A stretch of DNA of 60,000 bases from Spirogloea muscicola (lineage: Eukaryota > Streptophyta > Zygnematophyceae > Spirogloeales > Spirogloeaceae): positions 134,940-194,939 of the forward strand of contig WELB01000067.1 in assembly GCA_009602725.1 (NCBI GenBank). The letters are read 5' to 3'. Positions within the stretch are counted from its first letter, which is position 1, and each line of letters opens with the position of its first letter. The notes beneath the pieces were generated by a model. It was not told the DNA's origin. It searched no databases and saw only the letters and a program-made list of their open reading frames with translations. A program made the position numbers and the translations under genes. Shown here piece after piece: positions 1 through 60,000 of this stretch.

Positions 1-2952
1 GGCAGCGCCGCCGCCGCTCGGAACGGCAGCGGCGGCGACGGCGGCGGCGGCGGCGGCGCTGGCGACGGCGACGTTGTCGACTGGCCCATGGACCGCAAGC
101 TCGGCGATGAGGCGCTCGACCGCTTGGCAGGTCTTAACTGCGGAGTTCACTGCCGATTCTTTGGCCAGTCGTTGTTTATTGCCGCAGTCAGGGCCCCAAG
201 GGCTGACGACTGACGGCTGACGGCTGACGGCTGACGGCTCTGCTGCTCCGCAACCGTGGCAGCCATGGATGACATCCAGCGGCTGTTGACCAAGAAGGCT
301 CTGGAGCGCGCCGAGGCGTCCATCAAGGCGCGGCTTAGTCCCAGTAAGTATTTTTCTGGCAGGCGTCCTCGATGCCGAGCTACAGCTGAGCTGAGGCAAA
401 ATTGACATGCGCAACAGAGACTTATTACAATCACATAAAATGTATGTTTATGTATGTATAAGTTATATACAGGCTTGACTGTCAATGAAGCTGACTGAAG
501 CTTGACCATACTCAGGACTGAATGAGCAAGTTGGTGTTTACAGAGCTCCAGGCACGGCTCGCGGATCACAACATCTGCCTGCTGGACGCTCACGATGTTG
601 AAGCAGAACTGCTCAACTCTGGTGGCGCCGATGACGAACTGGGCGCGCTGTCAGAGGAGGAGCTGGAAGGCGTCCGCGCGCTCGCGCTGCTCCTGCCGCA
701 GCACTCGAGCGTGGGCGACATGGCGGCGCCCATGGGCGTCGAGCTAGCACGGCAGCACGGGGCCGGCACGCTTCTGCACATCATCTCGGAGGAGGACGAG
801 GCCGCGCCGGTCGGGCGCCTCGCGCGCTGCGCCATGACCGTCGAGCTCGCCCTGCAGCACTGCGAAGCACAGTGGGGTGCCGGCGGCTCAGCGCTGCGGT
901 TGCTCGGCGAGGACCCGTTTGAGGTCGTGGGCATGCCGCTGGACGACGCAGAGGAGGAGGGGCGCAGCTATGTCGGCGAAGTCTCCGATGACGACGGAGG
1001 CGACACCGAGAGCAGCTGCACAAACTCGTTGACAAGCACCGACGGCGCCGACGACGAGTTCTGGGACGTCGACGGGTGGCCAGCCTGTGGCAGTGGTGTC
1101 GTGAACGTCGATGCTGCCGCTGCCGGCTACGGGCGCTCGACTCTGTCGCCTCCGCCGCCGCCGCTCTTCGGGGCGCTCCTCTGGGACAATGCGGTGTCGC
1201 TCGCCGAGGCCCAGATGGGCGCGGCGCAGGTAGCCGTTACGCTGCCACACCAGCTGTCGCTGCGGGAGTGGGCGGCGCAGGAGGGCCTGTTCCCGTACTG
1301 GCGCGTCGAGGAGCTCCAGAGCGAACCTGGCGCCGAGTGCAGCGATGCTGAGGCCTTTGATGCGGACGTGGGCAGCGGCGCTGCGCCAGAGCATGGCGTT
1401 GCCACGCTGAGCCTGGCAAGCTATCAGCAGCCCGCCGCCGCTGTCGGGCCGGCTGTTGCGCTCCTCCCGGCATACATCGAGTGCGAGCCAGACCTCGATG
1501 ATGACGACGATGACGACAATGGCACGAGTGGCAGCTCCCGAGGTCGCGGGTTGGGGCCCAGCCTGGCGCTCGTGGCACCCAAGCCGGCGGCCGGCCTGGC
1601 TGGCCTGCACGGCAGCTTGACGGCGGCGGGCCGTGCCGTCCTGGCCATCTGCCTATCGCTCTACACGGCCAGTGACAGGGAAGGCGGCGGCGCTGCCCCG
1701 GATGGTCGCCGCCTGCTAGCAGTCAGCAGCCTCTGCGGCGGCTTGGCCGCGCTGATGGTCACCATGAGTGAGGCAGCTGCGCTGGCCAAGGTATGCAGAT
1801 TGCCTCAGTTGCATGAACATACTTTGAAGCCCTCGAAGGCCCTCAATTGATGACTGATGGAAGTAGCTTAATGTTCTTTCATACTCCTGCGTGTGGAGAC
1901 TAAATACGCCAATGTTCGCTCCTGAAGGACATTCAATTTCTTCCATAAATCGTAGATTATTCATTGTTAGAAGTATTGCACAGAGTAGAATCTACACCTC
2001 TTATGATTCTTAAGCTTGTCTTATCTTCTGTCTGGATCACGTATCCTTTGATGGTGCCACACTCAAATGCTGTGTAGGGTCAACCCAAGTGAAGGCAGTC
2101 ATTGCACAACATGAGCAGACAATGTCATATCCGGCCATCAAGATGCACTCTGTCCATGGTGCGCCTGACAATGGCGCCTTGCTGCAATGTGCAGGACGTT
2201 TATGCCATCCTGCTGGCCGCCGCGCTGGCGGCTGCTGCAGCAAAGCTCGTCAGCACCTTTCCTACTGCCCATGAGGAGGGCAACGAGAGCGATGGCGAAA
2301 CGCCACTGCGCCTCCTTGCGCTGCCCCAGGACAAGGCCATGCTTGATGCCCTGCCCCCCATGCGGCTGCGCAATGGGCGGCGCTGGGATAAGGTCTGTGC
2401 CAGTGGTGCCGTAGTCCAGGCTCTGTCGATTCTGATATGTGCAAACCTGTAAAGTCACATATCTGGGGAAAGCAGTACTTGACTTTGATAGTGCATAAGG
2501 CTTGCACTTAGTGCCCTGGCGTGTTACCCGGATTATGCTCAGATGTTTGCAAGTTTGAGACTCATTCTTACCTGATCGACTGGTCGCCTGCTTCTGTGGT
2601 GCAGCTGGTGTTGCAGCTCGGCGTGCTGGCAGCAGTGTTCTCGGCGGCCACTATCCTCGCTCTGGCTGTCCGCCTGGGCTTGGCAGCATCCTCGTTTCTG
2701 GCAATGCATGTCGTGCTGCTCTTCCCGCGCCTGCTTGACCTTGGCTTTGCATTCCCAAGGCCGCCACTGGCATCACCCCATCATCAGCTTGTGGCCAGCG
2801 AGCCCATCGTCCTGGCAAAAGTGTGCCAAGGCCTCGTGCCTTCGCTGCTTGCCGCAGCAAGCTGGGCGCTCTATCTCCTCAGCATCACCGTCAGCCTCGC
2901 CTCCACCTTCCTGATCCTCATCTCCTTCACCACGCGGTCCGACATTCAGTAA
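1..2952 (+). CDS. Partial gene: unrecognised C-terminal multi-pass membrane protein
   Basis: The 5' end lies outside the window. I read five exons: 1-130, 263-343, 544-1790, 2195-2392 and 2605-2952 (TAA). Every junction has GT and AG, and the phases agree (1, 1, 0, 0), giving 667 visible residues. The first exon encodes a Gly/Ala-rich low-complexity stretch. Exon 3 encodes a long acidic region containing an Asp run, then hydrophobic segments. Exons 4 and 5 add further hydrophobic helices, so about five to six membrane spans sit at the C-terminus. A TGTAA signal follows the stop by 43 nt, supporting this end. I do not recognise the family. The upstream neighbour is out of view; the downstream gene is the ABCB28-like transporter on the same strand. 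Long antisense frames across exon 3 are GC-bias shadows. Confidence 0.7.
207..240. repeat. 7-bp tandem repeat in intron
   Basis: About four direct copies of GACGGCT lie inside the first visible intron of the membrane-protein gene (131-262). Confidence 0.8.
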
Positions 2953-2994
2953 AGCGTGCACCTGGTGCCGCCGGGTTGCTTCTTGAGCACCTGA

Positions 2995-2999
2995 TGTAA
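2995..2999 (+). promoter_or_regulatory. Polyadenylation signal TGTAA
   Basis: TGTAA lies 43 nt after the TAA of the membrane-protein gene. This pentamer is the usual poly(A) signal of chlorophyte nuclear genes, and its position favours a stop at 2,952 over splicing at the overlapping GTAAAG. Confidence 0.6.
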
Positions 3000-3780
3000 G
3001 ATAACCCGTATAGTTAGGATATTTATTTGCTGCTGCAGCAGACCTGTACAGGAAGACTAAGCGCCCCCTCAATTCGAGCCCAAGACCAAAGGAGGCCTAC
3101 GTTTTGAACATACACATTCCAAACACTCATTGTGCGTGCTATTGCATGACGATAGCTTCACCTGACTCAATCCTTTCCCCAAGGACGGCTGCCTGATGGT
3201 ACTCGCAGCCTCCATTAGTGGCCACATGCTTCAGTCTGATGTGCAAGGCCAGATGCTCGCTTTGCTGCAAGTCGAGCAACTGAGCATCTGTGACCACAGC
3301 AAGATGCAACAGCTAAGGCCAGCATAGCTGTGGCCGCGCTGCTGCACGGGGCCCGCCCCTATGGGTGTTAATCATCTGAGCACAAACCAGCCATAGATCA
3401 AGACTGGTAGATAATCACAGGATGGATTGACATGAGCAAGCACCGCCCTATGCTTTGGATTGTTATGTTGAATGTGATAATATGGTGAACCAGTCATCCA
3501 ACTTTGGATCTGGGCCGGCCGCTGCACCGGTGCGCCCTAGCTATGGCCGCTATCCTGAGAGTAAGGGCGGAGCCTGTGCTGTCTGTCCGACTAGCTAATC
3601 TCTGGGTGAGGTCGGAATCTGTGTGCCGCCTTGGGCGGGTGTGTGCCTGAAGTGCTGAGAAGAGTGCGGTCTGCTGGCCCTTCGGACAGAAGGAAAAGTC
3701 TAGTAAAGGACTCAGAGTGGAGGAGGCAAGAAGCGGGGGCCGCTGAATGTAACAGACCGGAGCAAAATCAGGAGCAGAGG
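3000..3780. other. Intergenic, no gene seen
   Basis: Between the two host genes I see no frame with coding character. A 95-codon frame at 3,631-3,918 overlaps the retroelement tail that follows and is not considered a gene. Confidence 0.5.
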
Positions 3781-3905
3781 AAGGTGCGCGGTGCGCATGA
3801 CATTGAAAGGGAGGCCAATTCTGGCCTTAAAAATGTCGTGTTACGGGGTAATGAGCTAGCCAAGGGGGACACTAAATATCCCCGAGTTAGCACTTGCATA
3901 TCTGA
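3780..3905 (-). mobile_element. LINE 3' end fragment, type-B tail
   Basis: On the - strand this reads into the conserved protein end VLTRGY. The stop codon is changed, and the block GGCCTCCCTTTCAAT followed by a GCGCACCGCGC-like end comes next. The same order is seen intact at 58,880-59,000 and 46,560-46,715. It is followed at 3,908-3,928 by four copies of CTAAG. Confidence 0.6.
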
Positions 3906-4039
3906 CAAGCTAAGCTAAGCTAAGCTAAGAGCAGAGAGAGCAGGAAGACTTTGGAATCACGCATATGATCAAATAACCTGACAGCTGCCTGCCGAAGCTG
4001 TACAGCCTGCTACTAAGCCGACACACCGAGAGGCCCTGT

Positions 4040-4502
4040 GTAAGGGGACCCACGTTCAGGACCCTAGCCTCTCTGATTTGCGGCTGCTTAGCAGGGGTTA
4101 CTGAGTGATTTGCAGCTGCTTTCTTTCTTTGTGTGCTTTGTTTTCTTAGCGCTTCCTCTGGCCCCCTTCTCGTACTTTGTTCATTCTTTTTTGGGCTGGC
4201 TTTTCCAGCCCGTCCTCAATGGGAGAAAGAGCTCGCCCATTGAGGATAGGGGCTGGAACAGCCAGCCCAAAAAAGAATGAGCAGAGTACAAGAAGCCCAA
4301 GAAGAAGGGGGCCAGGCGAAGCACTAAGGCGAAGCACTAAGAAAGAAGCACACAAGAAGAAACAAAGCAGCTACTAAGTACTCAGTAACCCCTGCCTAAG
4401 CAGTCGCAGGTCAGAGAGGCTATGTTCCTGGAAGGACGTCCCCTGGCCAGAGCCAGAGGCAGCAGCGAGGGCTCGGCCGGCGCGCATGGGCGAGCCCTTC
4501 TT
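4040..4502. mobile_element. Two LINE 3' ends inserted tail to tail
   Basis: 4,040-4,229 on + is a protein end (SLICGC/LLSRGY type), a stop, a pyrimidine-rich 3' UTR and a terminal hairpin at 4,193-4,211. 4,226-4,502 is a second copy on -, with its hairpin at 4,250-4,268. They meet at their 3' termini, so the pair forms a long inverted repeat. In the - copy a one-base insertion near 4,396 shifts the frame just before the final residues. Both are 5'-truncated remnants. Confidence 0.65.
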
Positions 4503-4861
4503 CCGTGTAAGGGCTGGCGAAGCCCAGCTGCTGCCAGCACCGCCCACCTCCATCGCCCACGTCCCCGCCTCCCTCCTCTCCCATCTAGTATTCTGATTTC
4601 TTTTATTTTTTGTGCTGGCCTGTGTACTTGGCCACTCAGGCCCCCCCTCTCTCATATCTCACCATCTCCTCCTCGCGACACAGCTGCGGCAGCCCGCCTC
4701 CCTCTCTTGCCCAGAGCTGCGTTCCGAAGTCCCTCGCCATCGCCCAAGAGCCCCAGCTCGCATGCCCGCCTTGCCGGAGGCGCGCGCTCGGCGCCGCTCC
4801 TGCGAGCTGAGAGGATGCGCGGAAGACTCGGCGACGGGGCCCAGCTTAGGCTGAACCACTG

Positions 4862-4898
4862 AACCCAAAACCTAAACGAAAGCCTAAACCCAAACCGC
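4862..4898 (+). promoter_or_regulatory. Telo-box-like motifs upstream of ABCB28-like gene
   Basis: CCTAAAC and CCTAAACCC repeats end five bases before the ATG at 4,903. Plant genes often carry AAACCCTA telo-boxes near their transcription start. A role here is inferred from position only. Confidence 0.35.
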
Positions 4899-4902
4899 TG
4901 CC

Positions 4903-7900
4903 ATGGCAGTCCCTGCGCTGGCGGCGGCCGTGCCGCTGACATGGGCTTGCCACGGCCTGGCTCCGCCAAGAACGGCGGCAGCTGCCACAAGTCTGTCACG
5001 GCTTGGCTTTCCGGCTCGTCCGCTCGTCTGGCCGAGGCAGCTGCAGAAGGCCAAGCCTGCAGCAGGAGTGAAGGAGCTCCGGTCTCGCCGACAGAATGGC
5101 GGCCGCGCAGTCGGGCCGCCGAGAGCCGCGTACATCGCGCCTCCGGCCACGCTGCAGCGGGACGCCGACCGAGGCGATGACAGCATAGAGCCGGCGCAGG
5201 ACCCACTCACCCACTTGGTGAGCAACACCCATGGCGACACAACGGCGTCGCTGTTCTTGTCGTCTGCTCGCTTTCGTCCTGGCGCTATTATATCCTCCGT
5301 ATTTTTGGTCCTCATCAAGCCAAACTCAAGGAAGTCATTGTATTCTCGCGGAAAATGTCAGTTGAAGACTTAACCAATAAATCCAGGAATTAACACGCCC
5401 TTTATTCCACGCTCGCTTGCAGAAAGAGCCACTCAGGGCGTCCCCGCAGGCGCGGGAGGCTGCACGGCAGGCGCGCAGCGCGGCAGTGCTCACTTGGGGT
5501 AGCATCATGGCACTTGTGGTCACGCAGCGGCTACGCATCCTGGTCGCGGTTGCCGCGCTTGTCGGCGGCACCTGCTGCACGCTTGTCATGCCCCAATTCT
5601 CCGGTGAGAAGGCCACAGCGGAGGCAGCTTCTTGCAGGCTGCAATGTCAGCTTGCATTCTTAAGTGATATAGTGGTATACTGTATATTGCTATTGTTGCT
5701 TTCTTGACTGCAATCGGTTCATTCCCCTGGCATATGTGCTAATGTGTTTTGGTAAACGATATTAACCTTTTTCTTATTATATCCTGCTTGCCCTTTCCGG
5801 CAGGGCAGTTCTTTGAGACGCTCATTGGCAAGCGGCAGGGCAAGCTGGGTCGCCTGTTGGGCTCGCTCGCCATCGTGTACGTCATGGAGCCCATCTTCAC
5901 TGTCGCGTACGTCACGTCCATGTGCACCGCCTGGGAGGCAGTCATGGCCAAGCTTCGTACTGCCGTGTTCCAGCGCTTGCTAGTGCAGAAGGCAAGCCTT
6001 CTTCTCCTTGGTCCTGCCTGTTCTATGCACACTCTGAAGCATCTGGTTGGTGTAAGACCTCACAATATGCTGTGGATGACGGAGGAGCAGCTCAGCATAG
6101 ATAGCACTTCATCAGACAATGTGACGACTGATGTTGCCCCGTTGTTAACTGTTGGATAACAGGTGGAATTCTATGACAAGCACAAGGTGGGCATGATTGG
6201 CACATTGATAAACAGGCCCTTTACCCACCCATCTTCTCCCTCCCTCCCTCCCTCTCTCCCTCCCTCCCTCCCTCCCTCCCTCCCNCTCCAACCCTCCCCC
6301 AACCCCTCTTCCGCCTTCCACTCTCCCTCCTTCGCGCTCGCTTGTTCGAAATTAGTGCAGATAAGAAATCTTGCATATGGGTGGTGAGACGTGCTGCCTT
6401 GAGCATTAGTAGGCCCTTCTTTATGCTGGTCAAGGAGGCCTACTTGGCTGTCCTGTATTTGATTTAGCACTCAGTGAAGTTTTCACACGTATTCGGGACT
6501 CGGTCTCCTGCATTCAGGTGTCAAGCTTGATGGTTGGCGCTGCTTGAATCTTTGGAGTGCTTGATCTTGACTCAGCTTGTAGGTCCGTCTGACGGTCCTC
6601 AGTGGGCTTGAACCAGGTCGGTGAGCTGCAGGCACTGCTGTCTACGGAACTTGGTTACATAGAGAAGATCGTCAGTGAGAACGTGTCACGAGATCGAGGT
6701 TTTCGCGCTCTGTCAGAGGTACAGTGGCCAACCTGATGCATCTGCAAGATGGGTGGTCATCTCTTGTGCCCGTAACTTTGATGAAGGCCTGTTTACCTGT
6801 CAGCAACTCGACTGGACAGTATCCAAGCACATGCTTTCTGAAATCTGTGACATGTCAAGGGCAGCATACACAGCTGTGTTTCACATCAAGGACACTCGTG
6901 AGGGGTCAGCTTAGGACTCATGTGAAGCAAGCCAGGATTCTTTGCATCACAGTCTTACGCAGCCTGTTGTTACTTGGCTGACAACTTCCATGGCCAAGAT
7001 TTTCCGCAATTCCGTCTCCTTCTAACGCCCTTCGAATACAATATGCACTGCCGTCAGGTGCTGGGCACCCTGGCTATCCTCTTCACGTTGTCCAGAGAGC
7101 TTGCTCCTATTCTCGGCCTCCTTATACTTGGAGTGTCAGCTGGAGTTGGTATGTTGCTGCCTCCTTGCGAGGAGAAACTACCTCTTTCTGTCAAATAAGT
7201 GCACAATTGTGAGATGCTTCATATGTGCCCATGGTATGAGCACCTTGAGCTACTGTTGTATGTAAGGTCTAGGTACACGTGCAGCATGGTGTAAGCAATC
7301 CAAACGTTGGGGTGAGAGTAGCATCGATCATGATGCTGCCTAGCTTTGTTGACTGTGCTTGGGTGCAGCCGTGTATAAGCGCACGACTGCCCCCGTCTTC
7401 AAGGCGCATGCCGCAGCACAGGCTCGGATCTCCGAATGCGCGAATGAAACATTCGGCGCAATCCGCACTGTATGTTCTTGCTGCCAAGAGCCGGTGCATG
7501 GTGTTGACTGTCATTGGTTCGAAGGCTCACACAATGTATCTGTCACCAAGGTGTTAGGCTTTAGGGTTTAGATTTTGGGATTCCGGATTTAGGGTTCGGG
7601 TTTGTTACTCTCTTTACATGCAGCCCAGAGCATGTCCACCATCTGAGCCCCTTGATCCCTGCAGGTGCGGTCATTTGGTGGCGAGATGCGTCAGTACAGC
7701 ATGTTTGGTTCTCAGGTCGAGGCATACCGCCAGAGCGGGACGACGTTGAGCTGGCTGCGTTCTGCCAACGAGAGCTGGACGCGTATAGCCATCTACGTGT
7801 CTCTTCTCGTGGTGTACTATCTTGGCGGCTCAAAAGTCAAAGCGGTGTGCCTCCTGCGCTCCACCCACTTTGTGCTCTCGTGGTGGCCTTGTCTTTGTAA

Positions 7901-10324
7901 GAAACATATTTAATGAGGAAAACAAAGTTGCAGCTACTTTGTCAGTCTTCTTACCTTCTCCTGTCAGGCGCGTATATGTAAGATCAGCTGCAGTTTTGAT
8001 AACATAGCCTCCTCCTTTTTTCTCGTTCTTGTCCTTCTGTTGGCAGGGCGAGCTTCCTATTGGGACGATGGTGTCCTTCATCGGCTACACCTTTACATTG
8101 ACATTCGCTGTACGCTCATTGCTGTGATCATCTCGTTGCTCACATCATTGATATTGTTCTTTAGCAGCCTGACATCAATCTTCCTGCACATGATGTTTCT
8201 ATAAGAATCTCTTCTTCTCTGTGTGGGTCTGGAATAGACTGTGCAGTAGATACAGGTCTTTATAATATTTAAAAAGAAAAATTGAATAAATAAATGACTT
8301 GATCTAAATAACCCGATCATAGGATTCAAAGACTCACAGATGAGGGGAGGCGCGGCAGGTGCAAGGGTTGGTGAACACGCTCGCGGACCTGCGGAGCGTC
8401 TTGTCGGCAGTTGGGCGCGTCAACAACGTTGCAGGCTCAGCTGAGTTTGATGACTCCCTGGCAATCGGCCTAGCGAGAGAGGCCATGGGCGAGCTGGAGA
8501 GCTGCAAGGACATCAAGCCGCCCACGCTCCAGCCGACCTCATCAGACAGACCTTTGGAGTCGGCTGGGAGCCAGAAGGGCGTGCAGGAACGCAGTGTCTG
8601 CGAGCTTGCATGGACTGGGGACGTCACACTTGAGGGTGAGCAGTCTCAAGTCCATTGTAACGACCACTATGATTCCATCTGTGTGTGTCTTCCTCAAGTT
8701 GCACCCTTGGTTGCTGAAGATTTATTCCATTGGTAGACTTTGTCAAAAGTGGCTATTGTTGCTACTGTTGCAGGAGTGTACTTTGCCTACCCTTTGAGGC
8801 CGGATGCGTATGTGCTTAAGGGGATCAACCTGAGGCTAAGAGCTGAATCGGTGACGGCGCTGGTGGGGTCCAGTGGGGCTGGCAAGAGCACTGTGGTGCA
8901 GCTACTGTCTCGCTTTTACGAGGTAGGTCCATTGTCAATGATGTATAGTACATTGCGATCATTTTGTGCAACTGAGATTGTGCACCGTGTATGAATATAC
9001 TTCTTGGAGCCGTCTGTGTGACTTTGGGTAGCTGCTGTTGCAGCCCGTAGAGGGTAGGATTGCATTGGCCAACTGGGACGTCCGGAGCTTTGACAAGAGC
9101 GAGTGGGCCAAAGCCGTCTCGCTTGTCAACCAGGTGTGCCATCTTCTGCCTATCTTGCACTGCCAGACACTATGTGGTGGAGTTGATACCTAGTTGCAGG
9201 AACTTGTACACTTTCAACAAGCCATGCCCACTTGGCTGATAACTGTTGGATTGACCTGCCCACATGCAGGAGCCGGTGCTCTTTGCCATGTCTGTGAAAG
9301 ACAACATAGCGTATGGCTTGCCTAATGACGAAGTCTCACATGAAGATGTAGTTGCTGCTGCCAAGGCTGCCAATGCTCACGATTTCGTTGAGAGGCTGCC
9401 TCAGGTACGCATTTGAGATGATTACCCTTGTCAGTCATGTGACGACGGCGACTGCTGTTGCACAGCTGCCAGAGCAAATGTCCTTGAGCATAGAAAGCAT
9501 CTAAGTTTCTCTTGGGATTTGGCAACTTTGTGACTAATTACGGCATGTGCGGTGTTTGCTTGTCAAGGGTTATGACACACTAGTGGGGGAGCGGGGGAGC
9601 CTACTAAGTGGTGGTCAGCGGCAGGTACTTCTGAGCTCTTCGCCTTGACCAGGCTGTAGACCTGTGTGTATGCTGCTATAGCTCGGACTTAGTTGCCAGC
9701 TAAGAGAGGTTTCTGACAATTCTGCTCCAGTTGCTTCACTGACCTGTGCTTTGTTGGTCAATTGGCAGAGAGTAGCCATTGCACGTGCCCTCTTGAAGAA
9801 CTCTCCAATACTTATTCTGGATGAGGTAGGACATCAGAGATTTCTCTCAAGGCGGATGCCATTATTAGGACTGGATTATGTATAGACTTTGCAGTTGCCA
9901 TGTGTTGACTTGTGCTCAAGCATAGTCTGACAGCTGTGCCTGCACGTGCAGGCCACCAGCGCCCTGGACAGCCTTAGTGAGCGACTCGTCCAAGATGCAC
10001 TGGAGCGTCTCATGAAGGTCCAGTCCACTCTTTTGCTTCTTGCATTCATCTCATTGAATCTTGCCACTTGAGTAGCAATCATTCACTTCTGAGCACATAA
10101 GATGGTCACTCATGATGGTAACCTTTGTTATTATCTTTGATTTGGACTTCCAGGGGAGGACCACCCTTGTCATCGCTCACAGATTAAGCACAGTGCAAGC
10201 GGCCGACCAGATTGCTGTCCTTTCCAATGGGGAGGTCATTGAGTTAGGTTCGCATGCTCAGTTGATTAGCAAACAGGGGGCTTATGCCAATCTCGTCCAT
10301 AGCCAGCGGTTGACATTTGAGTAG
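4903..10324 (+). CDS. ABCB28: Plastid ABC half-transporter, ABCB28/NAP8-like
   Basis: Seventeen exons give 748 residues: 4903-5217, 5423-5603, 5804-5991, 6163-6186, 6617-6718, 7058-7148, 7369-7469, 7665-7844, 8047-8109, 8359-8635, 8774-8922, 9044-9133, 9270-9404, 9568-9624, 9769-9825, 9952-10017, 10154-10324. All phases join. Residues 1 to about 100 are Ala/Arg/Ser-rich and poor in acid, like a chloroplast transit peptide. About 130-470 form one six-helix ABC transmembrane domain. The nucleotide-binding domain shows Walker [10 protein letters not shown] (539-547), Q-loop Gln587, signature LSGGQ (645-649), Walker B ILILDE (665-670, catalytic Glu670), a D-loop and H-loop His701. One membrane plus one ATPase domain means it must dimerise. 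The best fit is plant ABCB28, an inner-envelope half-transporter of unsettled substrate. Exon 4 has only 24 bp, and intron 3 uses a GC donor. All catalytic residues are present and no stop interrupts it. Confidence 0.88.
6228..6300. repeat. CCCT microsatellite with one N
   Basis: A CCCT/CTCC run in intron 4 of the transporter gene contains an undetermined base at 6,285, so its length is probably not resolved. Confidence 0.85.
7556..7606 (+). repeat. Degenerate telomere-like repeat in intron 7
   Basis: TTTAGGG occurs in CTTTAGGGTTTAG and again in GGATTTAGGGTTCGGG. This is the plant and green-algal telomere unit in a short, imperfect array between exons 7 and 8 of the ABCB28-like gene. Confidence 0.5.
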
Positions 10325-10650
10325 CTGCATAAGTTTTTGTACATCAAGTTAGCAGGCGGTTGAGCTTTTGAAGTGGGTGGCCATCCGCCAGATACAATTT
10401 TGAGGCCCTTAAGGCTGCTAGCTTCATAGAGGTGTGGGCGCCCTGATGTCAAAAATGCATTGTGGGGAGGACTTGAAGGCTTCTGATCAAGTAGAGGCTG
10501 CTTTTTTGCAAGAGGCAGTAGCTATGAGGAGCCAGCTGGAAAAGCGATCACGAGTCAAACAAGAATTGCTAATTGCAAATGATATTGATTGAGGACTTCA
10601 ATGGATGCTGCAAGATCTTATTAGTACTTAATCAGTAACTAGAAGTGGAG
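10325..10650. other. 3' flank of the transporter gene
   Basis: No gene is visible. I did not find a TGTAA signal within about 250 bases of the stop, so the transcript end is not placed. Confidence 0.5.
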
Positions 10651-10651
10651 A

Positions 10652-11063
10652 CATGGAAAGCGCCTTGGCGAAGTTCTACTTGCTGCTAGTGCATGCCCAG
10701 CTAGCAGCTGTAGGACTATCGTCTGACATTCCTGCAAGACCGTAAGGTGAGTGCAGTAGAACAAGTTGAGGCTGTCCAAGATAAGAAAAGCTCGCTGCAC
10801 TCTGCGCCATGCCAAGCTCAGCAACTTCGGCACTTATGGGGCCCTCAAAAAGACTTTAGCCAACGCCCTGGGGGCGACGATTGGCATGCTTACTTGGCCT
10901 GCGTAAAGTGCTCCATCTCGTACGCGGCAAGCCTTATGTGAGGTCTCTGTACGCAACTGCGAGTACGCCAGAGCGACTCGAGAAGAGCACTCCTGTCATG
11001 AGCTACAGTCGTACGGCGGCCCTCCCTCCTCCAGCACGTAGCCCAGCTATTGTACATACATAG
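10652..11063 (+). pseudogene. Possible gene relic, frames broken
   Basis: Three short stretches look coding by codon choice but lie in different frames. One starts at an ATG at 10,652 (MESALAKFYLLLVHAQ). One at about 10,800-10,910 reads KLSNFGTYGALKKTLANALG. One at about 10,885-11,063 reads RKVLHLVRGKPYVRSLYAT. I found no splice pattern that joins them, because the implied introns would be about 15-20 bp. I do not recognise a family. It could be a decayed gene or chance frames. Confidence 0.25.
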
Positions 11064-11124
11064 TCCCGGTCAGGGGGCAGCTTGGAGCATACTAGCATTT
11101 TGCTGGCAGTAGATGCATATACCA

Positions 11125-11413
11125 AAATGGCTTGTGCTTATTCTGCAGCGCTCCCAAGCTTTGGCTTTTGGTAGGCGTGCCGGGCACTCTCTAAGCCAGG
11201 CCACTGGCTTCCGTCTGTGGCGATGCTTCGGCTCCCCAAGTTAGCCTGTCGAAGCTCCACGTGCTCACTTGGTGGTACTGGAGTCACCCTTCAGCTTTTG
11301 CAACGTTACCTTAGCCCCCCCTGGCATTGGGCTTCGCTTATGTAGCACTAGCTTTTGGCCGAACAGTGTATTGGCCTCCCTTTTGCTTGATGCGCACTGT
11401 GTGCCTTCTCTCG
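11125..11413 (+). mobile_element. Old LINE 3' end, type-B tail
   Basis: A decayed version of the segment at 46,430-46,715. It has a QRSQALA..RAGRAL-like stretch, a degenerate protein end, then GTATTGGCCTCCCTTT and a GATGCGCAC...CTTCTCTC end. Frame and stop are lost. Confidence 0.5.
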
Positions 11414-12430
11414 CGTACAAGCTTGCGGCTGACCTGTTCGCTTTGCTGCTGTCAAATTTTGTGTTCATCATACTGGTGTTGGCAATCATTTGCAGGCCTG
11501 CACCCACAATTACGCTGACAAAGTCGACTTGGCCCATCCTTGGGGCTGACATGCGCCATTTGTTTGTGCATGATGGAGGACTTCTACCTGACCACCTGGC
11601 AGCGGGCCTCACCTCCCAAACATGGCACATCGGAGCAGGTCAAGCATCGCCAATCACTCCCCTCCTTCCTCATAGTGCAGCATGTGGGCCAGCTTCACCG
11701 TGACGTGCGCCACAATCGTAAGTGAGATACGAAGAGGGGTGGGTAAGGAGGGCCTTGATGACCGGGAGGCAATATGGCAGGTGCAATATCTTTAAATGGA
11801 GTACTATGAGCCAAACAGGCGCTGTTGGGACAGAAGGCAACTAGCAGGCGCTCGATCGCACAGGTCTGCTGCAGGCAGGAGTCTAAGCGTACTTTAAAGG
11901 CCGACTGCTTCTTCTTGAGCATTCACCATGTACTGCCATGTACTGCCTTCACACAGCGTTCTGCACAAGGTGGCCAACAAGTGACCACCCCTTCGAGTAG
12001 GGTACGCCTGCAGCAGGCAAAAGTTGGGGTTGCCTAATACCGCCTAACAAAGTGGGTGCCCGCCACCATGCCAGATACCGCCTGCTCCAAAGTGTGTGGC
12101 AGGCCATGCGAACAATTACTGTGACAGTTTAGATGGAAGTGGCCACCTGGGCCCAGCTGCAGAAATAGGAAGGAAGGAGAACAGAAACCTCTCAATCATA
12201 TCTGATCAAATACTGATTCTAGGTAAGATCACTTGAACCTCCAAGAGAGTCGTCACCACAATTTCATGTATCAGCGGAAGCAGCTGTTGAAGGTCACCTA
12301 AGCACCATGTATTAAGCTCTAAGCAAGTCACACGCCGCTGCAAGACGAAAACAACCGTAGATCTATGTTGTAGCAATCAAGAGATGAAGAGAGGGAGGAT
12401 CTCAGAACAGGCAAGATGTATGCTTTGAGA
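11414..12430. other. Unassigned stretch
   Basis: Several frames of 60-145 codons occur on both strands (for example 11,269-11,703 +), but none shows family motifs, splice logic or matching codon bias. I see no supported gene. Confidence 0.4.
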
Positions 12431-12431
12431 T

Positions 12432-12662
12432 TTATGCAGCCGGTGTTTCTTTGTGCAATCCTGACAAGTACTTCTTGCAGTCTTGCAACACACTGAAGCC
12501 TACTGGCTTAGCAGATCTAGACATCATGTTCGAGCCTGTAACAAGCTCTTCGTCAGGCTCTGGATCTCCGACATTCTTAGACAGGAGGCATAGCTCTAGC
12601 ATCTCGGTTCTGCAAGACGCTAATACAATTGTCATTTCCGTCTCTGTCAATGTAGTGAACTC
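12432..12662 (-). pseudogene. Possible 3' exon of an unknown gene
   Basis: The - strand frame from about 12,662 to a TAA at 12,432 encodes about 76 residues of balanced composition (includes EMLELCLLSKNVGDPEPDEE). It is cut on its 5' side, where the sequence changes to a GC-rich block at about 12,663-13,040 leading into a retroelement tail. No family is recognised. It may be the end of a gene broken by insertion. Confidence 0.25.
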
Positions 12663-12778
12663 GCCCCTACACACGCAGTTAGGGAGGTCGTCCTTGTTAA
12701 GTTCGGTTGTGGGGGGTTTGGGGACCAACCCACTACACGGCAAAGCACTAGCGCACAGCGCAGCGGAAGACAGGCCCT

Positions 12779-13245
12779 GTGGCGCCGCCGTCCGGCGGTG
12801 ACTCCACCTCCTGGGCGCGAGCCAGCAACTGGCCCTTTACGGGCGCAGCCACGGACTCCCCGCAGCGAGCCCCGCAGCAGGCTGCGGCGGCGGCTGCGGC
12901 GGCGAGCAGCGGCAAGGCTGCTCCTGGGCTTCACGGGTCCGACCTCCTTGTCGGGTCTCGGCCCAAGGCTCGTAGTGCTTCCCCGTGCCACCCCCCCTTT
13001 AGGGGCGTGAGCGGGTCGGCCCAAGGCCCGCCTTGCGGCAGGCCAAAGAAGAAAGAGCTCGCCCATTGAGGATAGGGGCAGGAACAGCCAGCCCAAAAAA
13101 GTATGGACAAAGTACGAGAAGGGAGCCAGGGGAAGCGCTAAGGAAAACAAGCATAAGAAGAAACAAAGCAATTACGAATGACTCAGTAACCCCTGCTGAG
13201 CAGCCGCAGATCAGAGATGCTAGGGTCCTGGAAGTGGGTCCCAAA
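12779..13245 (-). mobile_element. LINE tail with adjoining GC-rich block
   Basis: 13,046-13,245 is a - strand LINE 3' end: hairpin near 13,070-13,100, then the 3' UTR and a protein end at about 13,185. The 12,779-13,040 block is very GC-rich, with Ala and Arg frames on both strands, and I cannot assign it. Confidence 0.5.
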
Positions 13246-14250
13246 GGTCCTCCCTTGAACGGGTGGATCCTGGCGAGGGTGTTTTAGCACGGGCGGGGCC
13301 CGCCTCTGGGCGGGGCACCTGCCCGGCAAGCCAGCCCGACGCCTGGCGGGCCACTTGTCCCAAATGGCCGGTCATGTAATGCCAACCGAGCCATGTGGCT
13401 TGACCAAACGGCTGGTTCATTACAGTCAAAGTCTGCAAGTCACTCTTCAAACATGAATGACATATGTTACAGCAATGTGGTTGCGCCGACTATCATCCTG
13501 TTGTCAAGGCGACCGGCCATTGCTTGGTTCACTCGTTTGGAGAAGGGCTCATGCGAAAGTTGTGACGCTCAAACAGTGGCACAATCATTACTACACGCGT
13601 GAGGGTCACCCATCGGTAGATGAACTCAAGCAAGCTAGGCAGCTTCCAAAGGCGTTAGCCGTGCTTCCACCCAAACTTGCAACCCATCATATAGGACCAT
13701 GCCTCTGCGTTGAGCGCTCGCGTCTTTCTATTTTTCGGACGCCTATACAACTGGGAGCCAACTTGACATGGAGCTTGCTCATTGGCCAAAATGAGCTGAA
13801 GAAAAGCTTCAGGCTTCCAGCAATCATAAGACATTGAGATCAAGGTGAGCACGAAATAGGCATTGGACGCCTTAGAGTCATACAATATGCAGAGCTGCAG
13901 AATTGCATGCTGGCAAAATCCATAGAGGAGCGTGCCCGACGTGGGCGTGGGGGAGCTGCAGGCCGATCAGCCATGCAGGCCACCGACAACCTACCCCCCC
14001 TCCCCGCCACGTGGCGCGTCCCTGCCGCCCGTCCTCGTCAGCCCACGATCTCCGCCACCGCCGCCGCCGGCCGCCGCCGCCGCCGCCGCCGCCAACGCCG
14101 CCCCCGCCGTCGANGGCGCTGCGCCTCGGCGCCGCCGCGTTGGAGCAGCGGGCTGAGGAGAAGCGGCGGCGGCGCCGAGGCGCGGCGCGCCTGCGGAGGG
14201 GGCTCTGGCTCTCTCAGCCGGCGAGCAGGCGGCGGCGCGCGGTGGCTGGC
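13246..14250. other. Unassigned stretch with CCG repeat
   Basis: A 126-codon + strand frame (13,457-13,837) has no recognised motif and is not called. A CCG microsatellite at about 14,056-14,112 is followed by an N at 14,114. It directly precedes the small gene and may lie in its promoter or 5' UTR. Confidence 0.4.
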
Positions 14251-14254
14251 AGCC

Positions 14255-14888
14255 ATGACCAGCGGCGCGCTCGCGCGAGCCGTGGTGAGAGCGCGGCAGC
14301 TGGCGCACGCGGAGGCGCTCAGGGCCCAGCAGGCGCTGGCGGTGCAGGCCGCGCCGCTGCTCCGGCACGGCAGCCGCCGGCTGGCGCGCCTCCACAAGCT
14401 CGTCCAGGCCAACTTCCAGGTATGCATAGAACTTGGCATGGGGGCCGCGCGATGTTGTGGTTTCATCGACAGAGGTGCTGCCCGTCCTGCATTGCTTGCA
14501 TTGTATAAGTGCGGAGTATACTCGATGCTGGGCTCGCTCTGCAGTTACCGTGCATAGTGGTCTTGCCAAAGGTAGGCCATGGTGAACCGCGGCATCGTGC
14601 AATTCCTCGTCGCAAGCGCAGCTGTATTTGCTCGACTACACCCGCAACTATTTCAGTCAAGCATGCTAACGAGCATCAAGCAAGTAGCTAGCCACTTATC
14701 AGCTTTGACTGTAAGCACTGTACAAATTGACAATCGGCTATTGGCAAGACGACCAGGCTGACACAGCAACTTGCTTCATGCTTGTGTAGAAGGAGACGTC
14801 AGCTTCTGGACAGCCCCTGAAGCAGACTAAGAAAGAGAAGCAGCAAGCGCAGCGCCAGATCTGGGAAGAGGCCGCACAACTCGCATAG
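14255..14888 (+). CDS. Small two-exon gene, unknown basic/coiled protein
   Basis: Exon 1 is 14,255-14,419 (ATG, 55 codons, donor CAG/GTATGC). Exon 2 is 14,790-14,888 (acceptor TGTGTAG, 32 codons, TAG). Phase 0 joins them into 87 residues. The N-terminal half is Ala/Arg/Leu-rich with a helical, amphipathic look; the C-terminal half is Lys/Gln-rich (KKEKQQAQRQIWEEAAQ). A 27-bp in-phase cassette inside the intron (about 14,544-14,570, between CTGCAG and GTAGGC) could be an extra microexon of nine residues. TGTAA at 15,020 could serve as poly(A) signal. I recognise no family; a small organelle-targeted protein is possible but only a guess. Confidence 0.5.
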
Positions 14889-15019
14889 TCACCTCTTAAA
14901 GCCCTTTTCATCTCCTTCAGAGCAATGGTGGACAAGCTAGCCTGCTGGTCAGATGATCCATATTGTTCAAGATTGTGTGATCGTAACATCGACCGAGAAG
15001 CTCAACATATCTTGCAGGA

Positions 15020-15024
15020 TGTAA
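15020..15024 (+). promoter_or_regulatory. Polyadenylation signal TGTAA
   Basis: It lies 132 nt past the stop of the small two-exon gene, in an AT-richer stretch. Confidence 0.35.
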
Positions 15025-15830
15025 ATATAGGATGAGGATGTCAAGTGGAGGCAATTGAGCAATACCCCTTTCAGAGATGCAAAATAGGTGGTGACATTGC
15101 AGCGATCCATTGGATGCCTTATGCTCTTGGCAATGTGCATCTGTGCATACCTGTCTTTACCTTAATGTGTCTGACGCTCTTCTTGGAAGGCTCCATCAGT
15201 ACTACAGGCTCCATAGATGGCACGTTGAGATAAGCTCGGCACGCTGATGCTTTTATGATGCCGACGTAATGCAAATATGACGCTGCTCAGTGTAGCAGTT
15301 TAAGGACAGCTGTGCCGCTCTCCTTAGAAGGTGATGCCTCAAAGCACGTACTTTGAAATGACAGGTACCCGTCTTCAGCTGTAGCTTGGTTGCAGTTCAC
15401 TCCTCTCGGACAACATATGCTTAAAATAGTTGTGCCTATGATAACGTGAAAGCCATGAAAGCTGTTGCTAAAGAAATGTAGAGCCATAAATACCATCTGA
15501 AATGGTGAAAGGAGCTTCAACGTATCCCATAGCTTGGAAGGCTGTCAAGATGATGGCTAAAACAATGGTCACAAGAGGCTCAACAAGATGCAAGCGCAAC
15601 ACCACATGCTAATCTACTGTCGTCCACAGATTGCCTTGATGCTTGATTCTTATTGACGACTTGTTGACTGTCCAAGAAAGACCTTGCCTCGGGCTACTTA
15701 TCTATGTCGTCCACAGATTGCCTTCTTGCGTGGACGTTTTAGACGACGATTTTCAGGAAATACCTGGCCGTGGAGTGCCAGGCCGCCAATATACGTCAGC
15801 GGCCTAAAGGCAGTCGAAGGCTTGTTAACG
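15025..15830. other. Intergenic, no gene seen
   Basis: Short frames on both strands only. A 20-base phrase (TGTCGTCCACAGATTGCCTT) occurs twice, near 15,619 and 15,705. Confidence 0.4.
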
Positions 15831-15834
15831 GCGT

Positions 15835-16130
15835 GGTGGGTCGCCCATCGGTGAGGCGTTTTCATTGCGGCAGCTCCGGCTGGAAACGTCACGGTGGAGG
15901 CCACGTCTGCGGCGCGTCACGTGTCCCCTGCTCGGGCCCACCCCCGCGGCCGCTAGGAGGATGGGTGACGAGGGAGGTGGGAAGTGGCTTAACAAGGCCA
16001 TCATTATGAATCGGGTATTATTCCTCAGATGAACCTCCAGTGGCCACCTAGGAAGAAAGTGCTCGCCCATAGAAAAAGGGGGCCAGCAAAGCCAGCCCGG
16101 AAAGAATGGACAATGTCGAAAGCCCAAAAA
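15835..16130. mobile_element. Mosaic repeat block with a - strand hairpin tail
   Basis: It contains the block with CCACGTGTCC, GCGGGCCGCT, GGGAGTGGCTT and GGCCATCAT that recurs at about 22.8, 25.7, 35.2, 36.1, 37.6, 47.1 and 49.8 kb, usually just upstream of a Harbinger accessory gene. A hairpin tail variant (GGCTGGCTTTGCTGGCCCCC on -) ends it at about 16,050-16,110. Confidence 0.5.
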
Positions 16131-16237
16131 AACACACAGCTAGGCACCTAGGTCGCTGTGTGCTTTAGCGCTTTTCCGGCGCCTTCGTACTTGTTTCACT
16201 CTTTATCCTGGGCTGGCCGACTACAGCCATCTCTACC

Positions 16238-16408
16238 TAGCCTCTCTGATTTGCGGCTGCTTAGCAGGGGTTACTGAGTAATTTGTAGCTGCTTTCTTTC
16301 TTTGTGTGCTTTGGTTTCTTAGCGCTTCCTCTGGCTTCCTCTGGCCCCCTTCTCGTTCTTTGTTCATTCTTTTTTGGGCTGGCTTGTCCAGCCCCTATCC
16401 TCAATGAG
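16238..16408 (+). mobile_element. LINE 3' end fragment
   Basis: It has a conserved protein end with stop (SLSDLRLLSRGY type, frame partly lost), a pyrimidine-rich 3' UTR, then hairpin GGGCTGGCTTGTCCAGCCCC near 16,377-16,396. Confidence 0.6.
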
Positions 16409-16511
16409 CCATCGCCCCTCACTGGACGAGTCTCTCTCTCATTCAGCTTCACAGTAGGACCTGTCTAAGCTTATGGGGTCGGTTGGGGAGGTTTGTATGA
16501 CGATACACAGG

Positions 16512-17182
16512 ATATAGAGAAAGAGCTCGCCCATTGAGGATAGGGGCTGGAACAGCCAGCCCGAAAAAGAATGGACAAAGTACGAGAAGAAAGTGCTCGC
16601 CCATTGAGAATAGGGGCTGGAATAACCAGCCCGAAAAAGAATGAACAGAGTACGAGAAGGGGGCCAGGGGAAGCGCTAAGTAACAGAAACAAAGCTGCTA
16701 CGAGACACTCAGTAACCCCTGCTAAGCAGCCGCAGATCAGAGATGCTGGGCTCCTGGAAGTGGGTCCCCTGGCCAGAGCCAGAGGCAGCAGCGAGGGCTC
16801 TGCCGGCACGAAGGTGCAGCGCCCGGGCCATGGACCTCTGCAGCGAGACGGCCAGGCGCATTCGATACACTTGCGCCAGCGACCCGGCTGCAGGGAAGTC
16901 AACCGGCTCCCCATGGAAGCGCCGGGCGATGGTGTGGCGGGCGAGCTGGGTGAGCAGCTCGAGCCACCGAGCGCCCAGCGCCCCATGTGTGTCGATGGCC
17001 AACGGGAAGAACTCGTCTTCCCGCGGATGATCCGCGTACTTCAGCTCTTTGGCCCGAGCAGCGCAGGCGACCGCATACCCAGCCGTGGTGGCACATTTGG
17101 CTGGGTGTGAGCGGTCATAGGCATCAGTAGTCACCACGTCCAGGAGAAGACGTGGCCCGCCGGCCTGTCGGGTGGCCACCAG
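16512..17182 (-). mobile_element. LINE C-terminal ORF fragment with tails
   Basis: A solitary hairpin tail (16,512-16,573) is followed by a longer copy (16,587-17,182). The ORF end at 16,709-17,179 encodes about 156 residues. It shows LLLDVVTTDAY, later AKELKYADHPREDEFFPLAIDTHGALG-type sequence, and the end SLQRSMARALHLRAGRAL...LLSRGY. This order (D-V, then K-Y, then F-PLAI-D-T-G) matches the region after the reverse transcriptase in many algal and oomycete non-LTR elements, probably a restriction-like endonuclease fold (family knowledge; fold inferred). The reverse transcriptase itself is missing. Confidence 0.6.
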
Positions 17183-17640
17183 AGAAGGGAGCCAGGGGAA
17201 GCGCTAAGAAAAACAAGCACAAGAAGAAACAAAGCAGCTACGAATGACTCAGTAATTCCTGCTGAGCAGCCGCAGATCAGAGATGCTAGGGTCCTTGAAG
17301 TGGGTCCCCTGGACAGAGCCAGAGGCAGCCGCTAGGGCTCTTCCGGCACGAAGGTGCAGCGCACGGGCCATGGACCTCTGCAGCGAGTCGGCCAAGCGCA
17401 TGCGATACACTTGCGCCAGCGACCCGGCTGCAGGAAATTCTACCGGCTCACCATGGAAGCGACGGGCGATTGCGTGGCGGGCGAGCTGGTTAAGTAGCTC
17501 AAGCCACCGAGCGCCCAGGGCCCCATGGATGTCAATTGCCAACGGGAAGAACTCGTCTTCCGGCGGATGGTCGGCGTACTTGATCTCTTTTGCCCGAGCG
17601 GCGCAGGCGACCGCGATATAACGGGTACACAAGTCCCACG
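17183..17640 (-). mobile_element. Second, nearly identical LINE fragment head to tail
   Basis: A repeat of the preceding fragment without its hairpin. The same C-terminal ORF is readable through about 17,640. Both copies are truncated at nearly the same 5' point, so this is either a local duplication or two insertions from a similar template. Confidence 0.6.
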
Positions 17641-17957
17641 GCCTGTCGCACGGCCGTCGCACGGTCGCACATCCGTCGCACGGTCCGCCGCACGGTCCGT
17701 CTGCACCGTCCGTCCATAAAGAATGCATGTATTAAGAGATATCCATAGGTATAAGGTAATATTTTGAGAAAAATTATATAAAGTATGGAAGTATAGAGGA
17801 TTATAAGCTTACGCCACTAAACCGACTCGGTTTGCCAGAATTTGATAACATTACATAGGATATAAGGTACTGGAGGATAAACTTAGACAGACTTTACTGT
17901 ATAGGATATAAGCTCCTGGAGGATAAGCTTAGAAAGGTTTTACTGTATATTCAATTG
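17641..17957. repeat. GTCGCACGG repeats and AT-rich 46-bp tandem pair
   Basis: 17,641-17,715 has several imperfect copies of CCGTCGCACGG. 17,716-17,957 is AT-rich, unlike its surroundings. It includes two 46-bp direct copies (17,855-17,900 and 17,901-17,946), each starting ATAGGATATAAG and ending TTTTACTGT or CTTTACTGT. No coding frame is seen. Confidence 0.6.
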
Positions 17958-19020
17958 GCCACTCAGGCCCGTCCGTCACTCATCAAAATAACACTCTATT
18001 CTCCTCAGCAGCCGAAATTCTTCTTTAAAAAGTCTCTCTCTTCAGAAGCCCGAGGTCGCCTCCGCTCCTCCCGGATCGCCGCCGCCGCCGACGCGGCCGC
18101 CGCCGCCGCCGCCGCCGCGGCGAGAGGCTATCGGGTGTCGGACGCGAGCAAGAAGAAGGCGGTCGCCAAGAAGGCGTAGGCCGCCGCGAAGCTGCACAAA
18201 GAAGCCGCCGCCGCCGCCGCAGTCGTAGGTGGAGGCGGCCATGGTGTCGGACGCAAGCAAGAAGAAGGCGGCCGCCAAGAAGGCGGCGCCCGCCAAGAAG
18301 CTGCACAAGAGGCCGAAGCTGGCGGCGATGCCGGCCAAGGTCGGCTCCGCCAACGGCAGCAGCTCCAACCTGGAGGGCCCTCGGAAGAGGGGCACGAGCG
18401 ACGAGGCGGCATCGACTTATCGCATCAGAGCGACGGATCTCTGGGACAAAATCGACTTATATCGGGGATGTCGGGGCACCACAGCAGATAATGACAGCGC
18501 CGGCAGCTCTGCCGATCTTCCGGGCATGGCGCCCAAAGAGGAGGCCTCGACAGGTCAGGGGAAGAGGAAGGCCGACGCACAGGCGAATCAAGAGGAGGCG
18601 CTATTGCCTCGAATTGTAGAACTTCTAGAGCAACAGCAAGCGGATATCCGGGACATTAAGTCCCTGCTCAGCAGGCCGATTGAGAAGCTGTGATAAGGGC
18701 CGGCAGGAATCTCTCTAATTGCAAGAGGTCGTGTACAAATACTTCTTAGACTGTCTATCAATCTGCCTCTTTCCAAATTGTCCGCAAGATTCCGAGATTC
18801 TGCTTAGCAGGATGATCAATAAGCTGGAATAGGGGCCGCCAGGGCTCTGACCGGCAACGGCTATGTACAAATTTCTTGACAAACAGTCAAATCGATTTGA
18901 CCTCTTCAAGTATCGTCGCAGTCCATGCTATCGTCACAGTCCGACGAGTCCATCAGCATGTCTTGCTGTGCATAAAGGAAATTTTTTTTGTGTGGTTGAT
19001 ACAAACTAAGGTCAAAATGG
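17958..19020 (+). mobile_element. Harbinger-derived element, accessory ORF broken
   Basis: A CCG run (18,070-18,118) leads into two Lys/Ala-rich blocks (SDASKKKA.AKKA...KLH, at about 18,140 and 18,250). The frame to 18,693 follows: PKLAAMPAK, SSSNLEGPRKRGTSDEAAST, an acidic/Ser linker and a Leu/Gln-rich coiled coil ending SLLSRPIEKL-stop. A TAG at about 18,176 ends the first block here where other copies have TCG. The downstream stretch to 19,020 is shared with the 27-kb copy, but no transposase remains. Confidence 0.6.
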
Positions 19021-19490
19021 CCAAGTACAGGGGCAAGCACGTCTAGTGACGTACATCACACACTACAAGTTGACCCGCTCAGTACCCATGGTTCAATACA
19101 TGAAGGTCGCTAATCGATGCCTGAATTTCAGATGGCAGATCCAAGCCCTTCTTTCACCAACTAGAGCTCGCCCAGCTTGGTGGTCCAATGCCGCTCGCTC
19201 GTTATCTCAGGTCTTCAGTATGCGTCTTTCCAGCGATCCATGCCCACGCCTTGCACCTGCATGCCGGCCGTGCTCTCGCTGCAGCCTCTGGCTTTCGTCA
19301 GGGGCATTGCTTTCCGGCTGGCTAGTCTTTCGAATTTGCGGCTCCTCACTCGTAATTGTTGAGTGTTCATCCTCCTCAAGTACCGAGACAGCGCTCTGGG
19401 CCCCTTCGAACATTGTCAAGTCTTTTCGGGCTGGCTTTCCACAACCCTTGCCCCCTTTGGGAGAGCAAGTTCTCACTTTCTGTTGAAAAG
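19021..19490 (+). mobile_element. LINE 3' region with protein end and type-C hairpin
   Basis: After GCCAAGTACAGGGGCAAGCA comes a frame reading RWQIQALL...ARPAWWSNAARS, then the QRSMP...AGRAL region with a one-base shift. It ends LSNLRLLTRNC and a stop near 19,362. The 3' UTR carries hairpin GGGCTGGCTTTCCACAACCC near 19,428. Confidence 0.6.
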
Positions 19491-19539
19491 CATGAGCCTG
19501 AGCACGCCGCAAACAGGCCGACACTCGACGTCGCAAGAG

Positions 19540-19640
19540 AGAAAGGAATGTGCTCGCCCACAGAGGGTAGGGGCTGAAAAAGGCCAGCCCAAAAAGAAGG
19601 ACAAGGTCCAAAGAGCCAAAAGGTGCCCTGGGCAACCAAA
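19540..19640 (-). mobile_element. Solitary LINE hairpin tail
   Basis: On - it reads GGGCTGGCCTTTTTCAGCCC and then TACCCTCTGTGGGCGAGC, matching the tails near 38,650, 48,180 and 58,275. Confidence 0.6.
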
Positions 19641-19649
19641 TAAATCACA

Positions 19650-20124
19650 CAGCTAAACAGGAGACGACAGCTTCTCAATCAGCCTGCTGAGCAGGGACTT
19701 AATGTCCCGCAAATCCGCTTGCTGTTGCTCTACGAGTCCTACTCGGTCAATAGTCGAGTCAGTAGCGCCTCCAGCCGATTCAGCTGTGTTTCGGCCTTCG
19801 TCTTCCGCTGACTTGTCGAAGCCTCCTGTCTGGGCGCCATGCCCGGAAGATCGGCAGAGCAGCCGGCGCTGTCAAGATGTGCTGAAGTGCCCTGACATCC
19901 CCGATATGAGTCGATGATGTCGAAGACCTCGGCTGCACTGCCGCGAGGGTTGATGCTGCCTCGCCGCTAGTGCCCCTCTTTCTATTCTCCTCCTTGTAGG
20001 ATTCGTCGAGGAGCTTGTACTTGGCTAGGCAGGCTAGAATGTCCTTGTCGAAGCTCGGATGCTTCTCGACAATGGTTGCGAAAACTCGATCCCACTCAGC
20101 AAGCGCTTGGCCTGAAGGAGACAA
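19650..20124 (-). pseudogene. Harbinger accessory protein, Myb-type, frameshifted
   Basis: On - it begins after a CCTTCAG acceptor with GQALAEWDRVFATIVEKHPS, the second half of the Myb/SANT-like region of the intact gene at 21,075. It continues through GTSGEAASTL and, in another frame, ends in the coiled coil IKSLLSRLIEKL-stop at 19,652. The first exon is absent. Confidence 0.55.
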
Positions 20125-20149
20125 GAGGCGGTGAGTGCTTCAGTGACAC

Positions 20150-20580
20150 CAGTTGTCGCGGAAGACCGTCCCGCAACGATGGCGCAACAGTGCAGGCGCA
20201 TACGGAATACCTGGGCGAGCGAACCGGCGGCGTTGAAGCCGGGCATCGCCGGGCTACGAGTGAGGAGCCTCAAATCCGACAGACTAGCTGCCGGAAAAAT
20301 TGTTGAAAGGAATACATTGTGTCCTGCCTATTAACCGTTGATACTGTCTAACCGTCCCACTTGATGATCGGGGTATGGAGTGTGTATGAAGAGATGGAGG
20401 GCCTGTGTGGCCAAGTACAAGTAAGAAATAACTGACATAGCGCTTTAGGCCCCTCCGTCATTTGGCCCCTTCGAGCCTTTGTCAAATTCTTTTCGGGCTG
20501 GCTTTTTCACAGCCCTTGCCCCCATTGGGAGTGCCACTTGCCCCCATTGGGAGAGCCACTTCTTCTTCTTTCAACAGAGA
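20150..20580. mobile_element. Scrambled LINE and tail fragments
   Basis: - strand pieces at 20,160-20,300 read PAASLSDLRLLTR followed by AAGSLAQVFRMRL. That is the reverse of their order in intact ORFs, so this is a mosaic. A + strand hairpin tail (GGGCTGGCTTTTTCACAGCCC) sits near 20,498. Confidence 0.5.
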
Positions 20581-20584
20581 GAAG

Positions 20585-21074
20585 GCGCGCGGTGCTCATG
20601 AAATGAATTGAAAAGGAGGCCAATACTAGCCTTACAAATCAACAGGTCCAACCCCCCCCCCCCGCCGTCCACCCCTCCTTTGGAGAGTTTTGCCTTTGAA
20701 CCCCAAGGAGGCTGACCGGCCTGCCCGAAAAGGCACAGCTGGCACCCCACAGCCCCCCAACTCCCCTCCTCGTCGGCAGACCCGGGGGAGCTTGACCAGC
20801 CCCCCGTTCGCCCCCCGCCTCCCTCCTCTCCCTCTCTTCTCTTTAATATCAGCAGCCGCAGTTTCTTTCTCCCTCTCTGCGTGAACAATGAATTGGCTCC
20901 AATCGGCCTCCCTTTCATTCCATACGCACCGCGCCCTCTCCCTCTCCTGATCAGGAGCGAGGTGGCGCGCCTTCCCGCCCCCCTCCCGGCAGCTCTGGCC
21001 TGCAGCGCTGTCATAGCGCCCGCCTGATTGCCAAGGCCGCGCAGTCGGCGGGACAGCTGCAGCTGGTGGCTGCC
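20585..21074 (+). mobile_element. Harbinger 5' flank with type-B blocks
   Basis: Two type-B LINE tail blocks (20,580-20,640 on -, 20,880-20,945 on +) flank a C-rich stretch. The block AGCGAGGTGGCGCGCC through GCGCTGTCATAG (20,951-21,014) is the 5' leader of the accessory gene; it reappears in the deletion derivative at 41,190. The ORFs here are low-complexity shadows. Confidence 0.5.
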
Positions 21075-21938
21075 ATGGCAGCAGCTGGCATGCCGGGCGC
21101 AGGCAGCTCGTCCTCGCCGCCGATGGCAGCGCCGCCATCGCCAACAGCGCCAGCTGGCGGGGGCACTCCGGCGCGCGGTGGTATGGAGCGCATCCCCGAC
21201 CTCAACTTGGATGTCCCGGAGCAGCCAGTGGACAGTGGTGAAGGCGCAGGCAGCAGCCCAGCCGACGGTGGCGGGGCCATCTGGAGACATGAGTGGGAGG
21301 TCGCCCTTGTACAAGCTAAAGGAGCCGCTGATGTGGCCAAGAAGATCGGCGTGGTCAAGCGAGGTGAGCACCTGTCCGCACTGTTGCGTAATCGTTGCGG
21401 GACGGTCATCCGTGACAACTGGTGTCACTGATTCACTCACCGCCTCTTGTCTCCTTCAGGCCACCCGGTTGCTGAGTGGTTTCGAGTTGTCGCAACGATT
21501 GTCGAGATGCATCCAAGCTTCGACAAGAGCATCCAAGCCTGCCTAACCAAGTACATGCTCCTCGAAGAAATCCACAAGGAGGAGAAGAGGATGAGGCGCA
21601 TTCACGGCGAGGCAGCATCAACTCTTCACGGCAGTGCGGCCGAGCTGTTCAACATCATCGACTCATATCGGGGATATCAGGGCAATACAGCACATGTTGA
21701 CATCGGCGGCTGCTCTGCCGATCTTCCGAGCATGGCGCCTGCGCCCAGAGAGGAGGCCTCAACAAGTCAGCGGGAGCCGGGGGCCGACGCACAGGCGAAT
21801 CGGCTTGAGGCGCTATTGACTCGCCTTGTAGGACTTTTAGAGCAACAGCAAGCGCTATTGCCTCATCTTGGAGGACTTGTAGAGCAACTGCACGCGTATT
21901 TGCGAGACTTGAGGTCCCTGCACAGCAGGCGTGATTGA
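21075..21938 (+). CDS. Harbinger-type Myb/SANT-like accessory protein, intact
   Basis: Exon 1 is 21,075-21,363 (ATG) and exon 2 is 21,460-21,938 (stop). The CGAG/GTGAGC donor, CCTTCAG acceptor and phase 1 fit, giving 255 residues. The N-terminus is Pro/Ala/Gly-rich with IPDLNLDVPEQP. A putative Myb/SANT-like region follows: WRHEWEVALVQAK...VAKKIGVVKR, then EWFRVVATIVEMHPSFDKSI...KYMLLEEIHKEEKRMRR. A linker and a Leu-rich coiled coil (LLTRLVGLLEQQQALL) complete it. PIF/Harbinger elements usually need such a second protein to bring the transposase to DNA, and the convergent transposase remnant at 22,190 supports this pairing. The Myb assignment comes from spacing of Trp and hydrophobic residues and is an inference. 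Confidence 0.65.
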
Positions 21939-22189
21939 GAAGCTGTAGTAAGGGCCGGCAGCAAATTGATTGCAAGAGGGTGCTGTACAGATACTTCTCA
22001 GACCGTCAACGGATCTGCTTCTTTTCCAAAATGTTCGCAGGATTTCGGAATTTTGCTTAGCAGGACGATCAATAAGTCGTAGTAGGGGCCGGCAGGGCTC
22101 TGACCGCCAACGTCATTGCACAGGTTGCACTTGTCAAACAGTCAAATCGATCTAAGTCTTTCGTATCTGAATCCATGCGTACGCCTTCT

Positions 22190-22440
22190 CGTCTAGCATC
22201 ACGTCCAAATCGACCGCATCATTGTCGGCAATGTCTTTCACACGTTGTGCAAGACGATGCACGCCCCGACATGAAGGGGCACATTTTTGAGCGGGACGTC
22301 CACCCGCTTCTGAAGAAGTCTGAACCGCCCCTTGAGAAGTCCCAATGCGTGCTCGGCCACCACTCTGGACCTTGACTGCCTGTAGTTCCAGTCCTTTTGA
22401 AGGGCTGACAACCCCGCCCGGCGTCCTTTGTAAGGACTCA
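22190..22440 (-). pseudogene. Harbinger DDE transposase, C-terminal remnant
   Basis: It reads DWNYRQSRSRVVAEHALGLLKGRF and GACIVLHNV, the region around the catalytic Glu of DDE_Tnp_4 (Harbinger) transposases. The first two catalytic Asp residues are missing because the copy is cut at about 22,440 by a LINE tail. It is convergent with the intact accessory gene. Confidence 0.75.
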
Positions 22441-22760
22441 ACATGTCCTGGCCCCCTTCTCGTACTTTGTTATTCTGTTTTGGGCTTGCTGGTCCAGCCC
22501 CTATCCTCAATAGGCGAGCCCTTACTCCGCGGCTGCCGCCGCTTAGAGCTAGTTAGCTATCTCCAGTCAGCCAAGGCTTTCCCCTTAGCGGTTTCTCGCC
22601 TAAGGGGAGAGAAGGCGCGCGGGGCGCATGAATTGAAAGGGAGGCCAATTCAAGCCAATACATTGTTCAGGCAGAGTCGAGTGCAGACTAAACAATGCTA
22701 CATAATACGGAGACCTAATCTAAGGTACCTAAGATGACATTAGTACCCACGGGTGAGCAC
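22441..22760. mobile_element. LINE tail, copia LTR scrap, type-B LINE tail
   Basis: 22,446-22,521 is a + hairpin tail. 22,522-22,603 matches, on -, the start of the copia LTR at 41,618 (GCCTAAGGGG, CTAGTTAGCT). 22,605-22,755 is the exact reverse of the type-B 3' UTR at 46,575-46,715. The three abut without spacer. Confidence 0.55.
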
Positions 22761-22789
22761 AAACAAATCTGACAAGCTAACTTGGGGAG

Positions 22790-23190
22790 CCTAAGGACAA
22801 CACATCGGCCCCGCCACGTGTCCGCTGCTCGAGCCCCCCCGCGGGCCGCTACCCTCGGAAGGAGGTGGATTAAGATGGGAGGAAAGGTGGGGAGTGGCTT
22901 AGAGGCCATCATATGATACTTCATTTTCGCTAAAGTGAACACTCAGTGGCCACCTAGGTCGCTGTGTGCTTTAGCGGTTTTTCTGGCGCCTTCGTACTTG
23001 TTTCACTCCTTTTCCTGGGCTGGCCGATTACAGCCATCGCCCTCTACTGAAAGAGCCTTTCTCTCATCTGAAATCGACTAGCCACTCAGGCCCTCCATCA
23101 CTCATCAAATACATCACTCTATTCACCTTAGCATCAGCAGCCAAAATTCTTCTTAAAATTTCCTATCTTCAGAAGCCCGAGGTCGCCTCT
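22790..23190 (+). mobile_element. Mosaic 5' flank of second Harbinger copy
   Basis: It contains AAGGACAACA (copia LTR edge), the CCACGTGTCC block, a type-E hairpin (GGGCTGGCCGATTACAGCC near 23,020) and the leader GCCACTCAGGCCCTCCATCA. The same series precedes accessory ORFs at 36.1, 37.6 and 47.1 kb. Confidence 0.5.
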
Positions 23191-23811
23191 GCTCCTCCCG
23201 AATTGCCGCCGCCGCCGCCGCCGCCGCCGACGCCGCCGCCGCCGCTGCCGCCGCGGCGGCGAGAGGCCGTCGGGTGTCGGACGCGAGCAAGAAGAAGGCG
23301 GTCTTCGGCCGCCGCGAAGCTGCACTAGGCCGCCGCCGCCGCCGCAGTTGTCGCGGTGGAGGCGGGCAGAGAGTCGGACGCGAGCAAGAAGAAGGCGGCC
23401 GCCAAGAAGGCGGCGCCCGCCAAATAGCTGCACAAGAGGCCGAAGCTGGCGGCGATGCCGGCCGAGGACGGCTCCGCCAACGGCAGCAGCTCCAATCTGG
23501 AGGGCCCCCGGAAGAGGGGCACAAGCGACGAGGCGGCATCAATTTTTTGCAGCAGAGCGACGGAGGACTTCGACAACATCGACTCATATCGGGGATGTCA
23601 GGGCACCACAGCGGATCTTGACAGCGCCGGCAGCTCTGCCGTTCTTCCGGGCATGGCGCCCAGAGAGGAGGCCTCGACAGGTCAGCGGAATGGGAAGGCC
23701 GAAACACAGCTGTATCGGCTGGAGGCGCTATTGACTCGGCTTGCAGGACTTGTAGAGCAACTGCAAGCGGAATTGCGGGACTTGAGGTCCCCGCACAGCA
23801 GGCGTGATTGA
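23190..23811 (+). pseudogene. Harbinger accessory protein, Lys/Ala-type, frameshifted
   Basis: CCG run, Lys/Ala-rich blocks in mismatched frames, then an open frame to 23,811 with SSSNLEGPRKRGTSDEAAS, an acidic linker and a coiled coil ending LRSPHSRRD. A TAG at about 23,425 interrupts the second Lys block. It is convergent with the transposase copy at 24.0-25.5 kb. Confidence 0.55.
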
Positions 23812-24039
23812 AAAGCTGTAGTAAGGGCCGGCAGCAGATTGATTGCAAGAGGTTACTGTACAGATACTTTTCAGTCAAATCGATCTGCTCTTTCCAAAAT
23901 GTTTGCAGAATTTCGGATTCCTGCTTAGCAGGACGATCAATAAGCTGAAGTAGGGGCTGGCAGGAGCTCTGACCGCCAACGTTTTGGCACAGATTGCACT
24001 TGTCAAACAGTCAAATCGATGTAAATCTTTCAAATCTGG

Positions 24040-25495
24040 ATCCATGCGTACGCCGTCTCGTCTAGTATCAAGTCGTCGGTATCGACCGCATCGTTGTTGT
24101 CAATGTCTTTCACATGTTGTGCAAGACGATGCACGCCCCGACATGGAGGGGCACATTGTTGAGCGGGACGTCCACCCGCTTCTGAAGAAGTCTGAACCGC
24201 CCCTTGAGAAGTCCCAATGCCTGCTCGGCCATCATTCTGGACCTTGACTGCCTGTAGTTCCAGTCCTTTTGTAGGGCTTACAACCCCTCCCGGCGTCCTT
24301 TGTAAGGACTAAACATGTAGCGGCGCGGCGGATAGGCTGCATTTCCAAGCGAACAGTAGTGTTCAAGGTTCCCTCTCGCGCACGCCAAAGCGATCCTGCT
24401 CAGAGAGAAGACCGTGAAGTCGTGCATGCTGCCGCACAGGCCGACGTAGAAGTTCCAGATCTTGCGGTTGGCGTCAGCGACCACCTGCAGGACCACGGCG
24501 TGGTGGCTCTTTCGGTCGTCGTAGACTCTGGCATGATCACTGGCTCCAGGATAGGGATGTGCGAGTCGTCGACTGCGCCGATGACGTTCGGGATGCCTGC
24601 AAGCTTCTGGCGGCCATGCTGGCGATTTCCTTGTTCGTCGGCCACTTGAGTTGCTCCGGCAGCAGGATGTCTCTGATGGCTATCAGCACCTCTTTGATGT
24701 CGATGCTAGCGAACTAATCAAGAGTGCAGATGAGGGGTCCAAGCGATTAGAGGACTCTATGCTACTAGTCGACTTCAAGAACAAAGTGCTGTTAAACAAG
24801 TTCGTCAACGAGTTTCTCGCTTACTTCTAATAAGGGCATAGGAAGCTTTGACAAATCGTCTGATTTTGATGTGCAAGCATGAATGGCTCATTTTTAATAT
24901 GCTCTAGAAAGCCATGGTAGACACTCATCAGCAAATGTGAACGTGTAATTTTTCATGGTGATTTATAAGCTTCTGCACGCCGCTATCCCGAGAAGATCGG
25001 TTGTGGCCCTTATTTGGCTCAGGTTGCCGGGCGGTGCAGCGTGGCCGAAAGCATTGCTACCACCGGCACAGCTGCTCTGAACTGCGTGTCCCGCTTCTCA
25101 TTCGTGCCGCCGTGTGCCCCGGCCCAGCTTGTCGAAGACTCTGCGCGACACTCTCACGCGCTTCCGGAAGTCCTGCTCGTCGAAGTCGACCTGCGGCTGC
25201 TGGAGGCAGCCGGTCGGCTGGGTGGAGCTCCACAGGCGGCGCGGTGCTCACTCTCTTCCCCGTGCAGCATCATCATGCCACGACAGCCATGATCTTGAGC
25301 TGCATTGCCCGGCGCAGCCGCCAGCAGGCCAGGATGTTATTGTGATGCAGCAGATCCGCCACCGCTCGGGCATAAGCCGCCCATGCCTGCAGGCCTGGTC
25401 GACCGCGGGAGAAGGGAGCTCGCGCCTGCAAGAGCGCTCGACCAGGCTGCAGGCGGCGGCGTTGGTGTGGGGCCTGGAGCCGCCTGATCTCGCGT
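24040..25495 (-). pseudogene. Harbinger DDE transposase, second copy
   Basis: Read on -, the N-terminal region lies at about 25,495-24,970 (VDFDEQDFRKRVRVSRRVFDKLG, then RDTQFRAAVPVVAMLSATLHRPAT). A non-coding gap at about 24,965-24,715 resembles an intron shared with the 28-kb copy. The DDE core follows: GAVDDSHIPI, VADANRKIWNFYVGLCGSMHDF, SLGNAAYPPRRYM and AEQALGLLKGRF. The second catalytic Asp is replaced by Asn (GNAAY where the 28-kb copy has GDAAY), and several frame breaks are present, so it is dead. Confidence 0.75.
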
Positions 25496-25544
25496 GAGTA
25501 ATCCGGCCCCTACCGGCCTAGCGTGCAGTTAGAAGTGAACGGCG

Positions 25545-26600
25545 CGGGGGGCCGCCCATCGGTGAGAAAAGCGCGGCCGAATTGACTGGTGGCTGGGAGA
25601 AGCCAGCCCAAAAGGAATGGACAAGGTCAAGAGGAAGGTCATCGGTGAGCGTTCACGTGCGGCGGCTCAGGCTCAGGCCATCCACGGTGGAGGCCCGCCA
25701 CGTGTCCTCTGCTCGGGCCCCCCGCGGGCCGGTACCCCCCGGAGAAGAGCAGGGAGGTGGAGAGTGGCTTCTAGAAGCCATCATATGATGATAACAGAAA
25801 TATGTTAAGGAAAATCCAGTGGTCACCTAGGGCGCTGTGTGCTTTAGCGCATTCCTGGGCCCTTCGCACTTGCTTGAATCTTTTCCTGGGCTCGCCGATC
25901 CATGTCCATTCTTTTTGGGCTGGCTTTGCCAGCCACTCTTCTCTATGGGCGAGCACATTCTTCTCCTCGTACTTTGTTCATTCTTTTTTGGGCTGGCTTT
26001 TCCAGCCCCTAACCTCAATGGGCGAGCCCTCCTCCTCTCTACTGGAAGAAGAAGTGGTACTCCCAATGGGGGCAAGGGCTGCGAAAAAGAAGAAAGGGCT
26101 CGCCCATTGAGGATAGGGGCTGGACAAGCCAGCCCAAAAAAGAATGAACAAAGAACGAGAAGGGGGCCAGAGGAAGCCAGCCCAAAAGAATTGACAAAGG
26201 TTCGAAGGGGCCTAAGAGCGTTGAGCAGCTACAAAGGGGCCTGAGGATGCGATGCGAAAACCAGGGGGAGGATGGATCACTCAGTAATTACGAGTGAGGA
26301 GCCTCAGATCCGACAGACTAGCTGCCGGGAAGCTATCACCCTGACGAAAGCCAGAGGCCGCAGCAAGAGCACGGCCAGCACGCAGATGTAGAGCGTGGGC
26401 CATGGACCGCTGGAGGGACACTGACAATCTCATCCGGTATACCTGAGCCCACGAGCCAGCTGCATTAAAGTCAGCCGGCTCGCCGCGCCGGCAGGATACG
26501 GCACGCCGAGCGAGCATGGGCAGCAGGTCGAGCCACTGGGACCCGACTGGAGGCCCTTCGCACTGCTTCACTCTTTTCCTGGGCTCGCCGATCACAGCCA
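25545..26600. mobile_element. Cluster of LINE tails and mosaic blocks
   Basis: Hairpin tails lie at about 25,600 (-), 25,910 and 25,990 (+), and 26,115 and 26,180 (-), plus a CCACGTGTCC block (25,695). A - strand LINE C-terminal ORF at 26,281-26,601 reads AAGSWAQVYRMRLSVSLQ and ends LSDLRLLTRNY-stop. Confidence 0.55.
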
Positions 26601-26639
26601 TCGCTATCTACTGGAAGTGTCGTTTCTCTCCATTCATGG

Positions 26640-27060
26640 GGATAGTTTTCCGGCAGCTAGTCTGTCGGATTTGAGGCTCCTCACTCGTCACTACTGAGTG
26701 ATCCATCCTCCCCCTGTTCTGACATAGCATCTTCAGGCCCCTTTGCACCAAGGGACCCACTTTCAGGACCCTAGCCTCTCTGATTTGTGGCTGCTTAGCA
26801 GGGGTTACTGAGTGATTTGCAGCTGCTTTCTTTCTTTGTGTGCTTTGTTTTCTTAACGCTTCCTCTGGCCCCCCTTTTCGTACTTTGTTCATTCTTTTTT
26901 GGGCTGGCATTTCCAGCCCCTATCCTCAATGGGCGAGCCCTTCTTCTTCCTTTGTAGCTGCTACACGCTTGTAGGCCCCTCCGAACCTTTGTGAATTCAT
27001 TCTGGGCTGGCTTTTCGCAGCCCTTGCCCCCATTAGGGTGCCACTTCCATTCATTTTGTT
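26640..27060 (+). mobile_element. Serial LINE 3' ends
   Basis: A protein end (26,640-26,697), then a second protein end and 3' UTR with hairpin near 26,904, then a third hairpin near 27,003 (GGGCTGGCTTTTCGCAGCCC). All are on + and truncated. Confidence 0.55.
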
Positions 27061-27064
27061 TGGC

Positions 27065-27540
27065 CATTCAGGCCCCTCCATCACTCATCAAATACACACT
27101 ATTAACCTCAATGACTCAACCTTTCTTTAATATTAATATCAGCAGCCGAAGGGCGCCTCCACTCCGCCCGGATCCGCCGCCGCCGCCGCCGCCAGCGCCG
27201 CCGCCGCCGCCGCCGCCGCCNGCCCCGCCGCCGCCGCCGCCGCGAAGCTGCACATTCAGCCGAGCTGGCAGCGATGCCGGCCAAGGACGGCTGTGCCAAG
27301 GAGAGCAGCTTCAAGGTGGAGGCCCCCCGGGAGAGGGGCACGAGCCGCGAGGCGGCATCAACTCCTCGCAGAGCGGCCGAGGATTTCCACATCATTGACG
27401 ACGCACAGGCGAATCGGCTGGAGGCGCAGTTGACTCGACTTGTAGGAATTCTAGAGCAGCAGCAAGCGGATATGCGGGACATTAAGTCCCAGCTCACCAT
27501 GCAGATTGAGAAGCTGCAGTCAGGGCCGGCAGCAATCTAA
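27065..27540 (+). pseudogene. Harbinger accessory protein, shortened
   Basis: The leader CCCCTCCATCACTCATCAAA, then a CCG run with an N at 27,221, then a frame (27,274-27,540) with EAPRERGTSREAASTP and a short coiled coil (LVGILEQQQADMRDIKSQL). The Ser/Asp linker is deleted. It is convergent with the transposase at 27.8-29.0 kb. Confidence 0.5.
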
Positions 27541-27827
27541 TTGCAAGAAATTGCTGTACAAATTCTTCTCAGACTGACAATCAAGCTGCCTCTTTCGAAA
27601 GTTCTTGCAGGATTCAGAGATTTTGCTTAGCAGGATGATCAATAAGCTGTAGTAGGGGCCGGCAGGGCTCTGACCGCCACCGTTATCGTACAGATTCTTT
27701 GCAAACAGTCAAATTGATCTGAATCTTTCAACTCTAAATCCATGCTATCGTCACAGTCCGACGAGTCCAGCACCATATGTTGCTGTGCATGCAGAAGTTT
27801 TTTGTGTGTATTTGAAACAAACGAAGA

Positions 27828-29035
27828 TCACAATGGCCAAGTACAGGGGCAAGCACGTCTACTGACGTACATCAAGAGTGCGTGCGCACCAAGGGGGCGT
27901 GCGAGTGCATCCCTCCTCTGAGCGCCTTGAGCCGCTTCTTGGACATTGGAGTGATTGGAGTTGTCCTCGTCCGCGGGCTTGCAGTCTAGCATCAAGTCGG
28001 CATCGACCGCATTGTTGTCGTCAATGTCTTGCACCTGTTGTGCTAGACCGTGCACGCCCCGACATGGAGGGGCACATTCTTGACCGGGACGTACACCCTC
28101 TTCTGAAGAAGTCTGAACCGCCCCTTGAGAAGTCCCAATGCGTGCTCGGCCACCACTCTGGACCTTGACTGCCTGTAGTTCCAGTCCTTGAAGGGCTGAC
28201 AACCCCTCTCGACGTCCTTGTAAGGACTCAACATGTACCGGCGCGGCTGATAGGCTGCATCCCCAAGCGCACAGTAGTGTCCAAGGTTCCCTCTCGCGCA
28301 CACCAGGCCGATCCTGCTCAGCAAAAAGACCGTGAAGTCGTGCATGCTGCCGCACAGGCCGACATCGAAGTGCCAGATCTTGCGGTTGGCGTCAGCGACC
28401 ACCTGCAGGACCACGGAGTGGTGGCTCTCACGGTTGTAGTAGACTGCGGCATGATCACTTGGATCGATGATAGGGATGTCCGAGCCGTCGACGGCGCCGA
28501 TGACGCACGAGATGCCTGCAAGCTTCTGGAAACTGGCGGCCATGCCGGCCATCTTCTTGTGCGTCGGCCACTTGAGTTGCTCGGGCTGCAGGATGTCTCT
28601 GATGGCTATCAGCACCTCTTAAAAGATGACGCTAGCGATAATTGATTCAAGAGTGCAGATAAAGGGTTCAAGCAAGTAGAGGACTCTATGCTACTAACCG
28701 AGCTGAAGACCAAAAAGCTTTTGAGCAAGTTCGTCAACGTTTCTATCTTAATTTTGGACAGGGCATTAGAAGCTTCAAATGATTGTTCTGATTCTATTTG
28801 CACGCACGATGGTTGATTATCATATTGATTCATTCTAAGCCAGGGGAGACACTGCCGAATATCTGATATCAACATTACTTTTGCAATAATTCCAGAAAAG
28901 CACGTGCACGCCGCTATCCCGAGAAGATCGGTTGTGGCCCTGATTTGGCTTAGGTTGCCGGGCGATGCAGCGTGGCCGAAAGCCTTGCTACCACCGGCAC
29001 AGCTGCTCTGTACTGCGTATCCCGTGTCGTGCAAT
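27828..29035 (-). pseudogene. Harbinger DDE transposase, best-preserved copy
   Basis: The frame 28,615-28,043 holds all three catalytic positions: GAVDGSDIPII (Asp), YCALGDAAYQPRRYM (Asp) and VVAEHALGLLKGRF (Glu), with GLCGSMHDFTVF between. A frameshift near 28,050 moves into the frame ending at 27,828 (DIDDNNAVDADLMLD, then RRDALARPLGAH). The N-terminal part (about 29,035-28,905: AVQSSCAGG, RATTDLLGIAAC) is separated by about 290 bp that may be an intron. DDE_Tnp_4 proteins cut and paste PIF/Harbinger elements. This copy is inactive unless the frameshift is a sequence error. Confidence 0.8.
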
Positions 29036-29039
29036 ATCC

Positions 29040-30265
29040 TGTCGACTGTCTATTTGTGTCGATCTGACTAGGACAGCTGACTGGGCTTCACACGTGGCCT
29101 TACTAGGCTGACTCATTTACTTCGGTGGGTGATTCACGCTAAGGATGAAGGACCACTTTTCTCCCTATGTGGCTCCTAGGCTGGGTCATACACTTTGTGT
29201 GTGATTCACGCTGACAATGGAGGTCCACCCATCTCTGACTCTCTCTCTCGGCAACACCAACGACATCACCCGCTCGTCAATGCGGACGTCAACAACAACA
29301 TCGACCGCTCATCAAATGCGGACGACAACAACAATGGAGCGACTACAAGGGCCCTGGCCCACACGCGACGCCGACCGTCAGAAGACCGTTTGAGGCGCAA
29401 CGAGGGAAGCTCATCTGAAGGTACCTCAACCACCAACAAGACCGTGAAGGTGGGCGCTATCGAAGCGGTGGCGGGGCGATCGTGGAACAGACGATTCCCA
29501 TCTTACGGTGGAGTCGGCCCCTGCGACGGGTGACGGCCCACGACAGCCGGCCATCCAGCTAACCAACCAGCGTAGCCAACGGCCGAACTGGGCTTATCAG
29601 GCAGCGCTAGGATCTTCGCCGCGCCCGGCCCAAGTCGGGGCGAGCAGTCCTTGCAAAGCAGTCCGCTTTGCAAGTTTCACCGTCTTGCCGCGAGCCACGC
29701 CTGCGCCAACGCCGCGCCATAGGAGCGTAGAGCCTAGGGCAGGAGCCGCAGCAGCTAGTGAGCCTTAGCACGGACCCGCGGCGCGACTGCGAGAAGTCGT
29801 GGTGATTCTGTGGTGAGCAGCCTCGAGTATTGAGCTGCGTGTCGCAAGCTACACTAGGGTGAGCACTGGTTCCCAAGTTGCATCAGTTAAGGCTGTGCAT
29901 TGAGGCCTGATAGCACCATCATCGGTTGGCATTTATTGACCTGGCGCAAGTGATCATCTTGTGGTCAAGGGAATGCACATTTGCTTGTTGCATGCTTTTT
30001 AATATTGCTCGCAATCACTCAGTAGACAGTCATCACTTTCACTTGATACTACATAGTTCAATCTCAATCGTTCTGGACTTGTTCCTTTGTTGTGCTCTTT
30101 GACAGCTGACAACAATTGTTATGATTCACCTCTCATCAGACTGTCCTTCAAGTCAGCTGGTTACAGTAGTCAATATCGTTGTTTGGATTGTGTGTTTCGT
30201 AGGCTAGTACGTCAGCATTTGTTTTCTTCTGGACTCATCGACGCCATTACGCATCGACATCTCGC
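29040..30265. other. Unassigned unique stretch
   Basis: It contains an imperfect direct repeat around GTGATTCACGCT (about 29,130 and 29,200) and internal repeats of TCAA.TGCGGACG with CAACAACAA (29,275-29,335). An open frame at 29,195-29,533 is Thr/Asn-rich from these repeats. No family is recognised. It might be the leader of another retroelement. Confidence 0.35.
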
Positions 30266-30498
30266 TTAAGGACAACACTCCAAGACTTGACTGACTGAGA
30301 ACACTACCTCAGACCAGCCTAAACTAAGGCTAGCAGCATTGCCACCCTCCTTTGTAAGGGTATGGCATTCAGCCACATTTGGCCAGGCCAAGAAGAGGGA
30401 CAAAGCTCTCATGCAAGCCTGCCGTGACTACATTGGTTAGCATATCTGCAATTTGCTCACTAGTGGGTACATAGTGGGAAACTACATGCCCACAATCT

Positions 30499-30918
30499 CT
30501 AGCCTCTCTTAACAAAGCGGTACAGTATATCTACATGCTTGGTCCTAGCATGGAAGGCAGCATTCTTGGACAAATTGATTGCACTGAGGTTATCAGAGTA
30601 GATTTCTGTTACCTCCTTCTGCTGATAGTTGAGCTCTAGGAGAAGCCTCCTAAGCCACACCGCTTCCTTGGTAGCTTGAGTGAGCGCCATGTACTCGGCC
30701 TCGGTGCTGGAGAGAGCTACAGTCTTTCGGAGCTTTGACCCCCATGAGATGGCTCCACCCAAGAGCAGAAAGACATATCCTGTGGTACTCCTCCTTGTAG
30801 TTGGCTCACCTCCCCAATCTGCATCACCGTGCCCTTGATGGGTTGCCTGCTCATTTTCTCCCTTGTAGACCAGATGGAGAGAAGTTGTGCCCCTGAGGTA
30901 CCTGTAGATGGTCTTCAT
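30499..30918 (-). pseudogene. Copia RNase H domain
   Basis: It shows YLRGTTSLHLVYKG, GDADWGGEPTTRRSTTGYVF, VALSSTEAEYMAL, IYSDNLSAINL and KHVDI, the standard copia RNase H series with its acidic residues (D, E, D, D) in place. It is separated from the reverse transcriptase piece by frame breaks. Confidence 0.85.
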
Positions 30919-31256
30919 GGCAGTCCAGTTATCTTGGGCTGGGATTTGCCATATGCTGGCTTGATTGGCTCATGGCCACAGCAATAACAGGTATCAGGAA
31001 CATCAGAATCCCAAGTGCCTGTGCGTAAGGGAACTCCACTTCCTTTTGAGCCTTGCTCTTCACTCCTTCCAGGCTTTTGCAGGGTGTCAGAGTGGGCTTG
31101 CTGCTGTCCATGTTGTGCTTCTTCAGGACCTGCTCCAGGTAATGCCTTGACCCAACTCCACCTGTTTCTTGAGTCGGTCTCTCTTCACCTAGATCCCAAG
31201 GAGAAACTTGACTTCTCCCATGTCCTTCATCCTGAAGCCAACTGACAGTTGAGTGT

Positions 31257-32330
31257 TCACTCTCTCAAGGTCCTGCAGCCTTCTTGCCAGGATGAGCAAT
31301 CGTCCACAAAGAGTGCAAAGTAGACTTCTTTTCCTTCAGTCTGCTGAATGTACAGACCTGTATCTGCATCAGACCTCTGACAGTCTTGCTCTGCCAGGTA
31401 GTGGTCAATCGTCTTGAACCATGCCCTGGGTGCTTGCTTGAGGCCGTACAGACTTTTCCTCCGTTGCAGCGGCTGCTGCCGTTCTGCTGCTCCGGCTGCT
31501 GCTCTTCCGCTGCACCGGCTGCTGCTGATCTGCTGCTCTGGCTGCTGCTGCTGCTGCTGCAGCTCTGGCTGCTGCTCTCCTGCTGCACCGGCTGCTGCTG
31601 CTGCTGCTGCTGCTCTGGCTGAGGGCGGCTGCCTTTCAGCTGGCTGTCTCTGCAATTCAGCTGACGCGGCCTGCTGCTCCTCTTTGGCAGCATGTTTCCA
31701 CTTGCTGGCATCAGTCCTGCTACTTGCTTCAGCTAAGGTAAGAGGCTCCACCTCAATCAACAGGACATGCTCAGGCTTCCTCTGCAGTCTTGCAGACCTT
31801 CTCAGCTGCATTTCAGTGATCTCTGCACTGTCTTTCTGAGAGTTCCCCTGATCAGCAGACTCAGTCTCCGTACCTTGAAGGTCTTCGGCTCTCAGCTGCT
31901 GCTTCTCCTAGTCTCCAGGCGGTCTTGCACCTCCTGAGCTGACTTCTGTGGCTGCTGCAGGTGTTGTCGCTTGTACGGGGACTGCTGCTGCTGCTCCTTG
32001 AGCTGCTGCTGTTCCGACTGCTGTTGCTGCCACTGCTGCTGCTTTTCAAGTCGTTGCCTGGCTGATGGTCTTTCCAGAAACGCTAGCTACTCCTGTGCTG
32101 CTGCGTCCTGCTGCTTCTCAGCTGGCGTGCTGTCCTGGTGAAGCTGCTCCTGTTCTGGCTGCTTCTCAGCTGACGTGCCGCCCTGATGCAGCTGCTCCTG
32201 CTCTGGCTGCTGCATACCCAGCTGGCATCCCTTGCAGATCCCGAGCTCCTGGGTTTTCCAATATTCGGTGGTGACCCCTTCCACCATCTTCTTCAAGTGG
32301 AGCAACTTCAGCTGTTCTTCGATCAGGTGG
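31257..32330 (-). pseudogene. Copia Gln-rich spacer and partial reverse transcriptase
   Basis: After the pre-integrase motif (KMVEGVTTEYWKTQELGICKGCQLG), the catalytic integrase core is missing. Gln-rich sequence encoded by CAG/CTG runs takes its place. The reverse transcriptase resumes only at SLYGLKQAPRAWF and reaches FVDD (YVDD in active enzymes); the fingers are absent. Confidence 0.75.
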
Positions 32331-32344
32331 CCAAGTCTGAGGTG

Positions 32345-33705
32345 CTACGATTTGAGGGTACTTGGAACTGAACTTGCTGTAGCTGCCAGGACTGGTGCAG
32401 TCTCCACCTTTTGAGTTCTGCACCTCAGCAAGAACTGCTTGTCTTGCATTCTGGCTACTCCCAGCAGCTCGCCCTTGCTGTTGCTGAACACACACTTGCC
32501 GCCGTTGAAATGGAAGTTCGTTCCCTTGTCACTTGCCTGCTGAACTGACAGCAAGTTTCTTGCCACTCCAGGAACTAGCAGCACATCTCTCAGTATGACC
32601 TCTCTCTCCACACCTTGACTCATCCCCCTGAGGTAGACAATACCTTTGCCGATTGAGGGCAAGGTCTCTTGGTTGCCAAAGGTGACAGTTGGCCCCTGGA
32701 TGGCTTCAAACTGGTGAAGAAGCTGCCGTCTCCCTGTCATGTGCAGACTTGCTCCACTGTCGATGATCCAGTTGTCAAGCTGCTGCTGCTGGGGCTGATC
32801 TGCCAGGGCCATGTAGACGTCGGTGTTGGTGTTGCTGCCGCTGGGTTGCTGGACCTTCTTCTTTGACTTGCACTCTTTGGCCCAGTGGCCCTTCTTGCCA
32901 CAAGCGTTGCAGATGTCCTCAGACCAGTCCTTCTTCTGGTACCTGCCCTTTTTGCTCTTCTCTAGATTGCTCCCATGCTGGCTGAGAAGCACAGTTGCTG
33001 GCGAGCTGAGAGACCTCCCATCCAGGATCATCAGGGCTTCTTCTTGAAGAACCCGCTGCGAAATCTGCTCGAAGGTGAGGGACTCGGTAGGAGTGCTCAG
33101 AGCTGTTACCAGCTGAGGCCATTCGTGCCTCATGAAGAGGAGCAGCGCGTCGGCGCCATCATCCTCCTCAAATTGACTGTCGGTGGCCCTCAGCTCGTTC
33201 ATGATCCCCTGGATTTTGCTGATGTGGTCCTGGATGCTGGCAGCTGGATCCCTCCTGGTCTCCCAGAGTTGAAGACGAAGGTGCGCCTTTGAAGCTCTGG
33301 TCTTCTTCTCGTAGATGTTGCAGGAGGGTCCTCCAGGCATCAGCAGCACTTCTGGCACCAAGGACATGCTGAGCTTGGCTGTCTGCCAAGGTTGAAGCGA
33401 TCAGTGCAAATTGCAACACTGTCCTTCCGCCGCTTGTTGCCGGCTCCTCCAGTCGAGGCAGGTGCTGAGGCTGGTGTTGGAGCAGATTGCGTTGTCTCCC
33501 ATGCAGTCGCAGCTGGTCGTCCTCTTCTTGAAGCTGGTGCTGAGGCTGGTGCTGGGGCAGATCGCGTGGTCTCCCCTGCAGCCGCACCTGACTCTCCTCC
33601 TCCCCCAGCCTGGCTTGCAGACTGGCTGTGTCCAGCTCCACCTGTTGGAGCTGCTGATGGGCTCACCACATCCCAAAGATCTCTGGCCTTCCAGAGGTGC
33701 TCCAT
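32345..33705 (-). pseudogene. Copia gag and aspartic protease
   Basis: The 33,705-33,340 frame starts MEHLWKARDLWDVVSPSAAP and then becomes a Pro/Ala/Ser repeat. 33,367-32,345 gives the gag core (ASIQDHISKIQGIMNELRA), a CCHC knuckle (CNACGKKGHWAKEC), and the protease with WIIDSGASLHMTG. Gag packages RNA, and the protease matures the polyprotein inside the virus-like particle. The frames are offset by at least one shift near 33,350. This is the better preserved of the two gag-protease regions in the window. Confidence 0.8.
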
Positions 33706-34130
33706 CCTCCACTTTCACAAAGCAAAGTCGGTCCCGTTACACCTCTCGACGGCCATGGCTCCGCCGCTGCCTCTGATACCATGAAAGACGGATTGGTTAA
33801 CAGCAGCCATGGCGGGCTACTGCATGCAGCGGAAGATTTTCGGAGGCTAAACGGCGTGCCAGCGGCTGGGCAGAGCCCACTGAGAGGTGAGGGGAGATAG
33901 AGCGTTGAGCGGGCAGAGAGGCAGGGCATGGGCCAGTGGCCAGGAATGAGAGCCCGCGCCAGGGACTCGGCTGGTGCCCTTAGTATATGGGTGTCTGGGA
34001 AGCCCGGGAGGGCGCCGCCCCAAGTGTCTGCCAGAGCTGCTTGTGGGGCCGAATGCGGTCAGTCGCCGCGCCACCAAGCAGGTGATGCAGGTGGTTACCG
34101 CCTTGTGGAACGACTCACCGCCCCTATCGG

Positions 34131-35330
34131 TCCATGGCCCACGCTCTGCATCTGCGTGCTGGCCGTGCTCTTGCTGCGGCCTCTGGCTTTCGTCAGGGTG
34201 ATAGCTTCCCGGCAGCTAGTCTGTCGGATCTGAGGCTCCTCACTCGTAATTACTGAGTGATCCCTCCTTCCCCTGTTTTTCCCATCGCATCCTCAGGCCC
34301 CTTTGTAGCTGCTCAACGCTCTTAGGCCCCTTCGAACCTTTGTCAATTCTTTTGGGCTGGCTTTTCGCAGCCCTTGCCCCCATTGGGAGTACCACTTCTT
34401 CTATCTAATCTGGAAGTTTATCCTGGCCCCCTTCTCGTACTTTGTTCTTCTTTTCTGGGCTTGCTGGTCCAGCCCTATCCTCAATGGGCTTACTCCGCGG
34501 CTGCCGCCGCCTAGAAGAAGGGCTCGTCCATTGAGGATAGGGGCTGGAAACGCCAGCCCAGAAAAGAATGAACAAAGTACGAGAAGGGGGCCAGAGGAAG
34601 CGCTGAGAAAACAAAGCACACAAAGAAAGAAAGCAGCTCCAAATCACTCAGTAACCCCTGCTAAGCAGCCGCAGATCAGGGAGGCTAGGGTCCTGAAAGT
34701 GGGTCCCCTGGCCAGAGCCAGACCTAGAGCTAGTTAGCCGAAAGCGCGGCCAGATTGACTGGTGGCTGGGAAAGGCCAGCCCAAAGGAATGGATGTTCTG
34801 GATTCTCAGCTCTCTCAGCTAACTCGAAGAAGAAGTGGTACTCCCAATGGGGGCAAGGGCTGCGAAAAGAGAAAGGGCTCGCCCATTGAGGATATGGGCT
34901 GGAACAGCCAGCCCAAGAAAAAGAATGTATACAGTTCAAGAAGGGGGCTAAGCGAAGCACTTAGGTGAAGCACTAAGAAAGACAAGCACACAATAAGAAA
35001 CAAAGCAGCTACTAATCACTCAGTAACCCCTGCTAAGCAGTCGCAGGTCAGAGAGACTATGCTCCTGGCTGCGAAAAGCCAGCCCAAAAGAATTGACAAA
35101 GGTTCGAAGGGGCCTAAGAGCTAACTCCAGTCATTCCCCCTTCGCGACTTCTCGCCTAAGAACACCACAGCGGCCCCACCACGTGTCCTCTGCTCGAGCC
35201 CCCCCGCGGGCCGCTACCCTCGGAGGAGGGTGGGTGAAGATGGGAGGTGGGGAGCCGGACGAGCCCTCGCTGCTGCCTCTGGCTCTGTCCAGGAAATGCG
35301 TGTATATCAAGAGATGGGGAGGCCATGTGT
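34131..35330. mobile_element. LINE ends and hairpin tails, both strands
   Basis: 34,131-34,400 (+) has MAHALHLRAGRALAAASGFRQ, LTRNY-stop at about 34,255, and a hairpin near 34,356. Further tails lie near 34,456 (+), 34,540, 34,775 and 34,900 (-), and 35,075 (-). Scraps of the copia LTR (CTAGTTAGC, TCTCGCCTAAG) lie between them. Confidence 0.55.
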
Positions 35331-35870
35331 GGCCAAGTACAAAGGCAAGCACATTGGACAAATGTACGTCACCTGCTGCTAAGCACCCGCTCAGTAACCA
35401 CGAGTCAGCACATAGAGGTCGCTAGCTGACGCTCGAATACCGGACGGCAATTGACTAGCTCTTGTGCCAGCAGCTAAGGCTCGACCAGCTTTCTGATGCA
35501 GAGCATACGCCTGAGCTCGTTGCAGACAGGTTGACACTCGACTTCGCAGAAATGACAGATAGGCTGCCGGCATACCCATCTGGGCTGGGAGCATATCCTC
35601 GCGTCGTGCATATCCCAGACTCGCTATGTTCTCGAGTAGGGTATGGAAGCGAGGACCCAAGCAGCCGAAAGTGTCGATTGCGGCCGGGAGGAGGTGGTCA
35701 CTGCGGGGGTAGTCTGAGTAGTGTCGGAGCTTTTTCTGCTCAGCACCTCCCACTGCGTGGCCAGCAATGTGTGTGGAAGCGGAACTCTTGTATGCCTCAG
35801 TCACCACCACATCAACCAAAGCTCGTGGGCCTCCGCCAGGTTGTACACCCACAATGTCCAGGGGACCCAC
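35331..35870 (-). mobile_element. LINE C-terminal ORF fragment
   Basis: The open frame 35,391-35,870 encodes 159 residues: PRALVDVVVTEAYKSSAS, EQKKLRHYSDYPRSDHLLPA, AIDTFGCLGPRF, then a helix-rich end finishing SDLYVLTRGY-stop. This is the clearest example here of the post-reverse-transcriptase region. It belongs to a family distinct from the 16-17 kb copies. A GCCAAGTACAAAGGCAAGCA block adjoins it at 35,331. Confidence 0.6.
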
Positions 35871-36300
35871 TCCCAGCCCCTATCCTCAATGGGCGAGCCC
35901 TTTCTACTCCCAGGACCCTAGCCTCTCTGATTTGCGGCTGCTTAGCAGGGGTTACTGAGTGATTTGTAGCTGCTTTCTTTCTTTGTGTGCTTTGGTTTCT
36001 TAGCGCTTCCTCTGGCTTCCTCTGGCCCCCTTCTCGTTCTTTGTTCATTCTTTTTTGGGCTGGCTTGTCCAGCCCCTATCCTCAATGGGCGAGCCCTTTC
36101 TTGAGTGGCTTAAAAGGCCATCATATGCAACTTTATTTTCAATTTAATGAGCAGTCAGTGGCCACCTAGGTCTCTCTGTGCTTTAGCGGTTCTTCTGGCG
36201 CCTTCTTCGTACTTGTTTCACTCCGTTTCCTGGGCTGGCCGATTACAGCCATCGCCCTCTACTGGAAAGTCATCCTCTCATCTGGAATTGACTAGCCACT
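35871..36300 (+). mobile_element. LINE tail, mosaic block, type-E hairpin
   Basis: A tail at 35,871-35,910, then a protein end with stop (35,930-35,960) and hairpin near 36,057. From 36,105 comes the AAGGCCATCATATG block and the type-E hairpin (36,230-36,250) that precede a Harbinger accessory ORF. Confidence 0.5.
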
Positions 36301-36417
36301 CAGGTGCTCCATCACTCATCAAATACATCACTCTGTTAACCTTAGCATCAGCAGCCAAAATTCCTCTTAAAAGTCCCTATCTTCAGAAGCCCGAGGTCGC
36401 CTTCGCTCCTCCCGAAT

Positions 36418-37207
36418 CGCCGCCGCCGCCGCCGCCGCCGCCGCGGCCGCGGCGGCGAGAGGCGGTCGGGTGTCGGACGCGAGCAAGAAGAAGGCGGTCG
36501 CTAAGAAGGCGTCGGCCGCCGCGAAGCTGCACAAGAAGCCGCCGCCGCCGCCGCAGTTGCCACAGTGGAGGCGGCCATAGAGTCGGACGCGAGCAAGAAG
36601 AAGGCGGGCGCCAAGAAGGCGGCGCGCGCCCGCTACAAAGCTTCACAATAGGCCGAATCTGGCGGCGATGCCGGCCAAGGACGGCTCCGCCGACGGCAGC
36701 AGCTCCAACCTGGAGGGCCCCCGGAAGAGGGGCACGAGCGACGAGGCGGCATCAACTCTTTGCAGCAAATTGACGGAGGACTTCGACAACATCGACTTAA
36801 ATCGGGGATGTCAGGGCACCACATCAGATCTTGACAGCGCCGGCAGCTCTGCCGTTCTTCCGGGCATGGCGCCCAGAGAGGACGCCTCGACAAGTCAGCA
36901 GGTCGACGCACGGCTGACTCGGCTGGAGGCGCGATTGACGACTCGACTTCAAGACCTTCAAGAGCACCACATCGACGTAAATCGGGGATGTCAGGGCACT
37001 ACAGCAGATCTTGACAGCGCCGGCAGCTCTGCCGATTTTCCGGGCATGGCGCCCAGAGAGGACGCCTCGACAAGTCAGCAGGTCGACGCACGGCTGACTC
37101 GGCTGGAGGCGCGATTGACGACTCGACTTCAAGACCTTCAAGAGCACCACATCGACGTAAATCGGGGATGTCAGGGCACTACAGCAGATCTTGACAGCGC
37201 CGGCAGC
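36418..37207 (+). pseudogene. Harbinger accessory ORF with 60-codon tandem repeats
   Basis: CCG run, two Lys/Ala blocks, then the open frame from 36,668. A 180-bp unit (starting about 36,793, 36,973 and 37,153) repeats in frame and carries NRGCQGTT, GMAPREDASTSQQVDA and RLTRLEARLTTRLQDLQEHH. The third unit stops at an N (37,208), where the sequence jumps to a LINE tail, so its true end is unknown. Confidence 0.6.
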
Positions 37208-37208
37208 N

Positions 37209-37965
37209 AGAAAGAGCTCGCCCATTGAGGATAGGGGCTGGAACAGCCAGCCCAAAAACGAATGAGCAGAGTACAAGAAGCCCAAGAAGAAGGGGGCCAG
37301 ACGAAGCACTAAGGCGAAGCACTAAGAAAGAAGCACACAAGAAGATATAAAGCAGCTACTAACTACTCAGTAACCCCTGCTAAGCAGTCGCAGGTCAGAG
37401 AGGCTATGTTCCTGGAAGGACGTCCCCTGGCCGTCTCAGTGGGCTCTGTCCAGCCGCCGGCACGCCGTTTCGCCTCCGACATCTTCCGCTGCCTGCCGAC
37501 GGTAGCCCCGCAATGGCTGCCGTTAACTTTCCTGTCCATTCCTGAAATTCACAGCGGCCCCGCCACGTGTCCTTCGCTCGAGCCCCCCCGCGGGCCGCTA
37601 CCCTCGGAGGAGGGTGGGTGAAGCTGGGAGGTGGGGAGTGGCTTAAAAGGCCATCATATGGAACTTCATTCATCACTCAAATGAGCATTCAGTGGCCACC
37701 TAGGAGAAGAAGACCTAGGTCGCTGTGTGCTTTAGCGGGTTTTCTGGCTCCTTCGTACTTGCCTCACTCTTCTTCCTGGGCTGGCCGATTACAGCCATCG
37801 CCCTCTTCTGGAAGAGTCTTTCTCTCATCTGAAATTGACTGGCCACTCAGGCCCTCCATCACTCATCAAATACATCACTCTAATAACTTTAGCATCAGCA
37901 GCCAAAATGCCTTTAAAAAGTCTCTATCTTCAGGAGCCCGAGGTCGCCTCCGCTCCTCCCGGATC
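37209..37965. repeat. Block identical to 46,727-47,490
   Basis: It contains a - strand LINE tail and protein end (37,209-37,430), part of a copia LTR (CCAGCCGC.GGCACGCCGTTTCGCC), the CCACGTGTCC block, and the type-E hairpin (37,780). I see no difference from the block 9,518 bases downstream until the CCG run at about 37,985. Confidence 0.75.
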
Positions 37966-37976
37966 GCCACCGCCGC

Positions 37977-38013
<37 letters not shown>

Positions 38014-38590
38014 GGCGAGAGGCGGTCGGGTGTCGGACGCGAGCAAGAAGAAGGTGGTCGCCAAGAAGGCGTCGGCCGCCGCGAAGCTGCACAAGAAGCC
38101 GCCGCCGCCGCCGCAGTTGCGCGGTGGAGGCGGCCATCAAGTCGGACGCGAGCAAGAAGAAGGCGGCCGCCAAGAAGGCGGCGCCCGCTACGAAGCTGCA
38201 CAATAGGTCGAAGCTGGCGGCGATGCCGGCCAAGGACGGCTCCGCCGACGGCAGCAGCTCCAACCTGGAGGGCCCCCGAAGAGGGGCACGAGCGACGAGG
38301 CGGCATCAACTCTTTGCAGCAAAGTGACGGAGGACTTCGACAACATCGACTTAAATCGGGGATGTCAGGGCACCACATCAGATCTTGACAGCGCCGGCAG
38401 CTCTGCCGTTCTTCCGGGCATGGCGCCCAGAGAGGACGCCTCGACAAGTCAGCAGGTCGACGCACAGCTGAATCGGGTGAAGGCGCGATTGACTCGACTT
38501 CAAGACCTTCAAGAGCAACAGCGAGCGGATGTCCGGGACACCAATTTCCGGATATGCAGGCTGATTGAGAAGCTGTCGTCTCGTGTCTAG
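37966..38590 (+). pseudogene. Harbinger accessory protein, Lys/Ala-type
   Basis: A CCG run (37,976-38,014), then SDASKKKVVAKKASAAAKLHKKP in one frame and SDASKKKAAAKKAAPATKLH in another. A one-base loss near 38,278 shifts the frame before the linker. The last frame (38,324-38,590) ends in DTNFRICRLIEKLSSRV-stop. The two Lys blocks are out of frame with each other in every copy in the window. Confidence 0.55.
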
Positions 38591-38639
38591 CTGTGTATTT
38601 CATTTGCTTCCCCCGGCACCTTCTGGCGCTTTGAACCGT

Positions 38640-39245
38640 CTTTCTATTTGGGCTGGCCTTTCCCAGCCCCTACCCTCTGTGGGCGAGCAAATTCCTTTCT
38701 CTCTTGCGACATCGAGTGTCAGCCTGTTTGCAGCGTGCTCAGGCTCATGCTTTTCACCAGAAATTGAGAAGTTTCTCTCCCAAAGGGGCAAGGGCTGTGG
38801 AAGCCAGCCCGAAAAGACTTGACAAGGTTCGAAAGCACCCAGAAGCGCTGTCTCAGAACTTGGGTAGGATAAATCACTCAACTCCACGAGTGAGGAGCCG
38901 CAAATTCGAAAGACTAGCAGCCGGAAAGCAATGCCCCTGACGAAAGCCAGAGGCTGCAGCGAGAGCACGGCCGGCATGCAGGTGCAAGCCGTGGGCATGG
39001 ATCGCTGGAGGGAAATGGAAAGGGGCATACGGAAGACCTGAGCTACCGAACGAGTGGCATGGGACCACAAAGCTGGGCGAGCTCTAGTTGGTGGCAGAAG
39101 GGCTTGGATCTGCCATCTGGTATTCAGGCATCGATTAGCGACCTTCATGTATTGACCCGTGGGTACTGAGCAGGGTCAACTTGTAGTGTGTGATGTACGT
39201 CACTAGACGTGCTTGCCCCTGTACTTGACCACTTTGACCTTAGTT
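38640..39245. mobile_element. LINE tail (+) facing LINE 3' region (-)
   Basis: Hairpin GGGCTGGCCTTTCCCAGCCCC near 38,651 on +. Then on -, hairpin near 38,800 and a C-terminal ORF to about 39,148 (NTRWQIQALLPPTRARPALW, VFRMPLSISLQRSMP, shifted end LSNLRLLTR). Confidence 0.6.
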
Positions 39246-39563
39246 TGTTTCAAGCACACAGAAACCTACTCTTCATGCACAGCAAGACATGCTGATGGAC
39301 TCGTCGGACTGCAACGACAGCATGGACTGCGACGATACTTGAAGGTGTCAGATCGACTTTGATTGGACTGTTTGACAAGGAGTTTGTACATAGCCGTTGG
39401 CGGTCAGAGCCCTGTCGGCCCCTGCTACAGCTTATTGATCATCCTGCGAAGCAGAATCTGGACATCCTGCGCACATATTGGAAAAAGGCAGATTGCTTGC
39501 CAGTCTGAGAATTATTTGCACAGCAAAGCAACCTCGATCAATCAGAGAGATTGCTGCCGGCCC

Positions 39564-40055
39564 TTACCACAGCTTCTCAATCTTCTCAGTTATCTCAGTC
39601 AGCCTGCTCTGCTTGGACCTAAAATCCGCCAAATCTGCTTGCTGGTGGTCTACCCGTCCTACAAGTTGCTCTACGCGTCCTTCAAGTCGAGTTAATCGAG
39701 CCTCCAGCCGATCCAGCTGCGTTCGTTCGATCACGCCGCTTTTCTTGGCCTCATCACCGGCTGCTTTAGCTTGTGGAAGGGCGACCTTTAACTCAGGTGT
39801 CCAGGCGAGCCTGCGGGCGTCGGCTGGGCTGCTGCTTGCGCCTGCGCCACTGCCCTGCCCTGGCTGCTCCTGGGCGGGCAAGTTCAGGTCCGGGATGCGC
39901 TCCACAGCCCCGCTCGCCGGAGTGGCCCCGCCAGCTGGCGCTGCTGGCGCTGCTGGCGCTGGCATGGGCGGCGAGGGATCGCTGCCGCTGTCGCAGCCTG
40001 CGCCGGGCATGCCTGCTGCTGCCATGGCAGCCAGCAGCTGCAGCTGTCGCGCCAA
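39564..40055 (-). pseudogene. Harbinger accessory protein, Myb-type with internal deletion
   Basis: The open 163-residue frame begins near MAAAGMPGAG and has IPDLNLPAQEQP and LAWTPELKVALPQAKAAGDEAKKSG, like exon 1 of the gene at 21,075. It then joins directly to RLEARLTRLEGRVEQLVGRV and EITEKIEKL, skipping the second half of the Myb-like region. It has no frame break, so it could encode a shortened protein. Confidence 0.55.
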
Positions 40056-40059
40056 CTGC

Positions 40060-40339
40060 GCGGCCTTGGCCCGATCAGCCTGGCGCTATGGCAGCGCTGC
40101 AGGCCAGAGCTGCCGGGAGGAGCGCGGGAGGGCGCGCCACCTCGCTCCTGATCAGGAATGGATGCGGCTGCTGAGAATGGAAGAGCTCCGGATCAGGAGA
40201 GGGGAAAGGGCGCGGTGCGGCTGGAAGGAAAGGGAGTCCGATTCAAGCCAGTTGTTCAGGCAGAGAGGGGGAGGAGGGAGGCGGGGGCGAACGGGAGGCT
40301 GGTCAAGCTCCCCCGGGCCTGCCGACGAGGAGGGGGGGC

Positions 40340-40372
<33 letters not shown>

Positions 40373-41190
40373 GAGGGGAATTTGGGGGGGTTGCCAGCTG
40401 TGCCTTCTCGGGCAGGCCGGAAGAATGTGCTCGCCCATAGAGAAGAGTGGCTGGCAAAGCCAGCCCAAAAAGAGTGGACAATATCCCAAGCCAAAGAAAG
40501 AGGAGCCGAAATAGAACTACACCACAGGCGGGGCAGTGGAAGGAATTTCGTGTATTTGAAACAATGGAGAGGGGGGGTGGACCTGTTTGTAAGGGAATAC
40601 ATTCCTTCCTGCCTATCAGCCCTTGATACTTTCGAACCGTTCACTCAAGCAGGATTTAAACCCTTTGAACCCAAGGAGGCTGCCCGGCTTGCCCAAAAGT
40701 TGCAGCTGGAAATGTTGAATAGGCACAGCTGGCAAACCCCCCCCCCTCCCCGTCGGCCCACCAGTGGAGCTTGACCAAGTGGAGCTTGACCAGCCTCCCC
40801 TTTCGCACCCGCCTCCCTCCTTCCCCCTCTCAGCCTCAGAGAGAAGGCGCGCGGTGCGCAAGAAATTGAAAGGGAGGCCAATTCTAGCCTTACAAATGTC
40901 TTTTTAACTGGGTAAACTGGGCCTGAACAACTTACTGGCTTGACTTCGCATCCCTTTCAATCCATGCGCACCGAGCGCTTTTTCTGATCAGGAGCTCTTC
41001 TGATATCAGCAGCCGCATCCATTGCTGATCAGGAGAAAGCGCGGCCAGACTGACTGGTGGCTGTGAGGCCAGTCCAAAGGGATGGACAAGGTCTGAAGGA
41101 GCTGGAGTGCTGAAGGAGAGAGAAAGGAAAAGCGCTCGCCCATTGGGGATAGGGGCTGGAAAAGCCAGCCCAAAAGAGAATGAACAAGGA
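40060..41190. mobile_element. Mosaic of Harbinger flank, type-B tails and AG repeat
   Basis: 40,060-40,150 is the reverse of the accessory gene leader. AG repeats lie at 40,337-40,368. Hairpin tails lie near 40,445 (-) and 41,140 (-). Type-B tail blocks lie near 40,200, 40,850 and 40,930. No gene is seen. Confidence 0.45.
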
Positions 41191-41500
41191 GCGAGGTGGC
41201 GCGCCCTCCCGCTCTTCTCCCGGCAGCTCTGGCCTGCAGCGCTGTCATAGCTCAAGCTGCCTTGCCCGGCGCAGCTGCCAGCAGGCCAGGAGTGTGATCA
41301 TGATGCAGCAGATCCGCCTCCGCTCGGGCCCCATGCCTGCAGGCCTGGTCGGCTGCGGGTGAAGGGAGCTCGCGCCTGCGGGGGCGCTCGACCAGGCTGC
41401 AGGCGGCGGCGCTGCTGCTGGGGCCTGGAGCTGCTTGATCCCGCGCAAGTAACCAGGCCCTTACCGGCCTCGCGGGCGGTTAGAACTTAACGGCGCGGGG
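41191..41500. mobile_element. MITE-like deletion derivative of Harbinger
   Basis: 41,191-41,250 matches the accessory-gene leader at 20,951-21,014. At 41,251 it joins a segment matching 25,298-25,500, which encodes the start of the - strand transposase. The whole interior, both gene bodies, is gone. This shows that the accessory gene (+) and transposase (-) belong to one convergent element. Confidence 0.65.
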
Positions 41501-42072
41501 GTTCGCCCATCGGTGAGGCGTTCACACTGCGGCGCCCCCGGCCAAGAATGCCACGGTGGGGGCCACATGTGCGGCTTGCCACGTGTCTTTTGCTCGGCCC
41601 CCGTCGCGGGCCGCTCATGTTGCCCTTAGGCGAGGAAATCGCTAAGGGGAAATTCTTGGCTAACTTCAAGTCAGCTAACTAGCTTTAGGCGGTGACAGCC
41701 GCGGAGTGGTTTCCCATCCACCTCCCTTCCAGATTAGATAGGGGCAGTGAGTGGTTCCGTGAAGGCGGTAACCACCTGCATCACCTGCTTTGTGGCGGCG
41801 TCTAATCGCGTTGACCGCCACAAAGCAGCTCTGCCAGACACTTGGGGCGGCGCCCACCCGGGCTCCCCGACTCCCACATAATCAAGGGCAGCAGCCGAGT
41901 CTCCTGCGCGGGCTCTCCTTTCTGAATGCTGGCCCAAGCCCTGCCTCTCTGCCCGCTCAACGCTCCATCTCCCCTCACCTCTTAGTGGGCTCTGCCCAGC
42001 CGCTGGCATGCCGTGTAGCCTTCGACAATCTTCCGCTGCATACGGTAGCCCACCATGGCTGCCTTTGACCAT

Positions 42073-42232
42073 TTTGTCCATTCTATATTACATGGTATCA
42101 GAGGTAGCGGCGAAGCCATGGCCGTTGTGAGGTTCAACGGGACCGACTTTCCTTTGTCCATTCTGGAATACATGGTATCGGAGGTAGCGGTGAAGCCATG
42201 GCCGTTGTGAGGTTCAACGGGACCGACTTTCC
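42073..42232 (+). repeat. 80-bp tandem duplication over the primer-binding site
   Basis: 42,073-42,152 and 42,153-42,232 are direct copies. Each holds TTTGTCCATTCT, a primer-binding site (42,093 and 42,173, the second with G for A) and the gag start ATGGCCGTTGTGAGG. Confidence 0.8.
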
Positions 42233-43400
42233 TTTGTGGGAAGTGGCGAATGGAGCACGTCCTGAAGGCCAGAGACCTTTGGGATGTGGTGAGCCCGTCA
42301 GCAGCTCCAACAGGTGGAGCTGGACACAGCCAGTCTGCAAGCCAGGCTGGCAGAGGAGGAGAATCTGCTGCGGCTGAAGGGGAGACAACGCGATCTGCCC
42401 CAACACCAGCCTCAGCACCAGCCTCAGAAGGAGGAGCGTCAGGTGTGGCCGCAGGGGAGTCCTCGCGATCTGCCCCAGCACCAGCCTCAGCACCAGCCTC
42501 AAGACCAGGAGAACCAGCTGCGACTGCCAGGGGGACCACGCCGTCAGCCCCAACACCAGCTTCAGCACCTGCCTCGACTTGAGGAGACGACAACAAGCGG
42601 CGGAAGGATAGTGCTGCAATGGCACTGATCGCTTCAACCTTGGCTGACAGCCAAGCTCGGCATGTCCTTGGTGCCAGGAGTGCTGCTGATGCCTGGAGGA
42701 CCCTCTGCAACATCTACGAGAAGAAGACCAGAGCTTCGAAGGCGCACCTTCGTCTTCAACTTTTGGAGACCAAGAGGGACCCTGCTGCCAGCATCCAGGA
42801 CCACATCAGCAAGGTCCAGGGAATCATGAACGAGCTGAGGGCCGCCGAACCTCGATTTGAGGAGGAGGATGGCGCCGACGCGCTACTCCTCTCCATGAGG
42901 CACGGATGGCCTCAACTGGTAACAGCTCTGAGCACTCCTAGTGAGTCTCTCTCCTTCGAGCAGATCTTTCAGCGGTTTCTTCAAGAAGAGGCCCTGATGA
43001 TCCTGGATGGGAGGTCACTCAGCTCGCCAGCAACAGTGCTACTCAGCCAGCATGGGAGCACGTTGGTGAAGAGCAAGAAGAACAAGTACCACAAGAAAAC
43101 GGACCGGTCGGAGGACACCTGCAACGCTGTGGCAGAAAGGGCGACTGGGCCAAAGACAACAAGTCCAAGAAGAAGGTCCAGCAACCCAGCAGCAGCGACA
43201 TCAACACCGACGTATACATGGCCCTGGCAGATCAGCCCCAGAAGCAGCAGCTCGACAACTGGATAATCGACAGTGGAGCAAGTCTGCACATCACGGGGAG
43301 ACGCGAGCTTCTTCACCAGTTTGAAGCTATCCAGGGGCCAACAGTCACCTTCGGCGACCAGCAGACCTTGCCCTCTAACAGGCACAGGTACTGTCTACCT
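42198..43400 (+). pseudogene. Copia gag and protease, several frameshifts
   Basis: MAVVRFNGTDFPLW, then a one-base insertion before MEHVLKARDLWDVVS. A Pro/Ala/Ser repeat follows. An open gag frame (42,619-43,266) has ASIQDHISKVQGIMNELRA, but a shift disrupts the zinc knuckle (CNAVAERATG instead of CNACGKKGHW). The protease reads WIIDSGASLHITG in the frame to 43,403. Confidence 0.8.
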
Positions 43401-43639
43401 TAGGGTGATGACTCAAGGTGTGGAGAGGGAGGTCACATTGTGACCAATGTGCTGCTAGTGCCGAGAGTTGCAAGAAATCTGCTGTCAGTTCAGCAGGCGT
43501 GCGACAAGGGAGCCAACTTCATCTTCAACGGCGGCAAAGTGCGTCTTCAGCGACAAGAAGGGCGAACTGCTGGGAGTGGCCAGAATGCAAGACAACCAGT
43601 TTTTGCTGAGGTGCAAAACCCAACAGGTGGAGACTGCAT

Positions 43640-44580
43640 CAGCCCTGGCAACTAGAGCAAGTACCCCTCAGGCTGTGGCACTCCAGACTTGGCCACCTGA
43701 ACGAAGGATAGCTGAAGTTGCTCCAGTCCATGAAGATGGGGAAGGGGTCACCACCGAAGATTTGAAGACCCAAAAGCTCGACATCTGCAAGGGTTGCCAG
43801 CTGGGATGCAGCAGCCAGAGCAGGAGCAGCTGCATCAGGGCAGCATGTCAGCTGAGAAGCAGCCAGAACAGGGGCAGCTTCACCAGGACAGCACGTCAGC
43901 TGAGACGCAGCCACAACAGGACGCAGCAGCACAGGAGCAGCTAGCGTTTCTGGGAAGACCATCAGCCAGGCAAGGACTTAAAGAGCAGCAGCAGTGGCAG
44001 CAACAAGAGAAGCAGCAGCAGCTGAAGAAGCAGCTCAAGGAGCCGCAGCAGCAGCAGGAGCTGCAAGAGCAGGTGCTGGGAACAAGCCAACAGGAGCATC
44101 ATGCACAAATTGTTGCACAGGCCATGCTGGCTAGTCAGGTGGAGCCCAGAGCTGAGAAAGGTTGGCTGCAGGAGGCTACAGTAATCGGAGCAGTGCAAGA
44201 GGTGGAGCCAGTGGTTCAAGACCAGGTTTCAGCACAAACAGCAGCTCCAACACAAGCTACAGTGATTGGAGCAGTGCCAGAGGTGGAGCCAGTGGTTCAA
44301 GACCAGGTTTCAGCACCAACAGCAGCTCCAACAACAGCCCCAGGAACTGGAGCAGTGGCAGAAGTGGAGTCAGTGGTTCCAGACCAGATTCCAGCCCTAA
44401 CAGCAGCTCCAACACCAGCCCCAACAGCAACTCAAGCTCAAGTTCCAGCAGCAGCGTGAGCTCCAACACCAGCTTCAGCAACCGTTCCTGTACAGGCTAC
44501 AACACCTGCAGCAGCTACAGAAGTCAACTCAGGAGGTGCAAGGCAGCCTGGAGACCAGGAGAGGGAGCAGCTGAGAGCTG
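43640..44580 (+). pseudogene. Copia pre-integrase motif and Gln-rich region
   Basis: After LDICKGCQLG the frame becomes MQQPEQEQLHQ-like Gln-rich sequence, as in the other copy. Here it also has a tandem unit of about 78 bp encoding ATVIGAV.EVEPVVQDQVSA, repeated about three times (44,177-44,440). No integrase HHCC-to-DDE core is present. Confidence 0.7.
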
Positions 44581-44699
44581 AAAAATTTCAGGGTATTGAG
44601 ACTGAGCCTGCCGATCAAGAGAACTCTCAGGAAGACAGTGCAAAGGGCACTGGGATTCAGCTGGGAAGGTCTGCAAGACTGCAGAGGAAGCCTGAGCGA

Positions 44700-45300
44700 G
44701 TCCTGTTGAGGTGGAGCCCTCCTTGGCCAAAGCAAGAAGCAGGACTGACATCAGCAAGTGGAAGCAGGCTGCCAGAGCAGCAACAGGTGCAGCAGCAGCA
44801 GCAGCCAGTGCAGCAGCAGGAGCACGTGCAGCAGCAACAGCAACAGGAGCAGCAGCAGCAGCAGCAGCCGGAGCAGCAGCAGCAGCAGCCAGAGCAGCAG
44901 CAGCAGCAGCAGCCGGAGCAGCAGCAGCAGCAGCAGCCGGAGCAGCAGATCAGCAACGGCCAGTGCAGCACAAGAGCAGCAGCAAGAGCAACAGAACTGC
45001 AGCAGCCGGTGCAGCTGAAGAGAAGTCTGTACGGCCTCAAGCAAGTACCCAGGACGTGGATCAAGAAGACTGACCAGTACCTGGCAGAGCAAGACTTCAA
45101 GAGGACCAATGCAGATACAGGTCTGCACATCCAGCAGACTGAAGGAGAAGAGGTCTACATTGCACTCTATGTGGACGATTTGCTCATCCTGACAAGAAGG
45201 CTGCAGGACTTCGAGAGAGTGGAGACTCAAATGTCAGTTGACTTCAGGATGATGGGAGAAAGCAAGTTCCTCCTTGGGATCCAGGTGCAGCAAGATTGAC
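44700..45300 (+). pseudogene. Copia polyglutamine tract and partial reverse transcriptase
   Basis: CAG repeats (44,785-44,950) encode a Gln tract. It runs in frame into RSLYGLKQVPRTWIKK, LYVDDLLIL and FLLGIQVQQD, the palm and C-terminal half of a copia reverse transcriptase with an intact YVDD. The fingers domain is missing. Confidence 0.8.
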
Positions 45301-45477
45301 TCAAGAAGCAGGTGGAGTCGGAGAGCATTACCCAGAGCAGAACCTGAAGAAGCACAACAAGGACAGCAGCAAGCCCACTCTGATGACACTCTGCAGGAGC
45401 TTTGAAGCAGTGAAGAGCAAGGCTCAAGAGGAAGTGGAGTTCCCGTATGCACAGGCACTTGGGAGTCTGCTGTTGCC

Positions 45478-45813
45478 ATGAGCCAATCAGACCAGCATAT
45501 GGCAAACCCCAGCCCAAGACACTGGACTGCCACGAAGACCCTCTACAGGTACCTCAGAGGCACAACAGGTTTCCATCTGGCCTACAAGGGAGGCACTGAG
45601 CAGGCAACCCTTCAAGGGTACAGTGATGCTGATTGGGGAGGAGAGCCAACTACAAGGAGGAGTACCACAGGAGACATCTTCCTACTCGCTGGTGGAGCTA
45701 TCTCATGGGGGTCAAGGCTCCAGAAGACTGTGGCTCTCTACAGCATCAAGGTGATCATGGCAGGCTTACATGAGAAATTTGTCTTTCTTTTTAGCCTGGC
45801 CAAATGTGGCTAA
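45478..45813 (+). pseudogene. Copia RNase H, truncated
   Basis: It shows YLRGTTGFHLAYKG, YSDADWGGEPTTRRSTTGD and AISWGSRLQKTVALYS. The following STEAEYMAL part, present in the 30.5-kb copy, is deleted, so the active site is incomplete. Confidence 0.8.
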
Positions 45814-46312
45814 ATGTCCTAATCCTATAGAGGAGGGAGGATGACAATGCTGCTAGCCTTAGCTTAGGCTGGTCTGAGGTAGTGTTCTCAGTCAGTCAAG
45901 ACTTAGGTGGAGTGTTGTCCTTAGGCGAGAAATTGCCAAGGGAGAAGTCTTGCCTAACTTCGAGTTAGCTAACTAGCTCTAGGCGGTGACAGCCGCAGAG
46001 TAGTTTCCATCGTGCGGTGATAGCCGCGGAGTAGGTTCTGATCCACCTCCCTTCCAGATTAGGTGGGGGCGCTGGGTGATCCCGCGAAGGCGGTAACCAC
46101 CTGCATCACCTGCTTGGTGGGGGCGGCGTCTAACCGCGTTCACCGCCACAAGCAGCTCTGTCAGACACTTGGGGCGGCGCCCTCCCGGGCTCCCCGACAC
46201 CCACGTAACCAAGGGCAGCAGCCGAGTCCCCTGCGCGGGCTCTCATTTCTGAACACTGGCCCAAGCCCTGCCTCTCTGCCCGCTCAACGCTCCATCTCCC
46301 TTCACCTCTCAG

Positions 46313-46726
46313 TGAAATGGTCCTCCCTGATCCAGCATCTGGCCCGGCTGGTTGATGCGCGTCGTCGAAGTCGGGGGGGCAGCTTGGGCCACTCCAGCAT
46401 TCCGCAGGCCTTAGTTGCATATTATAGAATGCGGCTCTCGCTTAGTTTGCAGCGCTCGCAAGCATTGGCTCTTCATCAACGTGCAGGGCGTGCTCTAAGT
46501 CAGGCCTCCGGCTTTCGTGGCGGCGCTCCAGCTCCCCAAGTTAGCTTGTCAGATTTGTTTGTGCTCACCCGTGGGTACTAATGTCATCTTAGGTACCTTA
46601 GATTAGGTCTCCGTATTATGTAGCATTGTTTAGTCTGCACTCGACTCTGCCTGAACAATGTATTGGCTTGAATTGGCCTCCCTTTCAATTCATGCGCCCC
46701 GCGCGCCTTCTCTCTCTCTCTCAGTG
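46313..46726 (+). mobile_element. LINE 3' end with intact protein end and type-B tail
   Basis: The frame to 46,581 reads ALVAYYRMRLSLSLQRSQALALHQRAG-like sequence and ends LSDLFVLTRGY-stop. The 3' UTR (46,582-46,715) has GGTACCTTAGATTAG, GGCCTCCCTTTCAATTCATG and CGCGCGCCTTCTCTCTC. It interrupts the copia 3' LTR. Confidence 0.65.
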
Positions 46727-47498
46727 AGAAAGAGCTCGCCCATTGAGGATAGGGGCTGGAACAGCCAGCCCAAAAACGAATGAGCAGAGTACAAGAAGCC
46801 CAAGAAGAAGGGGGCCAGACGAAGCACTAAGGCGAAGCACTAAGAAAGAAGCACACAAGAAGATATAAAGCAGCTACTAACTACTCAGTAACCCCTGCTA
46901 AGCAGTCGCAGGTCAGAGAGGCTATGTTCCTGGAAGGACGTCCCCTGGCCGTCTCAGTGGGCTCTGTCCAGCCGCCGGCACGCCGTTTCGCCTCCGACAT
47001 CTTCCGCTGCCTGCCGACGGTAGCCCCGCAATGGCTGCCGTTAACTTTCCTGTCCATTCCTGAAATTCACAGCGGCCCCGCCACGTGTCCTTCGCTCGAG
47101 CCCCCCCGCGGGCCGCTACCCTCGGAGGAGGGTGGGTGAAGCTGGGAGGTGGGGAGTGGCTTAAAAGGCCATCATATGGAACTTCATTCATCACTCAAAT
47201 GAGCATTCAGTGGCCACCTAGGAGAAGAAGACCTAGGTCGCTGTGTGCTTTAGCGGGTTTTCTGGCTCCTTCGTACTTGCCTCACTCTTCTTCCTGGGCT
47301 GGCCGATTACAGCCATCGCCCTCTTCTGGAAGAGTCTTTCTCTCATCTGAAATTGACTGGCCACTCAGGCCCTCCATCACTCATCAAATACATCACTCTA
47401 ATAACTTTAGCATCAGCAGCCAAAATGCCTTTAAAAAGTCTCTATCTTCAGGAGCCCGAGGTCGCCTCCGCTCCTCCCGGATCGCCACCGCCGCCCGC

Positions 47499-47532
<34 letters not shown>

Positions 47533-48118
47533 GCGAGAGGCTGTCGGGTGTCGGACGCGAGCAAGAAGAAGGCGGTCGCCAAGAAGGCGTCGGCCGCCGC
47601 GAAGCTGCACAAGAAGCCGCCGCTGCCGCCGCAGTTGCCGCAGTGGAGGCGGCCATAGAGTCGGACGCGAGCAAGAAGAAGGCGGCCGCCAAGAAGGCGG
47701 CGCCCGTCACGAACCTGCACAAGAAGCCGAAGCTGGCGGCGATGCCGGCCAAGGACGGCTTGGCCAACGGGAGCAGCTCCAACCTGGAGGGCCCCGGAAG
47801 AGGGGCACGAGCGACGAGGCGGGATCAACTCTTCGCATCACCGTGACGGAGCTCTTCGACATCATCGACTTCTATCGGGGATGTCAGAGCACCACAGCAG
47901 ATCTTGACGGCGCCGACAGCTCTGCCGGTCTTCCGGGCATGGCGCCCAGAGAGGAGGCCTCGACAGGTCAGCGGAAGAGGAAGGCCGACGCACAGGCGAA
48001 GCAAGAGGAGGCGCTATTGCCTCGAATTGTAGAACTTCTAGAGCAACAGCAAGCGGATCTCGGGGACATTAAGTCCTTGCTCAGCAGGCTGATTGAGAAG
48101 CTGTCGTCTCGTGTCTAG
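46727..48118 (+). mobile_element. Duplicate mosaic block and Harbinger accessory ORF
   Basis: 46,727-47,490 equals 37,209-37,970. The accessory ORF follows: CCG run, Lys/Ala blocks, and a frame to about 47,846 (SSSNLEGPGRGARATRR after a one-base loss). Then the frame 47,843-48,118 has a Ser/Asp linker and the coiled coil LLPRIVELLEQQQADLGDIK ending LIEKLSSRV-stop. Confidence 0.55.
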
Positions 48119-48169
48119 CTGTGTGATTTTATTTGGTTTCCCCGGCACCTTTTGGCTCTTTGGACCTTG

Positions 48170-48890
48170 TCCTTCTATTTGGGCTGGCCTTTCCCAGCCC
48201 CTACCCTCTGTGGGCGAGCAAATTTGCTTTCTTTCTTGCGACGTCGAGTGTCGGTCTTTTTGTAGCGTGCTCAGGCTCATGCTTTCACCAGAAAGTGAAA
48301 CGTTGCTCTCCCAAAGGGGCCAAGGGCTGTGGAAAGCCAGCCCGATGAGACTTGACAAGGTTTGAAGGGGCCCAGAGCGCTGTCTCAGAGCTTGGGTAGA
48401 ATGAATCACTCAACAACCACAAGTGAGGAGCCGCAAATTCGAAAGACTAGCAGCCGGCAAGCAATGCCCCTGACGAAAGCCAGAGGCTGCAGTGAGAGCA
48501 CGGCCGGCATGCAGGTGCAAGGCGTGGGCATTGTTTGCTGGACGGAAACTGCAAGGCGCATACGGAAGACCTCGCAGCCGGAAAGCAATGCCCCTGACAA
48601 AAGCCAGAGGCTGCAGCGAGAGCACGGCCGGCGTGCAGGTGCAAGGCGTGGGAATGAATTGCTGGAGGGATATGGAAAGGCGCATACGGAAGACCTGAGC
48701 TAACGAACGAGCGGCATTGGACCACAAAGCTGGGCGAGCTCTAGTTGGTAGCAGAAGGGCTTGGATCTGCCATCTGGTATTCAGGCATCTATTATCGACC
48801 TTCATGTATTGACCCGTGGGTACTGAGCGGGTCAACTTGCGGTGTGTGATGTACGTCACTAGACGTGCTTGCCCCTGTAGTTGGCCACTT
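48170..48890. mobile_element. LINE tail (+) facing LINE 3' region (-)
   Basis: A + hairpin near 48,180. On -, a hairpin near 48,340 and a C-terminal ORF to 48,859 in which a stretch of about 130 bp (QRSMP to LAFVRGIAFRL) is repeated, probably by slippage or template switching. Confidence 0.6.
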
Positions 48891-49296
48891 TGACCTTAGT
48901 TTGTTTCAAGCACACGGAAATTATCTCGTCATGCACAGCAAGAGATGCTTATGGACTCGTCGGACTGCAACAATAGCATGGACTGCGACGATAATTGAAA
49001 GTGTCAAATCGATTCGAATGTTTGACAAGGGATTTGTACATAGTCGTTGGCGGTCAGAGCCCTGGCGGCCCCTACTACAGCTTATTGATCATCCTGCTAA
49101 GCAAAAGTTGGAAATCCTGCGCACATTTTATGAAGAGGCAGATTGGTTGCCAGTCTGAGAAATATATTTGTGCAGCAACCTCGATCAATAAGAGAGATTG
49201 CTGCCGGCCCTTACAACAGCATCTCAATTATCTCAATCAGCCTGCTGTGCTGGGACCTCAAGTCCCGGAAATCTACTTGGTGTTGCTCTACCAGTC

Positions 49297-49766
49297 CTAA
49301 AGTCGCTCTACCAGTCCTACAATTAGAGTCGATAGAGCCTCCAGCCGATCCAGCTGCATTTCGGCCTTCCTCTTTTGCTGACTGGTCGAGGCCTCCTGTC
49401 TGGGCGCCATGCCTGGAGGGTCGGCAGAGCAGCCGACGCTGTCAGGCTGTGCTGTAGGGCCCTGCAATTCCCGATACCGATACGAGGGCATGATATTGAA
49501 GACTTCGTTCGCACTGCCGCGGAGGGTTGATGCTGCCTCGCCACGTAAGCGCCTCATCCTCATCTCCTCATGGTAAATTCTATCGAGGCGCCTGTACGTT
49601 TTTTGGCAGGAAACCACTCACCGCCCCCATCTAATCTTGAAGGGAGGTGGATGGGTAACTACTCCGCGGCTGCCGCCGCCTAGAGCTAGTTAGCTAACTC
49701 CAGTCAGCCAAGGCTTTATTTTTATTTTTTTTCTCCTTGGCGATTTCTTGCATAAAGGACAACACA
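49297..49766 (-). mobile_element. Harbinger accessory fragment and copia LTR scrap
   Basis: 49,297-49,617 on - reads HEEMRMRRLRGEAASTLRGSANE and runs into the coiled coil, the exon-2 region of the Myb-type gene. 49,612-49,764 on - matches the first 150 bases of the copia LTR at 41,618. Confidence 0.55.
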
Positions 49767-49899
49767 GCTGCCCCGCCACGTGTCCTCTGCTCGAGCCCCC
49801 CCGCGGGCCGCTACCCTCGGAGGAGGAATTTCGTGTATTTGAAACAATCGAAGGCCAGTATGGCCAAGTACAGAGGTAAGCACATCTTATGACGTAGCA

Positions 49900-50750
49900 G
49901 CTAGCATCTAGCAGCTACTGGAGCTGCCAGTGGAGTGAGGCAGCAGCTGTGCCAGGAGGAATGGAGGGGTGGGGGGGAGAAGAGGGCTGGAAGTGCCACG
50001 ATTGGGGCCTTGACATCCTGTCCTGCTGGAGCTGCTAGAGGAGGAGNGCTGCATGCCATCTCAAACAGCTACGAGGACGCTAATACTTTATAAACTTTGT
50101 CAAGCCCGGGTGAGCACCATTTGTAATCAGTGCATTTGATGGCCATCCAATTTCTATGTGGAGCGGCATGTAGACTCTAGTTACCACGCTGGTCATACTA
50201 GAAGGACTGAAGCCTGGGTCAAGTTTATTGTAAGAACATGCAAGTGAAGTGAGGTAAGCGGCTATTGCTGCTGGAATCGCAGCGGGCACTCTCTGCGGTC
50301 TGGCTGTGGCTATCCACTCGCAGCCAAATGGTTGCTCCGCACGTTCGACAAATTCCCACTTGTTTACAGCTTATATCGAGCACGAAATTTGAAGGGGTCT
50401 GAAAGCAGAACACAATTTAACATACACTGTCTTATGCACTGGCTTTTACAGCTATAGCTCATTGGCTGCAGACTTCGACACTCTCTTATGGACTGGCCAA
50501 TTGCACCCAATGTTCATTGGCCGCGCCCTCTTGTGAAATCCCCTCACAGTCCAGTACCTTGTGCACTGGCCCATCACAGCACCCTCTGCTTGCGATGCCA
50601 CTCCCAGTACCATGTCCCGTACATTGGCTATCAGCCATTGCATTATTAAGTGCCTCTTCTCACAGTCGCTCTCATGTTAGCCACTTGCATTGCTGTATGG
50701 TTGCACTTCTGAGTGCCGGCTAACTTATTGCCTGATTGGACGCCCTCTTT
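49900..50750. other. Unique stretch, no gene seen
   Basis: An N at 50,047. No frame with family motifs. The base composition is more AT-rich than the flanks. Confidence 0.4.
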
Positions 50751-51230
50751 GCAGGACGATTCGGCAGCCCAGCCCAGCCCTTCGACATTCCTTTCGGCTG
50801 GCCTCTCACAGCAGTTGCCTTGCATAATATGTCTAGAAGAGTTTCTGGCCCCTTCGAGCTTCGTTTATTCTCTTTGCTGGGCCGGCCATCACAGCATCGC
50901 CCCCGCCCTCAACTGGAAGAGTCTTTCCATTGGAAGAAGAGCTCTTTTTCCAGTGGAAGAAGACCTGTTACTTTCTGCTCTGCTGAAGGGGAATGTTCGT
51001 GTATTTGAAACAAGCCAAGGCCAAATGGCCAAGTACAATGGCAAGCATATCTGAAGACGTACATCACCCACAGCAGATTGACCCGCTCAGTAACCACTGG
51101 TCAACACATTACGGTCGGTAATCGATGCCTGAATACTAGATGGCAGGTACGAAGCCCTTCTGCCACCAGCCTAGGGCTTGCCCAGCTTTCAAATGGGCGA
51201 GCCCTTTCTTTCTGGTGCAAAGCATTAGCC
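50751..51230 (+). mobile_element. Diverged LINE 3' regions
   Basis: Diverged hairpin GGGCCGGCCATCACAGC near 50,880. Then GCCAAGTACAATGGCAAGCA (51,027) and the RCLNTRWQ segment (51,120-51,150), broken by a tail fragment at 51,195. Confidence 0.45.
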
Positions 51231-51868
51231 TGGGCACGCTGCAAACATGCTGAACCTCACGTTGGAGCACTGGCCCTTTGCTCGGCACCTTTTTCTTTGG
51301 CTTGGGATATTGTCCATTCTTTTTGGGCTGGCTTTGCCGGCCACTCTTCTCTATGGGCGAGCACTTCTTTGCTTGGCAGAGGGCCACGCGGCAGCTCGGG
51401 AAGCAGCTGGGCTGGCTTGTTGGGCGCTCCTGGGCTTGATGGGGAGTTCGTGAGAAAGACAAAACTCCATCTGAACCCCACGCGGTTGCCGGGACGCGGC
51501 GTACCGCCCGGGAGCCGCAGAAGGTACGCGTTACCGGGAAGGAGACCGGGTGGGTGCGTATCCGATTAATCGGATCCGTGCGCGAATCATATGGCGGCCG
51601 CGCTGGTAAGGAGCTACGGGGAGGGGCGGGGCCCGGCTATGGCGGCCCGGCTATGGCGCCCGGCTATGGCGGCGCGCGCAGCTTCGGGGGGGCGAGCGGG
51701 GGCGGTCTCCGCCAGTAGGAGGGAGGTTCTGGGCTCCGAGGGGAGGGGCCAGTACATAGCTGGGAGCGGTGACCGGGGAGGGAGGAGGCTCCCCCCACCC
51801 TGGCACCTACCGCCCCCATAACAAGGGTTAAGGGCCACCACCGCCATTGCCAACACCATCGCCGCCGA

Positions 51869-51870
<2 letters not shown>
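51231..51870. other. Tail remnants and GC-rich unique stretch
   Basis: A tail with GGGCTGGCTTTGCCGGCC near 51,325. From 51,430 to 51,830 the sequence is very GC-rich with CGGCTATGGCG repeats and no recognised gene. Confidence 0.4.
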
Positions 51871-51901
<31 letters not shown>

Positions 51902-52235
51902 CGCGGCGGCGAGAGGCGGTCGGGTGTCGGAAGCGAGCAAGAAAAAGGCGGTCGCCAAGAAGGCGTCGGCCGCCGCGAAGCTGCACAAGAAGCCGCCGCC
52001 GCCGCCGCAATTGCCGCTGTGGAGGCGGCCATAGGGTCGGACGCGAGCAAGAAGAAGGCGGCCGCCAAGAAGGCGGCGCCCGCTACGAAGCTGCACAATA
52101 GGCCGAAGCTGGCGGCGATGCCGGCCAAGGACGGCTTCGCCGACGGCAGCAGCTCCAACCTGGAGGGCCCCCGGAAGAGGGGCACGAGCGACGAGGCGGC
52201 ATCAACTCTTTGAGGCAGATTGACCGAGGCGGCAA
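51871..52235 (+). pseudogene. Harbinger accessory ORF, 3'-truncated
   Basis: CCG run, both Lys/Ala blocks, and the frame 52,019-52,213 ending GTSDEAASTL, where a TGA follows. The linker and coiled coil are absent because the sequence changes to AT-rich at about 52,235. Confidence 0.55.
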
Positions 52236-52416
52236 TTGTAAAATAAAATTTTTTAAAAAAAAAAATAATAAAAAATAATAATAATAAAAAATTGTAGTAC
52301 TTGTCGTACCATATGTTATCGCCGGGACCGAGGGCAAGGAACATGTGCACGTAATAATCTGTATGCACACCTTGAGGTCCAACAGGGCCTTCTGGACCAG
52401 GGTAATCTGGGTACAA
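52236..52416 (-). pseudogene. Fragment of a third PrimPol-helicase relative
   Basis: On - from 52,416 the frame reads YPDYPGPEGPVGPQGV, then HTDYYVHMFLALGPGDNIWYDKYY. The latter matches the helicase C-terminal region NTDYVHMFLTLGYGDNVWFDK of the 52.6-kb gene on the opposite strand. The Gly-Pro stretch before it looks collagen-like and has no counterpart there. The fragment ends in an AAT-rich tract (52,240-52,295). Confidence 0.6.
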
Positions 52417-52428
52417 AATTTAGTCTAT

Positions 52429-52605
52429 AGAACCTTATCTTATTACCAAATGGATGGTAGACCCATGCATTATAGAACTAAATATGCCTGTACCCAGATA
52501 CCCAAACTCTTTTTTTCATAAATAACAATAAATTAAGCACAATACGGCAAAAAAGAGCACATTCTGCATTATTAAGTATACCCAAAAATACCCAACGTAC
52601 CCAAA
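52429..52605 (+). repeat. Left inverted repeat of PrimPol-helicase element
   Basis: It starts AACCTTATCTTATTACC and ends near CAACGTACCCAAA. It pairs with 55,016-55,193 in opposite orientation with about 80-90% identity by eye (outer 85 bases nearly perfect). It contains repeated TACCCA motifs. Confidence 0.8.
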
Positions 52606-52653
52606 ACTGAACCCTGATAACACATATTCTTTGGTGCACTGACGCGTTACACA

Positions 52654-54977
52654 ATGGCTGCTCCTAAGCAAACACTTGACGATCTCAAATTTATTCGCTC
52701 ATTCTGCAGCAGGTTTGTGCCGTGTTACGTCAAGTTTGAGGCAGGCAAAAATAGACAAACCAAGGTGCCGGCTATCCCGGGCTGGACGTGCGTAACCCCG
52801 CAACAATCCCAAGCTCTGTTGATGCAAGAGCAGTTCATTGGCCACCGCTTCTTTATCTTCCTCACCGGCGAGGACACCAAGCTGTTTGTTGTCGACATCG
52901 ACCGCAAAGATGACAGCCGAGATGATCACCAGGACAACATTGACGGGGTTGTGGGCTTCGAAGCTTTGTGTGGCTCTATTGACCGGGCCGATACCTTTAC
53001 CGCACGCTCGATTGGTGGCGGCTATCATAAGGTGTACAAGGTCACAGACCAGATTGCCAAGTACCTCAAGAGCGGCCAGCCGATGGCTAATGTGCTCTGT
53101 GAAATACTCTACAATAAGCGCGGCTTTATGTTTGGCGAGGGTTGCCAGGTGGTGCATCGAATGTTGCCGCAGCCCCCACCCCAGGCTGTTGTCAACCTGA
53201 TTATTAACAACTATACCCAGGTGAACATTGGCGCCATTCATCACACTACCATTGAACAGCACGAGACGCCCGCTTCCGCGACCATCAATGCGCTGCTCAA
53301 CTGCGATCTCAACTGGCAGATATCCCAGGAGACCCCTACTTCCTACATGCTCGTCCCCGATACGTACCAGTGCTGCGTGGACATTACGGCGACGCATACG
53401 CAAAAAAGCCACAGTTGTATGTATGTGCACAAGAACTCGGTAGTGTTGACCTGCTTCAGCCACGGCAAACGGCTGCTTGACAGCGACATTAGCCGGCGTA
53501 TTCGCGCCCTGTTTTTTGACCTTCCCAGCGCGCGCGCGCACGGCGTCATGGAGATGGTCGAGGCCATCCTCGCTTGGGCAGCCCAAGAACACTTGGCGCG
53601 CGACAAAGGCGTCGTTCTCAAACGTATCCATGCATTGATACCCGTGTACAAAAGGCTAGACACCTACGAACACTTCTTGACTTCCAGGCTCGCGGCTTAC
53701 GACCAGCTTAAGGCATTCCCCCGACGCTTCAACGATCTGCTTATCTACATGGCATGCGTCGACAACCCCGCATTTCCCTTCATCCGCAAGGATACCACCT
53801 ACATCGGTTTTACTAACGGCATGCTTAATATTGTCAGCGGTGAGCTAGAAGACTACGACAACCTCCCCCATCACGTGTCGCCCCGGCATTATATCGACCA
53901 GCCATGTCGCTTCGATGGCCTCGATACGCCCCTCTTCGACCGCATCTTCCGCTTTCAATTGGACGCCGGCAACGCTATAGAGACGGAGGCTGTTTATGCC
54001 TACCTCCTGGGCCTCATCGGCAGGCTGTTCTACGACGTGGGCCGCTTCGACGCCTTTGATGTGATGCCTTTTGTGGTTGGCGACACCAACACCGGCAAGT
54101 CGACGCTTGTAGCCATTGTTGAGGCCATGTTTGCTCCTGGTTGCGTCGGGGTGGTGGATTCCTCGCATGAGACTATTTTTGGCCTGCAGTCGATGCACGA
54201 CAAGGAACTTATTGTCTGCCCAGAGATGCCCGAAAACATGGCCCAGCAGCTAGCATCAGACAAATTCAAGAAGATGATTTGCGGTGAGCAAGTGGCCCAT
54301 CAAGCACGCCGTAGCCGACACCGTACGTTGGACAGTCCCCATGCTCATGTGTGGCAACGACTACCCGCGTTACCGCGACGAACGGGGCTCCATATCTAAG
54401 CGTTTGGCTATCTTCTCCTTCAACCGCTACGTCCCAGTACAATATTGCTCGCTAAAACAGCGGATTATTCAAGAGGAGCTGTCGCCCTTGCTAATCAAGT
54501 GCCTGCTCGCCTACCGTCGTCTGTTGCAACACACAGGCACCGCAAGCTTTTGGAGCACTTGTCCCGACTACTTCAAACTCAACATTGCAAGCATGCACGA
54601 GAACACCGATTACGTGCACATGTTTCTCACACTCGGGTACGGCGACAATGTCTGGTTTGATAAGCACACCGGCTGCAGAAAGGCGGTGTACTTTGTGCAG
54701 AAGCAGGGCCATACACTGGATGGAGGACTTCAAAAAGAAGTTCTACGTTTATATGCGTTTTAAGCACCCACAGGCAAAGTACCGCTGGACAAAAGACTAC
54801 AGCACCTTCAAGCGCCTAGGCTATGTAATAGACCGCCGCCATATGTGCCGGGCATGCAAACAGACAGCAACGAAGGGCTGTTGCGAAAACTACAATGGGG
54901 CCAATCGTTCACATATTGATATCATCCTCAATATCATGTACGTTGAGGAACATCTAGGACGCGATGAATTTGAGTAG
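52654..54977 (+). pseudogene. Virus-type PrimPol plus D5-like SF3 helicase, two frameshifts
   Basis: The ATG at 52,654 opens 546 collinear residues. The N-terminal part fits an archaeo-eukaryotic primase-polymerase: VVDIDRKDD (Asp81 and Asp83, metal site) and GGGYHK (121-126). A superfamily 3 helicase follows, with Walker A GDTNTGKST (476-484) and Walker B LIVCPEMPE (519-527). A shift at about 54,285 moves to the frame with sensor PMLMCGNDYP and Arg finger SISKRL. A second at about 54,720 moves to a zinc-binding-like end (CRACK, GCCENY, GANRS) stopping at 54,977. This layout is typical of replication proteins of nucleocytoplasmic large DNA viruses, virophages and polinton-like viruses, which prime and unwind DNA. 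Only two indels separate it from an open gene, so it is young or mis-sequenced. No capsid, ATPase or integrase gene adjoins it. Confidence 0.8.
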
Positions 54978-55015
54978 ATGCTTATCTTGTAAGTAAATCT
55001 GTTATATTTTAATCG

Positions 55016-55643
55016 TAAATGGGTACGCTGGGTATTTTTGGGTATACTTAATAATTGCTTAGTATAACGTTTTTGCCGTATTATACTTAAATTCTGCTAT
55101 TTATGAAAAAAGAGCTTGGGTATCTGGGTACAGGCATATTTAGTTCTATAATGCATGGGTCTACCATCCATTTGGTAATAAGATAAGGTTCTAAAGGCAA
55201 CCCAACTTACCAGCAAGTAACTTTTAAGGGATTGATTAGGCTGTGAATAGGATGTTGAGTCATCCTTAAATAGCACTCCATTTGGGCACAAAGTAGTAGC
55301 GGTGATAACCGTTACTGGCAAAACGCCTATTTAGAGAGCATCCATTTTAAGGGAATTGATTGCTACAACTTCCAGCCATGGTCCTTCCACGGGCTTCTAC
55401 AGGACGATCGAGCATGGCACCAACGTGATGAGCTTGCAATCGGTCCTCAGCCCAGGAGCACTTGTGTGACGCCTGCGGCCACGTCATACAGCATTCGTCA
55501 GAGTCAGACAGCAGTTCCATAATTAGTCCTCAACCCTTCTGGGAGTAGGCTGCTGGAAAACCTGTAGGACACAAATATCGAGCTATTCATGAACAACGCG
55601 AAGGCAAGGGGCATGACATGTATCAGGTCTTGCTGGCATGTTC
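55016..55643 (-). repeat. Right inverted repeat and left palindrome arm
   Basis: 55,016-55,193 mirrors the left repeat at 52,429. 55,116-55,643 is also the left arm of the large palindrome whose right arm is 55,671-56,199. GGGTA motifs lie at 55,021, 55,031, 55,041, 55,124 and 55,132. Confidence 0.8.
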
Positions 55644-56199
55644 CAAGAAATACACAGAATACATAAGGCAGAACATGCCAGCAAGACCTGATACATGTCA
55701 TGCCCCTTGCCTTCGCGTTGTTCATGAATAGCTCGATATTTGTGTCCTACAGGTTTTCCAGCAGCCTACTCCCAGAAGGGTTGAGGACTAATTATGGAAC
55801 TGCTGTCTGACTCTGACGAATGCTGTATGACGTGGCCGCAGGCGTCACACAAGTGCTCCTGGGCTGAGGACCGTTGCAAGCTCATCACGTTGGTGCCATG
55901 CTCGATCGTCCTGTAGAAGCCCGTGGAAGGACCATGGCTGCAAGTTGTAGCAATCAATTCCCTAAAAAAGGATGCTCTCTAAATAGGCGTATTACCAGTA
56001 ACGGTTATCACCGCTACTACTTTGTGCCTAAATGGAGTGCTATTTAAGGATGACTCAACATCCTATTCACAGCCTAATCAATCCCTTAAAGATTACTTGC
56101 TGGTAAGTTGGGTTGCCTTTAGAACCTTATCTTATTACCAAATGGATGGTAGACCCATGCATTATAGAACTAAATATGCCTGTACCCAGATACCCAAAC
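55116..56199. repeat. 1.08-kb near-perfect palindrome
   Basis: Arms 55,116-55,643 and 55,671-56,199 surround a 27-nt spacer (55,644-55,670). The arms differ by only a few substitutions and single-base indels, for example one base in GAGCTTGCAA(T)CGGTCC. The inner ends GGCATGTTC/GAACATGCC are perfect. Each arm can encode EHLCDACGHVIQHSSESDSS, open on - in the right arm (55,766-55,957) and shifted in the left arm. Confidence 0.88.
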
Positions 56200-56550
56200 A
56201 CTCAACGCACATGAGGCCCTAGCGCTTGCTCCTGTTTGCGATGCTGTAGTGGGGACAGCACCTAGCTGTAGCGCCCTTGCAGATGTGCTGGTGGACAACG
56301 CGGTACCCGAGGCGGTTAAAGGAGCTGGTCCAGCGGTACGGTGCCTGAAACGCATGACTTGTTCTTGAAGTCCTGGAGCAGCATCGCAGCGCCTGGCACT
56401 CTCATACGCTAGGGTGTGGTCCTGCGGTTACGTCATACAGCATTCGTCAGAGTCAGACAGCAGCGCAGGTATTCCAATGTCATTAGTTGATTGCCACTGT
56501 GTCACAGGATTATCCTTTAAAATGACATTATTACGCACAATGCTGCGTAA
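56200..56550 (+). other. Spacer with a short coding-like frame
   Basis: From the palindrome edge a + frame reads HEALALAPVCDAVVGTAPSC and runs about 50 codons to a stop near 56,359. A further copy of the CG.VIQHSSESDSS segment follows at 56,421-56,464. No family is recognised. Confidence 0.35.
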
Positions 56551-56565
56551 ATTTTGCAGCAGGAG

Positions 56566-57295
56566 ATGGAGGATATAGACTTTATAAAGTCGTTCAACAA
56601 GTATCGTGTGCCGTGTACGGTGACATATGACAATAAGAAGGGCAAGTATACGAAGCTACCAGCAATTGCACGCTATCTAGACATAACACCTGAGAGAGCA
56701 CAACAATGTGAGCAAAATGGGCTGTTCGGAGAGCTCAATGTTTTCGACAGGAGATGAGACAGGATCGTTTTGCCTAGATTATGATGTGTACAACAGCCAA
56801 CGGACAGATCATCTGGGAAAGTAGATGGAGTCGAGTTCGCGGAAGATTGGGGGGTTGGGCACACGACACTCGACACGTTCACAACAAAAACAATCAGTGG
56901 AGGGTATCATAAGGTGTATCAGACATGCGAAGAGCTAAGTAAGATACGGAGCGGTAAGCTGAACAATGTGGTGCTGATTGATGTGCTGTATAATGATTGC
57001 GCGTTCACATTTGGGACAGGATACACTATTGTGCACCGTGTACCGCCGCAGAAACCATCAAGAGCAGTGATAACTTTTATAACGATAAACAACAACAGGA
57101 CTGACGTGTCGAACAGTAATTTCAACGGTGGAAACGTGAATATTGGCCAGAACCAGATAACGAACAGCAGATTTTATAATCAGCCCAAAGGGAGGCCAAT
57201 AACAAGCACAAACGTGAACCACGTGTTAGAGAGTGACAGTGAATGGGATATACAGAAGGAGGGCGAGGATGCATACAAGTTGGTGCCTACTTCGA
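56566..57295 (+). pseudogene. Second PrimPol relative, 3'-truncated, frameshifted
   Basis: The start ATGGAGGATATAGAC opens a protein parallel to the 52.6-kb gene: DFIKSFNKYRVPCTVTYDNK, then (shifted near 56,736) FSTGDETGSFCLDYDVYN with the Asp-x-Asp site, then (shifted back near 56,820) FTTKTISGGYHKVY, VLYNDCAFTFGTG and an Asn-rich linker. The two indels nearly compensate. At about 57,290 it changes to a Harbinger accessory ORF, so the helicase half is lost. Its sequence is diverged and more AT-rich than the first copy, so it is an older or different lineage member. Confidence 0.7.
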
Positions 57296-58210
57296 CAAAA
57301 TCGACTTAAATCGGGGATGTCAGAACACCACATCAGATCTTGACAGCGCCGGCAGCTCTGCCGTTCTTCCGGGCATGGCGCCCAGAGAGGACGCCTCGAC
57401 AAGTCAGCAGGTCGACGCACGGCTGAATCGGCTGACGGCGCGATTGACTCGACTTCAAGACCTTCAAGAGCAACAGCAAGCGGATGTGTAACGAATTTAC
57501 ATGGCTGGAATGTCAATGCAGCTGTAATGTATTGACAGATGCCTGGAGATTAGATACCTCATCCGGCTGATAAATAAATTGACTGTCAGTGCCGCAGGAA
57601 AGGCTTGACAGATGCCTGGAGACGGACAATTTCACCAGGCTGGGCAGCGTGGCTTTGATATAGAGCTGAGAGCGGCGCAACCCGGAGTCGTGACACGCGA
57701 GACAGCATGGTGCTGGCGCTGGAACGGCGACGGGAGGTGGCAGCGCTGTAAACTGCCTTGACGGCGTTGTTAGCCGTTAGTATTGACGGGGATGATAGAC
57801 GGCTGACGATAGCCTGGGGGTAGTGACCGTCAGCTGCGAGTGACGGGTAGATTGTCGGTGGTAGCCGTTGTTAGCCGTCGACAGGTCGTGGACGGGTCAT
57901 CAACGAGAGACTGGGTGCCGAATATCCCACCCGGGCCCGTATGGCCGGGCTCGCAGTCCGTCGGGCTATAAAGGGGGCACCCGAGATGGGAGAGGGGGTG
58001 AGTTCTTCACCCAACCTCGGACCCCTGGACCCTTGCCCCTGCAGTAACCGTTGCTCAGTTTTACCGTTGCGGCCCCATCCCAATGCCTCCCGCTTTTCCT
58101 TGCGCCGCCGGCAGCCCGGGCTTGGCGATCCACAGCATTCGTTACAGGATGTCTGGGACATCAATTTCCGGATATGCAGGCTGATTGAGAAGCTATCGTC
58201 TCGTGTCTAG
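57290..58210 (+). pseudogene. Harbinger accessory C-terminus split by an LTR
   Basis: 57,290-57,486 has DKIDLNRGCQNTTSDLDSAG and the coiled coil (RLTRLQDLQEQQQADV). After the LTR it resumes at 58,147 with WDINFRICRLIEKLSSRV and a stop at 58,210. Removing the LTR and one target repeat restores a continuous match to the 38.3-38.6 kb copy. Confidence 0.75.
57487..58146. mobile_element. Solo LTR, 660 bp, with 5-bp target duplication
   Basis: It begins TGTAACGAAT and ends ATTCGTTACA, flanked by GGATG at 57,482-57,486 and 58,147-58,151. TATAAA lies at 57,967-57,972. TGTAAC/GTTACA ends and 5-bp duplications are usual for Ty3/gypsy LTRs. No internal retroviral-type genes remain, as expected from LTR-LTR recombination. 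The orientation is probably + from the TATA box. Confidence 0.85.
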
Positions 58211-58259
58211 CTGTGTATTTCATTTGCTTCCCCCGGCACCTTTTGGCGCTTTGAACCTT

Positions 58260-59360
58260 GTCTTTCTATTTGGGCTGGCCTTTCCCAGCCCCTACCCTCT
58301 GTGGGCGAGCAGATTCCTTTCTCTCTTGCGCCATCGAGTGTCGGCCTGTTTGCAGCGTGCTCAGGCTCATGCATTTCACCAGAAAGTGAGAAATTTCTCT
58401 CCCAAAGGGGCAAGGGCTGTGGAAAGCCAGCCCGAAAAGACTTGACAAGGTTCGAAGGGGCCCGGAAAGCTGTCTCAGAACTTGGGTAGGATGAAGCACT
58501 CAACTCCAACCAGGGGCAGCCACACCGACTGTGCCAGGTTGGGCGACACATCATGCGGAGAGGAAGAAGGAGAGGCACTATATTGACCACCCCGGGGCGA
58601 CCACTTCTTCCTGTGCGCCATGGACATGTACGGCGGCTACGGAACGAAGTGGTCTTCCCTCCATAGCCTGGCACTGCATGTTGACGCCCGCCGACGTAGT
58701 CGGGCGGGTAGCTAGGCCATTTTTGTGTCCCACAAGCCATTGTTGCATGCTACAGAACGAGGCTATCATTGAGTCTGCAGCGCTCCCAGGCACTCGCGAA
58801 TCACCAGCGTGCTGTCGTGCTTTAGCCCAGGCTAGTGGCTTCCGTGGTGGTGGTTTGGCTCCTCAGTATAGCTTGTCAGATATGCATGTGCTCACTCGGG
58901 GATATTAGTGTCCCCCTTAGCCAGTTCATTACCCAGTTAACAGTTACATTTGTAAGGCTAGAATTGGCCTCCCTTTTATTTCATGCGCACCGCGCACTTT
59001 CTCACGAGTGAGGAGCCGCAAATTCGAAGACTAGCAGCCGAAAAGCAATGCCCCTGACGAAAGCCAGAGGCTGCAGCGAGAGCACGGCCGGCATGCAGGC
59101 GCAAGGCGTGGGCATGGATCGCTGGAGGGAAATGGAAAGGCGCATACGGAAGACCTGAGCTAACGAGCGAGCGGCATTGGACCACAAAGCTGGGCGAGCT
59201 CTAGTTGGTGGCAAAAGGGCTTGGATCTGCCATCTGGTATTCAGGCATCGATTAGCGACCTTCATGTATTGACCCGTGGGTATTGAGCAGGGTCAACTTG
59301 TAGTGTGTGATTCCGTCACCAAACGTGCTTGCCCCTGTACTTGGCCATTTTGACCCTACT
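58260..59360. mobile_element. LINE tails and two LINE 3' regions
   Basis: Hairpins near 58,271 (+) and 58,425 (-). 58,510-59,000 (+) is a LINE C-terminus (RKKERHYIDHPGATTSS, ALAQASGFRGG, MHVLTRGY-stop at 58,908) with a type-B tail. 59,000-59,345 (-) is another copy reading NTRWQIQALLPPTRARPALWSN and QRSMPTPCACMP with the usual one-base shift. Confidence 0.6.
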
Positions 59361-59659
59361 TTGTTTCGAGCACACGGAAATCTTCTTTTCATGCACAGCA
59401 AGACATGCTGATGGACTCGTCGGACTGTGACGATAGCATGGACTGCGACGATACTCGAAAGTGTCAGATCGATTTTGACTGTTTGCAAGGAGTTTGTACA
59501 TAGCCGTTGGCGGACAGAGCCCTGGCGGCCCCCACTACAGCTTATTGATCAGCCTGCTAAGCAAAATCTCGAAATCCTGCGCAAAATTTGCAAAAAGAGG
59601 CAGATTGGTTGCTAGTCTGAGAAGTATTTGTACAGCAACCTCGATCAATTAGAGAGATT

Positions 59660-60000
59660 GCTGCCGGCCCTTACATCAGCTTCTCAATTATCAACGTGCC
59701 TGCTGTGCTTGGACCTCAAGTCCCGCAGATCTGCTTGCAGTTGCTCTACGAGTCCTTCAAGTCGAGTAAATCGAGCCTCCAGCCGATCCAGCTGTGTTTC
59801 AGCCTTCCTCGTCCGCTGACTTGTTGAGGCCTCCTGTCAGGGCGCCATGCTCGGAAGCTCGGCAGAGCAGCCGACGCTGTCAAGCTGTGCTGTATTGCCC
59901 TGACATCCTCGATATGATTCCATAATGTTGAACACCTCGGCCGCACCGTCGCGAAGAGTCGATGCTGCCTCGCCGCGAAAGCTCCTCAACCTCTTTTCCT
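59660..60000 (-). pseudogene. Harbinger accessory protein, Myb-type, runs off the window
   Basis: On - it reads from the window edge through a GEAAST-like segment, an acidic linker and a coiled coil with frame breaks. It matches exon 2 of the gene at 21,460. Confidence 0.5.

What the first reader, a model, noticed from the sequence alone, without database searches (positions are those of the whole stretch)
52429..55643. A compact inverted-repeat element carrying only a virus-type PrimPol-helicase
A single gene with PrimPol motifs (DID, GGGYHK) and SF3 helicase motifs (GDTNTGKST, LIVCPEMPE, PMLMCGNDYP, SISKRL) sits between inverted repeats, with no capsid, packaging ATPase, protease or integrase beside it. 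Known carriers of this protein are large DNA viruses, virophages, polinton-like viruses, transpovirons and some plasmids. A unit of about 2.8-3.2 kb with only this gene would be a minimal replicon or a satellite that borrows other functions. The related copies nearby suggest a family in this genome.
Basis: partly seen in the sequence, partly recalled or inferred. Interest (0 to 1): 0.9.

Follow-up and report, generated by a model that had tools for sequence, protein, structure and literature searches.

The report
One-gene PrimPol replicon with mirrored origins
The genome assembly of the alga Spirogloea muscicola holds a scattered family of very small DNA elements in which a single gene, predicted to encode a virus-type DNA-copying enzyme, lies between mirror-image ends that carry short repeated words, so each element is likely a minimal self-copying replicon that would need no coat, integrase or transposase gene of its own.

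Summary
At 52,400-55,195 one PrimPol-SF3 helicase gene, now frame-broken, fills 83% of a unit bounded by inverted repeats (89% identical over ~177 bp). The layout recurs: 7 two-ended units on four contigs of this assembly (Spirogloea muscicola). Four units have ends 89-95% alike over 177-309 bp; three have diverged more. Ends of different units hardly align, although their genes do. In 6 of 7 units both ends carry a triple array of one 5-base word at ~10-bp spacing; the word differs between units, even between sister units. In the window copy, C463a and C403c, inverted copies of the word form an 11-24-bp stem around a 49-73-nt loop. Published origins of PrimPol/D5-helicase replicons look alike (pRN1 stem-loop; SaPI/SCCmec iterons). 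No target-site duplication was seen at 5 unit edges, and no capsid or integrase family among the neighbouring ORFs tested. The closest gene pair shows purifying selection. Best reading: a family of one-gene eukaryotic replicons that likely start replication at both ends and enter chromosomes passively; the window holds one decayed copy inside a ~5.06-kb composite insertion with empty sites nearby. Replication, the free form (linear or circular) and the active host are untested; unbroken copies lie on low-GC contigs of uncertain origin.

The parts
52231..57289 (.). Composite insertion (about 5.06 kb) in a GC-rich host repeat; holds the unit and parts of other copies
   Evidence: Joined flanks match six uninterrupted copies of the host repeat; edges good to a few bp; no N nearby
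52291..52365 (-). Fragment of another copy of the gene (about residues 651-675), just outside the unit
   Evidence: tblastn of P0002; 89% over 66 bp to the gene copy C403a
52400..52603 (+). 5' terminal inverted repeat, origin-like
   Evidence: 89% to the 3' repeat over ~177 bp; stem-loop z -5.7, 0 of 150 shuffles as low
52400..52503 (+). Stem-loop: outer inverted word pair (52,400 and 52,409) against mid pair (52,491 and 52,499)
   Evidence: (11-bp perfect core, 0 of 100 shuffles)
52579..52602 (+). Inner iteron triple TACCC at 52,579, 52,589, 52,598
   Evidence: (8 of 500 shuffles have any triple)
52654..54977 (+). PrimPol-D5_N-SF3 helicase gene, broken into three frame pieces (52,666-54,297; 54,296-54,718; 54,717-54,974)
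55020..55195 (-). 3' terminal inverted repeat, outer stem arm missing; inner triple GGGTA at 55,021, 55,030, 55,040; mid pair at 55,118 and 55,126
   Evidence: (0 of 500 shuffles); no stable stem-loop (z -0.6)
55111..56202 (.). Palindrome: 3' repeat plus dispersed-repeat sequence, 27-bp centre, then the same inverted; includes a third repeat copy at 56,117-56,202
56180..56347 (-). C-terminal fragment (about residues 709-771) of another gene copy
56554..57289 (+). N-terminal piece (about residues 1-237) of a second, diverged PrimPol gene; the same composite lies in C107
   Evidence: (93.6% over 1,042 columns)

Best explanation
The finding is a decayed, integrated copy of a family of single-gene elements, each a gene predicted to encode a PrimPol-D5/SF3 helicase between inverted ends that carry element-specific iterons, and the protein likely binds those iterons at both ends and starts replication of the element outside the chromosome. 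Steps. (1) Shown: the unit, its recurrence, the matched words at the two ends of a unit, stem-loops in part of the units, and purifying selection in the closest gene pair. (2) Inferred from solved and published relatives: the helicase part assembles on the iterons or stem-loop, melts the end, and the PrimPol part primes; host polymerases would do the bulk synthesis. (3) Inferred: because both ends are origins, and copying from end to end (by hairpin, strand switching or recombination between ends) would keep them alike, the ends of one unit stay matched while the word drifts between lineages. (4) Inferred: chromosomal copies arise passively, when replicons or their broken or fused pieces are captured at breaks; this would explain ragged edges, lack of target-site duplications, many end fragments, and composite blocks such as 52,231-57,289. 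Linear versus circular free form is open.
For: Layout in 7 two-ended units: C67 (window), C463a, C463b, C403a, C403b, C403c, C290. Triple word arrays at both ends in 6 of 7, with one word per unit: TACCC, ACTCC, GACTC, TACCC (TACCCC), TTACTCA (opposite orientation at the two ends) and TATCC; any triple appears in 0-8 of 500 mononucleotide shuffles of each flank. N-terminal fragments C104 and C37 carry three TACTCA words before the gene, read by eye. Sister units differ in word: C67 with C290 (support 100/99), C463a with C403a (97/95). Within-unit identity 95, 95, 92 and 89% in four units against at most 53 aligned bp between different two-ended units; only C67 and the C403 half-units, which share a word, align further. 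Stem search: 7 of 18 flanks at 2 or fewer of 100 shuffles; folding z -2.7 or lower in 11 of 20 ends, 10 of them one related class. Selection: C67 piece against C290, pN 0.057, pS 0.41, 212 codons. No target-site duplication at 5 unit edges. 30 of 50 genome matches reach an end of the protein. Nearest solved protein by profile and by fold: SaPI5 primase-helicase. pRN1: PrimPol-type protein plus a ~100-nt stem-loop origin downstream of its gene, minimal replicon 3,097 bp (PMC4234260, passages). SaPI and SCCmec: iterons downstream of the helicase gene, three in SCCmec (PMC7581432, passages).
Against: No free form, copy number, expression or binding was seen. C403c lacks the triple array; C403a and C403b ends are alike over only 28 and 23 bp, C463b 75% over 110 bp. 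11 of 18 flanks show no stem beyond 2 of 100 shuffles; 9 of 20 ends fold no better than z -1.4, and 2 of 36 random windows reached -2.7 or lower. dS is saturated or over 1.6 in 9 of 10 comparisons. The model of the protein is middling (pLDDT 75.8, pTM 0.46) and Foldseek TM-scores are low (0.30 to 7om0). The unbroken copies lie on contigs of 42-45% GC that may come from another organism. No relatives came from four scans of viral contigs, one of prokaryote genomes, or a phage search.
Confidence: 0.6

Rival explanations
1. The gene and repeats are remnants of a larger integrated virus (polinton-like virus, virophage or giant virus) whose replication gene survives best.
For: PrimPol-D5 helicases are carried by such viruses; the best viral fold match is a D5 primase/helicase of Aureococcus anophagefferens virus (E 4.6e-42). 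Bellas et al. report primase-helicases in 15-30-kb insertions with capsid and integrase genes (PMC10120064, passages).
Against: Seven units have inverted ends within about 30-60 bp (C67, C463a) of the gene edges and no room for another gene. No capsid or integrase family in the ORFs tested. The capsid search of the whole genome was uninformative: its control rang nowhere.
Confidence: 0.12
2. A non-autonomous or odd DNA transposon: the ends are recognised by a transposase supplied in trans, and the PrimPol gene is cargo.
For: Terminal inverted repeats, dispersal over 20 contigs, solo ends and a derived repeat family in 6 of 6 loci read (C184, C52, C420 x3, C9).
Against: No target-site duplication at 5 unit edges; no common terminal motif seen by eye among unit ends; ends differ wholly between sister units.
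Confidence: 0.1
3. A circular plasmid-like replicon with the same gene, whose origin region is one inverted repeat; integration by breakage there makes the two halves look like terminal repeats.
For: pRN1, the closest published replicon in anatomy, is a plasmid with a stem-loop origin beside the gene. Edges of integrated units are ragged. Tail-to-tail junction 55,111-56,202 could be read either way.
Against: Two matched origin copies per unit fit a linear molecule more simply; no joined end pair with gene on both sides in direct order was seen in the units examined.
Confidence: 0.25
4. Elements of an associated organism (perhaps chytrid-like) rather than of the alga; algal copies are occasional transfers, and some small inserts are assembly errors.
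For: C403 and C463 have 42-45% GC against mostly 50-60% in the window; a 26% relative is named from the chytrid Gaertneriomyces semiglobifer (P0075); C63 and C463 inserts touch single Ns; C104 has an N gap near 10.2 kb.
Against: The window insertion is gap-free with empty sites; C37, an 874-kb contig, holds 1,562 bp identical to the end of C463 without an N in the stretches fetched. It concerns the host, not what the element is.
Confidence: 0.4

Closest known systems
pRN1-type archaeal plasmids (replication protein ORF904)
   Same: PrimPol-type primase fused to helicase; stem-loop origin (about 21-nt stem, 58-nt loop) beside the gene, structure kept while sequence varies; minimal replicon 3,097 bp (PMC4234260, passages)
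   Different: Archaeal, one stem-loop on one side, second gene orf56; here a eukaryotic genome, both sides, one gene, iterons
SaPI5 Rep and SCCmec Cch2 primase-helicase modules
   Same: D5-type helicase, short iterons next to the gene bound by the helicase (PMC7581432, passages); SaPI5 Rep is the nearest solved protein
   Different: Bacterial islands with many genes and one origin; no inverted ends of this kind
Polinton-like viruses and virophages
   Same: Some carry a primase-helicase and terminal inverted repeats, integrated in protist genomes (PMC4642659, PMC10120064, passages)
   Different: 15-40 kb with capsid genes; none found here in the ORFs tested
Transpovirons
   Same: Linear plasmid-like elements of giant viruses
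   Different: 6-8 genes with a superfamily 1 helicase (PMC3671162, passages)
Parvovirus-type genomes (recalled, no call)
   Same: Hairpin-prone inverted ends with binding words for the replication protein, SF3 helicase
   Different: HUH endonuclease and capsid gene; here PrimPol and no capsid

Membership tests
Polinton, polinton-like virus or virophage | Major capsid protein in the element | tested here: inconclusive
   Units have room for one gene only; no capsid in the ORFs tested; the whole-genome capsid search had no ringing control
Polinton, polinton-like virus or virophage | Primase-helicase or PolB replication gene | tested here: met
   Prim-Pol, D5_N and DUF5906 in most of 31 relatives
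Cut-and-paste DNA transposon | Target-site duplication flanking the ends | tested here: not met
   5 of 5 unit edges show none
Cut-and-paste DNA transposon | Transposase gene in autonomous copies | tested here: not met
   The gene of the unit matches primase-helicase families only
Helitron or replitron | HUH endonuclease | tested here: not met
   No HUH family among Pfam matches of the gene and 31 relatives
Transpoviron | SF1 helicase, 6-8 genes, association with mimivirus | tested here: not met
   One gene, SF3/D5-type helicase; definition from PMC3671162 passages
pRN-type plasmid | PrimPol-helicase protein with stem-loop origin next to it | tested here: met
   Gene; stems in part of the flanks
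pRN-type plasmid | Small circular replicating molecule in archaea with orf56 | tested here: not met
   Eukaryotic assembly, one gene; free form not testable
Iteron-controlled replicon | Replication protein binds its own iterons | not testable with these tools
   Iterons present at both ends in 6 of 7 units

The most novel reading that the evidence does not exclude
A new class of eukaryotic mobile DNA: a one-gene replicon without capsid, transposase or integrase, whose two ends are mirror-image origins (stem-loop plus iterons) kept alike by replication, with each lineage holding a private iteron word that its PrimPol-helicase reads, and which seeds chromosomes only by passive capture.
Probability: 0.45. 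Interest if true: 0.88.

Novelty: new variant of a known kind. Interest (0 to 1): 0.72.

Why it matters
If true, eukaryotes carry a counterpart of the smallest PrimPol replicons of archaea and of bacterial satellites, reduced to one gene and two origins. It would be a second route, besides capture from viruses, by which D5-type primase-helicases sit in eukaryotic genomes, and a simple system in which the match between a replication protein and its iteron word can be studied, because sister units have changed the word. It would also warn that a lone primase-helicase gene in a genome need not mark a degraded virus. My ten paper searches listed no description of such an element; the library lacks most subscription papers and preprints.

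Tried and rejected
Viral fragment, transposon and artefact readings were weighed above. The right edge 55,643 was rejected (palindrome). A first idea that the left flank 52,380-52,426 is a head-to-head junction of two repeats was dropped when the fold showed it to be the outer stem arm. A hairpin-telomere reading of the palindrome 55,196-56,116 was not adopted: its arms match dispersed repeats elsewhere without the gene. Tandem copies in C463 (L037, around the N at 371) were taken as a likely assembly overlap. C403 half-units (30.0-30.4 and 34.8-35.3 kb) were first handled as one unit; their order shows two different units, so they are not among the seven. Scans without result: viral contigs, prokaryote genomes (40), phages (26). 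The capsid search (75) proves nothing. One search did not reveal the organism of C403: three unnamed metagenome proteins and one S. muscicola annotation.

Full report
What is there. The window is G000:C67:134,940-194,939 of a 153-Mb assembly. A protein of contig C290 is named SM000290S10909 in EukProt with matching coordinates, and SM000... is the gene prefix of Spirogloea muscicola (PMC12290401, passages). The gene at 52,654-54,977 matches DUF5906 and phage/plasmid primase families; of 31 full-length relatives 24 match Prim-Pol, 28 D5_N and 29 DUF5906. It is broken into three frame pieces. It fills 83% of the unit 52,400-55,195.

The ends. The two ends are inverted repeats, 89% over about 177 bp. 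The 5' end has, from outside in: two GGGTA words (52,400, 52,409), a loop, two TACCC words (52,491, 52,499) that can pair with them, then three TACCC words (52,579, 52,589, 52,598) before the start codon. The 3' end mirrors the pair and the triple but has lost the outer arm.

Recurrence. Blastn of each fetched locus against itself finds inverted repeats around the gene in C463a (221 bp, 95%), C403c (309 bp, 95%), C290 (196 bp, 92%; gene internally deleted) and C463b (110 bp, 75%); C403a and C403b share only 28 and 23 bp between their ends, but these are the words. With the window copy that makes 7 two-ended units on 4 contigs. In 6 of 7 both ends hold a triple array of one word, with 0-8 of 500 mononucleotide shuffles of each flank holding any such array; C403c has instead a 20-bp stem of ACTCACACA-type arms at both ends, 0 of 100 shuffles each. 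In C403b the word is in opposite orientation at the two ends, and in C463b the triple lies in the outer part. Two C403 half-units and the N-terminal fragments C104 and C37 also carry triples. A second PrimPol piece at 56,554 has none in the 207 bp before it.

Words change, ends stay matched. Different two-ended units share at most 53 aligned bp at their ends. In a tree of 58 proteins C67 and C290 pair (100/99) and C463a and C403a pair (97/95), yet their words are TACCC and TATCC, ACTCC and TACCC(C). The five own rows fall in three places of the tree; strongly supported branches force at least two changes.

Stem-loops. A search of 18 flanks for stems with 30-110-nt loops gave 7 at 2 or fewer of 100 dinucleotide shuffles (C67 5', both C463a ends, both C403c ends, C463b 3', C290 3'), 3 at 4-6 and 8 at 20-96; the C463b 3' stem does not consist of the word. 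Folding of 20 ends gave z -2.7 or lower in 11 (ten of them one related ACTCC class) and -1.4 or higher in 9; of 36 random windows, not screened against repeats, 2 were at -2.7 or lower.

Selection. The first window piece and C290 differ by pS 0.41 and pN 0.057 over 212 codons (ratio about 0.10); nine other comparisons have saturated or high dS, with ratios of 0.05-0.18 where they can be computed. So the lineages kept a working protein before the window copy broke. Unbroken frames exist on C403 and C463.

Copies in the genome. A search with one relative gave 50 matches on 20 contigs, a lower bound; 18 begin within the first 16 residues, 15 end at residue 763 or later, 20 touch neither end. The C463a-type end recurs in 16 matches on 7 contigs, itself included (C463, C403, C184, C52, C420, C9, C61). 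In the 6 loci read outside C403 and C463 it follows a short piece that reads as gene sequence (FRNGMLNIA, by eye): a derived family without the gene.

Insertion. The block 52,231-57,289 interrupts a host repeat; six uninterrupted copies were found. Part of it, 56,282-57,289, also sits in C107 (93.6%), there inside another host repeat whose empty site is at window 17,802/17,812; the two copies end about 24 bp apart. None of 5 unit edges shows a target-site duplication. Together this fits capture of element DNA and of rearranged pieces rather than cut-and-paste movement.

How it likely works. By profile the nearest solved protein is the SaPI5 primase-helicase (E 3.2e-6), and by fold likewise (7om0, E 1.6e-10, TM 0.30), on a model of middling confidence. 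SaPI Rep helicases recognise iterons beside their gene, and the SCCmec helicase Cch2 binds three iterons (PMC7581432, passages). pRN1 needs a ~100-nt stem-loop beside its PrimPol-helicase gene, conserved in structure more than in sequence (PMC4234260, passages). The same two devices are present here on both sides of the gene. I infer that the protein opens and primes at both ends; this is untested.

Host and spread. 73 distinct relatives came from two protein searches (48, 29, 4 shared). C403 and C463, with the unbroken copies, have 42-45% GC and many nuclease-like ORFs; C463 overlaps the 874-kb contig C37 by 1,562 identical bp. Whether they belong to the alga is open.

Novelty. It works like a pRN1 or SaPI-type replicon but is a member of neither; polinton-like, transpoviron, transposon and HUH families fail defining features (membership table). 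Ten paper searches listed nothing like it. I file it as a new variant of a known kind (PrimPol-helicase replicons), with the bolder class claim as the novel case.

Noticed in passing
window 56,282-57,289 and L048 3,980-5,021 (C107): The same rearranged composite (inverted C-terminal piece plus N-terminal piece of a second PrimPol) sits in two different host repeats and breaks off within about 24 bp at the same place near residue 240.
   Followed up: partly
window 55,196-56,116: Palindromic sequence with a 43-bp word that recurs on C184, C107, C336 and near window 56,421; a dispersed repeat of unknown kind.
   Followed up: no
L037-L043 (C463, C403): Low-GC contigs dense in intronless, mutually related ORFs that look like nuclease or Crinkler-type proteins (recalled resemblance; no Pfam match), beside a GH5/chitin-binding protein and a NicO transporter.
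   Followed up: partly
L061 801-1,076 (C162): N-terminal PrimPol piece (residues 7-98) inside what reads by eye as a PPR-type gene, followed by GTAAGT.
   Followed up: no
window 51,860-52,229 with 57,290-57,487, and 36.7, 38.2, 23.5, 47.8, 18.3 kb: A GC-rich host repeat family with CCG tracts, many copies in the window.
   Followed up: partly
window 28,043-28,615; 31,257-33,367; 42,619-45,299: DDE_Tnp_4 transposase piece and copia-type retrotransposon pieces.
   Followed up: no
L055, L056, L058 (C420): Three copies of the gene-less derived repeat about 9.6-9.9 kb apart, suggesting a larger tandem unit.
   Followed up: no
P0028 and P0058: Relatives of the two subfamilies list the same longest contig length (92,672), so both may lie on one metagenome contig.
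   Followed up: no
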